A DNA stretch of 64,000 nt from Halobacillus halophilus DSM 2266 (GTDB taxonomy: Bacteria; Bacillota; Bacilli; Bacillales; Halobacillaceae): positions 1,984,001 through 2,048,000 of the forward strand of contig NC_017668.1 of NCBI RefSeq assembly GCF_000284515.1, in the 5' to 3' direction. The position numbers and the translations under genes are program-made. Shown in pieces: positions 1 through 64,000 of the stretch. The notes beneath the pieces were generated by a model, which saw nothing but the letters and a program-made list of their open reading frames with translations, did no database searches and was not told the origin of the DNA. Numbering within the stretch: position 1 is the first letter of the stretch; every line of letters begins with the position of its first letter.

Positions 1-1
1 T

Positions 2-568
2 GTTCCTAGTAAAATGAAGAAGTCTTTTGAAGAAGCTGTGCTGAAAGTTCTACCTGAATTCCCTGTAGGGGATCCAAGAGAGGATAACCTGATAGGTCCG
101 TTGATTTCCAAGAAACAGTGGGATACCGTGCAGTCCTATATTGAAAAAGGTCTAGATGAAGGTGCATCTCTATTAACGGGAGGAACCGGTAAGCCGGATG
201 GGCTTGACCAAGGCTATTATGCCAAACCTACCGTATTTACAGATGTTCAAAATAATATGGTAATTGCACAAGAGGAAATCTTTGGGCCAGTAACCACTAT
301 CATCACATATGATACGCTTGATGAAGCTATTGAAATTGCTAATGAAACTATTTATGGTTTAGCTGGTTACGTAATAGGTAATGACCCGGAAAATCTAAGA
401 AAAGCAGCAACTGGAATTCGTGCAGGTCGTATCAAAGTGAACGACACTGAAGCTGATTTTTCTGCTCCATTCGGAGGGTATAAGCAATCCGGAATAGGAA
501 GAGAATGGGGCGACTATGGTATTGAAGAATACTTGGAAACCAAAACTATACTTGGATTTCCTTCTTAA
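2..568 (+). CDS. Aldehyde dehydrogenase family protein, C-terminal part
   Basis: The reading frame is open to the left edge, so only the last 188 residues are present. They carry the family's C-terminal hallmarks: an EEIFGPV block and a closing FGGYKQSGIGRE segment followed by an EEYLETKT tail. The Rossmann domain and catalytic cysteine lie outside the window. The family oxidises aldehydes to acids with NAD(P)+; the substrate cannot be told from this fragment. The internal ATG at 14 is not the start, because the sequence before it (VPSK) is in frame and typical of the family. A strong hairpin terminator follows at 607. Confidence 0.93.
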   Translation, partial: VPSKMKKSFEEAVLKVLPEFPVGDPREDNLIGPLISKKQWDTVQSYIEKGLDEGASLLTGGTGKPDGLDQGYYAKPTVFTDVQNNMVIAQEEIFGPVTTIITYDTLDEAIEIANETIYGLAGYVIGNDPENLRKAATGIRAGRIKVNDTEADFSAPFGGYKQSGIGREWGDYGIEEYLETKTILGFPS

Positions 569-606
569 ATTGAAATTATGAGGTGTTAAGGCACACCTCA
601 TAAGTA

Positions 607-640
607 AAGAGGCACCCGGATTACTGGGTGCCTCTTTATT
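607..640. terminator. Bidirectional terminator
   Basis: A GC-rich perfect inverted repeat (GAGGCACCC / GGGTGCCTC) with flanking A and T runs lies between two convergent genes and can serve both. Confidence 0.85.
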
Positions 641-641
641 A

Positions 642-1019
642 TTACTCTTGATCGAACCATAACGTGTCCTGGATATCTACTGAACCATTGTAATTAATGT
701 GAATTTCTTCATCAGCTTTAATATCCCGGTAAGCATAGAAGTCAAACGTATCGTTATCAAAGTTAATGACATAGTTCGCGTTCGGCTCATAGGAATGGTT
801 AAACATCATGCCGTACCCCAATACGAATGCTGTATGGTTTTCGCCGTACTCAAACGCATAATCAGCCAGCCGGGTTTTTTCTATATGAACATGTTCCTCA
901 TTAGGATAAGGGATAACAGGAGCCTGATGAATGAGTGTATTTTTCGGGATATCCTGATTCGCGAAGACACCTCTGTTTAATTCTTCATCCGTAAGTGTAG
1001 AAGTTCTAATTTCAATCAT
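642..1019 (-). CDS. SET domain protein (putative lysine methyltransferase)
   Basis: This 125-residue protein is little more than a SET domain. The signature NHSYEPNA is at residues 74–81 and an EIHINYNG element near 106–113; in SET enzymes these form the knot-like S-adenosylmethionine/lysine site. An RG.FA motif near residues 16–20 matches the family's N-terminal strand. Start chosen at the ATG at 1019 because AAGGTGA lies just upstream; a longer in-frame extension has no ribosome binding site. Bacterial stand-alone SET proteins are assumed to methylate protein lysines, but the target here is unknown. It is a monocistronic gene convergent with the aldehyde dehydrogenase. Confidence 0.85.
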   Translation of the reverse strand: MIEIRTSTLTDEELNRGVFANQDIPKNTLIHQAPVIPYPNEEHVHIEKTRLADYAFEYGENHTAFVLGYGMMFNHSYEPNANYVINFDNDTFDFYAYRDIKADEEIHINYNGSVDIQDTLWFDQE

Positions 1020-1188
1020 GGGATCACCTTGCTTTCTTTTCAAGATCTAACTTTAACTATCTAAGCCTGACAGAAGTGTGGATGTAAATCAAATGACCAA
1101 AAATTCTGTAAAATTAATAGTTAAAGGAAAATTGAGGAAAAAATGTGTTAAACTTGTGAAAATAAAATCTTACAAAGGAATTGATAGT

Positions 1189-1359
1189 ATGAAGATTTCA
1201 ACTTGTCTATTGTTAATTATCTTCGTTATGCAGCTGTCCACTCTCATCAATAGTACGGTGTTTGATGGAGGGGGGAGCGGTGTCTTGCTTGCCGTACATA
1301 CCACTTCATTTGTAGCAGCAATTGGGTTTTATGCGCAGATAAGGAGCGAAAATGGCTAA
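1189..1359 (+). CDS. Small hydrophobic protein, unknown function
   Basis: A 56-residue frame begins at an ATG preceded by AAAGGAA at good spacing. The sequence has two hydrophobic stretches, about residues 4–19 and 30–46, separated by a Gly-rich turn (GGGSG), so it would be a two-pass membrane protein. I do not recognise the family. The frame stays open upstream to 1078, but that part is Lys/Asn-rich and unconvincing. It stands alone between two minus-strand genes, with no clear promoter. Confidence 0.45.
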   Translation: MKISTCLLLIIFVMQLSTLINSTVFDGGGSGVLLAVHTTSFVAAIGFYAQIRSENG

Positions 1360-1505
1360 TCTCAAAGGTAGCCTCTATGAATAGGGATCCACTTTTAATT
1401 AATCTATTGATTTACAAAAAGTAATGGTTTATGAACGAAGCATTTTTGCTGAGGGGAGAGGTTACCCTTTACTTAGGGTGAAAAACGATAGCGCCGTTAT
1501 TTCAA

Positions 1506-1562
1506 AATACTTTCATAAGAAAACACACCTCATACAAAGGTGTGTTTTCTTATGAAAGTATT
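1506..1562. terminator. Long perfect hairpin, likely bidirectional terminator
   Basis: Two 25-base arms (1506–1530 and 1538–1562) are exact reverse complements around a 7-base loop. The central AAAACACACCT/AGGTGTGTTTT part resembles a terminator. It lies just past the 3' end of the minus-strand glycosylase gene and downstream of the small plus-strand frame. Confidence 0.7.
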
Positions 1563-1572
1563 GGCTTAAACG

Positions 1573-2154
1573 TTATCTGGAAATAAACCTGTTTTCTGTG
1601 ATCCAAAATCTCCACGGATAGTCACGGGCTTCTCCAGAGTTGTCAATACCGATTCGTTTCCCTTGGGAAATATGTTCAGGGGAAAAGCCTTTTTTGATAT
1701 ACAGTGGTGATTGGTCCAGAGGATGTCCATAGTCCGATTTGATAATCCCTAAGGCTTTCGTTAATTTTCCGGGTCCATTTGTAAAGTCCTTTTCTTTTTT
1801 ATCTCCTCTTCTTTCCTGTATCAGGTCCAAGCCTTCTTTGGGTTCGACCGCTCTAATTAAAACGGCCTCCGGGTGGTTTAATTCACCGCTTACTACATTC
1901 ACCAGACAGTGTGTATGCATAACGTATGTGTAAACATAACCAGGCAGGCCAAACATTACTTCCGTTCGCTGCGTCCGCTTATTGTTAAAACTATGAGCTG
2001 CCCTGTCAACCGGACCAATATATGCTTCTGTTTCTACAATATATCCAGAAGCCGTGCCTTTCTCCGTTTCTTTAACTAATTCACAGCCCAAAAGAGATTT
2101 TGCTAGCTCTAAAGTAGGCTGTTCATAAAATTCTGCAGACAAAATGCTCATCAT
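1573..2154 (-). CDS. DNA-3-methyladenine glycosylase (AAG/MPG family)
   Basis: The 193-residue product matches the compact AAG fold used in base-excision repair to cut alkylated purines from DNA. Visible family features are an N-terminal LLG element, the VETEAY block holding the catalytic glutamate, a DRAAHSFNN segment, a YVMHTHCLN-like strand (here VYTYVMHTHCLVNVV), AVLIRAVEP and the NGPGKLTKALGI block. Length is normal for the family. Start set at the first of two consecutive ATG codons (2154), 3 bases past a GGAAGGG ribosome binding site. Cytosolic and monocistronic. Confidence 0.95.
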   Translation of the reverse strand: MMSILSAEFYEQPTLELAKSLLGCELVKETEKGTASGYIVETEAYIGPVDRAAHSFNNKRTQRTEVMFGLPGYVYTYVMHTHCLVNVVSGELNHPEAVLIRAVEPKEGLDLIQERRGDKKEKDFTNGPGKLTKALGIIKSDYGHPLDQSPLYIKKGFSPEHISQGKRIGIDNSGEARDYPWRFWITENRFISR

Positions 2155-2291
2155 TGACCCTTCCTCTCCCAATTACGATTAGACATGAAGTTCATCAAAT
2201 ATATCATAAACCAGCCCTTTATTTCATTCAAAACTTCATAAATTGAAAAAGTGAAAAGATAAATATTTCAAATAAAGTTCATCTTTTAGGT

Positions 2292-2724
2292 TTGAACAAA
2301 TATGGTGTGGGGATTCACTCAGCTATTTGGAATTGCCGTTAATATTCATTTCATTCACATTTACGGCATTCTTTTTGCAATAGAAGTTATAATTATGCTT
2401 ACTTTCGCTTACTTTAAGCCGAGGACTAAGGCGTTTAAGTTTTATAATAGCCCGAAGATTAACATGACGCCATGGAAGTAGAGTTTAGCTACTTCCGTTA
2501 TATTAATTGCAAGTATAGGCGCCACTTATATAGTTTTTTCTCCTATTGGTGTACCCTATTCGGGAGGGATGGTCTTTCCTTATTTCTGGCCGGTATTAAT
2601 CGGTCTTGTACTTGCAACTATTGGGTTAGTCATACTTTCCATTAGAAAGTGGCAGAAAAAGTATGCAGATGTATTAAGCTATAGTGAGGATAAGGATGAA
2701 AGACCAATAGAAAATGTTCAGTAA
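2292..2724 (+). pseudogene. Decayed C-terminus of a solute:sodium symporter
   Basis: Conceptual translation gives a C-terminal fragment of a sodium:solute symporter (SSS family) spread over two frames. One frame reads LNKYGVGIHSAIW and then stops; the next frame continues with GIAVNIHFIHIYGILF near 2324, so a frameshift is inferred. A TAG at 2479–2481 then interrupts the frame directly after a TPWK motif, and translation can be followed again through two more hydrophobic segments to TAA at 2722. The 5' two-thirds of a normal transporter is missing. This is a remnant, not a working gene. The family call rests on the hydrophobic pattern and motifs such as FSPIGV and TPWK. Confidence 0.7.
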
Positions 2725-2728
2725 TCAG

Positions 2729-2753
2729 AAGCTCCCTATTAAGGGAGCTTTTT
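2729..2753 (+). terminator. Rho-independent terminator
   Basis: Inverted repeat AAGCTCCCT / AGGGAGCTT around a 4-base loop, ending in a T run, five bases past the symporter remnant's stop codon. Confidence 0.8.
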
Positions 2754-2868
2754 AAATGAAAAACCATGGCTTAGAAAGGTAATGTTTAACACAAGTTTAT
2801 TTCGGTAACATACATTTTGAAATCGAAATAAAATTGGAAGAGTTAGAATATATTTAGGAGGCTAGTCA

Positions 2869-3612
2869 TTGACGAATTTACAAGATCAAGTAGTTATTAT
2901 CACAGGAGCATCCAGTGGAATCGGTGAGGAAACGGCGAAAGAACTTTCCTCTAAAGGAGCTAAACTTGTATTAGCAGCAAGACGTGAAGATCGGCTGGAA
3001 GAATTAGCGAAAAAAGTAAACGATGATGGCGGGCACGCGATATACAAAGCAACTGACGTAACCAATTATGATGAAATGGAAGAGCTTGCTGAATACGCTC
3101 AAAAAGAACTGGGCCAAATAGATGCCATTGTAAATAATGCGGGATTGATGCCACTTTCTTTACTAAATAAACAAAAGGTTAAAGAATGGGATCAAATGAT
3201 CGATGTAAATATTAAAGGTGTGCTATATGGAATATCTGCCGTGCTGCCTCATATGCGCGAACGCAAAAAGGGACACATCATTAATATTTCTTCCGTGGCT
3301 GGACACGTAGTCTTTCCGGGAAGTGCTGTATACAGTGGTACAAAATTCGCTGTGCGTGCGATTACGGACGGGGTGAGAATGGAAGAGTCTGCAGAGAGTA
3401 AGATTAGAGCAACGATCATTTCGCCTGGAGCGGTTTCTACTGAACTGACATCTACCATTACAGATGAAGATGTAAAAGGTGGAGTAGACGAACTTTACGA
3501 ACAGGCGATCACGCCGGACAGCATTGCCAGAACAATACGTTATGCTCTGGAAGAACCAGCAGAAGTTACCATTAATGAAATTGTAGTACGACCAACAGAC
3601 CAAACCACATAA
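2869..3612 (+). CDS. Short-chain dehydrogenase/reductase (SDR) family oxidoreductase
   Basis: This 247-residue classical SDR has the cofactor motif TGASSGIG at residues 13–20, NNAG near 88–91, a catalytic serine in the NISSVAG strand and the YSGTK active-site Tyr/Lys pair near 154–158. Arg residues after the second strand (AARRED) point to NADP(H) preference. The start is TTG at 2869, seven bases after a TAGGAGG ribosome binding site; no ATG fits. The substrate is not predictable, though the sequence resembles the YdfG/serine-dehydrogenase-like group of small SDRs. Monocistronic, closed by a terminator at 3615. An 8-base inverted repeat at 2797–2831 lies in the likely promoter region. Confidence 0.9.
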   Translation: MTNLQDQVVIITGASSGIGEETAKELSSKGAKLVLAARREDRLEELAKKVNDDGGHAIYKATDVTNYDEMEELAEYAQKELGQIDAIVNNAGLMPLSLLNKQKVKEWDQMIDVNIKGVLYGISAVLPHMRERKKGHIINISSVAGHVVFPGSAVYSGTKFAVRAITDGVRMEESAESKIRATIISPGAVSTELTSTITDEDVKGGVDELYEQAITPDSIARTIRYALEEPAEVTINEIVVRPTDQTT

Positions 3613-3614
3613 AC

Positions 3615-3645
3615 AAAAAAGCAGCCTGCCACAGGCTGCTTTTTT
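3615..3645 (+). terminator. Rho-independent terminator
   Basis: Stem AGCAGCCTG / CAGGCTGCT with a 3-base loop and a run of six T follows the SDR gene directly. Confidence 0.88.
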
Positions 3646-3777
3646 GTAAAAATCTGGCACCTCAGGTCATACATATTATGGATGATTATAGGAGCTCCTT
3701 AGTCATGTATAGCTGGCACATCCAATAGTTTGGTATAAAAAGGAATGGCATTATAGAACACATTAAGAAGTGAAATC

Positions 3778-4128
3778 ATGGAAAGAAAAGCCCATACTAT
3801 ATTAGAGGAATACCGTAATGGAATTGAACAACTATCGGAGCATCTGCCCAAAACCATCCAGGAGTACAATCGATTCACTGGTGAAGCATTTAATGATGGA
3901 GAAGTTACAAAAGCAAATAAACACTTAATGGCACTGGCAATTAGTTTGAAAGAAGGAGACGAACCCAGCATTACTTACCATATGGATCAATGCGTAGCAA
4001 TGGACTGCTCGGATCAGGAGATTTATGAATCTATGGGTGTAGCTGCTGCATACGGTGGTGGTGAGGCTATGAGTCAATCCGTCACGAAAGGTTTTGAAAT
4101 CTTAAAACAGCTCCGAAACCAATCTTAA
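3778..4128 (+). CDS. Carboxymuconolactone decarboxylase-like (AhpD-fold) protein
   Basis: A 116-residue, all-helical protein of the CMD/AhpD superfamily. The pattern KHLMALAISL, then ITYH, then IYESMGVAAAYGGGEAM follows the family. The redox-active CxxC pair is absent: the expected positions read D61 and S64 before Ile65 and His68, while the two cysteines present (C72, C77) are elsewhere. It is therefore unlikely to act as an AhpD-type peroxidase partner. Start ATG at 3778; the upstream AAGTGA is a weak ribosome binding site. Monocistronic, function unknown. Confidence 0.8.
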   Translation: MERKAHTILEEYRNGIEQLSEHLPKTIQEYNRFTGEAFNDGEVTKANKHLMALAISLKEGDEPSITYHMDQCVAMDCSDQEIYESMGVAAAYGGGEAMSQSVTKGFEILKQLRNQS

Positions 4129-4134
4129 GCTACC

Positions 4135-4180
4135 CGGCAGGCTGCCGTATTCCTCCTAGAAGAAGGGTGCGGCAGTTTTA
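4135..4180 (+). terminator. Probable terminator hairpin
   Basis: CTGCCG (4142–4147) pairs with CGGCAG (4170–4175), which is followed by TTTTATTT. A competing short hairpin, CGGCAG/CTGCCG, sits at 4135–4147. Confidence 0.6.
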
Positions 4181-4506
4181 TTTCTCTAAAGATTCGGTTC
4201 TGAATGTTATGATTCTTTAACTTGGAAGGGATAGCTTAAATAGAGGATTAGAGTGTTAGAAAAAAGAAAGACCAGGGGTTATATGTGGGGCGAAGAATAG
4301 AGGTTTATAGAATATAACTAAAAAGCTTTTAAAGATCCTATTTAGGAAAACAATGGGTGGGAATAAAGGCTTGCTAGTTTAATATAAAATTAAAATGATA
4401 AGGATAATCGGCGAGGCGCATTATAGGTTGGGTAATCTTATAATGCGAAAAGAATTTTTCATTAGAGATAAGATTCCCCATTGTGAATTCAGTATTTTTC
4501 TTTCCA
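4181..4506. other. Intergenic stretch without a supported gene
   Basis: About 325 AT-rich bases. One 9-bp stem-loop is visible (CGCATTATA at 4417–4425 with TATAATGCG at 4439–4447). A frame that could be read across 4395–4604 is not convincing, because it runs through the terminator hairpin at 4513–4554 and has no ribosome binding site. Confidence 0.5.
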
Positions 4507-4554
4507 TTAAAAAATCAACGTCTTTTGACTACTTAAGTCATGCAGACGTTGATT
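4507..4554 (-). terminator. Terminator of the minus-strand small basic protein gene
   Basis: Arms AATCAACGTCT (4513–4523) and AGACGTTGATT (4544–4554) are perfectly complementary. Read on the minus strand, the stem is followed by a run of six T, which suits the gene ending at 4628. Confidence 0.75.
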
Positions 4555-4627
4555 CCATGGAACGGCTTGAGTACCGTTATCCTTTATTTGCTTTCTTCTC
4601 ATAGCTATATGTCACCACTTCATTCTC

Positions 4628-4783
4628 TTATTTTCTTTTGTTTTTACGAAAAGGCATAAGAAGTTTGCCGCTTTTAGTTCGCTTCACTTTTGTGGAAGCA
4701 GACAGTTGGGATCCCTTGGCTTCCGGGGTGTTTTTGTAGTCCTCTTCAAATAGCTCGCGAGCCTTGGAATAAAGCATGGTCAT
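4628..4783 (-). CDS. Small basic protein behind a Fur box
   Basis: A 51-residue, Lys/Arg-rich protein with the C-terminus PFRKNKRK. Start at the ATG at 4783, eight bases after a near-ideal AAGGAGG; a second ATG lies two codons in. No domain is recognised. Just upstream (4801–4815) sits a sequence matching the ferric uptake regulator site, so the gene is probably derepressed under iron starvation. B. subtilis has small Fur-regulated basic proteins (FbpA–C) that support iron-sparing regulation; this protein is similar in size, charge and setting, but I do not see clear sequence identity to them. A good terminator follows on the same strand. Confidence 0.7.
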   Translation of the reverse strand: MTMLYSKARELFEEDYKNTPEAKGSQLSASTKVKRTKSGKLLMPFRKNKRK

Positions 4784-4800
4784 TTTAATGACCTCCTTTT

Positions 4801-4815
4801 TAATAATGGTTATCA
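4801..4815. promoter_or_regulatory. Putative Fur box
   Basis: TAATAATGGTTATCA matches the 7-1-7 Fur consensus TGATAATnATTATCA at 12 of 14 defined positions. It lies 17 bases upstream of the small basic protein's start codon. Confidence 0.7.
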
Positions 4816-4817
4816 TT

Positions 4818-5202
4818 CAATCAGCTTTAGTTTTCTTAACTGATGAATTAATGAAAATTTTACTCTCTAGTAAGGGGGTAACGCAATAGTTTTTTTAACT
4901 TTTTTTTCGACAAATTTTTGGTTATTTTCCAACTATCTTTTTTCCAATTTATAGAACAGGAAAATAATAACAAAACGCGCATAATTACTATAGCGATACG
5001 ACTTTAATAAGCTTCCGTATTTTTAAATATCATTCAAAAATTCTGGAATTGAAAAATAGGATAAAAGTCACGGATTTTTCGCAAACTTATTGAAAACCTA
5101 TCCAGAAGCTTTTGAAAGTTTATAGGCATAAACCAATGGGAATTTACAACAAACAAGGGTGCTTTAGTATCATAAAGTGTGAACAAAGGATGATATCATA
5201 TA
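4818..5202. other. Intergenic region upstream of the MurE-like gene
   Basis: AT-rich, with no supported gene. It should hold the promoter of the small basic protein (leftward) and that of the MurE-like gene (rightward). A clear dyad, GTTTAT-N4-ATAAAC, is at 5118–5133 and could be an operator. No riboswitch was recognised. Confidence 0.5.
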
Positions 5203-6714
5203 ATGACTAACAAAGAAGTGATTTTTAAAAACCTATTTCAAGGGACCATTTATGGCCCTGGGAGTCAATACGTATCCTCAGTAGTATATGATTCTCGTGA
5301 GGCAGAAGAAGGCGATGCTTTTGTATGCATTGCTGGTGAAAAGCATGATGGACATCTTTTTATTGAACAGGCTATTCAAAACGGTGCAAACACCATCATT
5401 GGTTCCGAGAGTGAAAAGTTACACATGTATTCGACTTTTTATAATCATATAAGCTTTATATGCGTGCCCGAAACTAGAACGGCTCTAGCCCAGTTAGCTT
5501 CAACCATTTATGATTCCCCATCGAACTCCCTCTACACCATTGGCGTCACAGGAACCAATGGAAAAACAACCGTTTCGTCTTTCCTATATTCGCTTTTAAA
5601 CGACCTTCGTATGCGCACGGGTAGTTTAGGCACGGCCGGAATATGGGATGATGAGAAAAAGACAGAGTTTAAGCAGACGGTACCTACGACTCCTGAAGCT
5701 CCTGATATTCACCGAGTTTTGCATTATTTTAGAAAAAGAGAGATGAATGCTGCAATCATTGAATCCACTTCGATAGCGATTGAGCAGAAACGCTTGGCCA
5801 CAATCCATTTTGATGTAGCCGTCCATACCAATTTGACTCCTGAGCACTTAGAATTTCACGGTACTATGGAAGCTTATAAACAAGCGAAAATGAAGCTGTT
5901 TGATCAGTCCAAGAGTGCAATTGTTAACGCAGATGATCCCCAAATGGCGGAAGAATTAATAAGAAGTTTCAAAGGAACTTTAATCACATATGGGATTGAG
6001 GAACCAGCAGATATCTCCGCTAAAGAAATCCGTACAACGATGGAGGGGACTTCATTTACATTACGTTTGTTCGGTAAGGATTACCATATGCATGCACCTA
6101 TTTTTGGAACATATAATGTCTCCAATTTCCTAGCTGCTGTAGCGGTTTGCTGCCAAATGGGCTACTCGGCAGAACAGATATTATCAGTAGTTTCGACAAT
6201 TAAGAGTCCGGAAGGACGTTTTCAAATTGTAGAAAACGATGCCCCTTTTCAAATTGTTTTAGACTATGCTCATACTCCTGACGCTCTTTTCCATATATTG
6301 AGTGCTGTGCGACATATTCCTTATCGCAACTTAATTGTTATGATCACAGGAGTGGGTCTCAGGGATCCAAAAAAGCGCCCTTTGATGGCCGAAGTGGCTG
6401 AGGGTATGGCTGATGAAATTGTGGTCAGTGTTGATCAGCCGGGGCACGCTGATCGTCAGGAAGTCGTAAACGATGTGTTAAAAGGATTCAAGGAGCCCGC
6501 AGCATCTCAAATCCATTCAGTATTGCATCGAGAAGAAGCCATTCACTATGCATTTGATTTAGCTGAATCTGGTGATCTGGTTTTATTAACAGGAATCGGA
6601 TTCGGGGGGTACCAGGTTATCGGGGATGAGAAGGTGCCTTACTCAGAGATGCAGGTGATTGAAGACTATTTTGAGAACTTTTTTTGTAATAAACAAGCTT
6701 TATGTGAAAGTTGA
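5203..6714 (+). CDS. MurE-like Mur ligase with altered acceptor site
   Basis: A 503-residue Mur ligase with the three-domain plan of MurE, which adds the third amino acid to UDP-MurNAc-L-Ala-D-Glu in peptidoglycan synthesis. The ATP loop GTNGKTT is at 117–123, an NLTPEHLEFHGTME block at 210–223, and the lysine expected to be carbamylated near K229. Residues that choose the amino acid differ: the DNPR motif of diaminopimelate ligases (DNPA in lysine ligases) is DQPG at 410–413, and the GKGHE block is GIGFGG at 463–468. The usual EVSSHAL is ESTSIAI. The gene stands alone, far from any division/cell-wall cluster. It could add another residue (for example ornithine) or act on another substrate. 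Start ATG at 5203 after AAAGGATG. Confidence 0.85.
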   Translation: MTNKEVIFKNLFQGTIYGPGSQYVSSVVYDSREAEEGDAFVCIAGEKHDGHLFIEQAIQNGANTIIGSESEKLHMYSTFYNHISFICVPETRTALAQLASTIYDSPSNSLYTIGVTGTNGKTTVSSFLYSLLNDLRMRTGSLGTAGIWDDEKKTEFKQTVPTTPEAPDIHRVLHYFRKREMNAAIIESTSIAIEQKRLATIHFDVAVHTNLTPEHLEFHGTMEAYKQAKMKLFDQSKSAIVNADDPQMAEELIRSFKGTLITYGIEEPADISAKEIRTTMEGTSFTLRLFGKDYHMHAPIFGTYNVSNFLAAVAVCCQMGYSAEQILSVVSTIKSPEGRFQIVENDAPFQIVLDYAHTPDALFHILSAVRHIPYRNLIVMITGVGLRDPKKRPLMAEVAEGMADEIVVSVDQPGHADRQEVVNDVLKGFKEPAASQIHSVLHREEAIHYAFDLAESGDLVLLTGIGFGGYQVIGDEKVPYSEMQVIEDYFENFFCNKQALCES

Positions 6715-6749
6715 TAATTAAGGCAGGAGGACTATAACTAAACAGAAAC

Positions 6750-6842
6750 GGACAGGTGATTTTTAGTGGCATTTAATCATTCAGCACCCTGTCCAAATGG
6801 AGTAGACTTGAAGAGACTATTATTCTCTTCAAGTCTTTTTTA
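6750..6842 (+). terminator. Tandem hairpins ending in a terminator
   Basis: The first hairpin pairs GGACAGG (from 6750) with CCTGTCC (to 6794). The second is a 13-bp perfect stem (6804–6816 with 6824–6836) followed by a T run, a strong Rho-independent terminator for the MurE-like gene. Confidence 0.85.
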
Positions 6843-6976
6843 ATGAAAAGTAGTTGAAAGATGATTGCTGTTTTTAATTGTCGGTCTGTATAAAAAAACT
6901 GCTAAATTTCTATTTTAGATGTTAAAATATATAAATAATTACAATATTCTACATTACTGAAAGGTAAGGTGACGAT

Positions 6977-9496
6977 TTGAAACAAAATCAGAAGAAATGG
7001 TTGTTCCGATCGGCTATGGTTCTTGGGGTTTTAGCTGCTTCAACTTGCACGACTAACGTAAACGCTCAGACGGATGAGGGGGACGTAGTGGATTTAAGGT
7101 TAATGGAAACGACGGATTTGCACAGTCATGTGATGAATTATGATTATTTTACGGACAAGCAGGATGACACAGTCGGACTTGTTAATACTGCAACGCTTAT
7201 TAATCAGGAGAGAGGCAAAGTAGAGAATTCCATGCTTTTTGATAATGGAGATTTGATTCAGGGCAATCCTATGGCTGATTATATCGTTGATCAAAAGGTA
7301 TTAGATGAACAAGGGCATAAGCATCCTGTTTATCAAGCTATGAACCTCCTGGACTATGACGCTGGTAATTATGGCAATCACGAATTCAATTATGGTCTGG
7401 AATTTTTGGATAAAGCTGTCGGAGGTTCTGACTTCCCATATGTAAATGCCAATGTATATAAAGACGACGGTGACGACAATCCGGATAACGACGAGAACTA
7501 CTTCGATCCATATGTGATTCTGGATCGCGAAGTTACAGATCAAAATGGTGACGTACATACGATTCAAGTGGGAGTTATTGGATTCACACCGCCTCAAATC
7601 ATGACGTGGGATAAAGACAACTTAGAAGGGAAGGTAACCACGCGAGATTTAAAACAAACCGCAGAAAAATTCATTCCTTCAATGAGAGAAGAAGGTGCTG
7701 ACGTTATTATTGGCATTGCTCACTCGGGGCTGGGCTCAAAGGAAGAATATGAGAAAGGTGCTGAAAATCAGACCTATCAACTATCGACAGTGGAAGGTTT
7801 CGACGCGCTTATGTTCGGGCATTCCCATCAGACCTTCCCTAGCGAGGATTATGCTTCATTAGATGGTCGATACAATATCAACCTTGAGCAGGGAACCATC
7901 AATGGCGTAGCCACCACACAAGCTGGTTTTTGGGGCTCAGATCTTGGGATTATTGATTTGGAGCTCGAATATACAGAAGGTGAATGGGATGTGACGCAAG
8001 GCAGAGCTGATGCAAAACCTATTTATGATTCTGAAAATGGAGAACCTTTGGTTGAGGCGAACCAGGAAATTGTTAGTCAAGTCCAACATGATCACGAGGC
8101 GACCAGGGAGTATGTGGCTACACCTGTAGGCGAAACTGAAGTTCCCCTCTACAGTTATTTTGCCCAGGTATTAGATGACCCTACGGTCCAAATTGTAAAT
8201 GATGCACAGAAAGCTTACCTTGAAAAATATATCCAAGGCACTGAGTTGGATGGATTACCTGTATTATCAGCTGCTGCCCCATTCAAAGCAGGAAGAGACG
8301 GAGTCGGCGATTTTACGGACATTCCAGCCGGAGAACTTGCGATTAAAGATACCACTTCACTTTATAAGTATCCGAATACCCTTCAAGCCTCTAAGATAAC
8401 TGGAGAGCAAGTAGTTGAATGGCTTGAATGGAGTGCAGGACAGTTTAACGAAATTAATACAGACTCAGATAAGCAGCAGGAATTGGTGAATAATGATTTT
8501 CGCAGCTATAACTTTGACGTGATCGATGGTTTAACCTACGAAATCGATGTAACTGAACCCCCTCGCTACAATAATGATGGAGAAAAGATCCATGATAGTC
8601 ATCGTATTAAGAATGTTAAATATAAAGGAGAAGCCATCGATGAGGATCAGGAGTTTTTAGTTGCTACCAACAATTATCGGGCAGCTTCCAAATTTGCCAA
8701 TCCTGATGGTGATAACATTGTGGTTAAATCTCCAGATGAAAACCGGCAAGTTCTTGTAAACTATATTCGTCAGAATGAAACCATTAATCCGAAAGCGGAT
8801 GGTAATTGGTCTTTTGCACCTGTAGATGGTGACCCCTTGTTGACCTTCCGATCGTCTCCTGAGGCTCAAAAGTATGCGGACGATGAGCAGAAAATTTCTT
8901 TTCTTGAAAAAAGAAATGACGGCTACGCGAACTATAGGATCGATCTTCAAACGTCCGAAAAAACGACTGTCTTTCCGGACGTACCAGAGGGTTACTGGGC
9001 AGCGGAAGAAATATATACTTTAGCCGCAGATGGGGTTATAAAAGGTTATCCCAATGGCAACTATGGTCCGAAAGACCCGCTGCTTCGTTCTGAATTTGCA
9101 ATGCTGCTTACCCGGGAACTTGGACTGACTGCCAAAGGACAAAGCCCATTCAAGGATGTTCCTGAGAAGTATCAACAAGAAATTACAGCCGCTTACGAGA
9201 ATGGAATTGTATATGGTGTCAGCGAAACAGAATTTGATCCATCTGCTTCCATTACACGGGAGCAAATGGCTGCCATGGTCGTACGTGCCTACGAGTATAA
9301 AAATGGAGAGTACAAGGCTGAAGGCGATCACATCTATAAAGATGAGGATGAAATTCGCAGCGTGTTTACCGAAGATGTTAAAGCCGCATACGAGCTTAAG
9401 TTGATGATCGGTGTACCAGGCAATAAATTTATGCCTAAAGAGTCTTCCATTCGTGCAGAAGCTGCTCGTGTGGTTTATAATTTAAGAAACAATTAA
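6977..9496 (+). CDS. Secreted 2',3'-cyclic-nucleotide 2'-phosphodiesterase/3'-nucleotidase with SLH domains
   Basis: An 839-residue exported enzyme that would strip phosphate from cyclic or 3' nucleotides outside the cell. A signal peptide ends near A30 (VNA before QT). The metallophosphoesterase domain shows TDLHSH, DNGDLIQGNP, GNHEFNYG and GHSHQ metal-binding motifs within about residues 38–310; a 5'-nucleotidase C-terminal domain follows to about 620. Three S-layer homology repeats fill about residues 655–839 (FPDVPEGYWA, FKDVPEKYQQ and YKDEDEIRS starts), so it should attach to pyruvylated wall polymer. Start is TTG at 6977 after AAGGTAAGGTGA; the Lys-rich MKQNQKK beginning suits a signal peptide. 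Monocistronic. Confidence 0.94.
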   Translation: MKQNQKKWLFRSAMVLGVLAASTCTTNVNAQTDEGDVVDLRLMETTDLHSHVMNYDYFTDKQDDTVGLVNTATLINQERGKVENSMLFDNGDLIQGNPMADYIVDQKVLDEQGHKHPVYQAMNLLDYDAGNYGNHEFNYGLEFLDKAVGGSDFPYVNANVYKDDGDDNPDNDENYFDPYVILDREVTDQNGDVHTIQVGVIGFTPPQIMTWDKDNLEGKVTTRDLKQTAEKFIPSMREEGADVIIGIAHSGLGSKEEYEKGAENQTYQLSTVEGFDALMFGHSHQTFPSEDYASLDGRYNINLEQGTINGVATTQAGFWGSDLGIIDLELEYTEGEWDVTQGRADAKPIYDSENGEPLVEANQEIVSQVQHDHEATREYVATPVGETEVPLYSYFAQVLDDPTVQIVNDAQKAYLEKYIQGTELDGLPVLSAAAPFKAGRDGVGDFTDIPAGELAIKDTTSLYKYPNTLQASKITGEQVVEWLEWSAGQFNEINTDSDKQQELVNNDFRSYNFDVIDGLTYEIDVTEPPRYNNDGEKIHDSHRIKNVKYKGEAIDEDQEFLVATNNYRAASKFANPDGDNIVVKSPDENRQVLVNYIRQNETINPKADGNWSFAPVDGDPLLTFRSSPEAQKYADDEQKISFLEKRNDGYANYRIDLQTSEKTTVFPDVPEGYWAAEEIYTLAADGVIKGYPNGNYGPKDPLLRSEFAMLLTRELGLTAKGQSPFKDVPEKYQQEITAAYENGIVYGVSETEFDPSASITREQMAAMVVRAYEYKNGEYKAEGDHIYKDEDEIRSVFTEDVKAAYELKLMIGVPGNKFMPKESSIRAEAARVVYNLRNN

Positions 9497-9538
9497 TGAG
9501 AAATTGAAACGCTTCTACAGCCATTAATAGGTAAATGG

Positions 9539-9573
9539 AACTCGCTCCTTCGCAGAAAGGGGCGAGTTTTTTG
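9539..9573 (+). terminator. Rho-independent terminator
   Basis: Stem AACTCGCTCC / GGGGCGAGTT followed by T6, after the nucleotidase gene. Confidence 0.85.
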
Positions 9574-9913
9574 GTTGATGCTAAGGGTCACTTGCAGATA
9601 AATCAGTGTTCTTTCATTTTACCTTGAATGGCTGTGGTTCTTGATGCTATCCGCTTTCTCGAGTCCCTGCAGTTTTCGTCGTATTAAAGGTTCTTTGAAG
9701 GTGGGCTGTGCTTTTACATCCTTTCGTCAGATGAGAGATGATTTACATCAACATCATGCTTTTCTCATCAGACTAACAGGCGCAATAAGCTCTATTTATA
9801 ATCAGACATTTTTTAAACCTTGCAGAAAACGGCTTTCATTATGGACAACTTTCTTTTTGAAATCTGATCCATATACTGTTGTAGATTGCAAATGAGAAAG
9901 AGGAGGGGTGTGG
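9574..9913. other. Intergenic region, no gene supported
   Basis: About 340 bases before the Tyr-rich protein gene. A frame over 9641–9895 lacks a ribosome binding site and any recognisable protein character. An inverted pair GATGAGA (near 9729) and TCTCATC (near 9764) could fold into a stem-loop. No known RNA family recognised. Confidence 0.45.
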
Positions 9914-10297
9914 TTGTTCTATCCTTATTACTATCCCCGAACATACTGGCCCGCTTTTCAAGCAACCCCTTATTCCCATGACTATACTTTCACTCACAGA
10001 CTATACCCTGAGATAAATACCGAACTGTTTATGAAATCTGCTGAACAAATGAAGGGTTTACTAAAAGAAGCAGATGTATTAATGGATCACATAACAAATT
10101 CCTCAGAATGGACCGCAGAACTTATGAAGGCAGCTCAGCAATCAAATAAAAGTGAAGTAATTCAATTACTAAAGTCTACAGGTGTTCAGTCAAAGATGGA
10201 CGTAAGTTACACGCCAGATGGACTAAACATTATGTTATATACTTCTGTTGGAGATTTAGATTGCGGTCACTTGAGGATATCGATTCGCTGGAGATAA
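9914..10297 (+). CDS. Tyr/Pro-rich N-terminus small protein, unknown function
   Basis: A 127-residue protein starting FYPYYYPRTYWP, followed by a helical, charged body (residues about 25–85) and a C-terminal strand region ending HLRISIRWR. The TTG at 9914 is the better start: it lies seven bases after AGGAGG, whereas the in-frame GTG at 9908 directly abuts that site. Proteins of this layout (aromatic N-terminal run, then a TPDG motif and a Cys-containing C-terminus) occur in spore-forming Bacillaceae. I cannot name the family with confidence; B. subtilis YuzC is a possible relative. A spore link is inference from style only. Confidence 0.7.
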   Translation: MFYPYYYPRTYWPAFQATPYSHDYTFTHRLYPEINTELFMKSAEQMKGLLKEADVLMDHITNSSEWTAELMKAAQQSNKSEVIQLLKSTGVQSKMDVSYTPDGLNIMLYTSVGDLDCGHLRISIRWR

Positions 10298-10317
10298 TCT
10301 AAATGGGATGAAATATA

Positions 10318-10355
10318 AAAACCCATGAAACTAGCTTTCTAGTTTCATGGGTTTT
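10318..10355. terminator. Bidirectional terminator
   Basis: A 17-bp perfect stem (10318–10334 with 10339–10355) with A/T tails on both sides separates the convergent Tyr-rich protein and permease genes. Confidence 0.88.
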
Positions 10356-10402
10356 AATGAGGACAAATACCTGTCAAAAAATCAGGCGTTTTTATATTTT
10401 TC

Positions 10403-11671
10403 TTAATGCCCAAGCGAGCGCATGATAAATTCGATGAGAAAGACCATGGCGATGAGTACGACAGGGGTAGAAAGCTCACGCTGCTTCCCAATGGCAAATT
10501 TCACAATCGGGTATGCAATAAATCCAAACGCCATTCCATCAGCGATGGAGTAGGTGAAAGGAATCATCACAATAATCAGAAAAGCAGGCATGGCTTCTGA
10601 TAGTTCATCCAGTGGGATCTCTTTAATATTTTGAACCATTAACGCACCAACTATGATTAAAATCGGGCTGATAGCTGTCGAAGGAACCATTGAGATCCAG
10701 GGAATTAAGAACAGGGTTCCAATAAACAGGATCGCCATTGTCAAAGCGGCTCTTCCGGTTTTACCACCTGAAGCGATTACTGCCGCGCTTTCAGCAGATG
10801 AGACAGTAGGAGACGTTCCTAAAAACCCACTGCTTAACGCAGAAAAAGAAGCGGCTTGAAAGGATCGTTTAAACTTTCCTTTCTGTTCAAGCATTCCGAG
10901 CTGTCCATGAATCAATCCCATATTCTCGAAAATAAGAACAATGGCAAGTGGGAATACAGCCATCCAAAATCCGAAATCACTAAGTCCTGAGAAGTCAGGG
11001 ATAAATACCCAGGATTGTTCATCAAGAGATATCATGGAGCCTGGGGCCTCAAGAATTCCAGTGAAGTGGGCAATAATCGTTCCTACGATCATGGTTACAA
11101 GAAAATTACCTGGAACGTTCCGTGTAAAAAGAAAAATCCCGATAAACAAGGTGATCAGGCTCGTGATCACAACGGCTGAAGATGGGTTTCCTAGACTAAT
11201 TAAGGAATATTCCCCACGAACAACGAGTCCGCCTTTCTCTAGCCCAATCAGTGTCAGAAACAGACCAAGCCCTACAGTGATCGCGTGCTTTAAAGATTCG
11301 GGAATTGCGTGCTTAAGCCAGTCTCCAAGTCTGGTAAAAGCTGTTATTAAAAACAGCAGGGAAGCGATACATACGACGGCCAGTCCTTCTTGAAAGCTAA
11401 GACCGCTCCCTTCGACAATCGAGTAGGCAAATAAGGCGTTAACCCCCATACCTGGAATGAGAACCATAGGCGCATTCGCGTATATGGCCATGATCAAACA
11501 GCCAATCGCACTGGCAAGAATAGTGGCTACCATCCCGCTCTCGAGCGGAAGTCCGGCACTCTCTAGTATCTGACTGTTAACGGCTACGATATAAACCGTG
11601 GTAAAGTACCCGATCAGTCCGGCTGTCCACTCTTTCTTCCAGCTGACGTTTTGAGTCTGGTGATTGAACAT
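10403..11671 (-). CDS. NCS2 family purine permease (AzgA/PbuG type)
   Basis: A 422-residue membrane protein with about 12–14 hydrophobic segments. It belongs to the AzgA branch of nucleobase:cation symporters, which import adenine, hypoxanthine or guanine. Family marks are the N-terminal KKEWTAGLIGYFTTVYI segment, PGMGVNALFAY near residues 71–81, GLGLFLTLIGL, and the GTSPTVSSAESAAVIASGGKTG loop. Start at the ATG at 11671 after GAGGAGA; a frame extension upstream has no such site. A good sigma-A promoter lies at 11734–11762. No purine riboswitch is visible in the short leader, so regulation, if any, is through a protein or absent. Confidence 0.93.
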   Translation of the reverse strand: MFNHQTQNVSWKKEWTAGLIGYFTTVYIVAVNSQILESAGLPLESGMVATILASAIGCLIMAIYANAPMVLIPGMGVNALFAYSIVEGSGLSFQEGLAVVCIASLLFLITAFTRLGDWLKHAIPESLKHAITVGLGLFLTLIGLEKGGLVVRGEYSLISLGNPSSAVVITSLITLFIGIFLFTRNVPGNFLVTMIVGTIIAHFTGILEAPGSMISLDEQSWVFIPDFSGLSDFGFWMAVFPLAIVLIFENMGLIHGQLGMLEQKGKFKRSFQAASFSALSSGFLGTSPTVSSAESAAVIASGGKTGRAALTMAILFIGTLFLIPWISMVPSTAISPILIIVGALMVQNIKEIPLDELSEAMPAFLIIVMIPFTYSIADGMAFGFIAYPIVKFAIGKQRELSTPVVLIAMVFLIEFIMRSLGH

Positions 11672-11733
11672 TTCAATCTCCTCTATGAAATTATCCCTCT
11701 CCCGCCCGGCTACCGAGTAACCCACAAATTTTT

Positions 11734-11762
11734 ATTCTACTCTTCTCCAACCTTTCTATCAA
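11734..11762 (-). promoter_or_regulatory. Sigma-A promoter of the purine permease
   Basis: On the minus strand TTGATA, a 17-base spacer and TAGAAT are found about 60 bases upstream of the start codon. Confidence 0.7.
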
Positions 11763-11838
11763 GTTTATCTGTTCTTTTTTGTAAATAGTAAGCTGTTAGA
11801 TTAGGATTGTGATAAAATATAGTAGGATCAAATTGCGA

Positions 11839-11853
11839 AAGTAAGCGTTTTCT
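11839..11853 (+). promoter_or_regulatory. Putative cre (CcpA) site before sdaAB
   Basis: AAGTAAGCGTTTTCT fits the degenerate cre consensus WTGNAANCGNWNNCW with one mismatch. It lies about 40 bases upstream of sdaAB, where it would block transcription when preferred carbon is plentiful. Not proven. Confidence 0.4.
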
Positions 11854-11892
11854 TATTGGAAACCAAGAGAGAAAATAGGGATGGTGAAAGAA

Positions 11893-12555
11893 ATGAAATA
11901 TAGATCAGTATTCGATATTATCGGTCCGGTTATGATTGGACCGTCCAGTTCACATACGGCTGGAGCAGCTCGGATTGGAAGAGCCGCCCGTCATCTATTT
12001 GGCAGAGAGCCAAAGTATGCGAATGTCCACTTGTATGGTTCATTTGCAAAAACCTATAAAGGTCACGGAACGGATGTGGCCATAATTGGCGGATTGTTGG
12101 ATTATGACACATATGACGAACGAATTCGGGATGCTTTAAAAACAGCTCGAAAAAATGGCATGAAGGTGCGTTTTTATGAAGAAGAAGCACATACGGACCA
12201 TCCGAATACGGCACGTCTAAAAATAGGTGATGACGACGGTGAACTTGAGCTTGTCGGAATCTCAATTGGCGGGGGTAAAGCGGAAATTACCGAACTGAAT
12301 GGATTTGAATTACGGTTATCCGGGAGTCATCCTGCTATCCTTCTAATTCACAATGATCGATATGGTGCCATTGCATCCTCTACAGCCATTTTAGCTAAAC
12401 ATGAAATTAATATCGGACGTATGGAAGTCTCGAGAAAAGCTCAGGGCGAACAGGCACTTATGGTCATAGAAGTGGATCAGAATATTGATGATTCCGTCTT
12501 AAGTGAGCTTGAACGTGCCGATCACATTACCCAGGTGGCGAAAATATCCGACTAA
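11893..12555 (+). CDS. sdaAB: L-serine ammonia-lyase, iron-sulfur-dependent, beta subunit
   Basis: A 220-residue beta subunit of the Fe-S serine dehydratase that turns L-serine into pyruvate and ammonia. It begins MKYRSVFDIIGPVMIGPSSSHTAG, the family signature, and ends in an ACT-like regulatory domain (about residues 145–220). Start placed at the ATG at 11893, preceded by GGTGAAAG; the in-frame ATG at 11881 has a poorly spaced site and would add four residues not seen in relatives. sdaAA follows after 24 bases. Confidence 0.95.
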   Translation: MKYRSVFDIIGPVMIGPSSSHTAGAARIGRAARHLFGREPKYANVHLYGSFAKTYKGHGTDVAIIGGLLDYDTYDERIRDALKTARKNGMKVRFYEEEAHTDHPNTARLKIGDDDGELELVGISIGGGKAEITELNGFELRLSGSHPAILLIHNDRYGAIASSTAILAKHEINIGRMEVSRKAQGEQALMVIEVDQNIDDSVLSELERADHITQVAKISD

Positions 12556-12579
12556 CATTTATTCAGGGAGGGTTTATCT

Positions 12580-13464
12580 ATGTTTCGAAATGTTGCCGAG
12601 CTAGTTGAGCTAGCTGAAAGTGAAAATATACAAATCTCAGAAGTTATGATCAGACAGGAGATGGAAGTTAAAGAGTTAACGAGAGAAGAAGTTTATCAAC
12701 ATATGGAAAAAAACCTGGAGGTTATGGAAAAAGCGATCGAAGATGGTTTGAAAGGGGTAAAATCCCACAGTGGACTGACTGGTGGAGACGCTGTTCTTAT
12801 CCAGAATTACATGAAAAATCATACACCTCTCTCGGGTAATTTACTTATGGATGCCGTTAGTAAAGCAGTGGCTACCAATGAAGTTAATGCAGCGATGGGG
12901 ACCATTTGTGCCACCCCCACGGCAGGGAGCGCGGGGTGTGTCCCGGGCACTTTATTTGCTGTGAAAAACCAGCTGAACCCAACACGGGACCAAATGGTAC
13001 GTTACCTGTTTACTTCGGGTGCCTTTGGTTTTGTAGTCGCGAACAATGCATCGATATCTGGAGCTGCCGGAGGCTGTCAGGCTGAAGTAGGCTCAGCAGC
13101 GGGAATGGCGGCTGCTGCTATTGTGGAAATGGCAGGAGGGACGCCTTCTCAGTCAGCAGAAGCGATGGCCATTACCCTGAAGAATATGCTAGGTTTAATA
13201 TGTGATCCCGTTGCGGGTCTGGTGGAGGTTCCTTGTGTGAAAAGAAATGCTATGGGAGCTTCAAATGCCGTTGTGGCAGCAGACATGGCCCTGGCAGGAG
13301 TGACCAGTCGTATTCCTTGCGATGAAGTAATCGATGCGATGTATAAAGTTGGTCAGCGTATGCCTTCAGCTTTTCGTGAAACTGCTCAAGGCGGCCTTGC
13401 TGCCACTCCTACGGGAAGAGAATTAGAAGCAAAAGTATATGGAATTTCGTTGAAGAAAGAGTGA
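12580..13464 (+). CDS. sdaAA: L-serine ammonia-lyase, iron-sulfur-dependent, alpha subunit
   Basis: The 294-residue alpha subunit carries the [4Fe-4S] cluster and active site. Conserved cysteines appear in GTICATPTAGSAGCVPG, AGGCQAEVG, GLICDPVAG and VEVPCVKRNAMGAS. SHSGLTGGD near residues 62–70 is the serine-binding region. Preceded by GGGAGGG and cotranscribed with sdaAB; its last four bases overlap recG, so the three genes form one transcription unit. Confidence 0.96.
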   Translation: MFRNVAELVELAESENIQISEVMIRQEMEVKELTREEVYQHMEKNLEVMEKAIEDGLKGVKSHSGLTGGDAVLIQNYMKNHTPLSGNLLMDAVSKAVATNEVNAAMGTICATPTAGSAGCVPGTLFAVKNQLNPTRDQMVRYLFTSGAFGFVVANNASISGAAGGCQAEVGSAAGMAAAAIVEMAGGTPSQSAEAMAITLKNMLGLICDPVAGLVEVPCVKRNAMGASNAVVAADMALAGVTSRIPCDEVIDAMYKVGQRMPSAFRETAQGGLAATPTGRELEAKVYGISLKKE

Positions 13465-15506
13465 ATAGTGTGTTAACCCAATCGATTAGTGAATTAAAAG
13501 GAATTGGAGAGAAACTGGAATCACAGTTGAATGAACTTGGTCTTTTTACGATAGAGGATCTTCTGTTTTATTTCCCGTTTCGGTACGATTCTTATGAAGT
13601 CAAACCATTAACTGAATTGACCCATAATGAAAAAGCTACGATCGAAGGGGAGGTTGTTTCTGAACCTTCCCTTAGCTTTTTTGGCCGGAAAAAATCCCGA
13701 TTAACGTTTACACTCCAAGTGGAGCAGTTTGCTGTAAAAGCTGTTATGTTCAACCGGGCTTTTGCGAAAAAACAGCTTCATGCAGGAGATACAGTGACGG
13801 TTACAGGGAAGTGGGATCAACAGAGGCTGCAGATCACTGTCAGCCAGTTTAAGAAAGGTGAATCCAAAAGTCAGGCCCCGATTCAGCCTGTCTATACTTT
13901 AAAAGAAGGAGTACCCCTTACTACTCTTCGAAAGTACATTAAGGCTTCAATTGATGCCTATGAACATGAGATACCTGAAATTCTGCCTGAGGAACTACAG
14001 CGGGCGTACAAGTTGCCCGAACGCCCGCAAGCTATTCGGCAGATGCATTACCCTGATAATAGAATCATGTTAAAGCACGCCAAGCGCAGGTTCATATATG
14101 AGGAGTTTCTCATTTTTCAGCTTAAAATGCAGTTGTTGAGAAAACATCATCGGGAGTCAACTACAGGGAACGCCCAGTCTTATGACAATGGTAAACTAAC
14201 CTCTTTTGTTCAGGCCCTTCCATTTGAATTGACTCAGGCGCAGAAGCGTTCTCTTGCGGAAATTCTGAAAGACATGAAAAATCCTCACCGAATGAATCGT
14301 CTCCTTCAGGGTGATGTAGGATCTGGTAAAACGGCAGTGGCTGCCATTGCTCTTTATGCCTCAATTACCGCAGGGAAACAGGGAGCGCTTATGGTTCCGA
14401 CGGAAATCCTTGCGGAGCAGCATTTTCAGTCGCTTATGGAAATGTTTGAAGGTCGTGCTACTGTCGCTCTCCTAACCGGATCGATTAAAGGAAAAAAGCG
14501 TCGTGAGATCTTAGAATCCGTTCGGGCAGGGGATATTGATATATTAATTGGGACCCACGCACTGATTCAGGATGAAGTCGAGTTTCATGATTTGGGTTTT
14601 GTTATTGTTGATGAACAGCATCGTTTTGGAGTCCGTCAGCGGAGAACACTGAGAGATAAAGGACTTTATCCCGATGTTCTATTTATGACGGCGACCCCAA
14701 TACCAAGGACACTTGCGATTACAGCATTTGGGGACATGGATGTGTCTGTGATTGATGAAATGCCGGCAGGAAGAAAGCCGGTAGAAACTTACTGGGTAAA
14801 GGGAGAAATGACAGATAGGGTGTTATCGTTTATTCAGAAAGAAATTGATCAAGGACACCAGGCGTATGTGATCTGCCCGCTGATTGAAGAATCGGACCAG
14901 TTGGATATTCAAAACGCCGTGGAACTATATAACCAGCTCTCCTCTGTTTATGAGCCCAATATACCTGTGGGACTGATGCATGGAAGGCTCCACAATGAAG
15001 AAAAAGAGGAAGTCATGCAAGAATTTGCTGAAAACCGATTAAAAGTCCTTGTCTCAACTACAGTCGTGGAAGTTGGAGTTAACGTGCCGAACGCAACGGT
15101 GATGGTAATTTATGATGCGGAGCGCTTTGGTCTTTCCCAGCTTCACCAGTTACGTGGGAGAGTAGGGCGCGGGTCAGATCAGAGTTATTGCATTTTACTT
15201 GCCGACCCTAAAGGTGATGTAGGGAAAGAGCGGATGAGAATCATGACAGAAACGACAGATGGATTTGAACTTTCGGAGCAGGACTTGAAACTTAGGGGTC
15301 CGGGTGATTTCTTCGGAAGAAAGCAGAGCGGTATGCCGGAATTTAAGGTAGCGGATATGGTTCATGACTACCGTGCTCTTGAAACAGCACGCCGCGATGC
15401 GGCTGAAATCATCACAGAAGAGCGGCTGGACAAGGATAGTCGTTACCGTCCTTTAAGAGATCTTATTTATCAGGATAAACAAATAATGGGTGAAGTTCTG
15501 GATTAG
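13461..15506 (+). CDS. recG: ATP-dependent DNA helicase RecG
   Basis: A 681-residue branch-migration helicase that regresses stalled replication forks and processes Holliday junctions. It has an N-terminal wedge/OB region (about 1–240), Walker A GDVGSGKT, helicase motif II DEQH, motif III FMTATPIPRT, and motif VI QLHQLRGRVGRG, ending with the conserved SGMPEFKVADMVHDYRAL block. Length equals that of the B. subtilis protein. Start GTG at 13461 overlaps sdaAA by 4 bases; GTG at 13470 is an alternative. No strong terminator follows. Confidence 0.97.
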   Translation: MNSVLTQSISELKGIGEKLESQLNELGLFTIEDLLFYFPFRYDSYEVKPLTELTHNEKATIEGEVVSEPSLSFFGRKKSRLTFTLQVEQFAVKAVMFNRAFAKKQLHAGDTVTVTGKWDQQRLQITVSQFKKGESKSQAPIQPVYTLKEGVPLTTLRKYIKASIDAYEHEIPEILPEELQRAYKLPERPQAIRQMHYPDNRIMLKHAKRRFIYEEFLIFQLKMQLLRKHHRESTTGNAQSYDNGKLTSFVQALPFELTQAQKRSLAEILKDMKNPHRMNRLLQGDVGSGKTAVAAIALYASITAGKQGALMVPTEILAEQHFQSLMEMFEGRATVALLTGSIKGKKRREILESVRAGDIDILIGTHALIQDEVEFHDLGFVIVDEQHRFGVRQRRTLRDKGLYPDVLFMTATPIPRTLAITAFGDMDVSVIDEMPAGRKPVETYWVKGEMTDRVLSFIQKEIDQGHQAYVICPLIEESDQLDIQNAVELYNQLSSVYEPNIPVGLMHGRLHNEEKEEVMQEFAENRLKVLVSTTVVEVGVNVPNATVMVIYDAERFGLSQLHQLRGRVGRGSDQSYCILLADPKGDVGKERMRIMTETTDGFELSEQDLKLRGPGDFFGRKQSGMPEFKVADMVHDYRALETARRDAAEIITEERLDKDSRYRPLRDLIYQDKQIMGEVLD

Positions 15507-15590
15507 TCAGTTTCTCTCACATATTCTACTTCCGCTCCTCATATGAAACATCATAGATGCTTCGAAGTCTTGATGAAAGCTGGTGGTAGA

Positions 15591-16508
15591 ATGGTTAAAG
15601 CGCAACGGCTTAACTACGGGGACCGAGTAGGAGTCATAGCCCCCGCTGGACCTCCAATAGAAGAGGATCTGAAAAGAGGTTTGGACGTTTTACGTTCTTT
15701 AGGACTCGATCCTGTACTAGGCGCCCATGTGCTTAATCAGGACCATACTTTTTCATATTTAGCTGCTCGTGATGAAGCAAGGTTAGAGGATTTGCATCGC
15801 ATGTTTCTGGACCCCTGCATTAAGGCTGTGTTTTGCGCACGCGGGGGATATGGTACGGCACGGCTTGCTCCTTATCTTGATTATTCAATGATCAGTTGCA
15901 ACCCAAAGGTGTTTTGGGGGTACAGTGATATTACTTATCTACACACCGCCATCTATAAATACAGTAATTTAGTTACTTTCCACGGACCTATGGTAGCTTC
16001 TGATCTAGGACGAACTCCCCTGAATAATGAAACCATCCTCTCCTTAGGTCAACTTTTTATGCCGAAGAATATAACTTTCCGTTATCCTGAATTTCCTTTT
16101 AATTCAATTCAGAACGGTAAAGCAGAGGGGATACTTGTAGGAGGAAATCTGACTGTACTTGCTGATTCAATGGGCACCGAGTTTGAACTGAATACAGATG
16201 ACAGAATTCTATTTATTGAAGAAATTAATGAGCCGGCCTACAGAATTGATGCTATGCTTCTACAACTGCAGCTCGCAGGAAAGTTCGCTCATGTTAAAGG
16301 GGTTATTCTTGGTGATTTCAACCTCAAGGTTTCTGAGCTAGCTGAGACTCAAAAGGTACTACGCCAGTTCTTCATGCCTTACAAATTTCCTGTCTTGCAA
16401 GGATTCCCTTCCGGACATTGTACACCCAATTATGGTATTCCTTTAGGAACAAGAGTGCACTTAGATACGACTGCTCTATTGTTACAAGTTGAAGCAGGGG
16501 TAAACTGA
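15591..16508 (+). CDS. LD-carboxypeptidase (peptidase family S66)
   Basis: A 305-residue serine peptidase of the S66/MccF family, which removes the terminal D-amino acid from tetrapeptides in wall recycling or acts on related amide bonds. The nucleophile is S112 in GYSDI; the other triad members are a glutamate at 210/211 (FIEEINEP) and H276 (GHCTPNYG). Start chosen at the ATG at 15591 (MVKAQRLNYGDRVGVIAPAG), where the conserved domain begins; ATGs at 15543 and 15573 are in frame but lack good ribosome binding sites. In B. subtilis, as recalled, recG is followed directly by fapR, so this gene is an insertion in a conserved order. Confidence 0.9.
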   Translation: MVKAQRLNYGDRVGVIAPAGPPIEEDLKRGLDVLRSLGLDPVLGAHVLNQDHTFSYLAARDEARLEDLHRMFLDPCIKAVFCARGGYGTARLAPYLDYSMISCNPKVFWGYSDITYLHTAIYKYSNLVTFHGPMVASDLGRTPLNNETILSLGQLFMPKNITFRYPEFPFNSIQNGKAEGILVGGNLTVLADSMGTEFELNTDDRILFIEEINEPAYRIDAMLLQLQLAGKFAHVKGVILGDFNLKVSELAETQKVLRQFFMPYKFPVLQGFPSGHCTPNYGIPLGTRVHLDTTALLLQVEAGVN

Positions 16509-16533
16509 GCTGCCATTGGTCGATACATGATCC

Positions 16534-16562
16534 TTGCGAAATTGATTTTGGTATTATATATT
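16534..16562 (+). promoter_or_regulatory. Sigma-A promoter of the fapR operon
   Basis: TTGCGA and TATATT are separated by 17 bases. The FapR box begins five bases downstream of the -10 element. Confidence 0.65.
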
Positions 16563-16566
16563 ACTA

Positions 16567-16583
16567 TTAGTACCTAGTCATAA
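16567..16583 (+). promoter_or_regulatory. FapR operator
   Basis: TTAGTACCTAGTCATAA is very close to the known FapR box (TTAGTACCTnGTCTTAA). It covers the probable transcription start of fapR, consistent with autoregulation relieved by malonyl-CoA/malonyl-ACP. Confidence 0.88.
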
Positions 16584-16620
16584 AGCGACTGCTTTTGATT
16601 AATTGGACGGTGGAATTACG

Positions 16621-17181
16621 ATGAAGAAGTCTAAAAAGATGAGGCAAAAAGAGTTGAAGGAGACGCTTGAGGTTTCGCCATTTACCACGGACGAGGAACT
16701 CGCTCGACGCTTTGGAGTCAGCATCCAAACCATTCGATTGGACCGCATGGAAATGTCTATTCCAGAATTGAGAGAAAGAATTAAATCAGTAGCTACCCAG
16801 GAATGGAATGAGACTGTAAAAGCCCTGCCGATTGAAGAAGTCATTGGTGAAGTTGTTGACTTAGAGCTGGATGAACGAGCCATTTCTATTTTAGATATTA
16901 GACCAGAGCACGTGTTTTCCAGAAATAATATAGCAAGAGGTCATCACCTCTTTGCTCAGGCAAATTCATTGGCAGTGGCCGTAATCAATGATGAACTTGC
17001 TTTAACCGCTCGCTCGGATATTCATTTTCGTAGACAAGTGAAACTTGGTGAGCGTGTCGTTTCAAAAGCCAATGTAGAAGGGAAAGATTCCAGGGGTCAC
17101 ACCATTGTGAACGTTCAGAGTTACGTTGGAAATGAAGAAGTGTTTGCGGGCACATTTGAGATGTTCCGTTCGAATCAATAG
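16621..17181 (+). CDS. fapR: Transcription factor FapR, lipid synthesis regulator
   Basis: A 186-residue repressor of fatty-acid and phospholipid genes. The N-terminal helix-turn-helix holds [18 protein letters not shown] (about 24–41), and the C-terminal hot-dog domain that binds malonyl-CoA contains [16 protein letters not shown] (about 102–117). Start at the ATG at 16621 with GGTGGA upstream; an in-frame TTG at 16603 is less likely. Heads the operon fapR–plsX–fabD–fabG and sits directly behind its own operator. Confidence 0.97.
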
Positions 17182-17196
17182 AAGGAGGATCAATTT

Positions 17197-18201
17197 ATGA
17201 AACTAGCTATTGATGCTATGGGCGGGGATCACGCACCAGAAGCCATCGTGAAAGGGGCTGTTCATGCGGCTGAAACGATTAAAGGTGTCGAAATCACTTT
17301 AGTCGGAGATCAAGAACAGATTACCCCTTTTCTAAAAGGACAGTCTAATATTAAAGTGATACATACAACAGAAGTGATTACTTCGGAAGATGAGCCTGTC
17401 AGGGCTGTCCGAAGGAAAAAAAATGCTTCCATGGTTTTAATGGCTAAGGAAGTGAAAGAAGGAAGAGCAGATGGTTGTGTGTCTGCAGGTAACACGGGAG
17501 CATTAATGAGCGCCGGTCTTTTTGTAGTGGGACGAATGGAAGGAGTAGAGCGCCCAGCTCTAAGCCCAACATTACCTACCCAGGACGGTCAGGGTTTCTT
17601 AATGCTTGATGTGGGTGCCAATGTAGATGCAAAGCCTGAGCACCTTCTGCAATACGCGGTTATTGGTTCCATTTATGCAGAAAACGTACGAAAAATTTCC
17701 AAGCCGCGTGTAGGATTGCTCAATGTAGGGACTGAAGATGGAAAAGGGACAGACCTTACTAAAAAAACGTTCCAGCTTTTGAAAGAGGCCCCAATTAATT
17801 TCATTGGAAATGTAGAAGCTCGTGACCTTCTGGATGGTGCGGCGGATGTCGTCGTAACGGATGGATTCACCGGGAATATAGCACTTAAGACCATAGAAGG
17901 AACGGCAATGACCATGTTTTCTATGATGAAGAAAACGTTCATGAGCAATCTTAAGACAAAAATTGCTGCAGGATTAGCCAAAAATGACCTGAGAAAACTT
18001 AAAGGTCAGCTGGATTATTCAGAGTATGGAGGGGCAGGGCTGTTCGGCCTGGCAGCGCCTGTGATTAAAGCGCATGGCTCCTCTAACGAACGGGCCGCTT
18101 ATAACGCTATCCGCCAGGCTTGTGAAATGATCGAACTTGATGTCACTCAAACCATCTCGAATACACTGAAGACCATTCAATCAGAGGAGGAAGAAAAGTG
18201 A
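17197..18201 (+). CDS. plsX: Phosphate acyltransferase PlsX
   Basis: A 334-residue peripheral membrane enzyme that converts acyl-ACP to acyl-phosphate, the first step of phospholipid synthesis in Gram-positives. Starts [14 protein letters not shown], the family signature, and contains [12 protein letters not shown] (near 91–102) and [10 protein letters not shown] (near 226–235). An AGAAGGAGG ribosome binding site precedes ATG 17197. The stop overlaps the fabD start (GTGA), implying translational coupling. Confidence 0.97.
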
Positions 18202-19139
18202 AAAAAACAGCTTTTATTTTTCCAGGACAGGGATCGCAAGAAGTAGGAATGGGTAAAGCAATGTATGACTTCTATCCTTCTGTGAAAAAAATGTTTGATG
18301 ATGCCGATGACGTACTCGGTTATTCATTGACTACACTTATGTTCGAAGGGCCCCAGGAAGAACTAACTAAAACGGAGAACGCTCAGCCAGCTTTATTGCT
18401 GAATAGTGTAGCTATTAACCACGTCTTAAAAGAAGAAGGTATCAAACCTTCTATGACAGCGGGACATAGTCTAGGCGAATATAGTGCTCTTGTAGCTTCC
18501 GGTTCCCTTGACCCCATGGCGGCTGTGCAGCTGGTGCATACGCGCGGAAAGTTGATGGAAGAAGCTTATCCAACCGGAAAAGGTTCAATGGCGGCTGTAT
18601 TGGGGATGTCTCAAGAGGAAATCGAGAAAGTTCTGGAAGGGTTCAATGACGATGAGCCTGTTGACCTGGCGAATATTAATTGCCCTGGGCAAATTGTAAT
18701 CTCTGGAACAAAAGAGGGAGTATCTCAGGCATCAGAACAGCTGTCCGAAGCTGGAGCTAAGCGTGTACTACCTTTGAATGTGAGTGGACCTTTTCACTCT
18801 CGTCTCATGAAACCCGCAAGCGGTGACTTTGCCGACCATTTGTCGAAGAATTCGATTTCGGAAGCGTCTGTACCTGTATATGCGAATGTTACAGCAGGTC
18901 CTGTTACAGAAGCAGATGAAATTGAGAAGCTGCTTGTTAAGCAGTTATATTCTCCGGTCCGTTTTCAGCAAATACTTGAAGCATTTGTTGAAGAGGACGT
19001 GGATGCCATCGTAGAAATCGGTAACGGAAAAGTCTTGAGCGGACTTGTACGAAAGGTTAAGCGAAGAATGAAAACATTTAATGTGCAGGATCCTGAAACA
19101 GTAGACCAATTTATCCAATGGTATAAGGAGGAGTCTTAA
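18198..19139 (+). CDS. fabD: Malonyl-CoA:ACP transacylase
   Basis: A 313-residue enzyme that loads malonyl groups onto acyl carrier protein. N-terminal FPGQGSQ (8–14), nucleophile S91 in GHSLGEYSA, and GPFHSRLM with the catalytic histidine near residue 200. Starts at GTG 18198 inside the plsX stop codon and ends by one-base overlap with fabG (TAATG). Confidence 0.97.
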
Positions 19140-19879
19140 TGTTACAAGAACAAGCAGCTCTCGTTACCGGGGCTTCCCGTGGAATTGGACGAGCCATTGC
19201 TATGGAACTCGCCTCTAAAGGTGCTAAAGTCGCCGTTAACTATGCTGGCAGTGAAGATAAAGCAGAAGCAGTTGTGCAGGAAATTATAGATCAGGGTGGA
19301 GAAGCTATCAAAATACAGGCTGATGTAACGAGTGAGGACGACGTTAAACGCATGATTAAAACAGTCGTAGATGAATTCGGCCGCCTTGATATTCTTGTTA
19401 ATAATGCAGGCATTACGAAAGACAACTTACTTATGAGGATGAAAGAAGAAGAATTCGATTCCGTTATTGATACGAATCTTAAAGGCGTGTTTCTTTGTAC
19501 CAAAGGCGTAACGCGTCAGATGATGAAACAAAAGTACGGCCGGATCATCAATGTGGCTTCTATCGTAGGGGTTTCAGGAAATGCTGGGCAGGCTAACTAT
19601 GTAGCTGCAAAAGCAGGGGTGATCGGCATGACGAAATCAAATGCCAAAGAACTTGCTTCAAGGAATATTCAGGTTAATGCAGTTGCTCCGGGTTATATTA
19701 CTACAGATATGACAGAGGCGCTTACTTTCGAACAAAGAGAACAGATGTTATCCTTAATCCCTCTGAACCGTCTTGGTGAAGCGGCAGACGTTGCTCGTGT
19801 TGTCCGTTTTCTAGCTTCAGAAGACGCTGCTTATATGACGGGCCAGACCTTGCATGTTGATGGCGGAATGGTCATGTAA
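19139..19879 (+). CDS. fabG: 3-oxoacyl-[ACP] reductase
   Basis: A 246-residue SDR enzyme catalysing the NADPH-dependent ketoreduction step of fatty-acid elongation. Cofactor motif TGASRGIG (11–18), NNAG near 88–91, the serine in [10 protein letters not shown] and YVAAK (near 153–157), and the C-terminal [11 protein letters not shown] typical of FabG. Coupled to fabD by a one-base overlap, with GGAGG inside the end of fabD. Confidence 0.97.
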
Positions 19880-19938
19880 AAATGATATGGTTTTTCGCTT
19901 GAAAATTTACTATAATGACTGAAGGGAGGTGAAGTCCA

Positions 19939-20172
19939 ATGGCAGATACATTTGATCGAGTAAAACAAATCATCGTTGATCGTTTAGACGTTGAGGAATC
20001 TAAAGTAACAATGGAGGCTTCCTTCAAAGAAGATTTAGAAGCAGACTCTTTAGACGTAGTAGAGCTTGTAATGGAGCTTGAAGATGAGTTTGATATGGAA
20101 ATCTCAGACGAAGAAGCTGAAAAAATCAATACAGTTGGGAACGCTGTGAATTACATAAACAGTGTGCTATAA
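19939..20172 (+). CDS. acpP: Acyl carrier protein
   Basis: A 77-residue, very acidic carrier with the phosphopantetheine attachment serine S37 in EADSLDVVE. Start ATG 19939 after GGGAGGTGA. The 59-base gap after fabG contains TATAAT at 19912–19917 with a weak -35, so a separate promoter is possible. Confidence 0.97.
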
Positions 20173-20184
20173 CCCTTCAAACAT

Positions 20185-20214
20185 GCTGTCTGTGTAAAAG
20201 CAGGCAGCCTTTCC
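20185..20214 (+). terminator. Weak terminator-like hairpin after acpP
   Basis: GCTGTCTG pairs imperfectly with CAGGCAGC, then CTTTCCT. May only partly stop transcription into rnc. Confidence 0.4.
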
Positions 20215-20252
20215 TATTGATGAGAAATTTATAGCAAAGGACAAGGTGATTT

Positions 20253-20945
20253 ATGGATGATTTTTCCAGTTTCCAGAAGAGAGTCAATATCCACTTCCAG
20301 GATATCTCGTTACTGGAACAAGCTTTCACACATTCATCTTATGTGAATGAGCATCGTAAAACGGAGCGCAAGGATAATGAGCGTCTGGAATTTTTAGGTG
20401 ATGCTGTTTTGGAATTAGGTGTCTCACAATACTTGTATCGGGAGTATCCTGATATGGCAGAAGGAGAGCTTACCAAGTTCCGCGCTTCTATAGTCTGCGA
20501 AGCATCTCTTGTAGATTTCGCTAAAGACCTTAACTTTCATGAGCTTATTTTATTGGGCAAAGGAGAGGAATTAACAGGTGGACGCAACCGGCCGGCCTTG
20601 CTCGCTGATGTATTTGAAGCCTTCATTGGTGCTTTGTATTTGGATCAAGGCTTTGAAGAGGTAGTAACATTCTTAGAGAAGTATGTTTACCCTAAGGTTA
20701 AAAAAGGTGCTTTTTCTCATGCGATGGATTTTAAAAGTCAGCTACAGGAATTTATTCAGCGGGATAAAAACAGTAAGATTGAATATGAAATTGTAGAAGA
20801 AAGAGGACCTGCCCACAGCAGAGAATTTATTGCTCATGTTCGGATCCAGGGAGAAGTTGGTGGAATCGGGGTCGGCAGAACAAAGAAAGAGGCAGAGCAG
20901 CGGGCTGCCCAAAAAGCATTAGAAAATCACGGAGCCCTTTCCTGA
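20253..20945 (+). CDS. rnc: Ribonuclease III
   Basis: A 230-residue double-strand-specific endonuclease for rRNA and mRNA processing. The catalytic signature [12 protein letters not shown] is at about 42–53, a second acidic site is in [15 protein letters not shown] (near 114–128), and the dsRNA-binding domain is at about 155–228, ending in [13 protein letters not shown]. Start ATG 20253 after AAGGTGA. Closed by a strong bidirectional terminator. Confidence 0.97.
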
Positions 20946-20996
20946 AAAAAGGACAGGCTAGAACTCGGATGAAGTTCTGGCCTGTCCTTTTTATTA
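20946..20996. terminator. Bidirectional terminator
   Basis: A 20-base arm at 20946–20965 pairs with 20973–20992 with one mismatch; A and T runs flank it. It separates rnc from the convergent DUF1128 gene. Confidence 0.88.
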
Positions 20997-21006
20997 TTGA
21001 ACCTTT

Positions 21007-21234
21007 TTATTGAGGTTTCCGAAATCTTCCCAATTCTTGAACAAATGTCTGGATCTCTGACACACTTAACTGTCCTTTCATTTGAACAATATCGTGTAAT
21101 TCCTTAATCTCGTCATACTTCTCTAAATCGTAATCATCCGGGTCCATGATGGTGCGGTTCACAACTTGTAACCGGTCGGCCATATCATTAATAATGAATT
21201 CAAGATTCTCGCGCGTAGGTTCTTCTAAACTCAA
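21007..21234 (-). CDS. DUF1128 family protein (YfkK-like)
   Basis: A 75-residue helical, acidic protein. The pattern NLEFIINDMADRLQVVNRTIM, then the conserved D/Y-rich DDYDLEKYDEIKELHDIV and the C-terminal SVSEIQTFVQELGRFRK fits DUF1128 (UPF0435), small cytosolic proteins of Bacilli with no known function. Start TTG at 21234 behind AAGGAGGA. Lies alone on the opposite strand between rnc and smc, which are adjacent and co-directional in B. subtilis as recalled. Confidence 0.85.
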   Translation of the reverse strand: MSLEEPTRENLEFIINDMADRLQVVNRTIMDPDDYDLEKYDEIKELHDIVQMKGQLSVSEIQTFVQELGRFRKPQ

Positions 21235-21426
21235 GACAAATCCTCCTTCAAAGCTCCTAGTATGGGCTAATACATATAATAAAATACTTTTCTGCTTTTT
21301 AAAACCCTTTGCTGTAAGGAAAAATTAAAGTTCTTATCGCTCGTCATCACTTCCTACCGTAGGGCGGATGTTTATGATAAAATAAATTAGTTGAGTGAAA
21401 GATTGCGAATATACAGGAGGATGAAT

Positions 21427-24400
21427 ATGTTCCTCAAACAGTTAGATACCATAGGGTTTAAATCATTTGCTGAAAGAGTAACGGTCGATTTCGTACCGGG
21501 CGTCACCTCAGTTGTCGGACCGAACGGAAGCGGCAAAAGTAATATTACGGATGCTATACGCTGGGTGCTGGGAGAGCAGTCAGCCAGATCTCTCAGAGGA
21601 TCGAAGATGGAAGATATCATTTTCGCAGGCAGTGACACACGAAAAGCGCAGAATATGGCTGAAGTCACTTTGACGCTTGATAATTCTGATCAGACCCTTC
21701 CTCTTGATTATCAGGAAGTTAGTGTGATGAGACGAGTGTTTCGTTCGGGAGAAAGTGAATTTTATATTAATAATCAAACATGCAGATTAAAAGATATTGT
21801 CGATTTATTTATGGACTCAGGTCTCGGACGTGAGGCTTTTTCCATTATTAGTCAGGGGAAAGTGGAAGAAATTTTAAGCTCGAAAGCGGAAGAGCGGCGC
21901 TCGATTTTCGAAGAAGCAGCTGGAGTTTTGAAGTACAAGCAGAGAAAAAAGAAAGCGGAATATAAACTCGCAGAAACTCAGGAGAACTTAAATCGGGTTG
22001 AAGATATAATTCATGAAATAGATGGACAGCTTGAACCGCTAAAAGAACAGGCTGCTGTGGCTAAGGACTATTTGGAGAAAAAGGAAGACTTAAAACAAAT
22101 AGAGGTTTCCCTATTAATCACCCAAATAGAAAATCTTCATGGAGAGTGGCAGGAACTCCTTAAAGAATTGGCTACGGTTAAAGAACAGGAATCAGAACTG
22201 CGGTCACATATAGAAGAAAAAGAAACTGCTGTTGTAAAGCAGCGGGACACAATGCAGGCTCTTGATGAATCGATTGAGGATCTACAGGAAACCCTGCTGG
22301 TTCTAACTAAAGAGCTGGAAAATCTCGAAGGCAGACGAGAACTTATGAAAGAGCGTCATAAGCACTTTGAAGAGAATAAAACAAAAGTCGAACAGGATTA
22401 TGAAGAGCTTTCCAGTAAATTGGATGAACTTCAAAAAACAGCTAAGAAGGAAACAAAACAATTAAATGCGTTCAAGAAACAACGAAAGCAGACCAAGGAT
22501 GATCTTGAGCAGACGAACCAGGCGCTTAGTGAAGATATAGAAGGTATTGAAGATCAGATCGAAGACCTTAAAAGTGATTATATTGATCTTCTGAATGAAC
22601 AGGCAGCCAAAAGAAATGAAAAGCAGTCTCTCGAAAAGCAGGTATCACAGATCAATTATAAAAAAGGCCATCAACAGACACGCTTCAGTGATCTAAGGGA
22701 CGAACGAGAAGTCCTCGAAACCAGCTTAACTGAAGCTGTGGAAAATCTGAAGAATATATCCGATCTGCGCGAGAAGAAGGAAAAACATCTAGCCGGCCTT
22801 CAAGAAGAACTGGAAGAAAATCAACAATCCTATCAGGAGTGGCAGGAGAAATTATATAAAGGCTACCAATACTTAGAAAAGCTGCGATCGAAAAAAGAAA
22901 TGCTGGAAGATATGAAGGAAGATTTCTCAGGCTATTATCAGGGTGTTCGTGAAGTATTAAAAGCAAGACAAAACCAGCAGCTTATGAATATTGAAGGTGC
23001 TGTACTGGAACTGATCGACATCCCGGGGGATTATTTAACAGCTATTGAGACGGCTCTTGGAGCCCAGGCTCAGCATATTGTTGTTAAAGATGATCAAGCT
23101 GGCAGAAAGGCGATTCACTGGCTGAAGAATAATAATAAAGGCCGTGCCACGTTCTTACCTTTAACTTCCATACAGCCGCGTTCCGTACACAACCAAGCGG
23201 CTTCAAAACTCCCAGAGCAGGAAGGCTTTGTCGGAGTCGCCGCTGACCTCGTAACGTATGACAGCCGTTTTAAAAAAGCGATCCAACACCTTCTAGGACA
23301 TATTGTTATCGCCGAAGACTTACAGCACGCCAATTCGATTGCTCAATTCCTAAATCGCAAATACCGGATTGTGACGCTTGAAGGAGACGTGGTGAACCCT
23401 GGTGGTTCGATGTCAGGCGGAGCTCAGAAAAAGTCGGGACAGTCGCTTTTTACTCGGGAAAAAGAGCTGTTGGAACTAAGAGATAATATTCACGAATTTC
23501 AATCCAAAACTGAACAAGTGGAACAAAAAGTTAAACATTTAAAGAATGAGACCACGAACCAGCAGCAAGAAATAGAGCGAGTCAGCCAGGAAGTAGCAGA
23601 ACTTAAAAATGAAGAATATGAGAAACAGTCTGATAAGCGTGAACAGCAAGTGAAAATGGATCATTTAAATAGTCAGCTTCAGCTGTTTGATCAGGATCAG
23701 GCTCAGTTTGATCAAGACAGGCATCAGGCTGATAATCAAATGAGTGAGCTTGATAAAGATCTAAAAGCATTAACGCAGAAACTGGAGAATATTCAAAAAG
23801 AAATTGATGATTTAACAGCTGCAAAAGACCGGCAAAAAGTGGACGAAGCTAATTTACAGAGCCGACGACAAGAGCTCCAGATTCAACTGGCTGAGCAGGA
23901 ATCATCTGTCCAGAATCAACAGGAAAAAGCTGACCGGTACAACCAGGAACTAGCTTCCGTTAAAGCCGAACTGAAAGAAAACCGAGAGGAACATAAACGT
24001 TTAATGGAAGTTTTTGATTCTAACCAGACGGAAGAAGAAGTCCTGGCTTCCATTGAGGAAACAAAACAGAGAAAGGAAGCTACTTCTTCACTCATTCAGG
24101 ATAGAAGAAAAGAGAGAAATGAGCATGGACAGGAAATTCAGAGGGCTGAACAATTGTTGAAGGAACAAAAAAGACGTCAGCAAAACTTCACCCAGGATAT
24201 TCAGCAAAAAGAAGTAAAAGCAAACCGGCTGGATGTAGAACTTGAAAATCTGTTGAATTATCTCCAGGAGGAATACGTTATAACATTCGAAAAAGCTAAG
24301 AATGACTACCCTCCTGTAGAGGATGTTGATCAGGCATCCACAGATGTCAAGCTGATCAAAAGATCAATTGAAGAACTTGGCACCGTCAATCTTGGAGCAA

Positions 24401-24993
24401 TTGAAGAGTATGATCGTATTTTGGAAAGGTATGAATTTCTAAAGGGACAGCAGGAGGACTTGCTGGAAGCTAAACAGACTCTTCATAGTGTTATCGGTGA
24501 AATGGACGGAGAAATGCAGCGGCGTTTTGAAGATACTTTCACAAAGATTCGTGCAGAATTTGAAGAAGTTTTCCGGGAATTGTTTGGAGGGGGACGTGCG
24601 GATCTTAAATTAACAGATCCTGAAAATATGCTCGAAACGGGTGTGGATATCGTTGCCCAACCTCCTGGGAAAAAGCTTCAGAATTTAAGTTTGCTTTCTG
24701 GTGGAGAGCGTGCCCTTACTGCCATAGCTCTTTTATTTTCCATCTTGCGTGTACGTCCTGTACCATTCTGTGTACTCGATGAAGTAGAAGCGGCATTAGA
24801 TGAAGCCAACGTAGATCGATTTGCTCGCTTCTTAAAAGAGTTCAGCGCAGATACACAGTTCATCGTTATTACACACCGCAAAGGTACTATGGAAGAATCA
24901 GACGTTTTATACGGAGTTACGATGCAGGAATCAGGGGTTTCAAAACTAGTATCTGTCCGACTGGAAGAAACACCTGAATTACTAGAAGCGTAG
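21427..24993 (+). CDS. smc: Chromosome segregation protein SMC
   Basis: An 1188-residue structural-maintenance ATPase of the condensin Smc–ScpAB. The N-terminal head has Walker A GPNGSGKSN (about 32–40), long coiled coils (about 170–500 and 670–1000) flank a hinge around 510–650 (GDYLTAIETALGAQAQ, GDVVNPGGSMSGG), and the C-terminal head has the ABC signature LSGGERALTA and Walker B FCVLDEVEAALDEAN. Start at the ATG at 21427 (MFLKQLDTIGFKSF), six bases after GGAGG; the ATG at 21421 abuts that site. ftsY follows within 13 bases. Confidence 0.98.
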   Translation: MFLKQLDTIGFKSFAERVTVDFVPGVTSVVGPNGSGKSNITDAIRWVLGEQSARSLRGSKMEDIIFAGSDTRKAQNMAEVTLTLDNSDQTLPLDYQEVSVMRRVFRSGESEFYINNQTCRLKDIVDLFMDSGLGREAFSIISQGKVEEILSSKAEERRSIFEEAAGVLKYKQRKKKAEYKLAETQENLNRVEDIIHEIDGQLEPLKEQAAVAKDYLEKKEDLKQIEVSLLITQIENLHGEWQELLKELATVKEQESELRSHIEEKETAVVKQRDTMQALDESIEDLQETLLVLTKELENLEGRRELMKERHKHFEENKTKVEQDYEELSSKLDELQKTAKKETKQLNAFKKQRKQTKDDLEQTNQALSEDIEGIEDQIEDLKSDYIDLLNEQAAKRNEKQSLEKQVSQINYKKGHQQTRFSDLRDEREVLETSLTEAVENLKNISDLREKKEKHLAGLQEELEENQQSYQEWQEKLYKGYQYLEKLRSKKEMLEDMKEDFSGYYQGVREVLKARQNQQLMNIEGAVLELIDIPGDYLTAIETALGAQAQHIVVKDDQAGRKAIHWLKNNNKGRATFLPLTSIQPRSVHNQAASKLPEQEGFVGVAADLVTYDSRFKKAIQHLLGHIVIAEDLQHANSIAQFLNRKYRIVTLEGDVVNPGGSMSGGAQKKSGQSLFTREKELLELRDNIHEFQSKTEQVEQKVKHLKNETTNQQQEIERVSQEVAELKNEEYEKQSDKREQQVKMDHLNSQLQLFDQDQAQFDQDRHQADNQMSELDKDLKALTQKLENIQKEIDDLTAAKDRQKVDEANLQSRRQELQIQLAEQESSVQNQQEKADRYNQELASVKAELKENREEHKRLMEVFDSNQTEEEVLASIEETKQRKEATSSLIQDRRKERNEHGQEIQRAEQLLKEQKRRQQNFTQDIQQKEVKANRLDVELENLLNYLQEEYVITFEKAKNDYPPVEDVDQASTDVKLIKRSIEELGTVNLGAIEEYDRILERYEFLKGQQEDLLEAKQTLHSVIGEMDGEMQRRFEDTFTKIRAEFEEVFRELFGGGRADLKLTDPENMLETGVDIVAQPPGKKLQNLSLLSGGERALTAIALLFSILRVRPVPFCVLDEVEAALDEANVDRFARFLKEFSADTQFIVITHRKGTMEESDVLYGVTMQESGVSKLVSVRLEETPELLEA

Positions 24994-25006
24994 AAAGGAT
25001 GAGTTG

Positions 25007-26269
25007 ATGAGTTTTTTTAAGAAATTGAAAGATCGATTTGTAAAAGGGGAAGAAGAACAGCAGGAAAGTACTTCCCAGAACGAACCCAAAAATGAATCAC
25101 TTGAAGAAGCTGATTCATTTAACCCTTACACTGGAGAAGCCTATAAAGGCGGAGAGGTAGTTTACTCGAAAGCAGAAGAGGAGGAAAGACTGCGAAAGGA
25201 ATCCTTGGAGTCTGAAGGGAAATCCCTGGAGGGAGAAACAGAGACTTACGAGGATAAACTTGATCGACTTTCCGTACCTGCAGAACCTATGGATGACGTC
25301 TCTGTAGCCTCCAAGTTTAAAAAAGGACTAGAGAAAACCAGGACCTCATTCTCTACTAAGATTAATGATTTAGTAGCCAAATACCGTACCGTAGATGAAG
25401 ATTTCTTCGAGGAATTAGAAGAAATCCTGATCTCAGCCGATGTTGGGGTCAACACGGTTATGGAAATGATTGATGAACTGGAAATGGAAGTCAAACGAAG
25501 AAATATTAAAGATACAAGCCAGGTAAAAGAAGTTATTTCTGAAAAACTGGTAGAAATCTATTACGGAAACGATGAGGCTGAAGAGGTAGAAGGTTTGAAT
25601 GAAAATCCGGATGGCCCTACTGTTTACTTATTTGTCGGGGTGAATGGTGTGGGCAAGACGACTACCATCGGTAAGCTCGCTCACCGCCTGAAATCTGAAG
25701 GCAAGAAAGTAACCCTTGCTGCAGGTGATACCTTTCGAGCAGGTGCTATTGAGCAATTGGACGCCTGGGGAGAGCGGGCAGGAGTCAATGTAATTAAGCA
25801 CAGTGCAGGCAGTGATCCTGCTGCCGTCATTTATGATGGGATCCAATCGGCTAAGTCCCGAAATGCTGATGTGTTAATATGTGATACGGCTGGGCGCCTT
25901 CAAAATAAAGTAAACCTGATGAACGAACTATCAAAAGTTAAACGCGTTATTGAACGTGAAATTCCAAATGCTCCCCATGAAGTCCTTCTTGTGCTTGACG
26001 CTACTACAGGACAGAATGCTATGAGTCAGGCGAAGACGTTCTCGGAAGCAACCGACGTTTCAGGCATCGTTCTTACTAAACTGGACGGTACAGCAAAAGG
26101 TGGAATTGTTTTAGCCATACGAAAAGAACTTTCAATCCCTGTTAAACTCGTGGGACTAGGTGAAAAAGTAACAGATTTGGAACCATTTGATGCTCAGGCG
26201 TTTGTGTATGGATTATTCGCTGATATGGTTGAAGAATTCGATGAGGAAGAAGGAGAAAATCAAGCTTAA
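25007..26269 (+). CDS. ftsY: Signal recognition particle receptor FtsY
   Basis: A 420-residue SRP GTPase that docks Ffh–ribosome complexes at the membrane. A long acidic N-terminal A domain (about 1–110) precedes the N domain and G domain: GVNGVGKTTT (P-loop, near 209–218), DTAGR, TKLDG and GLGEKVTDLEPF. ATG 25007 is the start, behind AAAGGA; the TTG just before it is an alternative. Cotranscribed with smc. Confidence 0.97.
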   Translation: MSFFKKLKDRFVKGEEEQQESTSQNEPKNESLEEADSFNPYTGEAYKGGEVVYSKAEEEERLRKESLESEGKSLEGETETYEDKLDRLSVPAEPMDDVSVASKFKKGLEKTRTSFSTKINDLVAKYRTVDEDFFEELEEILISADVGVNTVMEMIDELEMEVKRRNIKDTSQVKEVISEKLVEIYYGNDEAEEVEGLNENPDGPTVYLFVGVNGVGKTTTIGKLAHRLKSEGKKVTLAAGDTFRAGAIEQLDAWGERAGVNVIKHSAGSDPAAVIYDGIQSAKSRNADVLICDTAGRLQNKVNLMNELSKVKRVIEREIPNAPHEVLLVLDATTGQNAMSQAKTFSEATDVSGIVLTKLDGTAKGGIVLAIRKELSIPVKLVGLGEKVTDLEPFDAQAFVYGLFADMVEEFDEEEGENQA

Positions 26270-26272
26270 ACC

Positions 26273-26301
26273 TTGACAGGTACTGAGTGACTCCGTTAGT
26301 A
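26273..26301 (+). promoter_or_regulatory. Sigma-A promoter of ylxM–ffh
   Basis: TTGACA, 17 bases, TTAGTA, in the 75-base gap between ftsY and ylxM. Confidence 0.6.
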
Positions 26302-26344
26302 TTTTTATGTAAAGGTATTTCACTTAACAAGGAGTGCTTCAAGG

Positions 26345-26674
26345 GTGCTTGAAAAAACGACACGTGTTAACTATCTGTTTGATTTTTATCAATCATTGTT
26401 GACTCCGAAACAAAGAAACTATATGGAATTATATTTTTTAGAAGACTACTCATTAGGTGAGATATCAGAAACCTTCGACGTTTCCCGTCAAGCGGTTTAC
26501 GATAATATTCGCCGAACAGAAGCAATGTTGGAAGAATACGAAAAAAAGCTGCTATTATACGAGAAATTCAGCAAGCGGCAGCAGATCCTTAAGGAAATGG
26601 AAGGTGAAGTTAACCAAAGTGAACTTCCTCCCCGTTTCCAGGATTGGCTGGCGCAACTACAAGATTTAGAATAG
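26345..26674 (+). CDS. ylxM: YlxM family helix-turn-helix protein
   Basis: A 109-residue putative DNA-binding protein always found next to ffh. The sigma-70 region-4-like helix-turn-helix spans about 18–60 ([22 protein letters not shown], then [11 protein letters not shown]). Thought to modulate SRP expression or function. Start GTG at 26345; GGAG lies about 10 bases upstream. ffh begins 13 bases after the stop. Confidence 0.93.
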
Positions 26675-26687
26675 GGGGGTCTCTTCG

Positions 26688-28028
26688 ATGGCATTTGAAG
26701 GATTATCCGACCGTTTGCAGGAAACAATTAAGAAAATCAAAGGCAAAGGGAAGGTAGAGGAGCAAGACGTAAAAGAGATGACTCGTGAAGTTCGTCTAGC
26801 CCTCCTCGAGGCCGACGTTAACTTTAAAGTAGTTAAAGACTTTGTGAAGCGCGTACGTGAACGTGCTGTTGGGCAAGAGGTCATGGAAAGTCTGACACCA
26901 GGTCAGCAGGTTATTAAAGTAGTTAAGGAAGAATTGACCGATCTAATGGGCGGTGATGAGAGTAAGATTGCCGTTGCAAAGCGTCCACCAACTGTGATTA
27001 TGATGGTGGGACTACAGGGTGCAGGTAAAACGACCACAACCGGTAAACTTGCCAACGTTCTGCGTAAAAATCATAATCGAAAACCGCTACTGGCAGCTGC
27101 CGACGTTTATCGTCCAGCAGCTATCCAACAACTGGAAACCATCGGGAAGCAGCTTACAATGCCAGTCCATTCCGAAGGCACTGAGGCAGACCCGGTTGAC
27201 ATTGCAAAGAATGCAATTGAAAAAGCGAAGGAAGAAAATCATGACTACGTAATCGTGGATACAGCCGGTCGACTACATGTTGATGGAGAGTTGATGGGTG
27301 AACTTCAGCGGATAAAAGAAGCTGTAAATCCAGATGAGATTTTCCTGGTGGTCGATGCCATGACTGGTCAGGATGCAGTCAACGTAGCACAAAGCTTTGA
27401 TGATCAGCTTGATATTACAGGAGTTCTTCTGACGAAACTGGATGGCGATACCCGCGGCGGTGCGGCACTATCGATTAAAGCTGTAACAGGTAAACCGATT
27501 AAGTACGCAGGTATGGGAGAAAAGCTGGATCAGCTCGAACCATTCCACCCAGAGAGGATGGCTTCACGGATTCTTGGTATGGGTGACATGCTTACTCTGA
27601 TTGAGAAAGCACAGACTCAAGTAGATGAAAAACAAGCGAAAGAACTTGAATCGAAAATGCGTACCGCATCGTTTACGTTCGAAGACTTCCTGGACCAAAT
27701 GGAACAGGTTAAGAATATGGGGCCGCTTGATGAGATCATAAATATGATTCCAGGCGCTAACAAAATGAAAGGGCTGAAGAATGCTTCGTTTGATGATAAA
27801 CAAATCGTTCACGTCGAAGCAATAATCCAGTCTATGACCAAAAAAGAACGCCAGGACCCATCGGTTATGAACGCGAGCCGGAAAAAACGGATTGCCAAAG
27901 GATCGGGTACATCGGTTTCAGAAATTAACCGCTTATTGAAACAGTTTGAAGAAATGAAGAAAATGATGAAACAAATGAGTAATACTAAGGGCAAAAAAGG
28001 AAAAGGAATGAATTTTCCTTTTATGTAA
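26688..28028 (+). CDS. ffh: Signal recognition particle protein Ffh
   Basis: A 446-residue SRP54 GTPase that binds 4.5S/scRNA and hydrophobic signal sequences. N domain about 1–90, P-loop GLQGAGKTTTTGKLA (105–119), DTAGRL, TKLDGD, GMGEKLDQLEPF, then the Met-rich M domain from about 330 (MEQVKNMGPLDEI, RIAKGSGTSVSEINRLLKQF). Ribosome binding site GGGGGG before ATG 26688. Confidence 0.98.
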   Translation: MAFEGLSDRLQETIKKIKGKGKVEEQDVKEMTREVRLALLEADVNFKVVKDFVKRVRERAVGQEVMESLTPGQQVIKVVKEELTDLMGGDESKIAVAKRPPTVIMMVGLQGAGKTTTTGKLANVLRKNHNRKPLLAAADVYRPAAIQQLETIGKQLTMPVHSEGTEADPVDIAKNAIEKAKEENHDYVIVDTAGRLHVDGELMGELQRIKEAVNPDEIFLVVDAMTGQDAVNVAQSFDDQLDITGVLLTKLDGDTRGGAALSIKAVTGKPIKYAGMGEKLDQLEPFHPERMASRILGMGDMLTLIEKAQTQVDEKQAKELESKMRTASFTFEDFLDQMEQVKNMGPLDEIINMIPGANKMKGLKNASFDDKQIVHVEAIIQSMTKKERQDPSVMNASRKKRIAKGSGTSVSEINRLLKQFEEMKKMMKQMSNTKGKKGKGMNFPFM

Positions 28029-28039
28029 TGGAAAAGTCC

Positions 28040-28068
28040 TTTACACACAATTGAAGATCTGCTAAAAT
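28040..28068 (+). promoter_or_regulatory. Sigma-A promoter of the rpsP operon
   Basis: TTTACA, 17-base spacer, TAAAAT, ahead of rpsP. Confidence 0.65.
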
Positions 28069-28113
28069 CTTTATCTGTGTGAAACATTTATAGAAATATG
28101 GAGGTTGTTAAAA

Positions 28114-28386
28114 ATGGCAGTAAAAATTCGCCTTAAACGTATGGGATCTAAACGTAACCCATTTTACCGTGTAGTAGTTGCAGATTCACGTGCTCCACGT
28201 GATGGCCGTATCATTGAACAAATCGGCACATATAACCCAGTAGCTAACCCAATCGAGGTTAAACTTGATGCTGATAAAGCAATGGACTGGATGTCTAATG
28301 GTGCTCAGCCAAGTGATACGGTACGTAACTTATTCTCTAAAGAAGGCATCATGAAGCAGTTCCACGAAAAGAAAAACCAAAAATAA
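28114..28386 (+). CDS. rpsP: 30S ribosomal protein S16
   Basis: 90 residues, the standard length; begins [19 protein letters not shown] with the SRAPRDGR motif at about 24–31. Start ATG 28114, nine bases after GGAGG. First gene of rpsP–khpA–ylqD–rimM–trmD. Confidence 0.98.
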
Positions 28387-28401
28387 AGTAGTGGTGATAT
28401 C

Positions 28402-28629
28402 ATGCAAGCCTTGATCGAAACGATTGTTACTCCGCTTGTCGATCAGCCAGACGCTGTGAAAGTGGATGTGAAGGAAGAGGAGCATAAAATTGTTTACCAT
28501 CTTTCCGTCCACCCTGATGACGTTGGAAAAGTGATCGGAAAAAACGGGCGGATTGCAAAAGCGATTCGTACGGTCGTTTACGCGGCCGGTTCCGATTCTG
28601 AAAAAAGAATCTATCTGGATATCATGTAA
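28402..28629 (+). CDS. khpA: KH domain RNA-binding protein KhpA
   Basis: A 75-residue single KH domain with the RNA-gripping loop IGKNGR at about 45–50. KhpA works with KhpB/Jag as an RNA chaperone affecting cell division and elongation in Firmicutes. Preceded by GTGGTGAT and 15 bases downstream of rpsP. Confidence 0.95.
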   Translation: MQALIETIVTPLVDQPDAVKVDVKEEEHKIVYHLSVHPDDVGKVIGKNGRIAKAIRTVVYAAGSDSEKRIYLDIM

Positions 28630-28693
28630 GAATGAACTAGTGTAATGGTGCCGAAGTCAGACTTCGTCCCCCACACTTATATTTCTTTTCATG

Positions 28694-28730
28694 TAAAAGG
28701 GAGAGGGCTAACCTTTCCCTTTTTTACCAT
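28694..28730 (+). terminator. Hairpin after khpA
   Basis: A 12-bp stem with one mismatch (AAAAGGGAGAGG / CCTTTCCCTTTT) ends in a T run. Likely an internal, partial terminator before ylqD. Confidence 0.65.
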
Positions 28731-28761
28731 TCAGAGAAAAAATGAGAAAGGCGGTTCGTGG

Positions 28762-29148
28762 ATGCAGATCATCCGGAAAATTCCCGTGAAGCAAGTCTTA
28801 ACTGAAACCAGCCGTGAACTCTTAATAGAGCGTTTTGAAAAGCAATCCAGTCAATTGGATCAGGAATGCCGCCAATTAGCTTTTGAACAAAAAAAGCTTG
28901 AACGAAAGCCTGGAATGTCAAAACAAGAAGTAGAAAAACGCTTTTCTAAAGAGATTAGCCGTAGGAAAGAGCAAATGCGGTGGATTACCGGCCAGCTTTC
29001 GCAGCTTTCCATTCTTCCTGACCATAGTGAATTGGAAATAGATGAAGTGGAAGCTATACTCACAGTAGAAGAAGGCGATGACTGGAAAACGGCCGTGACG
29101 GAGCAGCAAATCATCATTAAAGATGGAAAAGTTATACGAGCGAGGTAA
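28762..29148 (+). CDS. ylqD: YlqD family protein
   Basis: A 128-residue protein of unknown function conserved between khpA and rimM in Bacilli. N-terminal strand segment (IIRKIPVKQVLT), a charged coiled coil at about 18–75, and a C-terminal beta region ending in QQIIIKDGKVIRAR. Start at the ATG at 28762 behind AAAGGCGG; the frame extends upstream but that part overlaps the hairpin and is not conserved. Length equals B. subtilis YlqD as recalled. Confidence 0.9.
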   Translation: MQIIRKIPVKQVLTETSRELLIERFEKQSSQLDQECRQLAFEQKKLERKPGMSKQEVEKRFSKEISRRKEQMRWITGQLSQLSILPDHSELEIDEVEAILTVEEGDDWKTAVTEQQIIIKDGKVIRAR

Positions 29149-29156
29149 TTAAATTC

Positions 29157-29672
29157 ATGGAAAATCAAATGTTTAATGTAGGGAAAATAATAAATACACA
29201 TGGCATTAAAGGTGAGGTCAAAGTGCATCGGATCACAGATTTCGATGAACGTTTCCAGCCTGGTCAGCTTTTGTATTGGGTAAATGATACGAGTGAACCT
29301 GTTTCTCTTGTGGTACGTTCCCATCGTATTCATAAGGGGTATGACCTGATTGCTTTTGAAGAGCATCCATCCATCAATGATGTGGAGGGTTATAAGAATG
29401 GTATGTTGATGGTCTCTGAAGAGGAGCAGGCAGACCTTGAGGAGCACGAGTTCTATTTTCGTGAAATAATCGGGTGCATCGTTTATCTCGAATCTGGTGA
29501 AGAGATAGGACGAGTAAAAGAAATACTTACTCCCGGAGCTAATGATGTATGGGTGGTTGAAAGGCACGACAATTCCGATCTACTTCTTCCATATATTGAG
29601 CCCGTCGTCAAACGAGTGGATCCGTCCCAACAAAGAATCATCATTGATCCAATAGAGGGGCTGCTGGACTGA
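29157..29672 (+). CDS. rimM: Ribosome maturation factor RimM
   Basis: A 171-residue 16S processing factor that binds S19 in the 30S head. N-terminal RimM barrel begins [19 protein letters not shown]; the PRC-barrel C-terminal half contains [10 protein letters not shown] and [12 protein letters not shown]. Overlaps trmD by one base (TGATG). Confidence 0.97.
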
Positions 29673-30403
29673 TGCATATTGATATACTAACGTTGTTTCC
29701 TGAAATGTTCGAAGGTGTACTTAATACGTCGATTATGAAACGGGCACAGGATCGAGAAGCCTTTTCCTATCAATATGTTAATTTTCGTGAGTTTACAGTT
29801 AACAAGCATAATAAAGTCGATGATTATCCTTATGGAGGCGGCGCGGGTCTGGTTTTGACTCCCCAGCCAGTATTCGATGCAGTTAACCATATTAAAGCCA
29901 ATGTCTCTAATAAACCGCGTGTTATTCTAATGTGCCCGCAAGGTGAACCTTTTTCACAAGAAAAGGCGGAAGAATTATCAGAAGAAGAACATTTGGTATT
30001 CATTTGTGGTCATTATGAAGGGTATGATGAGCGGATTCGAAAAGAGCTTGTAACGGATGAGATATCTATTGGGGACTACGTATTGACCGGGGGAGAACTT
30101 GGAGCAATGGTTGTAATGGATTCCGTAGTCCGCTTGCTTCCAGGGGTTCTTGGAAATGAACAGTCAGCTCCGGAGGATTCTTTTTCGAACGGTTTACTCG
30201 AACACCCTCACTATACACGACCGGCTGATTTTAGAGGTGAAAAGGTTCCAGAAGTATTACTTTCAGGAAATCACGCTAAAATTGATGAATGGCGTCACTA
30301 TCAATCGCTTAGAAGAACGTATGAAAGACGTCCTGATCTGTTAACGAACAGAGTACTATCCGAAAAAGAACAAAAATGGATTAATGAATGGAAAAATCGT
30401 TGA
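29672..30403 (+). CDS. trmD: tRNA (guanine-N1)-methyltransferase TrmD
   Basis: A 243-residue SPOUT methyltransferase making m1G37 in tRNA to prevent frameshifting. Starts [13 protein letters not shown]; knot motifs [11 protein letters not shown] (near 111–121) and [15 protein letters not shown] (about 132–146) form the S-adenosylmethionine pocket. Translationally coupled to rimM. Confidence 0.98.
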
Positions 30404-30409
30404 TGATTG

Positions 30410-30438
30410 TTGAAGTTTAACAGCTAGTGTGGTATATT
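30410..30438 (+). promoter_or_regulatory. Sigma-A promoter of rplS
   Basis: TTGAAG, 17 bases, TATATT, with TG one base before the -10 (extended -10). Confidence 0.7.
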
Positions 30439-30444
30439 ATACGT

Positions 30445-30531
30445 TGTGCTTAAACGTTCGGTTTAAGTGGAAAACGATGTTCCGCTGTCTCCTAGAGGGC
30501 AAGAGCATTAGTTAAAAAGGAGTGAAATACG
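30445..30531 (+). ncRNA. L19 leader (ribosomal protein autoregulatory leader)
   Basis: The rplS 5' leader folds: CTTAAAC (30449–30455) pairs with GTTTAAG (30461–30467), then GGAA (30469–30472) with TTCC (30480–30483), followed by a conserved-looking GGGCAAGAGCA stretch. Position and layout fit the L19 leader family described upstream of rplS in Firmicutes, where L19 is thought to repress its own synthesis. No covariance search was possible. Confidence 0.65.
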
Positions 30532-30876
30532 ATGCAACAACTTATTCATGACATTACAAAAGAACAGCTTCGTACGGATCACCCAAACTTCCGTCCAGGT
30601 GACACGGTTAAAGTGCACGTGAAGGTAGTAGAGGGAAGCCGTGAGCGTATCCAGGTATTCGAAGGTGTTGTAATTAAACGTCAGAATGGCGGGATCAGCG
30701 AAACATTTACCGTTCGTAAGATTACTTACGGCGTAGGCGTTGAGCGTACATTCCCAGTACATTCTCCACGAGTTGCTAAGATCGAGCGTTCTCGTCGTGG
30801 TAAAGTACGTCAAGCACGTCTTTACTATCTACGTAACCTGCGCGGAAAAGCAGCCCGTATTAAAGAAATTATCTAA
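30532..30876 (+). CDS. rplS: 50S ribosomal protein L19
   Basis: 114 residues, standard length. Contains [16 protein letters not shown] and [19 protein letters not shown] with a basic C-terminus. AAAGGAGTG precedes ATG 30532. Monocistronic between its own promoter and a terminator. Confidence 0.98.
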
Positions 30877-30885
30877 TTTTAGTAG

Positions 30886-30917
30886 AAAGGAGCTTGCATT
30901 TGCCAAGCTCCTTTTTT
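30886..30917 (+). terminator. Rho-independent terminator of rplS
   Basis: 11-bp perfect stem AAAGGAGCTTG / CAAGCTCCTTT with T6. Confidence 0.9.
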
Positions 30918-30944
30918 CTAATCTTTCTAAGGGAGCGGGGATGG

Positions 30945-31493
30945 ATGAAAAAGCAGTGGTTAGAGTGGATTAAAGCTTTTGCCATAGCAGCTATTTTAGC
31001 AGTTGTTGTGCGTGTTTTTCTACTGGCTCCAGTCGTGGTGGAAGGGCCTTCCATGCTGAATACTCTTCATAGTGATGACCATTTAATCGTAAGTAAGATT
31101 AATTATACTCTGGGGAACCCTGAGAGATTTGATATAGTAGTCTTTCACGCTACGGAAAGAAAAGACTACATTAAAAGAATCATTGGTCTTCCGGGAGATA
31201 CGGTCCGATACAGTAATGACCAGTTATACATAAATGGTGAAGCATTCGAAGAACCTTATTTAGAGGAGCTTAAAAAGGAACTGCCAGAAGGAGAAGAATT
31301 GACCAGGGACTTTTCAATGGATCAATTGCCGGGCAGTAATGAAGAAGTTCCGGAGGGTGAACTGTTAGTATTGGGTGATAACCGTAACAACTCAACAGAC
31401 AGTCGAATGCTTGGTACGATTCCTAAAGAGCAGGTAGTAGGCGAAGCCGTCTTTTTATACTGGCCTTTGAATCGCATCAAATTCATGAATTAG
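30945..31493 (+). CDS. lepB: Signal peptidase I
   Basis: A 182-residue type I signal peptidase (S26). One N-terminal membrane anchor at about 10–29; catalytic S36 in GPSM and general-base K77 in YIKRIIGLPGD; box E GDNRNNSTDSR near 153–163. Start ATG 30945 behind GGGAGCGGGG; the preceding in-frame region lies inside the rplS terminator. rbgA follows within 10 bases, so the two are probably cotranscribed. Confidence 0.95.
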   Translation: MKKQWLEWIKAFAIAAILAVVVRVFLLAPVVVEGPSMLNTLHSDDHLIVSKINYTLGNPERFDIVVFHATERKDYIKRIIGLPGDTVRYSNDQLYINGEAFEEPYLEELKKELPEGEELTRDFSMDQLPGSNEEVPEGELLVLGDNRNNSTDSRMLGTIPKEQVVGEAVFLYWPLNRIKFMN

Positions 31494-31503
31494 GAGTGAT
31501 AGC

Positions 31504-32346
31504 GTGACAATACAATGGTACCCGGGACACATGGCTAAAGCGAAGAGGGAAGCATCAGAAAATTTAAAATTAGTGGATTTTGTTATTGAACTAGTTGACG
31601 CGCGTGCTCCACTTTCCTCGCAGAATCCCATGCTCCAAGGAATATTGGGAGACAAGCCCAAAATGATGGTGCTTATGAAAAAAGATTTGGCGGATCCGAA
31701 GGTAACAAAAGAATGGTTGGAGCATTTCAAAGAAAATGGTTTTCCTTCCATTGCGATTGAAGCAAACAATAAACAGGATATACAAGCCGTTATCAACCTT
31801 GGAAAAAGCATAGGTAATGAAAAAATCGAAAAATTAAAAGCAAAGGGTGTCCGACCTCGGGCTTCCAGAGCTATGATCCTCGGCATACCTAACGTAGGGA
31901 AATCTACCTTGATTAATCGACTGGCAAACAAAAGCATTGCCAAAACTGGGGATAAACCTGGGGTGACTAAGAAACAACAATGGATTAAAGTTAAAAATGA
32001 ATTTGATCTTCTGGATACTCCTGGTATTTTGTGGCCCAAGTTTGAAGAAGAAGAAGTAGGATATCGCCTTGCTTCAATAGGAACGATTAAGGATCAAATA
32101 TTGCCTACGGAAGATGTGGCTGCCTATGTTCTGGATTATTTACAAGCTTACTATCCATCAATGCTTGAAGAACGTTATGGCTTCGAAGGCTACGATGATA
32201 TCATGACGGCATTTGAAACGATTGGGAAAAAGAGAGGCTGTCTTGAAAGTGGAGGGCGTATTAATTTCGATAAGGTTTCAGATGTGATTATACAGGATTT
32301 ACGAAACGGCAAACTTGGTCTTATCAGTTTTGAAAGTCCAGAATAA
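31504..32346 (+). CDS. rbgA: Ribosome biogenesis GTPase RbgA (YlqF)
   Basis: A 280-residue circularly permuted GTPase needed for late 50S assembly. The G motifs occur in permuted order: G4-like MKKDL (about 58–62), then P-loop GIPNVGKSTL (about 126–135), then DTPGILWP (near 174–181). The C-terminal ANTAR-like RNA-binding region follows. Begins at GTG 31504 with MTIQWYPGHMAKA, the family signature. Confidence 0.96.
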   Translation: MTIQWYPGHMAKAKREASENLKLVDFVIELVDARAPLSSQNPMLQGILGDKPKMMVLMKKDLADPKVTKEWLEHFKENGFPSIAIEANNKQDIQAVINLGKSIGNEKIEKLKAKGVRPRASRAMILGIPNVGKSTLINRLANKSIAKTGDKPGVTKKQQWIKVKNEFDLLDTPGILWPKFEEEEVGYRLASIGTIKDQILPTEDVAAYVLDYLQAYYPSMLEERYGFEGYDDIMTAFETIGKKRGCLESGGRINFDKVSDVIIQDLRNGKLGLISFESPE

Positions 32347-32355
32347 ACGGAACGT

Positions 32356-32391
32356 AAACGCAACGTGAGAAAACTCACTTTGCGTTTTTTT
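32356..32391 (+). terminator. Rho-independent terminator
   Basis: Stem AAACGCAACGTGAG / CTCACTTTGCGTTT (one mismatch), loop AAAA, T7. Confidence 0.87.
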
Positions 32392-32448
32392 CATTACAAA
32401 GCGAGACGAACTTGTCCGATAAAGAAAATAGCGGAGGTTTTACATACG

Positions 32449-33213
32449 ATGACAATCAGGACGATTGCGCAAATCAAAAAAGAATTAGCAGACGAAAGTG
32501 TAGAGGAAGAATATCTGGATTTACTGCGTAGCGATAATCGCAAAGGTGTACAAAAACTACTTGAACAATATGATAGGAGACAGGATCAGAAACGAGAATA
32601 TAAGCATCAATTTGAGCAGATGAAGTCTTTTGAGTACTCCTGCAGAGAGAAAGGGAGCCATATAATAGCAGGAATTGATGAAGCTGGGCGTGGACCGCTG
32701 GCGGGTCCTGTGGTTGCAGCTGCCGTTATCCTGCCAGAGGATTATTATTTGGAGGGACTTTATGACTCCAAAAAAATTCCGCTTGCTAAACGTGAAGAGT
32801 TTTTTCAGAGTTTAAAAGCCCATGCAGATTGTGGGGTCGGAATTGTATCTAACGAAGAAATTGATCAGCATAATATCTATCAAGCAACAAAATTGGCTAT
32901 GAAAAGAGCGGTTATGGATCTTACTCAGGTACCTGAACATCTCCTCATTGATGCGATGTATTTAGAGGAATCAGAAGTTCCACAGACTTATTTAGTTAAA
33001 GGCGATCAGCGTAGTGTATCGATTGCAGCAGCAAGTATTATCGCAAAAGTAACGCGAGACCGGATTATGTCTGAGTGGCACGACAACTATCCTATGTACC
33101 ATTTTCGGTCCAACCAGGGGTATGGCACTAAAGAACATTTAGAAGCTTTAAAAACATACGGAGTGTCTCCGCTGCATCGAAAAAGCTTCGCCCCTGTCAA
33201 AGAGAACAGCTGA
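32449..33213 (+). CDS. rnhB: Ribonuclease HII
   Basis: A 254-residue enzyme that nicks RNA in RNA–DNA hybrids, including single ribonucleotides. The catalytic signature GIDEAGRGPLAGPV is at about 75–88; other acidic residues are in YDSKKI and LIDAMY, with the KGDQRSVSIAAASIIAKVTRD block typical of type 2. Start ATG 32449 behind GCGGAGG, 11 bases away; a longer frame upstream overlaps the terminator. About 70 N-terminal residues form a helical substrate-handling extension. Confidence 0.96.
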   Translation: MTIRTIAQIKKELADESVEEEYLDLLRSDNRKGVQKLLEQYDRRQDQKREYKHQFEQMKSFEYSCREKGSHIIAGIDEAGRGPLAGPVVAAAVILPEDYYLEGLYDSKKIPLAKREEFFQSLKAHADCGVGIVSNEEIDQHNIYQATKLAMKRAVMDLTQVPEHLLIDAMYLEESEVPQTYLVKGDQRSVSIAAASIIAKVTRDRIMSEWHDNYPMYHFRSNQGYGTKEHLEALKTYGVSPLHRKSFAPVKENS

Positions 33214-33234
33214 ATATAAGGAGGGACACTAGCA

Positions 33235-35157
33235 ATGAATTTGATTTCAAGCCTTAGCAAATTAGTTCAGCAACAAGAGGTGCGGGCTCTCCCTAAGACA
33301 GGGCAGGTTATAAACGGAAAAATTCTTGAACTTCTTCCACAGAATCGTGCGGTTGTGCAACTGGGTTCTCAACAAGTGAAAGCCCAATTGGAAGCTTCTC
33401 TATCAAAAGGAAAATCTTATTTATTTCAGGTTGGCTCAACAGATCAAAAAATTCAGTTGAAAGTAATTACCCAGTTAGGTGAGAGCCAAAGGGATTCGAC
33501 GGTAAAGCAACTTTTGGACGAGCTTGGAATTAAACCTACGAAAGAAAACCGTCTGCTTACTTCTCAGCTTATAAAGAAAAGTGTACCTTTCCAAGGGTCT
33601 GATCTTAAACAGGCGGCTGCTTTACATCAACGGGCAGAGGACATAAAAGCTGCCCGTGAGATTTTAGTACAGATGCTTCAAAAACAGCTTCCGATTAAAC
33701 CTTCCGTTTATAATGCTTTACATACTAAAAGGATGGATAGTGTAACTCAAACCATGAAGCAAGTGCATATAGAGGCTTCTAAAAGTAAAACAGCTGCGGA
33801 CAGGGCGGTTATGTCTCTTTTAGCATCTTTAAAGGGAGAGGGAGCTTCTGTGTCCTTGAGGGAGTCATCCGTGGTAAAACTGATGACAGAAGTAAATATT
33901 AACAGCCAGAACTCTTTTCAATTATTTAAGAAAGCCGGGATTCTTGATTCCAAGGCCTCTTACACCTCTTTTCAAAATACCTGGACAGAATGGGCAGGAG
34001 CTCATAGTAAAGGTAACGAAAATCCCTCTTCTACTTATTTAGCTAGCCTATCTAAAAAGTCAGCACCTCCATTTCCGATGGCTATGGAAAAACTGGCAGG
34101 CAGGCTGAAGCAGCTTTTTCATCAGCAGCTTCCGCTGAAAGCCCCTGAACAACAGTCTTTGCATCGTGTTATGAATCAAGTTGAAAAAGTCTTAGCCAAG
34201 GAAATACCATCTGGAAATGATTCTCTCCGTAGTAAGCATAATACGTTTGGGACCAACCAGTCCGTATCTGAAGATTTTCAATTTTTGAAAGAACGCGAAG
34301 TCTTAACAAAAATAAGCAGCCTTTACACCGATGAAAAAAATCAAAAACTTTTACAAGATTTCCTGCGTGCGGCCCCCATCTTGTTAACGGAAGGTGGATC
34401 ATCGGAGAAGCAGGTCATTAGGGAAGGTTTGTCTGTTCTAAAGAAATGGCAATCCACGCAGCTGCCTCCGATTCTTCGCCAAACCCTGACTGAATGGATA
34501 GGAAGATCGGCTGCTGAACTTTCCCTGTCAGAGAAAGAAGCTATTTTTGTAAAAATGAAAACCATGCTTGACCTGACAGGCCTGCAAGAAGAGTCTAATG
34601 TAAAACCTGCGTCAGCCCAGGAAAAAGCAATCACTCAAGAAAGTTCTCTGAAGACCTTGTTGCTCTCCAGTCTTCAGGATGCAAGCAGCATCATTCGTCC
34701 GGAAACAGCTAAAAAAATGATTCAGATGTTAAATGGAATGCAACTGACGGCCCAGCAGGAAACGAACCAGAGTCTGCAGATGTCGCTACAGTTTCCAGGA
34801 AACATAATCGGCTCAGAAAATGATGTTTATTTAGATATGGCAGGTAGAAAAACGAAGGAAGGTAACATTGATCCTGATTATTGTCACATTATGTTCTTTT
34901 TAGACTTAAATAACTTTAAAGAAACAATAATTAACTTAAATATAGTTTCCAGATGGGTAAGAGTAACTGTATTTAATCATGATTCATTAATAGAATTACC
35001 AATGGAAACGCATAAAGCTTCCCTTAAAATCGGGCTTGAGAACATGGGGTATGAATTGACTTCCCTTAATATTAAGGAAATGAACCATGCGGTAGACACG
35101 TCCGGTAAAGACAACGCTCTACCTGAATACAAGGAAGGAATTGATCTTCGAATATGA
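33235..35157 (+). CDS. ylqG: YlqG, FliK-like large protein
   Basis: A 640-residue Gln/Ser/Lys-rich protein of unknown function. The N-terminus (about 1–80) looks beta-rich (GQVINGKILELL, RAVVQLGSQQV). A long helical middle follows, and a C-terminal beta/alpha domain (about 510–620) resembles the hook-length control domain of FliK, with CHIMFFLDLNNFKETIINLNI followed by VRVTVF. Its stop overlaps ylqH (ATGA), so the two are translationally coupled. A YlqG–YlqH pair occupies this same locus in B. subtilis as recalled. Start ATG 33235 after AAGGAGGG. The FliK comparison is inference from pattern. Confidence 0.8.
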   Translation: MNLISSLSKLVQQQEVRALPKTGQVINGKILELLPQNRAVVQLGSQQVKAQLEASLSKGKSYLFQVGSTDQKIQLKVITQLGESQRDSTVKQLLDELGIKPTKENRLLTSQLIKKSVPFQGSDLKQAAALHQRAEDIKAAREILVQMLQKQLPIKPSVYNALHTKRMDSVTQTMKQVHIEASKSKTAADRAVMSLLASLKGEGASVSLRESSVVKLMTEVNINSQNSFQLFKKAGILDSKASYTSFQNTWTEWAGAHSKGNENPSSTYLASLSKKSAPPFPMAMEKLAGRLKQLFHQQLPLKAPEQQSLHRVMNQVEKVLAKEIPSGNDSLRSKHNTFGTNQSVSEDFQFLKEREVLTKISSLYTDEKNQKLLQDFLRAAPILLTEGGSSEKQVIREGLSVLKKWQSTQLPPILRQTLTEWIGRSAAELSLSEKEAIFVKMKTMLDLTGLQEESNVKPASAQEKAITQESSLKTLLLSSLQDASSIIRPETAKKMIQMLNGMQLTAQQETNQSLQMSLQFPGNIIGSENDVYLDMAGRKTKEGNIDPDYCHIMFFLDLNNFKETIINLNIVSRWVRVTVFNHDSLIELPMETHKASLKIGLENMGYELTSLNIKEMNHAVDTSGKDNALPEYKEGIDLRI

Positions 35158-35423
35158 AAGATAAGCGGAAAGAAGCGATTGCTCTCCGTTATCAATTTGA
35201 TAACGAAGCGGCTCCAAAGGTTGTAGCCAAAGGTGCAGGCTATGTAGCAGAAAATATAATGGAGAAAGCGAAAGACAATCAAGTATCCATTCAGGAAGAC
35301 TCAACGTTAGTTGAACTGCTATCAGAATTAAATATTAATGAACAGATTCCAGAAGAATTGTATCACGTCGTAGCAGAGGTTTTCGCTTTTATCTATAAAG
35401 CAGATAAAGATTATACTGCATGA
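35154..35423 (+). CDS. ylqH: YlqH, FlhB cytoplasmic-domain-like protein
   Basis: An 89-residue protein resembling only the C-terminal part of the export switch FlhB/YscU. AIALRYQFDNEAAPKVVAKG matches AIAVKYSEDQGDAPYIVAKG of the FlhB encoded at 61431 in this window, and the ending VVAEVFAFIYKAD matches AVAEILAYVYQLE. The NPTH self-cleavage motif and membrane part of FlhB are absent; the protein begins just after where NPTH would be. Overlaps ylqG by four bases. Likely acts with YlqG; function unknown. Confidence 0.9.
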   Translation: MKDKRKEAIALRYQFDNEAAPKVVAKGAGYVAENIMEKAKDNQVSIQEDSTLVELLSELNINEQIPEELYHVVAEVFAFIYKADKDYTA

Positions 35424-35526
35424 TAGAATCAGGCTATATCATAATAGATGAATATTTCTTCAATTGGTTTACATAATAATTTATCAGTTAATTTAATGAA
35501 TTTTTCGACAGATATCTGCCTTTGTG

Positions 35527-35556
35527 TGGACAATTGATAGCGTTTTTTTATACAAT
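35527..35556 (+). promoter_or_regulatory. Probable promoter of sucCD
   Basis: TGGACA, 18 bases, TACAAT about 35 bases before sucC. Confidence 0.5.
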
Positions 35557-35590
35557 GTACATGCAGTGAAATTTGATGGGAGGATGAAAC

Positions 35591-36751
35591 ATGAACATTC
35601 ACGAGTATCAAGGTAAAGAAATAATGCGCGATTTTGGCGTTTCTGTGCCAAATGGCCATGTAGCTTATACCGTAGATGAGGCTGTTGAAGCAGCTCAGAA
35701 ACTAGGCAGCGATGTAACCGTTGTAAAAGCACAAATCCATGCAGGCGGCAGAGGTAAAGCCGGTGGAGTTAAAATTGCTAAAAACCTCGATGATGTGCGT
35801 ACATACGCTGAAGAAATTCTTGGTAAGACGCTTGTGACCCATCAGACTGGGCCTGAAGGAAAAGAAGTAAAGCGCTTACTGATTGAAGAAGGCTGCGACA
35901 TTCAAAGCGAATATTATGTAGGCTTAGTGCTTGACCGTGCCACAAGTAAAATTACGATGATGGCGTCTGAAGAAGGCGGTACAGAAATCGAAGAAGTGGC
36001 AGAAAAAACACCTGAAAAAATCTTTAAAGAAGTTATTGATCCTGTTACAGGACTAACACCTTTCCAGGCTCGCAGATTAGCGTTTAATATCAATATTCCA
36101 AAAGAAGCTTTAGGCAAAGCTGTTAAATTTATGCTCGGACTTTACGATGTCTTTGTGAAGAAAGACTGTTCTGTTGCAGAAATTAATCCGCTTGTTACTA
36201 CAGGCGATGGCGAGGTACTTGCACTCGATTCCAAATTAAATTTTGATGATAACGCCCTGTTCCGTCAAAAAGATGTGGCTGAACTGCGTGATCTTGAAGA
36301 AGAAGATCCTAAGGAAGTAGAAGCATCTAAATACGACTTGAGTTATATTGCTCTTGACGGAAATATTGGTTGTATGGTTAACGGAGCAGGTCTTGCGATG
36401 GCAACCATGGATACAATCAAACATTATAAAGGCGATCCAGCTAACTTCCTTGATGTTGGGGGCGGTGCCACCACAGAAAAAGTTACGGAAGCATTTAAAA
36501 TTATCCTGTCCGATGACAATGTAAAAGGTATTTACGTAAACATTTTCGGCGGCATTATGAAGTGTGATGTAATTGCTGAAGGTGTTGTAGAGGCAACGAA
36601 ACAAATCGGTTTGACACTTCCTCTAGTGGTCCGTCTGGAAGGTACGAACGTTGAACAAGGCAAGAAAATTCTGGATGAATCCGGATTGAATATTACTTCT
36701 GCAGACTCCATGGCGGAAGGCGCTCAAAAAATCGTAGAACTAGTAAAGTAA
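35591..36751 (+). CDS. sucC: Succinate–CoA ligase (ADP-forming), beta subunit
   Basis: A 386-residue subunit of the citric-acid-cycle enzyme that makes ATP from succinyl-CoA. N-terminal ATP-grasp domain begins [17 protein letters not shown], with [15 protein letters not shown] at about 46–60; the C-terminal CoA-ligase domain contains [15 protein letters not shown] and FLDVGGGAT. Strong GGGAGGA ribosome binding site. sucD follows after 19 bases. Confidence 0.98.
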
Positions 36752-36770
36752 AGAAAGGCGGGGAAATCAG

Positions 36771-37673
36771 ATGAGTGTATATATTAACAAAGATACAAAA
36801 GTTATTGTACAAGGAATTACAGGCTCTACCGCTTTGTTCCATACGAAACAGATGGTGGAGTATGGAACCCAAATCGTCGGCGGAGTAACACCTGGTAAAG
36901 GTGGCACAGAAGTAGAAGGAATTCCTGTTTTTAACACAGTCGCAGAAGCCGTAGAAAAAACAGGGGCTAATGCTTCTGTTATTTATGTACCTGCTCCATT
37001 TGCCGCTGATGCGATCATGGAAGCAACAGACGCAGAGATGGATTTGGCGATCTGTATCACAGAGCACATCCCGGTCTTGGACATGATTAAAGTGAAGCGA
37101 TTTATGGAAGGGAAGAAAACACGCCTTGTCGGTCCAAACTGTCCAGGTGTAATTACTCCAGATGAGTGTAAAATCGGTATTATGCCGGGATATATTCATA
37201 ATAAAGGTCACGTGGGTGTCGTTTCTCGTTCAGGGACACTTACCTACGAAGCCGTACACCAGCTTTCTGAAGCCGGAATCGGCCAGTCAACAGCCGTTGG
37301 GATCGGTGGAGATCCTGTGAATGGAACTGATTTTATCGATGTACTCAAAGCTTTCAATGAAGATGATGATACAGAAGCGGTTATCATGATCGGCGAAATC
37401 GGAGGTACTGCTGAAGAAGAAGCAGCTGAATGGGTTAAAGAAAATATGAACAAACCAGTGGTTGGCTTTATTGGTGGACGCACTGCTCCTCCAGGGAAAC
37501 GTATGGGCCATGCCGGTGCGATTATTTCTGGTGGAAAAGGAACCGCAGACGAGAAAATCCGTGTGATGAATGAATGTGGTATCCAAGTAGCAGAAACACC
37601 TTCTGTTATGGGAGATACTTTGATTAATGTTCTTAAAGATCAAGGTCTACTTGAGAAATGTAAAACAGTTTAA
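36771..37673 (+). CDS. sucD: Succinate–CoA ligase (ADP-forming), alpha subunit
   Basis: A 300-residue alpha subunit with the CoA-binding Rossmann fold ([15 protein letters not shown] near 10–24) and the phospho-histidine in [11 protein letters not shown] (near 244–254). [10 protein letters not shown] and SRSGTLTYE are further family blocks. Second gene of sucCD. Confidence 0.98.
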
Positions 37674-37781
37674 ACAGATGGTTTCTTCATAAACGAATGC
37701 GGTAACACGGGAACATTTAAAAATTCTGCTCGTGTGCCCTTTTATCAACGGACAAACCATAATTGAAGTGAAATATTATTA

Positions 37782-37816
37782 AGAACCGTGTCTCTAAAGG
37801 CACGGTTCTATTATAT
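37782..37816 (+). terminator. Hairpin between sucD and dprA
   Basis: AGAACCGTG (37782–37790) pairs with CACGGTTCT (37801–37809), followed by ATTATAT. A terminator with a weak T tract, or a leader hairpin of dprA. Confidence 0.5.
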
Positions 37817-37831
37817 GAAAAGAGGTTTGGT

Positions 37832-38710
37832 ATGCAATCAGTAAAAGAAAACTTAATACGTCTTCATCATGCCCCTCAAGTAACAAGGCCTCTCCTTAGA
37901 AAGATGTTTCAAATCGATCCTCAGCTTCAATTCCCTTTTACATCTACACCCGCACAAATTTCCCGACTATTATCAATTCCGCTGCCTAGAGCGATATCTA
38001 TTCTCCATCATATTCATGACACTAATATAATGAGGAAACTCGACAATCATTTACAAAAATATGAGTGTGTCACGTTAATGGATGACTTGTATCCACCTTT
38101 GTTAAAGGCTATTCCAGACTCTCCGTTTGTACTTTATATGACAGGTAATACTCAACTTTTAACGAATTCTTTAGCGTTGAGCGTCGTAGGGACACGTACC
38201 CCATCCTCTTACTCTCTACCAGCTATGAAATCGATTCTTATCCCATTGATTCATTTTGGTTTTACAATAGTTAGTGGGATGGCGAAAGGAATTGACCAAT
38301 ATGCTCACCATCTTGCCTGCCGTAATAATGGAACAACGATTGCCGTGCTTGGTTCTGGTTTTGATCATATCTATCCCACCAATGACATAGCTTTGTATCA
38401 ATACTTATCTGAAAAGCAACTGGTAATTAGTGAATACCCTCCAGATCGAAAGGCTGAAAAATACCATTTTCCAGAACGCAACAGGATTATATCAGGTTTG
38501 ACAGGGGCAACATTTGTAGTAGAGGCACGCCTAAGAAGTGGTTCCCTTATTACTGTAGATCAGGCTTTGGAGCAAGGAAGAGACGTATACGCTATGCCTG
38601 GTCTTGCAGGTAAGGCTACAAGTGAGGGCTGTCATAAAATAATTAATCAAGGGGCTAAACTTGTACACAGTTACAAAGATATTCTTGAAGACTGGCTAGA
38701 AAAAATTTGA
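37832..38710 (+). CDS. dprA: DNA-processing protein DprA (Smf)
   Basis: A 292-residue RecA loader for transforming single-stranded DNA. The Rossmann-like DprA domain spans about 90–290, with SVVGTRTPSSYS, VSGMAKGIDQYAHHLAC, AVLGSGFDHIYPTND, SEYPP and FPERNRIISGLTGATFVVEA. N-terminal helical domain about 1–75. Start ATG 37832 after AAAAGAGG. Confidence 0.97.
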   Translation: MQSVKENLIRLHHAPQVTRPLLRKMFQIDPQLQFPFTSTPAQISRLLSIPLPRAISILHHIHDTNIMRKLDNHLQKYECVTLMDDLYPPLLKAIPDSPFVLYMTGNTQLLTNSLALSVVGTRTPSSYSLPAMKSILIPLIHFGFTIVSGMAKGIDQYAHHLACRNNGTTIAVLGSGFDHIYPTNDIALYQYLSEKQLVISEYPPDRKAEKYHFPERNRIISGLTGATFVVEARLRSGSLITVDQALEQGRDVYAMPGLAGKATSEGCHKIINQGAKLVHSYKDILEDWLEKI

Positions 38711-38782
38711 AAAATAGGAATTAAAGGTGTTACATTCAAGGTCAGTTGAAAGTAAAATTTCTAAAACGAGGGAAAGGTATGT

Positions 38783-38811
38783 TTGACAAACGGTTTCATT
38801 GTATTTAATAA
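38783..38811 (+). promoter_or_regulatory. Sigma-A promoter of topA
   Basis: TTGACA, 17-base spacer, TAATAA, about 60 bases upstream of topA. Confidence 0.65.
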
Positions 38812-38871
38812 TAGGGAAGATTTAAGTTATGTAATGAAGATAGAGAAAACACCTCTATGGGAGGAACCGAT

Positions 38872-40947
38872 ATGGCAGATTATCTTGTAATCGTCGAATC
38901 ACCTGCGAAAGCAAAAACGATCGAACGATACCTAGGAAAGAAATATAAAGTCAAAGCATCCCTCGGGCATGTGCGTGATTTGCCCAAAAGTCAGATGGGT
39001 GTAGATGTTGACAATGAGTTTGAACCCAAATATATAACCATACGCGGGAAAGGACCTGTGTTAAAGGATTTAAAAACTGCAGCCAAGAAAGCAAAAAAAG
39101 TATATCTCGCTGCCGACCCCGACAGAGAGGGAGAGGCTATTGCCTGGCATTTAGCTCATAGTCTGGATATAGATGAAGCGTCTGAATGCAGAGTGGTTTT
39201 TAACGAAATTACGAAGGAAGCTATTAAAGATTCTTTCAAACAGCCTCGTACCATTGATTCTCATCTAGTAGACGCCCAGCAGGCTCGACGGATATTGGAT
39301 CGTCTTGTGGGGTATAACATCAGTCCTATTCTATGGAAAAAAGTTAAAAAAGGCTTAAGTGCCGGACGTGTTCAATCAGTAGCGCTTAAAATTATCGTTG
39401 ATCGTGAGAATGAAATCAAAAAATTCGTCCCTGAAGAATATTGGACCATTGAAGCGGATTTCTTAAAAGATAAAGAGAAATTCGAAGGTTCATTTTATGG
39501 TGTCGATGGCAAGAAACAGGATTTGAAAAACGAAGAGGACGTTAAAACAATTCAACAGCGCATGACAGGGAAAGATTTCTCTGTTGAAAAGGTAAATAAA
39601 AGAGAGAGAAAGCGTAACCCTTCTTTACCATTCACCACTTCATCCCTCCAACAGGAAGCAGCCCGTAAGCTGAATTTTCGGGCGAAAAAGACGATGATGA
39701 TTGCGCAGCAGTTATACGAGGGAATTGATCTAGGTGGGAAACAAGGTACTACTGGTTTAATCACTTATATGCGTACCGACTCTACACGCTTATCAAATTC
39801 TGCAAAAGATGACGCCAAACAATATATTGAAAATAACTTCGGAAGTGAGTACCTGGGTAATAGTAATAAAACCAAGAAACAAGAAGGCGCACAAGATGCC
39901 CATGAAGCCATCAGGCCTACAGGAGCTGATCGAGACCCGAAGGCTATGAAGAGTATTCTTTCAAGAGATCAGTACCGCCTGTATAAATTGGTGTGGGACC
40001 GGTTTGTTTCCAGTCAAATGGCACCAGCAGTTCTGGATACCATGACCGTTCACCTCTATAACCAAGGAGTCGAATTCCGTGCTACAGGTTCTGAAGTGAA
40101 ATTCAAAGGGTTTATGAAAGTGTATATTGAAGGCAGAGATGATAATAAAAAAGAAAAAGATAAGCTGCTTCCTCATTTAGAAGAAGGAATGACCGTGAAA
40201 GCTGAAGAAATCACGCCCAATCAGCACTTTACTCAACCACCTCCGAGATACACAGAAGCTCGACTGGTTAAAACCCTGGAAGAGCTGGGAATTGGGCGTC
40301 CATCAACTTACGCGCCAACACTCGATACCATCCAGCGCCGTGGATATGTAGCATTGGATAACAAACGTTTCATACCTACTGAGCTAGGAGAAATTGTTCT
40401 TGAACAACTGATTGAATATTTTCCAGAGATCATTGACCTCGATTTCACCAAAGAAATGGAAGATGACTTAGATGCAATTGAAGTAGGGAAAGAAGACTGG
40501 GTCTCCATCATCGGTGATTTTTATAAAGACTTCCAGCCTCGTTTGGAAAAAGCGGAAAAAGAGATGGAAGAGATAGAAATTAAAGATGAACCAGCAGGAA
40601 TTGACTGCGAGAATTGCGGCCATGAAATGGTTTATAAGATGGGACGGTATGGAAAATTTCTAGCCTGTTCGAACTTCCCTGAATGTCGCAATACGAAACC
40701 GATTCTTAAAAAGATCGGAGTCACATGTCCGAAGTGTCAAAAAGGGGACGTTGTCGAAAGGAAGAGCAAGAAAAACCGTAAGTTCTACGGCTGCGACCGT
40801 TATCCGGAATGTGAGTTTATCTCATGGGATAAACCAATCAGCCGGCCGTGTCCTAAATGTGAAGCTCTGCTTGTTGAGAAGCGGGCTAAAAAAGGTACTC
40901 AAATTACATGTACCAATTGTGACTATAAAGAAGAGCCACAATCATAG
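38872..40947 (+). CDS. topA: DNA topoisomerase I
   Basis: A 691-residue type IA topoisomerase that relaxes negative supercoils. TOPRIM domain begins [35 protein letters not shown] holds the metal-binding acids; the catalytic tyrosine is in [14 protein letters not shown] (near 293–306). Three Cys4 zinc ribbons fill the C-terminus ([24 protein letters not shown]). Start ATG 38872, seven bases after GGGAGG; ATG 38857 lies before that site. Length equals B. subtilis TopA as recalled. Confidence 0.98.
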
Positions 40948-40964
40948 CCTGTGGTTATAAAAGG

Positions 40965-41010
40965 AAGAGTCTATGACTATTATGATAGTTGTAGACTCTT
41001 TTCTTTTTTT
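40965..41010 (+). terminator. Rho-independent terminator of topA
   Basis: AAGAGTCTA (40965–40973) pairs with TAGACTCTT (40992–41000), with an inner ACTAT/ATAGT stem, then a T-rich tail. Confidence 0.8.
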
Positions 41011-41222
41011 CTCCATTAAATTTCTATTGTTATTTATAATGAGATACTCCATAATGTGTGAAATCAGCTTTGAGGCATTAGCAAGAACGCTCCTGCCATG
41101 TCCTGCAGTACCTCATTAAAGTGAGTTAATTTTTTCGTCTTTCCTATATCTTTTAGGGTATAGGATCCAAAACTGTATCTTTTTCGACAATACAGCTTAA
41201 CTTAAGCTTGTTCATTCTTGAA
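41011..41222. other. Gap where trmFO would be expected, no gene seen
   Basis: No frame here resembles the folate-dependent tRNA methyltransferase TrmFO that, as recalled, sits between topA and xerC in B. subtilis. Two dyads are visible: CTGTAT (41173–41178) with ATACAG (41190–41195), and the 15-base palindrome AGCTTAACTTAAGCT at 41194–41208. Confidence 0.6.
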
Positions 41223-41251
41223 TTGACACACTACTTATGGAAAGCTATAAT
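41223..41251 (+). promoter_or_regulatory. Perfect consensus sigma-A promoter
   Basis: TTGACA, exactly 17 bases, TATAAT. Transcription would start near 41258, about 180 bases before xerC. Either a long xerC leader or a small RNA (possible hairpin 41275–41309, T7 at 41326–41332). Confidence 0.75.
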
Positions 41252-41382
41252 TACGGTTTGGTAAGAATAAATACTTGACAGGTAAATGATTCCACTTCAC
41301 CCCTGTTAATTTCCATAAAGAGTTATTTTTTTCAATTCATTTGGAAACAATTCAGAATTTTGTTACATTTTCATTAATATCA

Positions 41383-41412
41383 TTGTGATTACGATTACAA
41401 GTGTGATAAAAT
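41383..41412 (+). promoter_or_regulatory. Second candidate promoter of xerC–codY
   Basis: TTGTGA, 18 bases, TAAAAT, 25 bases before xerC. Overlaps an imperfect dyad TTGTnAT...ATnACAA. Confidence 0.45.
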
Positions 41413-41436
41413 TTAAACGCCTTTGTGAGGTGAACT

Positions 41437-42342
41437 ATGGAAGAGTTTCAAACATATAAGCAGATGTATCTTGAGTACTTACAGATCGAAAAGAATGCAT
41501 CGCCATTGACAGTGGAGAATTATTCTATTGATATGGATGAATTTGCAAAGTTTTTACAAGCGGAACAACTGAAATTTGTGGATTGTGACTATTCATCCAT
41601 ACGTATTTACTTATCACAACTACATGCAAATCTACTTTCTAGAAGAACGGTATCTAGAAAGATATCCAGCTTGAGAAGCTTTTTTCGGTTTCTTGAGCGG
41701 GAACAGATGGTTACAAAAAACCCTTTTCTAAATGTTTCACTTCCTAAGGAAGCCAATCCTATCCCTGATTTTTTCTATCAGGAGGAATTGAAGCATTTGT
41801 TTACGGTCAGCGATAAAAAAAATCCACTGGGACAGCGAAATCAAGCATTGATTGAATTATTATATGGTACTGGTATTCGGGTAAGCGAAGCGACCCGGAT
41901 CGAACTGCACGATATAGATCTTTCTCTTTCTACTTTACTCGTGCACGGGAAAGGAAGAAAAGAAAGGTATGTACCTTTTGGGCAATTTGCCAGTCAGGCC
42001 ATGCAATCCTATATAGAAGATGGAAGAAGAGTACTTCAGCAAAAGAACTCTAGTCCTACCCCTGTACTGTTTTTGAATTCTAAAGGAGGACCTTTAACGG
42101 CTCGAGGCATTCGGATGATTCTCAATAAAATGGTGGAAGATGCTGCGTTAACCGTGGATATTCATCCCCATAAACTAAGACATTCATTTGCTACCCATAT
42201 GCTGAACGAAGGAGCCGATCTCCGCTCAGTACAGGAATTGCTTGGACATGAGCACTTATCTTCAACTCAGATTTATACCCATGTAACAAAAGATCGTTTG
42301 CGGCATGTTTATATGAACAGCCATCCAAGAGCAAATAAATGA
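41437..42342 (+). CDS. xerC: Tyrosine recombinase XerC (CodV)
   Basis: A 301-residue recombinase that resolves chromosome dimers at dif together with XerD. N-terminal SAM-like domain about 5–90; catalytic residues R in GTGIRVSEATRI (near 148–159), HKLRHSFATHMLNEGADLRSVQELLGHEHLSS and the nucleophilic Tyr in QIYTHVT. Start ATG 41437 behind GTGAGGTGA. First gene of xerC–hslV–hslU–codY. Confidence 0.96.
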   Translation: MEEFQTYKQMYLEYLQIEKNASPLTVENYSIDMDEFAKFLQAEQLKFVDCDYSSIRIYLSQLHANLLSRRTVSRKISSLRSFFRFLEREQMVTKNPFLNVSLPKEANPIPDFFYQEELKHLFTVSDKKNPLGQRNQALIELLYGTGIRVSEATRIELHDIDLSLSTLLVHGKGRKERYVPFGQFASQAMQSYIEDGRRVLQQKNSSPTPVLFLNSKGGPLTARGIRMILNKMVEDAALTVDIHPHKLRHSFATHMLNEGADLRSVQELLGHEHLSSTQIYTHVTKDRLRHVYMNSHPRANK

Positions 42343-42351
42343 GGTGAGAAT

Positions 42352-42897
42352 ATGGAACAACAATTTCACGCAACAACGATATTTGCTGTCCAGCATAATG
42401 GTCAGTGTGCGATGAGTGGAGATGGGCAGGTAACGCTTGGGAATCAGGTAGTCATGAAGCATAAAGCTCGAAAAGTAAGGCGCCTTTATAATGATCAAGT
42501 ATTAGCAGGCTTTGCAGGATCTGTAGCAGATGCTTTTACCTTGTTTGAGAAATTCGAAGGAAAGCTAGAAAGCTTTGATGGCAACTTAGCAAGAGCCTCT
42601 GTGGAGCTTGCTAAGGAATGGCGTAGTGATCGAGTATTGCGAAAGCTTGAGGCCATGCTTATTGTCATGGATCGTAATCATATGTTTCTTGTTTCCGGTA
42701 CTGGGGAAGTTATAGAACCGGATGATGGAATTCTGGCTATTGGATCCGGTGGTAATTTTGCTTTAAGTGCAGGTCGTGCCCTAAAGCGTTATTCACCTGA
42801 TCAATCAGCTGAACAAATCGCTCAAGCTGCACTAGAAATAGCTGGAGAAATTTGTGTGTTTACAAATGATCAAATTATACTGGAAGTTCTCAAATAA
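42352..42897 (+). CDS. hslV: ATP-dependent protease subunit HslV (ClpQ)
   Basis: A 181-residue peptidase subunit of the proteasome-like HslVU. The conserved core TTIFAV...MSGDGQVT starts at T8, after a short MEQQFHA extension. B. subtilis CodW ([12 protein letters not shown]) was reported to use its N-terminal serine; here residue 2 is Glu, so neither Ser nor Thr becomes N-terminal on simple Met removal. The ATG at 42352 has GAGGTGAG at proper spacing and no alternative start is visible. Other blocks, such as [14 protein letters not shown] and GEICVFTND, are normal. Confidence 0.96.
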
Positions 42898-42911
42898 GGG
42901 GGACCTAGAAG

Positions 42912-44309
42912 ATGTCGTTGAATTTAACTCCTAAACAAATCGTAGAAAAGCTCGATCAATATATTATAGGGCAGAATAGCGCCAAAAAATCAGTTGCTAT
43001 CGCGCTTAGAAATCGATACCGTCGTATGCAGCTCACTGGTGATATCCGTGATGAGATTGTACCTAAAAATATTCTTATGATGGGCCCTACCGGAGTCGGA
43101 AAAACAGAAATTGCACGCAGACTAGCCAAATTGGTAGGAGCACCTTTTGTGAAAGTGGAAGCCACGAAGTTTACTGAAGTCGGCTATGTAGGACGCGATG
43201 TTGAATCAATGGTTCGAGATCTTGTTGAAATGGCTGTTCGAATGGTTAAAGAAGAAAAAATGGAAGAAGTCAAGGAAAGGGCAGAAGAACAAGCCAATAA
43301 GCGTCTTGTAAAACTCCTTGTTCCTTCAAGGAAGAAGCAGCAGAATAATTTTAAAAACCCGCTGGAAATGTTTTTTAATCAGGGAGATCAGCAGGAAAGT
43401 GAACCACAGCCAAACCAGGAAGAAAAAGAAATCGAAACAAAGCGAAGCCGTATTCGTCAGCAGTTGGATTTGGGTGAACTTGAAGACCGTATGGTTACTA
43501 TTGAAGTGGAAGAATCCCAATCCTCTATGTTTGACATGATGCAAGGATCAGGAATGGAACAAATGGGGATGAACATGCAGGATGCATTTAGTCAATTCAT
43601 GCCTAAAAAAACCAAAAAAAGAAAGCTCCCCGTTTCTGAAGCACGCAAAGTCCTTACTCAGGAAGAAGCAAGTAAACTGGTGGATATGGATGAGGTAGGT
43701 CAGGAAGCCGTAAACAAAGTCGAACAGTCTGGTATGATTTTTATTGATGAAATCGATAAGGTTGCTGCAAAAGGGGACAATCAGGCTAATGTTTCCCGAG
43801 AAGGTGTTCAGCGTGATATTCTTCCGATTGTAGAAGGCTCGACGATTGTGACCAAATATGGTGCCGTTTCAACGGATCACATTTTATTTATAGCTGCTGG
43901 GGCTTTCCATATGGCCAAGCCTTCTGATCTGATTCCTGAGCTGCAGGGCAGATTTCCGATTCGTGTTGAACTTAATAAGCTCAACGTAGAGGACTTCCGA
44001 AACATTTTAGTGGAACCTTCCAATGCTTTATTGAAACAATATAAGGCTTTGTTGGAAATTGAAGGTATAAAGGTTGAATTTTCTGACGATGCTATTACTA
44101 GACTCGCAGAGATTGCCCATGAAGTGAATCAGGAGACGGATAATATTGGTGCGAGACGACTTCATACCATTTTGGAGAAGTTATTAGAGGACTTGTCATT
44201 TGAAGCACCAGATGTAACGATGGAAACCATTGAAATTACGCCACAATATGTTGACAGCAAACTGTCCTCTATTGTGAAAAATAAAGATCTAAGTCGTTTT
44301 ATTTTATAG
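42912..44309 (+). CDS. hslU: ATP-dependent protease ATPase subunit HslU (ClpY)
   Basis: A 465-residue AAA+ unfoldase feeding HslV. Starts [17 protein letters not shown]; Walker [10 protein letters not shown] at about 57–65, the pore motif GYVGRDVE at about 90–97, a charged Gln/Met-rich I domain (about 110–245), and Walker [10 protein letters not shown] near 277–285. Stops 24 bases before codY. Confidence 0.97.
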
Positions 44310-44333
44310 ACATACTATAAGGAGGAATAACAG

Positions 44334-45113
44334 ATGAAATTATTAGACCGTGCCAGAAGAATCAACGCTATGCTTCAGAAAACTACAGGGAAATCGGTGG
44401 ATTTTAATGATATGTCCGCCACAATGAGAGATGTGATCGAAGCGAATACATTTGTATTGAGCCGTCGAGGTAAACTTCTTGGTTTTGCTATTAATCAGGA
44501 AATTGAAAATGAGCGAATGAAGACGATGCTGACTGAACGTCAATTTCCACAAGAATACACTCAGAACTTATTTAATATCCAGGAAACAACCCCTGATATT
44601 GATATCGATAGTGAATATACGGCTTTCCCTGTAGAAAACCGAGAATTGTTTGAGCAGGGTTTGACTACGATTGTTCCGATCATCGGAGGAGGACAGCGAT
44701 TAGGTACGTTAATTCTAAGTCGAATTAACCGAAGTTTTAACGACGATGATCTTCTGCTTGCTGAATATGGTGCAACCGTGGTTGGTATGGAAATCCTTCA
44801 TGAGAAAACAGAGGAGATTGAACAGGAAGCTCGCAGTAAAGCCGTTGTTCAAATGGCGATTAGTTCTTTATCCTACAGTGAATTGGAAGCAATTGAGCAC
44901 ATTTTTGAAGAACTGGAAGGAAACGAAGGTCTGCTGGTTGCCAGTAAAATAGCGGATCGCGTAGGAATTACCCGTTCGGTAATTGTCAACGCTTTACGTA
45001 AGTTAGAAAGTGCTGGTGTTATTGAGTCTCGCTCTTTAGGTATGAAAGGAACGTATATTAAAGTCTTGAACAATAACTTCCTAGTGGAGCTTCAAAAACT
45101 TCGCACAAGTTAA
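44334..45113 (+). CDS. codY: Global transcriptional regulator CodY
   Basis: A 259-residue GTP- and branched-chain-amino-acid-sensing repressor of stationary-phase, amino-acid and motility genes. N-terminal GAF domain about 1–155 ([12 protein letters not shown] start), C-terminal winged helix with [34 protein letters not shown]. Ribosome binding site AAGGAGGA. Last gene of its operon, ended by a strong terminator. Confidence 0.98.
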
Positions 45114-45120
45114 ATACAGA

Positions 45121-45157
45121 AAAACCGCTGCTTTTAAAAAAGCAGCGGTTTTTTTAT
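45121..45157 (+). terminator. Rho-independent terminator of codY
   Basis: AAACCGCTGCTTTT / AAAAGCAGCGGTTT stem with T7 tail. Confidence 0.92.
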
Positions 45158-45443
45158 ATTCAAAATTGGAAAAACAAGGTTTTATACCCATCTAAATCAT
45201 ATTTTTATAAAATTTATGTAAATCTAATTTATTTACCGAACGAACTGTGTAATAATGTTCATTATAATAGTATTTTCGACAAAATCCTTTAAAAACCATT
45301 GTTATAAGTTTAAAGTCCTGGTTATTTAGTTCTATTTATAGAGTGATTAAAAAAATACTGTAGTACTACATAGACAGAGGTATACATACTTTTTTACAAT
45401 TAGGTTTGTGAACCTAGAAACATGTCGAATTGAGGTGGTTAAG
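45158..45443. other. Promoter region of the flagellar operon
   Basis: About 285 AT-rich bases with no gene. A 15-base sequence at 45200–45214 resembles a CodY box. No sigma-D motif (TAAA-N15-GCCGATAT) was recognised, and no single sigma-A promoter stands out. Confidence 0.5.
45200..45214. promoter_or_regulatory. Possible CodY box
   Basis: TATTTTTATAAAATT differs from AATTTTCWGAAAATT at three positions. The surroundings are very AT-rich, so chance is possible. Confidence 0.3.
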
Positions 45444-45836
45444 CTGAAATTATTTAATGATACGTTTAACACATTAGAAAAGTCCTTAAATTATGCTTCA
45501 GAAAAGAACCGTACCATATCTAACAATATATCCAATGTGGATACTCCAGGCTACAAAGCTAAAGATGTTGTTTTTAAAGATCACTTAAACCGCGCTGAGG
45601 CTTCTCTATCAGCCAAAAAAACCAGTCACAAACATATCGATTTTCCTAATAAAGCATCCGTCTCCTACAATACAACCACAAACAATAGTACTACATATAA
45701 CCACAATGGAAATAACGTCGACATTGATAAAGAAATGAGCAGCTTGGCTCAGAACCAGATATACTATCAAGCTTTGGCTGATCGCATGAGTGGTAAGTTC
45801 AGGAGCATGGAATCTGTAATTAAAGGAGGAAATTAA
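45444..45836 (+). CDS. flgB: Flagellar basal body rod protein FlgB
   Basis: A proximal rod protein of about 130 residues. ISNNISNVDTPGYKAKDVVF (about 26–45) is the rod signature and the C-terminus forms the second coiled-coil helix. No ATG fits. The strong ribosome binding site GAGGTG at 45432–45437 lies six bases before a CTG at 45444, which gives KLFNDTFNTLEKSL and a length matching B. subtilis FlgB (129). GTG codons at 45408 and 45435 are in frame, but one has a weak site and the other overlaps the strong one. First gene of the large fla operon. Confidence 0.9.
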   Translation: MKLFNDTFNTLEKSLNYASEKNRTISNNISNVDTPGYKAKDVVFKDHLNRAEASLSAKKTSHKHIDFPNKASVSYNTTTNNSTTYNHNGNNVDIDKEMSSLAQNQIYYQALADRMSGKFRSMESVIKGGN

Positions 45837-45838
45837 CC

Positions 45839-46300
45839 ATGGGTATCTTTGATGCAATGAACACAAGTGCCAGTGGTTTGACGGCCCAGCGGCTGAGAAT
45901 GGATGTAGTTTCCTCTAATGTGGCAAATGCAAACTCCACAAGAGCTGAACTTAATGAAGAGGGAGAATGGGAGCCTTATCGTAGGAAAATGGTCGTATTT
46001 GAACCAGAGGACAAAAGTTTTAAGTCTCACCTCGAAAATGCCTCCCGACTATCAACTCAATCCGAAAGCAGTCAGGGTGTAAAAGCTTCAAAGATTGCGG
46101 AGGATGAGACACCTTTCAAACAAGTGTTTAACCCGGACCATCCCGATGCTAATTCAGAAGGGTATGTCCAGACTCCTAACGTAGATCCTTTACAGGAAAT
46201 GGTGGATATGATGAGTGCCACACGTTCTTATGAAGCTAATGTGACTTCTCTGAATGCCTCCAAAAATATGCTGATGAAAGCTCTGGAAATAGGAAGATAA
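45839..46300 (+). CDS. flgC: Flagellar basal body rod protein FlgC
   Basis: A 153-residue proximal rod protein. Starts MGIFDAMNTSASGLTAQRLRMDVVSSNVANANSTR and ends with MVDMMSATRSYEANVTSLNASKNM, the paired helices of axial proteins. AAAGGAGG ribosome binding site two bases after flgB. Confidence 0.97.
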   Translation: MGIFDAMNTSASGLTAQRLRMDVVSSNVANANSTRAELNEEGEWEPYRRKMVVFEPEDKSFKSHLENASRLSTQSESSQGVKASKIAEDETPFKQVFNPDHPDANSEGYVQTPNVDPLQEMVDMMSATRSYEANVTSLNASKNMLMKALEIGR

Positions 46301-46317
46301 CGAGAAGGAGAGATTAA

Positions 46318-46626
46318 ATGCCAGATCTAAATACTATAACGGGATTACCGTCGATCCAATCAAGTACTCCCTCAATGAACACGGTCAACTCCCCTGCAGA
46401 GGCTCAAGTCAAGTTTGCTGATCAATTGAAAAATGCAATCGATAAAGTGAATCAAACCCAGATCGAATCGGATCAGAAAACAAAAGCCCTGGCAAGCGGT
46501 GAGATTGATAACCTGCATGAAGTGATGATTACTTCAAAGAAAGCCAGTATTACGATGCAAACATCGGTAGAGGTGAGAAATAAAGTGGTAGAAGCATATA
46601 AAGAAATTATGAGAATGCAAGTGTAA
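46318..46626 (+). CDS. fliE: Flagellar hook–basal body complex protein FliE
   Basis: A 102-residue adaptor linking the MS ring to the rod. Conserved C-terminal half: FADQLKNAIDKVNQTQ and LHEVMITSKKASITMQTSVEVRNKVVEAYKEIMRMQV. GAAGGAGAG upstream of ATG 46318. Confidence 0.96.
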   Translation: MPDLNTITGLPSIQSSTPSMNTVNSPAEAQVKFADQLKNAIDKVNQTQIESDQKTKALASGEIDNLHEVMITSKKASITMQTSVEVRNKVVEAYKEIMRMQV

Positions 46627-46685
46627 TACAACTTACACAAATCGTTATAACATTCGCGGACAGCGTGCTTTTTTTGGGGGCAGTT

Positions 46686-48278
46686 ATGAAAGAAAAACTA
46701 GTACAGTACAAAAATCGTATTACTTCGTTTTGGAAAGATAGAAGCAAAGGTCAGAAAGCGGTCATACTTGGTGGTACAGGAGCTATCCTGTTAATAGCAG
46801 CCCTGGTGAGTATATTCGCATCCAGTTCAAAAATGGTTCCTCTATATAAGGATTTAACAATACAGGAAATTGGACAAATTAAAACAGAACTGGACACCAG
46901 AGGAGTCTCATATGAATTGGAAGAAAACGGTACATCGATCCTTGTGCCAGAACCTCAGGCAGAGACCCTGCTTGTAGATTTAGCTGCGGCAGGACTTCCG
47001 AGCAGCGGTTCGATAGATTATGGGTTTTTTAGTGATAATACGTCATGGGGAATGACGGATAATGAGTTTAATATGATTAAGCTTGACGCGATGCAAAGCG
47101 AGCTTGCGAACATGATGAAGGGAATCGGTGGAATTCAGGATGCAAAAGTTATGATCAACATTCCAGAGGAGGAGGTGTTTGCATCCGAGACAGAGCAAAC
47201 AGCCTCAGCTTCGATTGTACTGACTGTTCAACCTGGATATCAGATGGAGAACAGTCAAATAGCAGCACTTTATAACCTGGCTTCGAAATCCGTTCCTAAC
47301 TTGTCTAAAGATAATATCGTAATCATGGATCAAAACTTTAAGTATTTTGATTTAAATAATCCAAATTCACCTGAAAGTCAGGACGCTTATACATATCAGC
47401 AGAATGTGAAGAAAAATATTGAACGTGACATTAAGCAGGATGTCCAGCGTATGCTTGGCAGGATGATTGGTCAGCAGAAAGTGATAGCAACCGTTACAGC
47501 AGATGTTGATTTTACAAAAGAAAATCGTGTCGAAGAACTGGTAGAGCCGGTTGACCCTGACACTATGGAAGGACTGCCGGTGAGTATTGAACGGATCGAA
47601 GAAACCTACGAAGGAGGAGTGCCTGAAGGGGGAGTCCCAGGTGCAGGAGAGGAAGATGTAGCGAACTATCCTGCTGATGCAGATGGATCTAACGGGGATT
47701 ATGAAATGAACCGTGAAACGATCAATAATGAATTTAACCGCATTAAGAGAAATATTGAGGAAAGCCCTTTTAAAGTAAGGGATCTTGGAATTCAGGTAGC
47801 TATTGATAGTACTAAAGGTGCTGATGAGCAAGGGGCTGTTGAACTATTATCTGCGGAAGAGCAGCAAACCGTTGAGGAGGGTGTGCAGTCAATCCTTAAC
47901 TCAATGATTACAACATCCATTAATGAAAGTTATGGAGAAGTAAACCCGGAGGAAAAAATATCAATCGTTTTTCAAGAGTTCAGTGAACAGCCTTCCCCTC
48001 CTCAGCCATCTCCTGGAATTCCAATGTGGATGTACGCAATAGGAGCTGTTCTTGTGACTGTTATTGTGGTGCTAATCGTTTTGTTAATGAGAAGAAAAAG
48101 GCAAGAAGAAGAAGAAATTTATGAAGACACTGTAGAAGAGGAAATACGTCCTTTTGTCCCAGGGATTGAAGAAAAGGTGACCGCTTCGACTCAGCAGAGA
48201 GAACAGTTAGAAAAGATGGCAAAAGAAAAGCCGGAAGAATTTGCTAAATTATTGCGATCGTGGATCGCGGAAGAATAA
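46686..48278 (+). CDS. fliF: Flagellar MS-ring protein FliF
   Basis: A 530-residue ring protein. Membrane segments near 27–47 and about 443–465 flank a large periplasm-facing part with ring-building motifs: VPLYKDLTIQEIGQIKTELD, AKVMINIPEE and ASIVLTVQPG. The cytoplasmic tail (from about 466) holds the FliG-binding end EFAKLLRSWIAEE. Start at the ATG at 46686 with GGGGG upstream; an in-frame GTG at 46665 has no proper site. Confidence 0.96.
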   Translation: MKEKLVQYKNRITSFWKDRSKGQKAVILGGTGAILLIAALVSIFASSSKMVPLYKDLTIQEIGQIKTELDTRGVSYELEENGTSILVPEPQAETLLVDLAAAGLPSSGSIDYGFFSDNTSWGMTDNEFNMIKLDAMQSELANMMKGIGGIQDAKVMINIPEEEVFASETEQTASASIVLTVQPGYQMENSQIAALYNLASKSVPNLSKDNIVIMDQNFKYFDLNNPNSPESQDAYTYQQNVKKNIERDIKQDVQRMLGRMIGQQKVIATVTADVDFTKENRVEELVEPVDPDTMEGLPVSIERIEETYEGGVPEGGVPGAGEEDVANYPADADGSNGDYEMNRETINNEFNRIKRNIEESPFKVRDLGIQVAIDSTKGADEQGAVELLSAEEQQTVEEGVQSILNSMITTSINESYGEVNPEEKISIVFQEFSEQPSPPQPSPGIPMWMYAIGAVLVTVIVVLIVLLMRRKRQEEEEIYEDTVEEEIRPFVPGIEEKVTASTQQREQLEKMAKEKPEEFAKLLRSWIAEE

Positions 48279-48292
48279 GGGAGGGTTCTTCA

Positions 48293-49306
48293 ATGGCCTT
48301 AAAAAAGTCAGAGTTATCTGGAAAGCAGAAAGCAGCTGTCCTCTTAATCTCTTTAGGACCAGATGTAGCCGCACAGGTATACAAACACTTAAATGAAGAA
48401 GAAATAGAACAATTAACACTCGAAATATCTTCAGTTCAAAAAGTAAATTCAAAAGAGAAAGAAGAAATAGTAGAACAATTCCACCAGATTGCTCTGGCGC
48501 AGGATTATATTTCTCAAGGAGGGATTGGCTATGCCAAAACCATTCTTGAAAAAGCTTTGGGGGAAGACGAAGCATCCAACATTATCGGACGCTTGACCTC
48601 TTCTCTTCAAGTGAAGCCTTTTGATTTTGCAAGGAAAGCTGAACCATCTCAGATTTTGAATTTTATTCAGAATGAACACCCTCAAACGATTGCTCTCGTT
48701 TTATCTTATTTGGATGCAGCCCAGTCCGGCCAGATTCTTTCTGAACTTCCACAGGAGCTGCAAGCCGATGTTGCACGCAGAATTGCTACGATGGAATCGA
48801 CTTCTCCAGAAATTATCAATCAGGTGGAACAAATACTTGAAAAAAAACTTTCAGCCACAGTAACCCATGACTATACAGAAACAGGCGGTATTCAAGCAGT
48901 GGTTGAAGTGCTCAATGGAGTCGATAGAAGTACGGAACGAACAATATTAGACTCATTAGAAATTCAGGATCCCGAACTAGCCGAGGAAATTAAAAAACGC
49001 ATGTTCGTATTCGAGGATATTGTCTCACTTGATAATCGAGCCATTCAAAGAGTCATACGCGAAGTTGAAAATGAAGACCTTCGCTTATCCTTGAAAATTT
49101 CGAGTGATGAAGTTAAAAATCTAGTATTTTCCAATATGTCCCAGCGAATGGCTGAAACGTTTGAAGAAGAGATGGAAGTTATGGGACCTGTACGCTTACG
49201 TGATGTAGAAGAGGCTCAAACCAGAGTTGTGGCTACCATTAGACGTTTAGAAGATGTGGGTGAAATCGTGGTAGCGCGCGGCGGGGGTGACGACATTATT
49301 GTCTAG
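48293..49306 (+). CDS. fliG: Flagellar motor switch protein FliG
   Basis: A 337-residue switch/torque protein. N-terminal FliF-binding domain (LSGKQKAAVLLISLGPDVAA), middle EHPQTIALVLSYL motif (about 125–137), and C-terminal charged motor helix FVFEDIVSLDNRAIQRVIREV with the MVxR-like and GPVRLRDVEEAQ segments. GGGAGGG precedes ATG 48293. Confidence 0.97.
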   Translation: MALKKSELSGKQKAAVLLISLGPDVAAQVYKHLNEEEIEQLTLEISSVQKVNSKEKEEIVEQFHQIALAQDYISQGGIGYAKTILEKALGEDEASNIIGRLTSSLQVKPFDFARKAEPSQILNFIQNEHPQTIALVLSYLDAAQSGQILSELPQELQADVARRIATMESTSPEIINQVEQILEKKLSATVTHDYTETGGIQAVVEVLNGVDRSTERTILDSLEIQDPELAEEIKKRMFVFEDIVSLDNRAIQRVIREVENEDLRLSLKISSDEVKNLVFSNMSQRMAETFEEEMEVMGPVRLRDVEEAQTRVVATIRRLEDVGEIVVARGGGDDIIV

Positions 49307-50039
49307 TTTCAATCAAAGTTCACAACGTATTATTCAGATTAAGCCTGTCGAAAAGCTAACACCAGCTGTATCCGTGGAAGAAAATCTTTGCAATGAACAA
49401 GAGATTGCAGAGCAAAAAAGAGAGCAAGCTGAAAAAATTTTAGAAGAGGCATGGGAAGAAGCTTCACAACTGCTTCAGCAAGCTGAGCATAAAATCGATG
49501 CAGATAAGAAAGCCTGGCAGGAAGAAAGAGTTCAATTGGTTCAGGCCGCAGAAAAAGAAGGATACGAGGCCGGTGTAACACAGGGTTATCAGGATTACAC
49601 GGAAAAGTTGGAAGAAGCAAACCATATTATTGCGAAAGCGAACCAATCTTATCACTCGATTGTAGCATCAAGTGAAGAAACCATCGTCGAAATTGCTCTT
49701 CGTGCAGCTGAAAAAATATTAAATTGTCATTTGGAAGACCATCCAGAGTCTTTTTCGTACCTTGTTAAAAAAGTAGTTACGGAAGTTCAGGAGCAGCCTG
49801 AAGTAGCCATTTATGTGCATCCTGATCAATATAGCTATATACAGTCCCAGGCAGAAGAATTGCAGAGAATGACAAGTTTGAAAACCAACTTGTCTATCTA
49901 TGTAAAAGATGAGATGGAGCCTTTTTCATGCGTGCTTGAATCCCCTTTTGGACGTATTGATGCTGGGATAGACAGTCAGCTGAAAGAATTGAGAGAGAAA
50001 GTTTTCCGTGTGGTTCAGGAGGCGGTCCCTTATGAATAA
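49299..50039 (+). CDS. fliH: Flagellar assembly protein FliH
   Basis: A 246-residue export-ATPase regulator that binds FliI. Long charged coiled coil (about 35–130) and C-terminal domain (about 135–246) with IVEIALRAAEKIL, VAIYVHPDQYSYI and PFGRIDAGIDSQLKELRE. Overlaps the end of fliG by eight bases. Start TTG 49299 is favoured because GGGGGTGA lies at proper spacing; GTG 49287 sits on top of that site. Confidence 0.92.
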   Translation: MSSFNQSSQRIIQIKPVEKLTPAVSVEENLCNEQEIAEQKREQAEKILEEAWEEASQLLQQAEHKIDADKKAWQEERVQLVQAAEKEGYEAGVTQGYQDYTEKLEEANHIIAKANQSYHSIVASSEETIVEIALRAAEKILNCHLEDHPESFSYLVKKVVTEVQEQPEVAIYVHPDQYSYIQSQAEELQRMTSLKTNLSIYVKDEMEPFSCVLESPFGRIDAGIDSQLKELREKVFRVVQEAVPYE

Positions 50040-51339
50040 GGATACTTATTTACAAGTTATTGATCGATCAGACACCTTTAAACGCTATGGGCGCATTCAT
50101 CGGGTGGTAGGCTTGATGGTGGAGTCAAAAGGTCCGGAAGCTTCGATTGGAGATTTATGCTATATCCATTCACATTCTGACCGGAACCAGTCCATTGCTG
50201 CTGAAGTGGTTGGTTTCAATCAAGAGAATATTCTCCTTATGCCTTATAAAGAAATGCGAGATATCAGTCCTGGTAGTTTAGTAGAAGCAACAGGTGAACC
50301 CATGAAAGTTAAAGCAGGACCAGGATTGATAGGTAAGATTCTGGATGCGACAGGGCAGCCGCTGGACGGGCGTGCATTACCCAAAGGCTTAACGATGTAT
50401 CCAACAGACCAGTCTCCGCCTAATCCGTTATCAAGGCCCACTATTAAAGAACCGATTCAAGTAGGAGTCCGTGCAATTGATTCTTTGTTAACGGTTGGAA
50501 AAGGACAACGTGTAGGTATATTTGCAGGAAGTGGGGTAGGTAAAAGTACCCTTATGGGAATGATCTCAAGAAACAGCTCTGCTGATTTAAATGTTATAGC
50601 CCTCATTGGTGAGCGTGGAAGAGAAGTGAGAGAATTCATTGAAAACGATCTCGGAGAAGATGGGCTAAAACGTTCCATCGTTATAGTAGCTACATCTGAT
50701 CAGCCAGCTCTTATGAGAACTAAAGGAGCCTATACTGCTACTGCGATAAGCGAGTACTTTAGAGATCTTGGCTACAACGTCAATCTGATGATGGATTCCG
50801 TAACCCGCTTTGCCATGGCTCAGCGTGAAATCGGACTTGCGACAGGGGAGCCTCCCACGACTAAAGGTTACACACCTTCCGTATTTGCTCTCTTACCCAA
50901 GCTGCTTGAAAGAACCGGTACGAGCAGTAAAGGAACGATTACTGCTTTTTACACCGTGCTGGTTGATGGTGACGATATGAATGAACCGGTATCAGACACC
51001 GTGCGAGGGATACTTGATGGACACTTTGTACTGGATCGAAACCTAGCAGAACAAGGCCAATTTCCAGCAATAAACATATTGAGATCAATCAGCCGGGTAA
51101 TGAAGCAGATTACATCAGATGAACATAAACAATCAGCCGAACGTCTTCGTGCTTTGCTTGCGAGGTACGAGGAAAATAGTGAACTGATTCAAATAGGAGC
51201 TTATAAAAAAGGCAGCAGTAAGGATATTGATCAGGCGATTCATTATCACCCTTCCATCATTAATTTTCTGAAGCAAGGTGTACAAGAACCTTCAAGTTTT
51301 GAAGGATCACAGGATTTGCTAAAACAGTTATTTACATAG
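50032..51339 (+). CDS. fliI: Flagellum-specific ATP synthase FliI
   Basis: A 435-residue export ATPase related to F1-beta. Walker A GSGVGKST at about 162–169, ALIGERGREVREF, Walker B-like NLMMDSVTRFAMAQREIGLA, and GEPPTTKGYTPSVFALLPKLLERTG. Start ATG 50032 within the last eight bases of fliH, behind AGGAGG. Confidence 0.98.
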   Translation: MNKDTYLQVIDRSDTFKRYGRIHRVVGLMVESKGPEASIGDLCYIHSHSDRNQSIAAEVVGFNQENILLMPYKEMRDISPGSLVEATGEPMKVKAGPGLIGKILDATGQPLDGRALPKGLTMYPTDQSPPNPLSRPTIKEPIQVGVRAIDSLLTVGKGQRVGIFAGSGVGKSTLMGMISRNSSADLNVIALIGERGREVREFIENDLGEDGLKRSIVIVATSDQPALMRTKGAYTATAISEYFRDLGYNVNLMMDSVTRFAMAQREIGLATGEPPTTKGYTPSVFALLPKLLERTGTSSKGTITAFYTVLVDGDDMNEPVSDTVRGILDGHFVLDRNLAEQGQFPAINILRSISRVMKQITSDEHKQSAERLRALLARYEENSELIQIGAYKKGSSKDIDQAIHYHPSIINFLKQGVQEPSSFEGSQDLLKQLFT

Positions 51340-51352
51340 GAGTGGAAATTGT

Positions 51353-51802
51353 ATGGCTCATTTGCGTGCTTTTCATAAAATTAAGGATTTAAGGGACCGG
51401 GAGAGGACAGAGCAAGAGAAACAGCATCAATCTCGAGTCGAGACATTTGAACAGAAAGCAACCCAGCTGTATGAGGTATTGAAGGAAAAAGAAGAAGCTG
51501 AGCAATCATTCCATCAGACCCTTTCAAAAAGAACGATTCAGGCTATGACTTTTATTCAGCACCAGCAATACATAGAGCGCTTAGAGGAACGTATTGACTC
51601 GCTTCAGCCTGAAGTTCAAGACGCCCGCCAGGCCATGTACAACTCCCAGGAAAAATTAACAGACGCTTATGTAGAAGTGAAGAAATTTGAAAAGCTCATC
51701 GAACAAAAGCAGAAAAAGCATCAAAAATGGGTTAAAGATGAAGAAAATAAACAAATGGATGATTTGTCCATGAGACAATTTTTAAATTTCCAAAGTAGGT
51801 GA
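51353..51802 (+). CDS. fliJ: Flagellar export protein FliJ
   Basis: A 149-residue, almost entirely coiled-coil stalk protein of the export ATPase. It is rich in Gln, Glu and Lys, and the ending KWVKDEENKQMDDLSMRQF is typical. Position between fliI and ylxF supports the call. AGGAGTGG precedes ATG 51353. Confidence 0.9.
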   Translation: MAHLRAFHKIKDLRDRERTEQEKQHQSRVETFEQKATQLYEVLKEKEEAEQSFHQTLSKRTIQAMTFIQHQQYIERLEERIDSLQPEVQDARQAMYNSQEKLTDAYVEVKKFEKLIEQKQKKHQKWVKDEENKQMDDLSMRQFLNFQSR

Positions 51803-51806
51803 GGTC

Positions 51807-52394
51807 ATGGCAAAGAAAATAACGGATAAGCAGCAAGGCACTAAACTTCAATGGTTCTTCTTTGTAATTATTATTCCCATAGTGTTTGCCATCACCTTAG
51901 CTTGGATTGTCTTAACTCTTCTCGGTGTGAATGTAATAGAACAAGCTGACAAGTATGTAAGTAAAGTGCCAGGGATGTCTCAAAGCGCTTCTGCTCCAGA
52001 GGAAGAAAATACCAAATCAAACAACAAGGAACTTCAGACTTCTCTTGACGCCAAGAATGAAGAAATTGAGCTGCTTGAAGAAGAACTCAGCGCGAAACAG
52101 ACAGAGATTGATGAACTTGAACAAAAGGTAGTTAAATTAGAAGCTGATGTGAAATCAGCTCAAGAAGTAAAAGAAGAAAAACCTGAAAATGAGAAAGTGA
52201 TGAACATGGCTGCTTCCTTTCAGCAAATGGAGCCGGAAGAAGCGGCTCCTATTGTGGAGAACATGAGTCAAGATCTTGCTATACAGGTGCTTGAAAATGT
52301 AGCAAGCGAAGAAAGAGGATTGATTTTCGGTCAGATGAGTCCAGAAGCAGCCGCAGAAATCGCTGGTGAAATCATTAACTCATCTGAGAATTAA
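51807..52394 (+). CDS. ylxF: YlxF, MotE-like flagellar operon protein
   Basis: A 195-residue membrane protein with one transmembrane segment (about 15–40), a coiled coil (about 70–120) and a C-terminal MgtE-N-like helical domain (MAASFQQMEPEEAAPIVENM, then AIQVLENVASEERGLIFGQM). Proteins of this type at this locus resemble MotE, a periplasmic chaperone of the stator. Starts five bases after fliJ with GTGAGGT upstream. Confidence 0.88.
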   Translation: MAKKITDKQQGTKLQWFFFVIIIPIVFAITLAWIVLTLLGVNVIEQADKYVSKVPGMSQSASAPEEENTKSNNKELQTSLDAKNEEIELLEEELSAKQTEIDELEQKVVKLEADVKSAQEVKEEKPENEKVMNMAASFQQMEPEEAAPIVENMSQDLAIQVLENVASEERGLIFGQMSPEAAAEIAGEIINSSEN

Positions 52395-52425
52395 TGGCGT
52401 TTGATCTTGAAAGGAGGTGAAAACA

Positions 52426-53928
52426 ATGAATCTTGTCCATCAGATGTTTAGCACAGCACGTTCCCAGCCACTGGTTCTATTTAACTCCCCAATAGAAGGT
52501 AAGAATCCCAAGGAATCATTTCAAGATTTATTATCCACCCTGCAAGAGAATAGGGAGAGTTTAAATGTTCCGGGCAAGGCAGATATAGGTCCAATTGATG
52601 AAATGGTTCAGAAGCTTCGCCGCCAATTGAATGAACTATTTACAGAACTTAAGTTCTATCAAAAAGAAACTGATCAAGGAAGTGGACAGGGGTTAAAAGA
52701 ACTAGAACAGCTGGCTGAGCTCCAAATTCAGTTTGAAGACGATGCGGTTATGCCTTCAGATTTGGACATATTAACGGGGTTAGAGTCCGCTCTTAAAATG
52801 CTTCAAGGAGTAATTAAAGCGGAGGAAACAGAAGGGGGTAATTCGAAAGAAGAGACTAGCCTAGTGAAAGACCCAAAGGTTTCAGATCTTTTTCAAACCA
52901 TAAATGAAACCATACACTTGGTTCAGAATGTACTTAAAGGCACTGAGGAGCAAAAAAAGAAAATGTCGAATGACACCCACTTTATTACCCTCCCTATTTC
53001 TTCCAACGTGACACAATTGGAAAAAAGCCAATTATTAAATAACTTTGAGCAGAAAGAGATTGATCTCCAAAAATTATGGGTTAAGTTTCAGCAAAACATT
53101 CATAGTCTAGAAAACAACAATAGAGATGCTCATTCCAAAGTCAATGGTTATTCAACCAAAGTATTAGTTATTAAAGATGTCATTCAATCGATCTCCCAAA
53201 TATCCAATCAAGTACCTGAGGGAAAATGGACATCCATGCTGAGCAAGCTATCAGAGCAAGGAACTGAATTTGAAAATAAGCTGTTTAGAGGTATATGGAA
53301 TACCTATCAGAATAGACAAACTGTTCCGTCTGGTTATCAAAGGTTGTCGCCTATTAATGGAAAGGAAATGGGGAAGTGGATTTCGCAGTATATTGAGAAG
53401 CATACGGACAATTCTCGAACCTCGGCATCTTCTCTTCAAACCATGCCGATGTCAAAAGTAGAGCAACATGTGATTCAGATCCATCAGAATCAGCCGTCTT
53501 CTTCTATCCCAAACCAGTTTATGAAAGAGCTGGAACGTATTCTTCAATCCAGCCGGTGGTTTACCAGCAAGCCGGGCAGTATGGAAATGCAGTTAAAACT
53601 TAAGCCTCTCAATCTTGGGGAGATGACGGTGAAACTTGCGCAGATAAATGGAGAACTAACCGTGAAGATTATTGCTAGCAGTCAAGCAGCGAAAGAAATG
53701 CTGGAAAGTAACATGGGTCAGTTGCGTCACATGTTCTCCCCTCAGCAGGTCGTAGTTGAAAAAAATGAGGGATTATCTGACCAGCCGTCATTCTATTCTT
53801 TCGATGAGGATCAAGCTGGGCACGAAGAACAAAAAGAAAAACAGTCAAATCAGATAGATTCGGATAGTGAAGAACAATCTGAGGATGGAGAGTCTTTTTA
53901 CGATATTTTAATGAATGAGAAAGTTTAG
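52426..53928 (+). CDS. fliK: Flagellar hook-length control protein FliK
   Basis: A 500-residue molecular ruler that switches export from hook to filament type. The N-terminal two-thirds is low-complexity and helical. The C-terminal hook-control domain (about 375–450) reads MEMQLKLKPLNLGEMTVKLAQINGELTVKI, close to the family consensus. Start ATG 52426, eight bases after AAAGGAGG; GTG 52417 is in frame but lies three bases from that site. Confidence 0.94.
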   Translation: MNLVHQMFSTARSQPLVLFNSPIEGKNPKESFQDLLSTLQENRESLNVPGKADIGPIDEMVQKLRRQLNELFTELKFYQKETDQGSGQGLKELEQLAELQIQFEDDAVMPSDLDILTGLESALKMLQGVIKAEETEGGNSKEETSLVKDPKVSDLFQTINETIHLVQNVLKGTEEQKKKMSNDTHFITLPISSNVTQLEKSQLLNNFEQKEIDLQKLWVKFQQNIHSLENNNRDAHSKVNGYSTKVLVIKDVIQSISQISNQVPEGKWTSMLSKLSEQGTEFENKLFRGIWNTYQNRQTVPSGYQRLSPINGKEMGKWISQYIEKHTDNSRTSASSLQTMPMSKVEQHVIQIHQNQPSSSIPNQFMKELERILQSSRWFTSKPGSMEMQLKLKPLNLGEMTVKLAQINGELTVKIIASSQAAKEMLESNMGQLRHMFSPQQVVVEKNEGLSDQPSFYSFDEDQAGHEEQKEKQSNQIDSDSEEQSEDGESFYDILMNEKV

Positions 53929-53936
53929 GTGATGAC

Positions 53937-54392
53937 ATGAATACGATTGATTCGTCCTACTATTTAAAAAATCAGCCAGCTGCCGGGAGCACAAATACCT
54001 CACTCGGAAAAGATGATTTCTTAAAGATTTTAATGGCGCAAATTCAAAATCAAAACCCTCTTGACCCGATGAAAGATAAAGAGTTTATCTCCCAGATGAC
54101 TCAGTTTTCTAATTTGGAACAAATGACGAATATGTCTCAATCTATGGAGAAATTTTTAGAAACTCAAAGTCTACCGCCCCTGGTCCAATATAGCGGTTTG
54201 ATAGGTAAGGAAGTTACCTACCCAATAGTTAATGAAGAAACGGGGGCCCGGGAGAGTGTAGAAAAAGGAGTAGTTACATCCGTGGCTCAAAAAGACGGAA
54301 ATACCTCTCTTGAGTTGAATTCAGGCCTTAAACTGCCAGTCAACCAAATTATATCTGTCAGTGATACAGGTGAAGAAAGTTCCGGTGAATAG
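53937..54392 (+). CDS. flgD: Flagellar hook capping protein FlgD
   Basis: A 151-residue hook scaffold. N-terminal signature LGKDDFLKILMAQIQNQNPLDPMKD is followed by FISQMTQFSNLEQM. It is short, ending after one beta module (KGVVTSVAQKDG), as in B. subtilis FlgD. Eight bases after fliK. Confidence 0.96.
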   Translation: MNTIDSSYYLKNQPAAGSTNTSLGKDDFLKILMAQIQNQNPLDPMKDKEFISQMTQFSNLEQMTNMSQSMEKFLETQSLPPLVQYSGLIGKEVTYPIVNEETGARESVEKGVVTSVAQKDGNTSLELNSGLKLPVNQIISVSDTGEESSGE

Positions 54393-54765
54393 ATTGAATC
54401 CTCGCATTCATCAATTTCACCAACCACTACAAGCACCTCTAGGGAACAAAACGAAAACGAAAACGAAAACAGATACCTCCTTTCAAAAGGTTCTTAATGA
54501 TACTCAGACATTAAAAATAAGTAAACATGCAGAAAAGCGGTTGAAACAACGGAATATAGAAATTGAAGAAAACAAATGGAATGAGATTTCTAATAAGATG
54601 GCGGAAGCCAAATCCAAAGGTGTAACGGATAGTTTAGTCATTACGAACCAGGCAGCTTTTGTAGTAAGTACTAAAAATAACACTGTAGTTACAGCGCTTG
54701 GAAGAGAAGAAGCTGCATCTCAAATTTTCACAAACATAAATGGCACCATTGTTTTAGAAGATTAG
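54385..54765 (+). CDS. Flagellar operon protein, TIGR02530 type
   Basis: About 126 residues. The conserved part, FQKVLNDTQTLKISKHAEKRLKQRNIEI and onward to VVTALGREEAASQIFTNINGTIVL, fits the small protein found between flgD and flgE in Firmicutes and spirochaetes (TIGR02530), of unknown function. The start is uncertain: GTG 54385 gives VNRLNP; GTG 54361 and TTG 54394 are alternatives. It overlaps flgD by 8 bases. An in-frame hexanucleotide repeat encodes KTKTKTKT at 54448–54471. Confidence 0.82.
   Translation: MNRLNPRIHQFHQPLQAPLGNKTKTKTKTDTSFQKVLNDTQTLKISKHAEKRLKQRNIEIEENKWNEISNKMAEAKSKGVTDSLVITNQAAFVVSTKNNTVVTALGREEAASQIFTNINGTIVLED
54448..54471 (+). repeat. In-frame hexanucleotide repeat
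   Basis: Four tandem copies of AAAACG, the last ending in A, encode alternating Lys-Thr. Changes in copy number would add or remove whole KT pairs without a frameshift. Confidence 0.85.
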
Positions 54766-54847
54766 GCTGGACCCTCAAGGGAGGCCGTACTACCGCTGAC
54801 TGATGGAAGCGGCTGATCAAATTACAAAATGAGAGGAATGTTTCAAT

Positions 54848-55759
54848 ATGCTACGTTCAATGTATGCGGGTATTTCCGGAATGAAAGGCTTTCAAACACA
54901 GTTAGATACGATTGGAAATAACATTGCCAATGTAAATACGTACGGATACAAAAAAGGGCGCGTTACATTTCAGGATATGATGAGTCAAACGATGACAGGA
55001 GCTCAAGGGCCTACTGAGGGAGCAAACGGCAACACGCGAGGAGGTTTGAACCCTTCTCAAGTAGGGCTGGGATCTCAAACAGGATCCATTGATACAATCC
55101 ATACTCAAGGCAATCGCCAGACTACGAATCGCCCCTTGGATTTGTCTCTTGAAGGAGACGGGATGTTTATGCTTGCCGAAGGTGGAACGGATGACATTAA
55201 TACTGAAGGGAAAGCATTCAATCTTGACAACGTGAATACGAGCTTTACGAGAGCGGGGAATTTCTATTTGGATTCTGAAGGGGCAATCGTGAACAATGAA
55301 GGAAAATACTTAGTTGGTGAGCCTTATACTATAAACCAGAACGGTCCGAATACCGCACAAAACAATGCTGGAATGATTACCATTCCTGAAGACGCTCAGA
55401 GTTTTAGTATCCAGCCGGACGGTGCTGTAAGTTATGTAGATGTTAATGGTACACCTAAAGTAGCAGGGCAGATCAGACTGGCTAACTTTGCTAACCCAAG
55501 CGGCCTTGAAAAGGTGGGTGGCAATTCCTATCGCTATACCACTAACGCTGGTGAGCCCATTGCGGAATTAGGCGATCTTTCGCTTGCTGGAGAGGATGGA
55601 ACAGGACAAATGGTCGCAGGGGCTCTTGAGATGTCCAATGTGGATTTAGCTGAATCGTTCACTGAAATGATTACAGCACAAAGGGGATTTCAGGCCAATA
55701 CGAGGATTATTACGACTTCAGATGAAATTCTTCAGGAACTAGTTAACTTGAAACGATAA
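54848..55759 (+). CDS. flgE: Flagellar hook protein FlgE
   Basis: A 303-residue axial protein. Starts MLRSMYAGISGMKGFQTQLD followed by IGNNIANVNTYGYKKGRVTF, the form seen in B. subtilis FlgE (formerly called FlgG), and ends with VDLAESFTEMITAQRGFQANTRIITTSDEIL. The central domain (about 95–230) is acidic. GAGAGGAATG precedes ATG 54848; an 82-base leader separates it from the previous gene. Confidence 0.95.
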   Translation: MLRSMYAGISGMKGFQTQLDTIGNNIANVNTYGYKKGRVTFQDMMSQTMTGAQGPTEGANGNTRGGLNPSQVGLGSQTGSIDTIHTQGNRQTTNRPLDLSLEGDGMFMLAEGGTDDINTEGKAFNLDNVNTSFTRAGNFYLDSEGAIVNNEGKYLVGEPYTINQNGPNTAQNNAGMITIPEDAQSFSIQPDGAVSYVDVNGTPKVAGQIRLANFANPSGLEKVGGNSYRYTTNAGEPIAELGDLSLAGEDGTGQMVAGALEMSNVDLAESFTEMITAQRGFQANTRIITTSDEILQELVNLKR

Positions 55760-55774
55760 CCGGAGAGGAGGGCG

Positions 55775-55798
55775 GGGAGGCGGATTATAAAGCCTCCC
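55775..55798 (+). other. Intercistronic hairpin between flgE and swrD
   Basis: GGGAGGC / GCCTCCC stem without a T run. More likely an mRNA stability or processing element than a terminator. Confidence 0.4.
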
Positions 55799-55806
55799 TG
55801 ATCATT

Positions 55807-56022
55807 ATGATAGCTTTAACGAAATTAAACGGAGATTCGTTTACCTTAAACGCAATCTACATAGAGCAAATTCAATCCAATCCGGACACTATGATAACTA
55901 CAACTCAAGGAAAAAAGCTTCTGGTTAAAGAGCAGGAAGAAATTGTGGTAAAGAAAATCAAAAGGTTTTATAGAGAAGTAGGGCTTTTTAGAATAGCTGG
56001 ACAGGCAGGTGATGACGATTAA
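55807..56022 (+). CDS. swrD: FlbD family protein SwrD
   Basis: A 71-residue protein with the FlbD pattern: IALTKLNGDSFTLNAIYIEQIQSNPDTMI, then KLLVKEQEEIVVKKIKRFYREVG. In B. subtilis SwrD (YlzI) raises flagellar power for swarming. Overlaps fliL by eleven bases. Confidence 0.92.
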   Translation: MIALTKLNGDSFTLNAIYIEQIQSNPDTMITTTQGKKLLVKEQEEIVVKKIKRFYREVGLFRIAGQAGDDD

Positions 56023-56440
56023 AAATCGAGTCTTTAAGACAATGATTATTATCCTCAGTACACTTACTCTTCTCGGTGCAGCCACCCTTATTATCGTCAT
56101 GAATCTGAATGGTACAGATGAAGTAAGTGGAAAAAGATCCATTGATGAAATGCGTAAGTCTTCCATGCTGACGGAGGATATTACAACGGATTTAAAGAAT
56201 GGGGACTTTGTCCGCATCCGCTTTCGTGTGGTAACTGACAGCAAAACATCTTTAGAAGAATTACAAAAGAGAGATTTCCAGATGCAAAATATATTGATTA
56301 AAGAACTTGCGGTTATGGATTCGGAATCGTTTCAATCGGGTCTGGGTGACCTTGAGGACCAGTTAAAAGCAAAATTGAACGACGTAATGAGCCAGGGGAC
56401 CGTTACTGATGTTTATACAGTAGACAAAGTTCTACAATAA
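56012..56440 (+). CDS. fliL: Flagellar basal body-associated protein FliL
   Basis: A 142-residue protein with one N-terminal membrane segment (about 10–30) and a C-terminal stomatin-like domain containing FVRIRFRVVTDS and LIKELAVMDSESFQ. FliL supports stator function. ATG 56012 after GGCAGGTG; GTG 56009 is an alternative. Confidence 0.93.
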   Translation: MTIKNRVFKTMIIILSTLTLLGAATLIIVMNLNGTDEVSGKRSIDEMRKSSMLTEDITTDLKNGDFVRIRFRVVTDSKTSLEELQKRDFQMQNILIKELAVMDSESFQSGLGDLEDQLKAKLNDVMSQGTVTDVYTVDKVLQ

Positions 56441-56468
56441 TTAACAATCCTGGTAAGGGGGTGAGAGT

Positions 56469-57470
56469 GTGGCAGAAGAGGTTCTATCTCAGAATGAAAT
56501 AGATTCCTTGCTATCCGCTTTATCAACGGGTGAAATGGATGCCGAAGAATTAAAGAATGAAGAAAAAGAGAGAAAAGTTCGATCCTACGATTTTAAAAGA
56601 GCGCTGCGATTCTCAAAAGACCAGATTAGAAGTCTTTCCAGAATACATGAAAATTTCTCCAGGCTGCTTACTACTTATTTTTCAGCACATCTGCGCACAT
56701 ATGTAAATATCGAGGTCGCTTCAGTAGACCAGCTGCCTTATGAAGAATTTATCAGATCTATTCCAACAATGACCATACTGAATATATTCAGTGTATCTCC
56801 ATTAGAAGGAAGAATTCTGCTGGAAACCAACCCTAATGTAGCTTATGCCATGATGGACCGAGTCCTGGGAGGCAGAGGTAGCAGTGTTAGCAAAGTGGAC
56901 AACTTAACAGAAATTGAAACGACAATTATGTCTCACTTATTTGAGAAAGCCCTCGATAACTATCAGGAAGCCTGGGGTTCTATAGTGGAGATCGATCCGA
57001 TACTGGAAGAATTTGAAGTGAATCCTCAATTCCTGCAAATGGTATCGCCTAATGAGACGGTGGTAGTTGTTTCCTTAAACACAACCATTGGAGAATCGAG
57101 CGGTATGATTAATATATGCATCCCTCACGTAGTGTTAGAACCAATCATTCCGAAGCTCTCCGTACATTATTGGATGCAAAAGCAACAGCCGAAAGACAGA
57201 GATCCTGGAGAATATGAAGCTTTAGCGAAAACTATTAAAGGGGCAGAAGTAGATATGAAAGCTCTGCTCGGAGAATCCAACATATCGATTCAGCAGTTCT
57301 TAGGGTTGAAGGAAAATGATGTGATTCGACTAAGTCAGCAAATTGACAGACCTATGACATTAAAAGTAGATAACACACAAAAGTTTCATGTACAGCCGGG
57401 TACAATTAAAAATCATCTCGCTGTGCAAGTTTTAGAAGACTATCGAGGGGAGGCGGAAAGAAATGAGTGA
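56469..57470 (+). CDS. fliM: Flagellar motor switch protein FliM
   Basis: A 333-residue C-ring protein. The N-terminal CheY-P-binding peptide VLSQNEIDSLLSAL (about 4–17) is followed by the CheC-like middle domain (about 40–230, with GGRG near 135–138) and the SpoA domain at the C-terminus. Start GTG 56469 behind GGGGGTGAGAG. Overlaps fliY by eight bases. Confidence 0.97.
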   Translation: MAEEVLSQNEIDSLLSALSTGEMDAEELKNEEKERKVRSYDFKRALRFSKDQIRSLSRIHENFSRLLTTYFSAHLRTYVNIEVASVDQLPYEEFIRSIPTMTILNIFSVSPLEGRILLETNPNVAYAMMDRVLGGRGSSVSKVDNLTEIETTIMSHLFEKALDNYQEAWGSIVEIDPILEEFEVNPQFLQMVSPNETVVVVSLNTTIGESSGMINICIPHVVLEPIIPKLSVHYWMQKQQPKDRDPGEYEALAKTIKGAEVDMKALLGESNISIQQFLGLKENDVIRLSQQIDRPMTLKVDNTQKFHVQPGTIKNHLAVQVLEDYRGEAERNE

Positions 57471-58644
57471 CGATATGTTATCACAGGATGAAATAGATGC
57501 TCTTCTGAATGGCAGTACAGGCGAAGATCTTAATCGCTCATCTTATAATCAAGGTTTGGCAGAAGAATTATCAATACTTGAAGAAGATGCACTAGGTGAA
57601 ATCGGAAATATATCTTTTGGAAGTTCTGCTACAGCTTTGTCTTCCTTATTAAATCAGAAAGTGCAAATTACAACACCGAAAATCACAGTTGTAAACCGTA
57701 ATCGGCTGCCTGATGAATTTCCGAAACCATACGTCGCAGTCGGTGTTACTTACACGGATGGATTCTCAGGGGAAAATGTTCTAGTTATTAATACTAAAGA
57801 TGCAGCTATTATTGCAGATCTAATGCTGGGAGGAGATGGCAGCTCACCTGATGATCAATTAAATGAAATTTCTTTAAGTGCTGTCCAGGAAGCTATGAAC
57901 CAAATGATGGGGTCAGCAGCGACCAGCATGTCAACTATATTTAATAAAAAAGTGGATATCTCTCCCCCCTCCATTGATGTGTTAAACCTCGAGGAAGACC
58001 GGGGTACGGATCAGATTCCAGACGATGAAACTCTTGTGAAAGTTTCTTTCCAGCTTAAAGTGGGGACATTGATCGATTCTAATATTATGCAGCTTCTTCC
58101 TGTTGGTTTTGCTAGAGAGTTAGTGGACCAGTTAATGAATCCTGAGGACCAAGAACCCCCTCAAAAACCACTAAAAAAACCTTCGGGTTCAAGAGAAGAC
58201 GATCAGCCCACCAAAGCTGCTGTTACTACGGGGGAGTCTTACAAGGGTTCGAGTACATCAACATCTCACGAGGAAGTTGAACCTCAGTACGTAGGAGGGC
58301 CGGTGGGGCAAGGCGTTAATGAGGCGAATATTCAGACCGCTCAATTCCAAAACTTTGAATCTGTAAAGCTTAATAACAATGAGCAAAGAAACTTAGATAT
58401 GCTGATGGACATTCCATTAAAAGTCACCGTAGAACTTGGTCGCACGAAGCGTACAATAAAGGAAATTTTAGAAATATCAGCAGGTTCTGTGATAGAACTG
58501 GATAAGTTAGCAGGCGAACCAGTTGATATTCTTGTAAATGAAAAATTGATGGCTAAGGGAGAAGTTGTCGTGATCGACGAGAACTTCGGTGTACGGGTTA
58601 CCGACATATTAAGCCCTAAAGATCGGCTGAGTAAATTACGTTAA
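57463..58644 (+). CDS. fliY: Flagellar motor switch phosphatase FliY
   Basis: A 393-residue protein combining a FliM-like N-terminal peptide (MLSQDEIDALL), a CheC-type CheY-P phosphatase core with two active sites (EDALGEIGNISFGSSATAL near 37–55 and VQEAMNQMMGSAATSMS near 143–159), a Pro/Ser-rich linker (about 225–290) and a C-terminal FliN/SpoA domain (about 310–390: MDIPLKVTVELGRTKRTIKEIL). Typical of Bacilli. Confidence 0.96.
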   Translation: MSDDMLSQDEIDALLNGSTGEDLNRSSYNQGLAEELSILEEDALGEIGNISFGSSATALSSLLNQKVQITTPKITVVNRNRLPDEFPKPYVAVGVTYTDGFSGENVLVINTKDAAIIADLMLGGDGSSPDDQLNEISLSAVQEAMNQMMGSAATSMSTIFNKKVDISPPSIDVLNLEEDRGTDQIPDDETLVKVSFQLKVGTLIDSNIMQLLPVGFARELVDQLMNPEDQEPPQKPLKKPSGSREDDQPTKAAVTTGESYKGSSTSTSHEEVEPQYVGGPVGQGVNEANIQTAQFQNFESVKLNNNEQRNLDMLMDIPLKVTVELGRTKRTIKEILEISAGSVIELDKLAGEPVDILVNEKLMAKGEVVVIDENFGVRVTDILSPKDRLSKLR

Positions 58645-58660
58645 TCAAGGAGGAAGTAAG

Positions 58661-59023
58661 ATGGGAGAAAGAATAATGATTGTAGATGATGCAGCTTTTA
58701 TGAGAATGATGGTAAAGGACATTCTTACGAAAAATGGGTATGAAATTGCAGCTGAAGCAGAGGATGGGAAAAAAGCGGTGGAATTATATAAAGAAAAAAA
58801 CCCTGATCTCGTAACGATGGACATTACCATGCCCGAAATGGATGGAATTACAGCACTAAAGGAAATAAAGCAGCATAACCCAAATGCTAAAGTAATTATG
58901 TGCTCTGCAATGGGACAACAGGCAATGGTTGTCGATGCTATTCAAGCAGGGGCGAAAGACTTTATCGTTAAACCTTTTCAAGCTGATCGTGTTATTGAAG
59001 CCATTCAAAAAGCCTTAAGTTAA
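58661..59023 (+). CDS. cheY: Chemotaxis response regulator CheY
   Basis: A 120-residue receiver domain. Acid pocket D9/D10, phosphoacceptor D54 in VTMDITMPEMDG, the switch serine in CSAMG and K104 in VKPF. Phosphorylated CheY would bind FliM and be dephosphorylated by the neighbouring FliY. AAGGAGGA precedes ATG 58661. Confidence 0.97.
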   Translation: MGERIMIVDDAAFMRMMVKDILTKNGYEIAAEAEDGKKAVELYKEKNPDLVTMDITMPEMDGITALKEIKQHNPNAKVIMCSAMGQQAMVVDAIQAGAKDFIVKPFQADRVIEAIQKALS

Positions 59024-59035
59024 AGAGGAATGTTT

Positions 59036-59701
59036 ATGTATCGAAAAACTAGATGGACAGCTTTCATTATCGCTTTATTTACTATTTTTCTCGGAGGTGC
59101 AGGGGTCGTTCATGCTGCACCCTCTGCCACTGAGTGTTTAGAAAATCCTCAGCTTGAAGGATGCCCATCTTCAAACTCAGCAGAGGATTCTGAGGCTCCC
59201 TCCGGAGGCAATCCCTCTCAGGTGGAAGCAGCTGAAGGGTCCTTACTGTGGAATATTGTAAAACTGGTTTTTGTTCTTTTGCTAGTATTAGTTCTCATAT
59301 ATGGACTATTAAAGTTTTTTAATTCTAGGAATAAAGTATTCAATCAGAATCGAACAATGGAAAACCTGGGAGGGATGAACCTTGCACCTAACCGTTCGAT
59401 TCAGGCTGTGCGGATTGGCGAACAAGTGTTTATCCTTGGCGTTGGGGATTCTGTAGAAATCATTACCGAGATCTCGGATCCTTCGACCAAAAGCGCTTTG
59501 ATCCAAAAGAATAAACATCAAGGAATGGAACAAGCTTTCCCTTTGGATAAGTGGCTAGGAAAATGGAAAAAGGATAAGGGAAAGGAAGAAAGTACTTCAA
59601 CGGTACAGTTTCAGCAATTATTTGAGAAACAGCTTAAAGACATGAAAGAAAAAAGAAAGAATGCGTCAAGACAGGATCAGGAGGGCAGAGATCATGAATG
59701 A
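59036..59701 (+). CDS. fliO: Flagellar biosynthetic protein FliO (FliZ)
   Basis: A 221-residue export-gate assembly factor. Signal peptide about 1–28 (ends VHAA), a short outer segment with two cysteines, a transmembrane helix about 75–95 and a cytoplasmic FliO domain (MENLGGMNLAPNRSIQAVRIGEQVFILGVGDSV). The charged C-terminus overlaps fliP by 8 bases. Start ATG 59036 is better placed behind AAAGAGGA than ATG 59030. Confidence 0.92.
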   Translation: MYRKTRWTAFIIALFTIFLGGAGVVHAAPSATECLENPQLEGCPSSNSAEDSEAPSGGNPSQVEAAEGSLLWNIVKLVFVLLLVLVLIYGLLKFFNSRNKVFNQNRTMENLGGMNLAPNRSIQAVRIGEQVFILGVGDSVEIITEISDPSTKSALIQKNKHQGMEQAFPLDKWLGKWKKDKGKEESTSTVQFQQLFEKQLKDMKEKRKNASRQDQEGRDHE

Positions 59702-60359
59702 ATTTATCGATATCTTCTCCGGTTCAGATCCTGAAGATATTTCTACTTCCGTTAAATTACTGCTATTGTTAACGGTCTTGTCCCTTGCTCCTGGAATATT
59801 GATTTTAATGACGAGTTTTACAAGGATTCTGATCGTACTTTCGTTTGTCAGGACTTCGCTTGCGACTCAGCAAATGCCTCCCAATCAAGTTTTGGTTGGT
59901 ATTGCTCTTTTTTTAACATTTTTCATAATGGCCCCCACTTTCCAGGAAGTAAATAACCAGGCCTTAACGCCGTTGTTCAATGAGGAAATTACATTGGATG
60001 AAGCTTATGAAGAAGCAAGTATTCCTATGAAGGATTTTATGGGGAAACATACGAGGCAGAAGGACTTAGCTTTATTCATGAATTATTCAGGAATGGAACG
60101 GCCGGAGACCATTCAGGATGTTCCGCTCACTACGCTTGTACCAGCTTTTGCTATCAGTGAACTTAAAACAGCTTTTCAAATGGGGTTCATGATATTTGTC
60201 CCTTTTCTCGTTATTGATATGGCTGTAGCGAGCGTGCTTATGTCCATGGGTATGATGATGCTGCCTCCCGTCATGATATCACTTCCTTTTAAGATATTAT
60301 TATTTGTACTGGTTGATGGGTGGTTCTTAATTACAAAATCGCTATTAGAAGGATTTTAG
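59694..60359 (+). CDS. fliP: Flagellar export gate protein FliP
   Basis: A 221-residue core subunit of the type III export gate. Four membrane helices; signatures APGILILMTSFTRILIVLSFVR and FMIFVPFLVIDMAVASVLMSMGMMMLPP. Start ATG 59694 behind GGAGGG, inside the end of fliO. Same length as the B. subtilis protein as recalled. Confidence 0.97.
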   Translation: MNEFIDIFSGSDPEDISTSVKLLLLLTVLSLAPGILILMTSFTRILIVLSFVRTSLATQQMPPNQVLVGIALFLTFFIMAPTFQEVNNQALTPLFNEEITLDEAYEEASIPMKDFMGKHTRQKDLALFMNYSGMERPETIQDVPLTTLVPAFAISELKTAFQMGFMIFVPFLVIDMAVASVLMSMGMMMLPPVMISLPFKILLFVLVDGWFLITKSLLEGF

Positions 60360-60375
60360 GAGGGAGGTCAATAAT

Positions 60376-60645
60376 ATGAACGATCAAATGGTCATTTCAT
60401 TTGCTAAGGAAGGCATTTATACCGTTTTAATGATTACCGGTCCCTTGTTGATTCTAGCTTTGGCGGTCGGCCTCCTGGTTAGTATTTTTCAGGCAACGAC
60501 GCAAATCCAAGAACAGACGCTTGCTTTTATTCCGAAGATTGTGGCGGTAATGGTGGGTTTAATATTTTTTGGTCCCTGGATGCTGACCAACATGGTAGAG
60601 TTTGCTGCCGGTATATTCAGTAACTTAAATATGTTAGTAGGGTAG
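60376..60645 (+). CDS. fliQ: Flagellar export gate protein FliQ
   Basis: An 89-residue two-helix gate subunit; LAVGLLVSIFQATTQIQEQTL and KIVAVMVGLIFFGPWML are family signatures. GGAGGGAGG lies upstream of ATG 60376. Confidence 0.96.
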   Translation: MNDQMVISFAKEGIYTVLMITGPLLILALAVGLLVSIFQATTQIQEQTLAFIPKIVAVMVGLIFFGPWMLTNMVEFAAGIFSNLNMLVG

Positions 60646-60647
60646 CT

Positions 60648-61424
60648 ATGCTGGACTCGATAAATTTAGCGGGCATTCCCGCGTTTTTATTAATATTCAT
60701 TCGAGTAACCTCCTTTTTTGTCACACTTCCGCTCTTCTCCTATCGAAATGTTCCAAATCAGCATAAAGTTGGTTTTAGCTTTTTTATTGCATTACTAATG
60801 TATTTCTCGCTTTCTATACCTGAGCTTGCTGTGGATGAGGAATATTTTTTGCTTTTATTCAAAGAAGCAGCTGTCGGAATTACGGTTGGTCTACTAGCCT
60901 ATATTGTACTGGCAGCGATTCAAATCGCAGGTGGTTTTATTGATTTTCAGATGGGATTTGCGATTGCTAATGTTATAGATCCTCAAACAGGAGCTCAAAG
61001 TCCTTTAATCGGTCAGTACTTCAATATTATTACTCTGTTGTTTATTTTGGCCGTTGATGGGCATCACCTAATGATTGAAGGTGTGTTTTACAGCTACACC
61101 CTGATTCCAATTGATCAATTGCTGCCGCTTCAAGATGAATCGTGGATCCAATATGTTATAGAGACTTTCAACCAGATGTTTGTTATAGCTTTTTTAATGG
61201 CCGCGCCTATTGTTGGCTGCTTGTTTCTTGTAGATATTGCCCTTGGAATAGTAGCACGGACGGTGCCACAGCTAAACGTGTTTGTAGTTGGTTTACCGCT
61301 GAAAATATTCATAGCTCTCTCTGTCCTGGTCATAGCCATGACTTTTTATATGATGCTGATTGAACAATTATTTGAAACTATGCTCACCACCATGCGTGGT
61401 TTAATGCAAATATTCGGAGGCTAG
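60648..61424 (+). CDS. fliR: Flagellar export gate protein FliR
   Basis: A 258-residue gate subunit with about six hydrophobic segments. Motifs VTSFFVTLPLFSYRNVPNQHKVGFS and QIAGGFIDFQMGFAIANVIDPQTGAQSPL are diagnostic. Begins two bases after fliQ. Confidence 0.96.
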   Translation: MLDSINLAGIPAFLLIFIRVTSFFVTLPLFSYRNVPNQHKVGFSFFIALLMYFSLSIPELAVDEEYFLLLFKEAAVGITVGLLAYIVLAAIQIAGGFIDFQMGFAIANVIDPQTGAQSPLIGQYFNIITLLFILAVDGHHLMIEGVFYSYTLIPIDQLLPLQDESWIQYVIETFNQMFVIAFLMAAPIVGCLFLVDIALGIVARTVPQLNVFVVGLPLKIFIALSVLVIAMTFYMMLIEQLFETMLTTMRGLMQIFGG

Positions 61425-61430
61425 CTGCTC

Positions 61431-62516
61431 ATGAATTACTTACATTTAGACCTGCAGTTCTTTGCAGCAGACGAAAAAACAGAAAAAGCTACGCCTAAGA
61501 AGAGACAGGATAGTCGAAATAAAGGACAGGTTCCCAAAAGCCAGGATGTAAATACCGGCTTTCTTCTATTAATGGTATTTGGCGTCCTGTTTTTACTGGG
61601 GAGCCAAATGAAGTCAACTATGACAGGAATGTATGAACATGCGTTTCAAGAATATATTCACTGGGATGTAACTGAAATGCAAGTTCATACGATTTTTGTC
61701 GAAATGACCTGGGAAATTAGTAAAGTCCTTGCTCCTATAATGGGGGTGGCTATTGTAGCTGGTATAGCATCTAATCTTTTGCAGGTGGGCATTATGTTCA
61801 CCGGTGAGCCATTAAAAGTGGATTTAAAAAAGCTGGATCCTATCCAGGGAGCAAAAAAAATATTTTCAGCACGGGCTCTCGTCGAGCTTGTAAAGTCCTT
61901 GCTGAAAATTACCATGGTAGGCTCTATAACATTTGCGATCATCTGGGTTAATAAAGATGAAATGATGCTGATGTCCCAGAAATCCGTACAGGCAGCCCTC
62001 GCTTTTTTTGGTAACACTACTATTTTAATGGGGCTTGCTTCAGCACTCGCCCTGCTTATTCTCTCCGTTATCGATTATACATATCAGCGCTACGATCATG
62101 AGAAAAATATACGAATGTCTAAAAAAGACATTAAAGATGAACATAAGAACATGGAAGGGGATCCACAGATTAAAGCAAAAATTAAAGAGAAGCAGCGGCA
62201 AATGTCTGCTTCCCGCATGATGAGTGAAGTCCCTGATGCGGATGTGGTAATTACGAACCCCACCCATTATGCAATTGCTGTAAAGTACAGTGAGGATCAG
62301 GGAGATGCGCCTTATATTGTCGCTAAAGGGGTTGATTTTATCGCTTTAAAGATTAAAGAAGTAGCTAAAGCAAACAACGTAGTTACCGTTGAGAACCGTT
62401 CTTTGGCAAGAGCTTTGTATAAAAACACTGAGATCGATCAGCCCATTGATGAGCAATTCTATAAAGCAGTAGCAGAGATTCTTGCTTACGTATATCAATT
62501 GGAGAAAAAAATCTAA
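61431..62516 (+). CDS. flhB: Flagellar export switch protein FlhB
   Basis: A 361-residue substrate-specificity switch. N-terminal KTEKATPKKRQDSRNKGQVPKSQDV, four membrane helices (about 30–215), and a cytoplasmic domain with the autocleavage motif NPTHYAIAVKY near 274–284. FliK (52426) would trigger the switch. The small YlqH protein at 35154 resembles the part after NPTH. Confidence 0.97.
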   Translation: MNYLHLDLQFFAADEKTEKATPKKRQDSRNKGQVPKSQDVNTGFLLLMVFGVLFLLGSQMKSTMTGMYEHAFQEYIHWDVTEMQVHTIFVEMTWEISKVLAPIMGVAIVAGIASNLLQVGIMFTGEPLKVDLKKLDPIQGAKKIFSARALVELVKSLLKITMVGSITFAIIWVNKDEMMLMSQKSVQAALAFFGNTTILMGLASALALLILSVIDYTYQRYDHEKNIRMSKKDIKDEHKNMEGDPQIKAKIKEKQRQMSASRMMSEVPDADVVITNPTHYAIAVKYSEDQGDAPYIVAKGVDFIALKIKEVAKANNVVTVENRSLARALYKNTEIDQPIDEQFYKAVAEILAYVYQLEKKI

Positions 62517-62534
62517 AGTAAAGGAGGCCCACTG

Positions 62535-64000
62535 ATGTCAGCAAGAGATTTATCCGTTTTATTAGGCGTGATCCTGATCATCGTCATGCTTGTGATTCCG
62601 CTTCCGGGGTGGCTCCTTAGTTTTTTTATTCTCATTAATATTACGCTTGCTCTGATTGTCATTTTAGTTTCAATGAATATGGAGGAAGCGCTACAATTTG
62701 CTGTTTTTCCAACCCTATTATTATTGCTTACATTATTTCGACTTGGTTTAAATGTTTCAACAACCCGTTCCATTCTGTCCGAAGCCGAAGCGGGAGGTGT
62801 GATTGCTACATTTGGAACTTTCGTTATCGGAGGAAACCCTTTGGTTGGATTTGTCGTATTTGTCATTCTGGTTATTATTCAATTTCTAGTAATCACGAAA
62901 GGGGCAGAGCGTGTATCTGAAGTAGCCGCTCGATTTACCTTAGATGCTATGCCCGGAAAACAGATGAGTATAGATGCTGATTTGAATGCAGGTATGATTA
63001 ATGAACACCAAGCTAAAGAGCGCAGAGAAAAAATTGAAAATGAGTCCGATTTTTATGGAGCGATGGACGGAGCAAGTAAGTTTGTTAAAGGAGACGCTAT
63101 AGCCGGTATTATCATTGTACTTATTAATATAGTGTTTGGTTTAATTATAGGAATGGTCCAGATGGGCATGTCCTTTAGTGAAGCAATTGATACCTATATG
63201 CGATTAACCATAGGGGATGGTCTTGTCAGTCAAATTCCTGCCCTGCTTATATCTACAGCTACCGGAATTGTAGTCACGCGCGTAGCTTCTCAGGGTAATT
63301 TAAGTACAGATGTAACTAGTCAGCTGCTCCGGTATCCTAAATTGTTATATATAGCTGCTGGAACTATTTTTCTATTAGGTTTAACTCCGATTCCATTCTT
63401 TCTTACAACTCTTATAGCTTCCGTGTTAGGATTTGGGGCTTACTGGCTCTCTAGAGAAGTTGAAGAACCAGTTGAAAATGAGTCCGAAGAGCTGGATGAA
63501 ACAGAAAGTGATCAAATGAAATCGCCCGAAAATGTGGTTAACTTAATCAGTATGGATCCGATTGAGTTTGAATTTGGCTATGCACTTATTCCGATCGCTG
63601 ATTCAAATCAGGGAGGGGACTTATTAGACCGGATTGTCATGATCCGGAGACAGTTGGCTATCGAATTAGGGATAGTCATTCCTGTTGTAAGAATAAGGGA
63701 CAACATCCAGCTGCATCCGAATGAATATCGGTTAAAGATAAAAGGAAATGAGGCGGCACGCGGCGAGCTTCTGCTTGATCATTATTTAGCCATGAGCCCA
63801 GGAGACGAAGATGAGGAATTAGAAGGAATCGAAACGCAGGAACCTGCCTTCGGTTTACCGGCCAAATGGGTTACTGAGGACCTGAAAGATGAAGCAGAAT
63901 TATCTGGCTATACCGTAGTTGATCCTCCATCTGTTGTATCCACTCATATTACTGAGGTAATTAAACAGCACGCCCATTCCCTCCTTGGACGTCAAGAAAC
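62535..64000 (+). CDS. flhA: Flagellar export protein FlhA, N-terminal part
   Basis: Open from ATG 62535 (behind AAGGAGG) to the right edge, giving 488 residues of a protein usually near 680. About eight membrane helices cover residues 8–310. The FHIPEP signature region is RLGLNVSTTRSIL with AGGVIATFGTFVIGGNPLVG; GDAIAGIIIVLINIVFG and SQIPALLISTATGIVVTRV follow. The cytoplasmic substrate-docking domain begins near residue 330 and continues outside the window. Confidence 0.97.
   Translation, partial: MSARDLSVLLGVILIIVMLVIPLPGWLLSFFILINITLALIVILVSMNMEEALQFAVFPTLLLLLTLFRLGLNVSTTRSILSEAEAGGVIATFGTFVIGGNPLVGFVVFVILVIIQFLVITKGAERVSEVAARFTLDAMPGKQMSIDADLNAGMINEHQAKERREKIENESDFYGAMDGASKFVKGDAIAGIIIVLINIVFGLIIGMVQMGMSFSEAIDTYMRLTIGDGLVSQIPALLISTATGIVVTRVASQGNLSTDVTSQLLRYPKLLYIAAGTIFLLGLTPIPFFLTTLIASVLGFGAYWLSREVEEPVENESEELDETESDQMKSPENVVNLISMDPIEFEFGYALIPIADSNQGGDLLDRIVMIRRQLAIELGIVIPVVRIRDNIQLHPNEYRLKIKGNEAARGELLLDHYLAMSPGDEDEELEGIETQEPAFGLPAKWVTEDLKDEAELSGYTVVDPPSVVSTHITEVIKQHAHSLLGRQE

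What the first reader, a model, noticed from the sequence alone, without database searches (positions are those of the whole stretch)
33235..35423. YlqG–YlqH: a second FliK/FlhB-tail-like pair outside the flagellar operon
Seen: YlqH (89 aa) aligns by eye with the segment after NPTH of the window's own FlhB, including APxxVAKG and a shared C-terminus, yet lacks NPTH and any membrane part. Its partner YlqG (640 aa), coupled by an ATGA overlap, is built like a ruler protein with a FliK-like C-terminal domain. Inference: the pair could modulate the flagellar switch (a decoy FlhB tail plus an alternative FliK), or be an old type III export module put to a new use.
Basis: partly seen in the sequence, partly recalled or inferred. 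Interest (0 to 1): 0.6.

Follow-up and report, generated by a model that had tools for sequence, protein, structure and literature searches.

The report
FliK–FlhB-tail gene pair for flagella
Next to a housekeeping gene, this salt-loving Bacillus relative carries a small two-gene unit made of a second copy of the "switch tail" of the flagellar protein exporter and a dedicated partner that looks like the switch trigger, and the unit is kept only by bacteria that have flagella, so it probably tunes how they change from building the hook to building the filament.

Summary
YlqH (89 aa) is a free-standing paralogue of FlhB's cleaved C-terminal domain: 39% identity to the window's own FlhB, no NPTH, no membrane part, one separate branch (SH-aLRT 99). 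YlqG has no Pfam hit itself, but its family belongs to the FliK/T3S4 fold. 23 of 68 relatives match Flg_hook directly, profile–profile E is 1.7e-6, and the predicted C-domain matches the PscP and FliK switch domains. YlqG's middle is predicted folded, so "ruler" is not supported. The pair is very conserved: 80/80 Bacillaceae loci share the ATGA overlap, and all 20 loci from other classes have a FliK-like gene directly upstream. It tracks flagella: 134/148 FlhB-positive versus 0/52 FlhB-negative genomes. New here: YlqG ends in an almost invariant φ-D-x-R/K-φ pentapeptide (139/141), equivalent to the last five residues of E. coli FliK (VDIFA), which trigger the switch in Salmonella. YlqH lacks FlhB's β1 strand; in a read-through fusion model YlqG's tail becomes a strand (low confidence). 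Best reading: a FlhX-type accessory module of the flagellar specificity switch in which YlqG's T3S4 domain and tail hold or eject YlqH, an exchangeable FlhB tail. The exact role is untested.

The parts
33235..35157 (+). ylqG, 640-aa FliK/T3S4-family partner protein
   Evidence: ORF; family match by relatives, profiles and fold
33304..33474 (+). YlqG residues 24-80: N-terminal beta-barrel of OB type
   Evidence: AF2 model pLDDT above 90 in most blocks; Foldseek top hits are IF1A-type OB folds, E 0.02-0.06
33490..34677 (+). YlqG residues 86-481: helical array of variable length, predicted folded
   Evidence: AF2; family length 232-1064 aa
34699..35079 (+). YlqG residues 489-615: T3S4 (FliK-type switch) domain
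   Evidence: AF2; Foldseek to PscP 5cuk prob 1.00 and FliK-C 2rrl prob 0.99; hhalign E 1.7e-6
35137..35154 (+). YlqG residues 635-640, tail G-I-D-L-R-I: conserved phi-D-x-R/K-phi end, D637 invariant
   Evidence: E. coli FliK ends S-G-V-D-I-F-A
35154..35157 (+). ATGA stop/start overlap of ylqG and ylqH
   Evidence: conserved in 80/80 Bacillaceae loci
35154..35423 (+). ylqH, 89-aa free-standing FlhB C-terminal-domain paralogue (FlhX-type)
61431..62516 (+). flhB of the window (comparison); domain after NPTH is about 62259-62513
52417..53928 (+). canonical fliK of the window (comparison); ends ...FYDILMNEKV, no phi-D tail
32365..33213 (+). rnhB, immediate upstream gene (21-bp gap, GGAGGG before ylqG)
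   Evidence: syntenic in 78 of 80 loci

Best explanation
ylqGH encodes an accessory module of the flagellar type III specificity switch. YlqH is a free-standing, exchangeable copy of the FlhB domain that follows NPTH (FlhB_CCD; FlhX-type). YlqG is its dedicated FliK-family partner: an N-terminal OB-like barrel, a folded helical middle, a T3S4 switch domain and a disordered tail ending in phi-D-x-R/K-phi. I propose that YlqG binds YlqH through the T3S4 domain and the tail, the tail standing in for the beta1 strand that YlqH lacks. In this way it keeps the spare tail soluble, or delivers it to or removes it from FlhB, biasing the exporter towards early (hook) or late (filament) mode. Shown here: homologies, fixed pairing, tail conservation, co-occurrence with flagella. 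Inferred: physical binding, strand completion, action on FlhB. Unknown: which direction it pushes the switch.
For: YlqH homology to FlhB_CCD. It keeps A285, P286 and A340 (E. coli numbering; equivalent to A286, P287, A341 of the Salmonella early-substrate pocket), with L343 mostly F, and forms one separate branch, SH-aLRT 99. YlqG as T3S4: Pfam Flg_hook matches the gene next to ylqH over the cut-off in several genomes and 23 of 68 aligned relatives at E<=0.01; hhalign E 1.7e-6 against 0.02-0.07 for reversed controls, and the YlqG HMM finds E. coli FliK at E 1.4e-7; Foldseek 5cuk and 2rrl. Pairing: 80/80, 39/40, 20/20 in other classes. Tail: 139/141, E. coli FliK ends GVDIFA. Flagella: 134/148 vs 0/52, Fisher 2e-35 (not corrected for ancestry); YlqG profile in 116 genomes, all with YlqH, none in the 14 FlhB-only genomes. 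Mechanism precedent: PMC13344023 (last five FliK residues proposed to act on FlhB_CCD, which is lost from the cell). In the fusion model the tail is a strand that is coil in YlqG alone.
Against: YlqG-YlqH covariation does not exceed controls with RnhB or SucC. The tail profile places FlhB's beta1 only at rank 2-7 of about 355 windows. 14 flagellated genomes lack the pair, so it is not essential. No sigma-D-like box was found with the one pattern tried and ylqG follows rnhB closely, so expression need not be flagellar. I found no motility phenotype for ylqG or ylqH in the library.
Confidence: 0.6

Rival explanations
1. Spare part without a switch role: YlqH merely replaces a lost FlhB_CCD to keep export going, and YlqG is a chaperone for it.
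For: H. pylori HP1575 is reported by title as a 'spare part' that permits export when FlhB_CC is deleted (Wand 2006, cited in PMC3040844; full text not held). Pocket residues are kept in YlqH.
Against: Does not explain why the partner carries a FliK-type T3S4 domain plus the trigger-like tail in essentially every locus.
Confidence: 0.2
2. Decoy or competitor: YlqH titrates FliK or early substrates, and YlqG is an alternative FliK that is secreted and sets hook length.
For: Same folds as the real pair. In 15 same-order genomes examined canonical FliK lacks D at -4, while 13/13 YlqG have it.
Against: YlqG's middle is predicted folded, unlike an extended ruler. No export signal was tested. Published B. 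subtilis work assigns hook control to FliK (own knowledge).
Confidence: 0.12
3. The pair has left the flagellar system and serves another cytoplasmic process near rnhB.
For: Location in the rnhB neighbourhood in 78/80 loci; no flagellar promoter seen.
Against: Complete absence from 52 FlhB-negative genomes in the same class, with loss in several families that otherwise keep the pair.
Confidence: 0.05

Closest known systems
FlhX / YlqH family (TIGR00789 flhB_rel; H. pylori HP1575 'spare part')
   Same: Short protein equal to FlhB after NPTH, no membrane part; YlqH matches TIGR00789 over its length
   Different: The published H. pylori work is known to me by title only, and that title names no FliK-type partner. 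Here the partner gene is fixed next to it and overlaps it.
FlhB C-terminal cytoplasmic domain (PF01312; 3b0z, 3b1s)
   Same: Homologous; APxxVAKG and AE..A..Y kept
   Different: No NPTH, no beta1 strand, no membrane part, one-residue deletion at Y322, G instead of the usual Bacilli D at 294
FliK / T3S4 switch proteins (PF02120; 2rrl, PscP 5cuk)
   Same: C-terminal alpha/beta switch fold and C-terminal pentapeptide (GVDIFA in E. coli, GVDxRI in YlqG)
   Different: YlqG has an OB-like N-domain and a folded helical middle; sequence similarity is below Pfam's threshold in this species
flhX-fliK locus noted in Nitratiruptor (PMC9321776)
   Same: An FlhX gene beside a fliK in another phylum
   Different: Only mentioned in passing there; no tail motif or mechanism given in the passages I read

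Membership tests
FlhX / TIGR00789 (free FlhB_CCD) | Homology to FlhB after NPTH over the whole length | tested here: met
   107 bits, below the strict NCBI cut-off of 117, as for nearly all Bacilli
FlhX / TIGR00789 (free FlhB_CCD) | No NPTH, no membrane domain | tested here: met
   sequence
FlhX / TIGR00789 (free FlhB_CCD) | Separate lineage from FlhB | tested here: met
   one branch, SH-aLRT 99; only 95 columns
FlhB | Membrane domain plus autocleaving NPTH | tested here: not met
   absent in YlqH
FliK / Flg_hook (PF02120) | Pfam match above cut-off for this protein | tested here: not met
   no hit
FliK / Flg_hook (PF02120) | T3S4 fold and remote sequence homology of the family | tested here: met
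FliK / Flg_hook (PF02120) | C-terminal switch pentapeptide | tested here: met
   139/141; E. coli FliK GVDIFA
FliK / Flg_hook (PF02120) | Extended N-terminal ruler | tested here: not met
   predicted folded helices; prediction only
FliK / Flg_hook (PF02120) | Secreted through the flagellar exporter and sets hook length | not testable with these tools
   needs experiment

The most novel reading that the evidence does not exclude
The YlqG (and FliK) C-terminal pentapeptide phi-D-phi-x-phi is a donor strand that mimics FlhB's own beta1 (A-D-V-V-I, just before NPTH). FliK would eject FlhB_CCD by strand exchange, and YlqG would complete the beta1-less YlqH in trans, so that ylqG|ylqH is a two-gene version of the FlhB cleavage junction and YlqH can re-dock to reset the exporter.
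Probability: 0.3. Interest if true: 0.85.

Novelty: new variant of a known kind. Interest (0 to 1): 0.55.

Why it matters
How FliK's last residues flip FlhB is a long-open question. A 2026 study (PMC13344023) proposes that they eject the cleaved FlhB domain. A widespread natural pair consisting of a free FlhB domain and a FliK-type protein with the same tail gives a small soluble system in which the contact can be measured, and it assigns a flagellar role to two genes that are unnamed in Bacillus and usually left out of flagellar models.

Tried and rejected
Pfam, NCBIfam and PDB sequence searches with YlqG or its full profile found no relative with a solved structure. Global-mode hhalign gave no useful alignment and was replaced by local mode. 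Mutual-information coupling between YlqG and YlqH looked promising (z 7-8) but controls with RnhB and SucC reached 6.4-7.6, so it is inconclusive. The idea that canonical FliK lost its tail wherever YlqG exists was dropped: several Bacilli with YlqG keep a phi-D-Y-x-V end on FliK, and G183, which lost ylqGH, has the same FliK end as its congener G053. Scoring FlhB with the tail profile was weak. Three fusion alignments were discarded because MAFFT misplaced YlqG ends. A sigma-D box search was empty. The H. pylori HP1575 paper is not held.

Full report
What is there. The window lies in a 4.17-Mb Halobacillus-like genome (closest YlqH relatives, 91% identical, are Halobacillus alkaliphilus and H. 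halophilus). ylqG (33235-35157) and ylqH (35154-35423) overlap by ATGA and follow rnhB with a 21-bp gap and a GGAGGG site; sucC comes next. The fla/che operon, with fliK at 52417 and flhB at 61431, starts about 10 kb downstream. The genome has exactly two PF01312 matches, FlhB and YlqH.

YlqH. It aligns with FlhB only after NPTH: 39% identity to the window's FlhB, E 3e-14, and FlhB structures are the best PDB sequence matches (3b0z, E 2e-10). Across 120 YlqH and 21 FlhB sequences the A-P..VA.G core and the final helix are kept. The residues equivalent to the early-substrate pocket (Salmonella A286, P287, A341, L344, named in PMC13344023) are A, P, A and mostly F. PTH is gone and one residue (Y322) is deleted in all 120. 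A tree puts all sampled YlqH on one side of one branch, SH-aLRT 99 (only 95 columns), so it is an old paralogue and not a repeated truncation.

YlqG. The protein itself has no family match. Four lines place the family with FliK. (i) In other Bacilli, Pfam's Flg_hook matches the gene directly before ylqH above its cut-off, e.g. E 4.6e-11 in G106. (ii) 23 of 68 aligned YlqG match Flg_hook on their own at E<=0.01. (iii) Profile–profile comparison gives E 1.7e-6, probability 90, against 0.02-0.07 for reversed controls, and the YlqG HMM finds E. coli FliK at 1.4e-7. (iv) AlphaFold2 on the window protein (mean pLDDT 89, pTM 0.86) shows a barrel (24-80), a helical array (86-481), an alpha/beta domain (489-615) and a disordered tail (620-640). 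Foldseek matches include the PscP switch domain 5cuk (probability 1.00, rmsd 2.9) and the FliK-C NMR structure 2rrl (0.99), although their E-values (0.27 and 0.97) are weak, probably because the query is long. The barrel resembles IF1A-type OB folds. The confident helical middle argues against an extended ruler, although its length varies widely (232-1064 aa for whole proteins).

The pair as a unit. ylqG lies directly before ylqH with the ATGA overlap in 80 of 80 named Bacillaceae loci, in 39 of 40 more distant Bacilli loci an ylqG-like gene is directly upstream, and a FliK-like gene precedes it in all 20 loci from other classes of the phylum (YlqG-HMM E from 8e-19 up to non-significant for the most divergent). 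YlqG ends in phi-D-x-[R/K]-phi in 139 of 141 sequences; D637 is invariant in the 68-row alignment. E. coli FliK ends SGVDIFA. In Salmonella the last five residues of FliK are proposed to act on the cleaved FlhB domain, whose loss from the cell accompanies the switch (PMC13344023). The window's own FliK ends MNEKV and lacks the motif. None of the 15 same-order FliK examined has D at -4, whereas 13 of 13 YlqG do. Elsewhere in Bacilli many FliK keep a phi-D-Y-x-V end.

Link to flagella. Of 200 genomes of the class, 148 have FlhB; 134 of these have a second match of YlqH type, and none of the 52 FlhB-negative genomes has one (Fisher 2e-35, not corrected for ancestry). The YlqG profile is found in 116 genomes, all among the YlqH carriers and in none of the 14 that have FlhB but no YlqH. 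The pair is therefore lost with flagella, but some flagellated lineages do without it (e.g. G183).

How it may work. FlhB's NPTH site lies between strands beta1 and beta2 of a four-stranded sheet (PMC3640470). YlqH starts just before beta2, so it has no room for beta1 (sequence). In an AlphaFold2 model of a stop-read-through fusion of YlqG's C-domain and YlqH (locus L173; pLDDT 80, pTM 0.61) the tail D-I-R-V becomes a strand, although it is coil in YlqG alone. Its pLDDT is under 50 and I could not inspect the pairing. The YlqH part of that model matches FlhB/EscU/YscU domains (probability 1.0). I infer, at about 30%, that the tail supplies the missing strand; covariation tests neither support nor exclude this. 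Combined with the reported 'spare part' role of H. pylori HP1575 (title only), the likeliest function is control of an exchangeable FlhB tail by a dedicated FliK-type partner.

Comparison. The FlhX family is known and counted in flagellar surveys (PMC10746217, PMC9321776), and a 'flhX-fliK' locus is mentioned for Nitratiruptor. I found no paper in the library that describes YlqG as a T3S4 protein, the fixed pairing with overlap, or the shared pentapeptide. I therefore call it a new variant of a known kind.

Noticed in passing
L176, L177, L172, L178, L174 (genomes G066, G094, G018, G132, G138): Several Bacilli carry a second, distant ylqGH-like pair with a very large YlqG (711-1064 aa in the loci read; open frames up to 1939 aa in G094) and a longer YlqH, yet a single FlhB in most of them; its role is unknown.
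   Followed up: partly
window:53883-53925 (end of FliK) and L206-L217: FliK proteins of this order share another C-terminal end, roughly F-x(3-4)-L-[LM]-x-x-x-V, instead of the phi-D tail.
   Followed up: no
G183 (L186, L227) versus G053: A genome of the same genus as G053 keeps FlhB and FliK but has lost both ylqG and ylqH: a natural knock-out for comparison.
   Followed up: partly
alignment A2 (YlqG): 12 of 68 YlqG relatives weakly match PF19753 (DUF6240, best E 3e-4), so that family of unknown function may be FliK-related too.
   Followed up: no
FlhB residue 294 region (E. coli numbering): FlhB of Bacilli has K-G-x-D here (19/21) while YlqH has G at the D position in 119/120: a clear paralogue-specific residue.
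   Followed up: no
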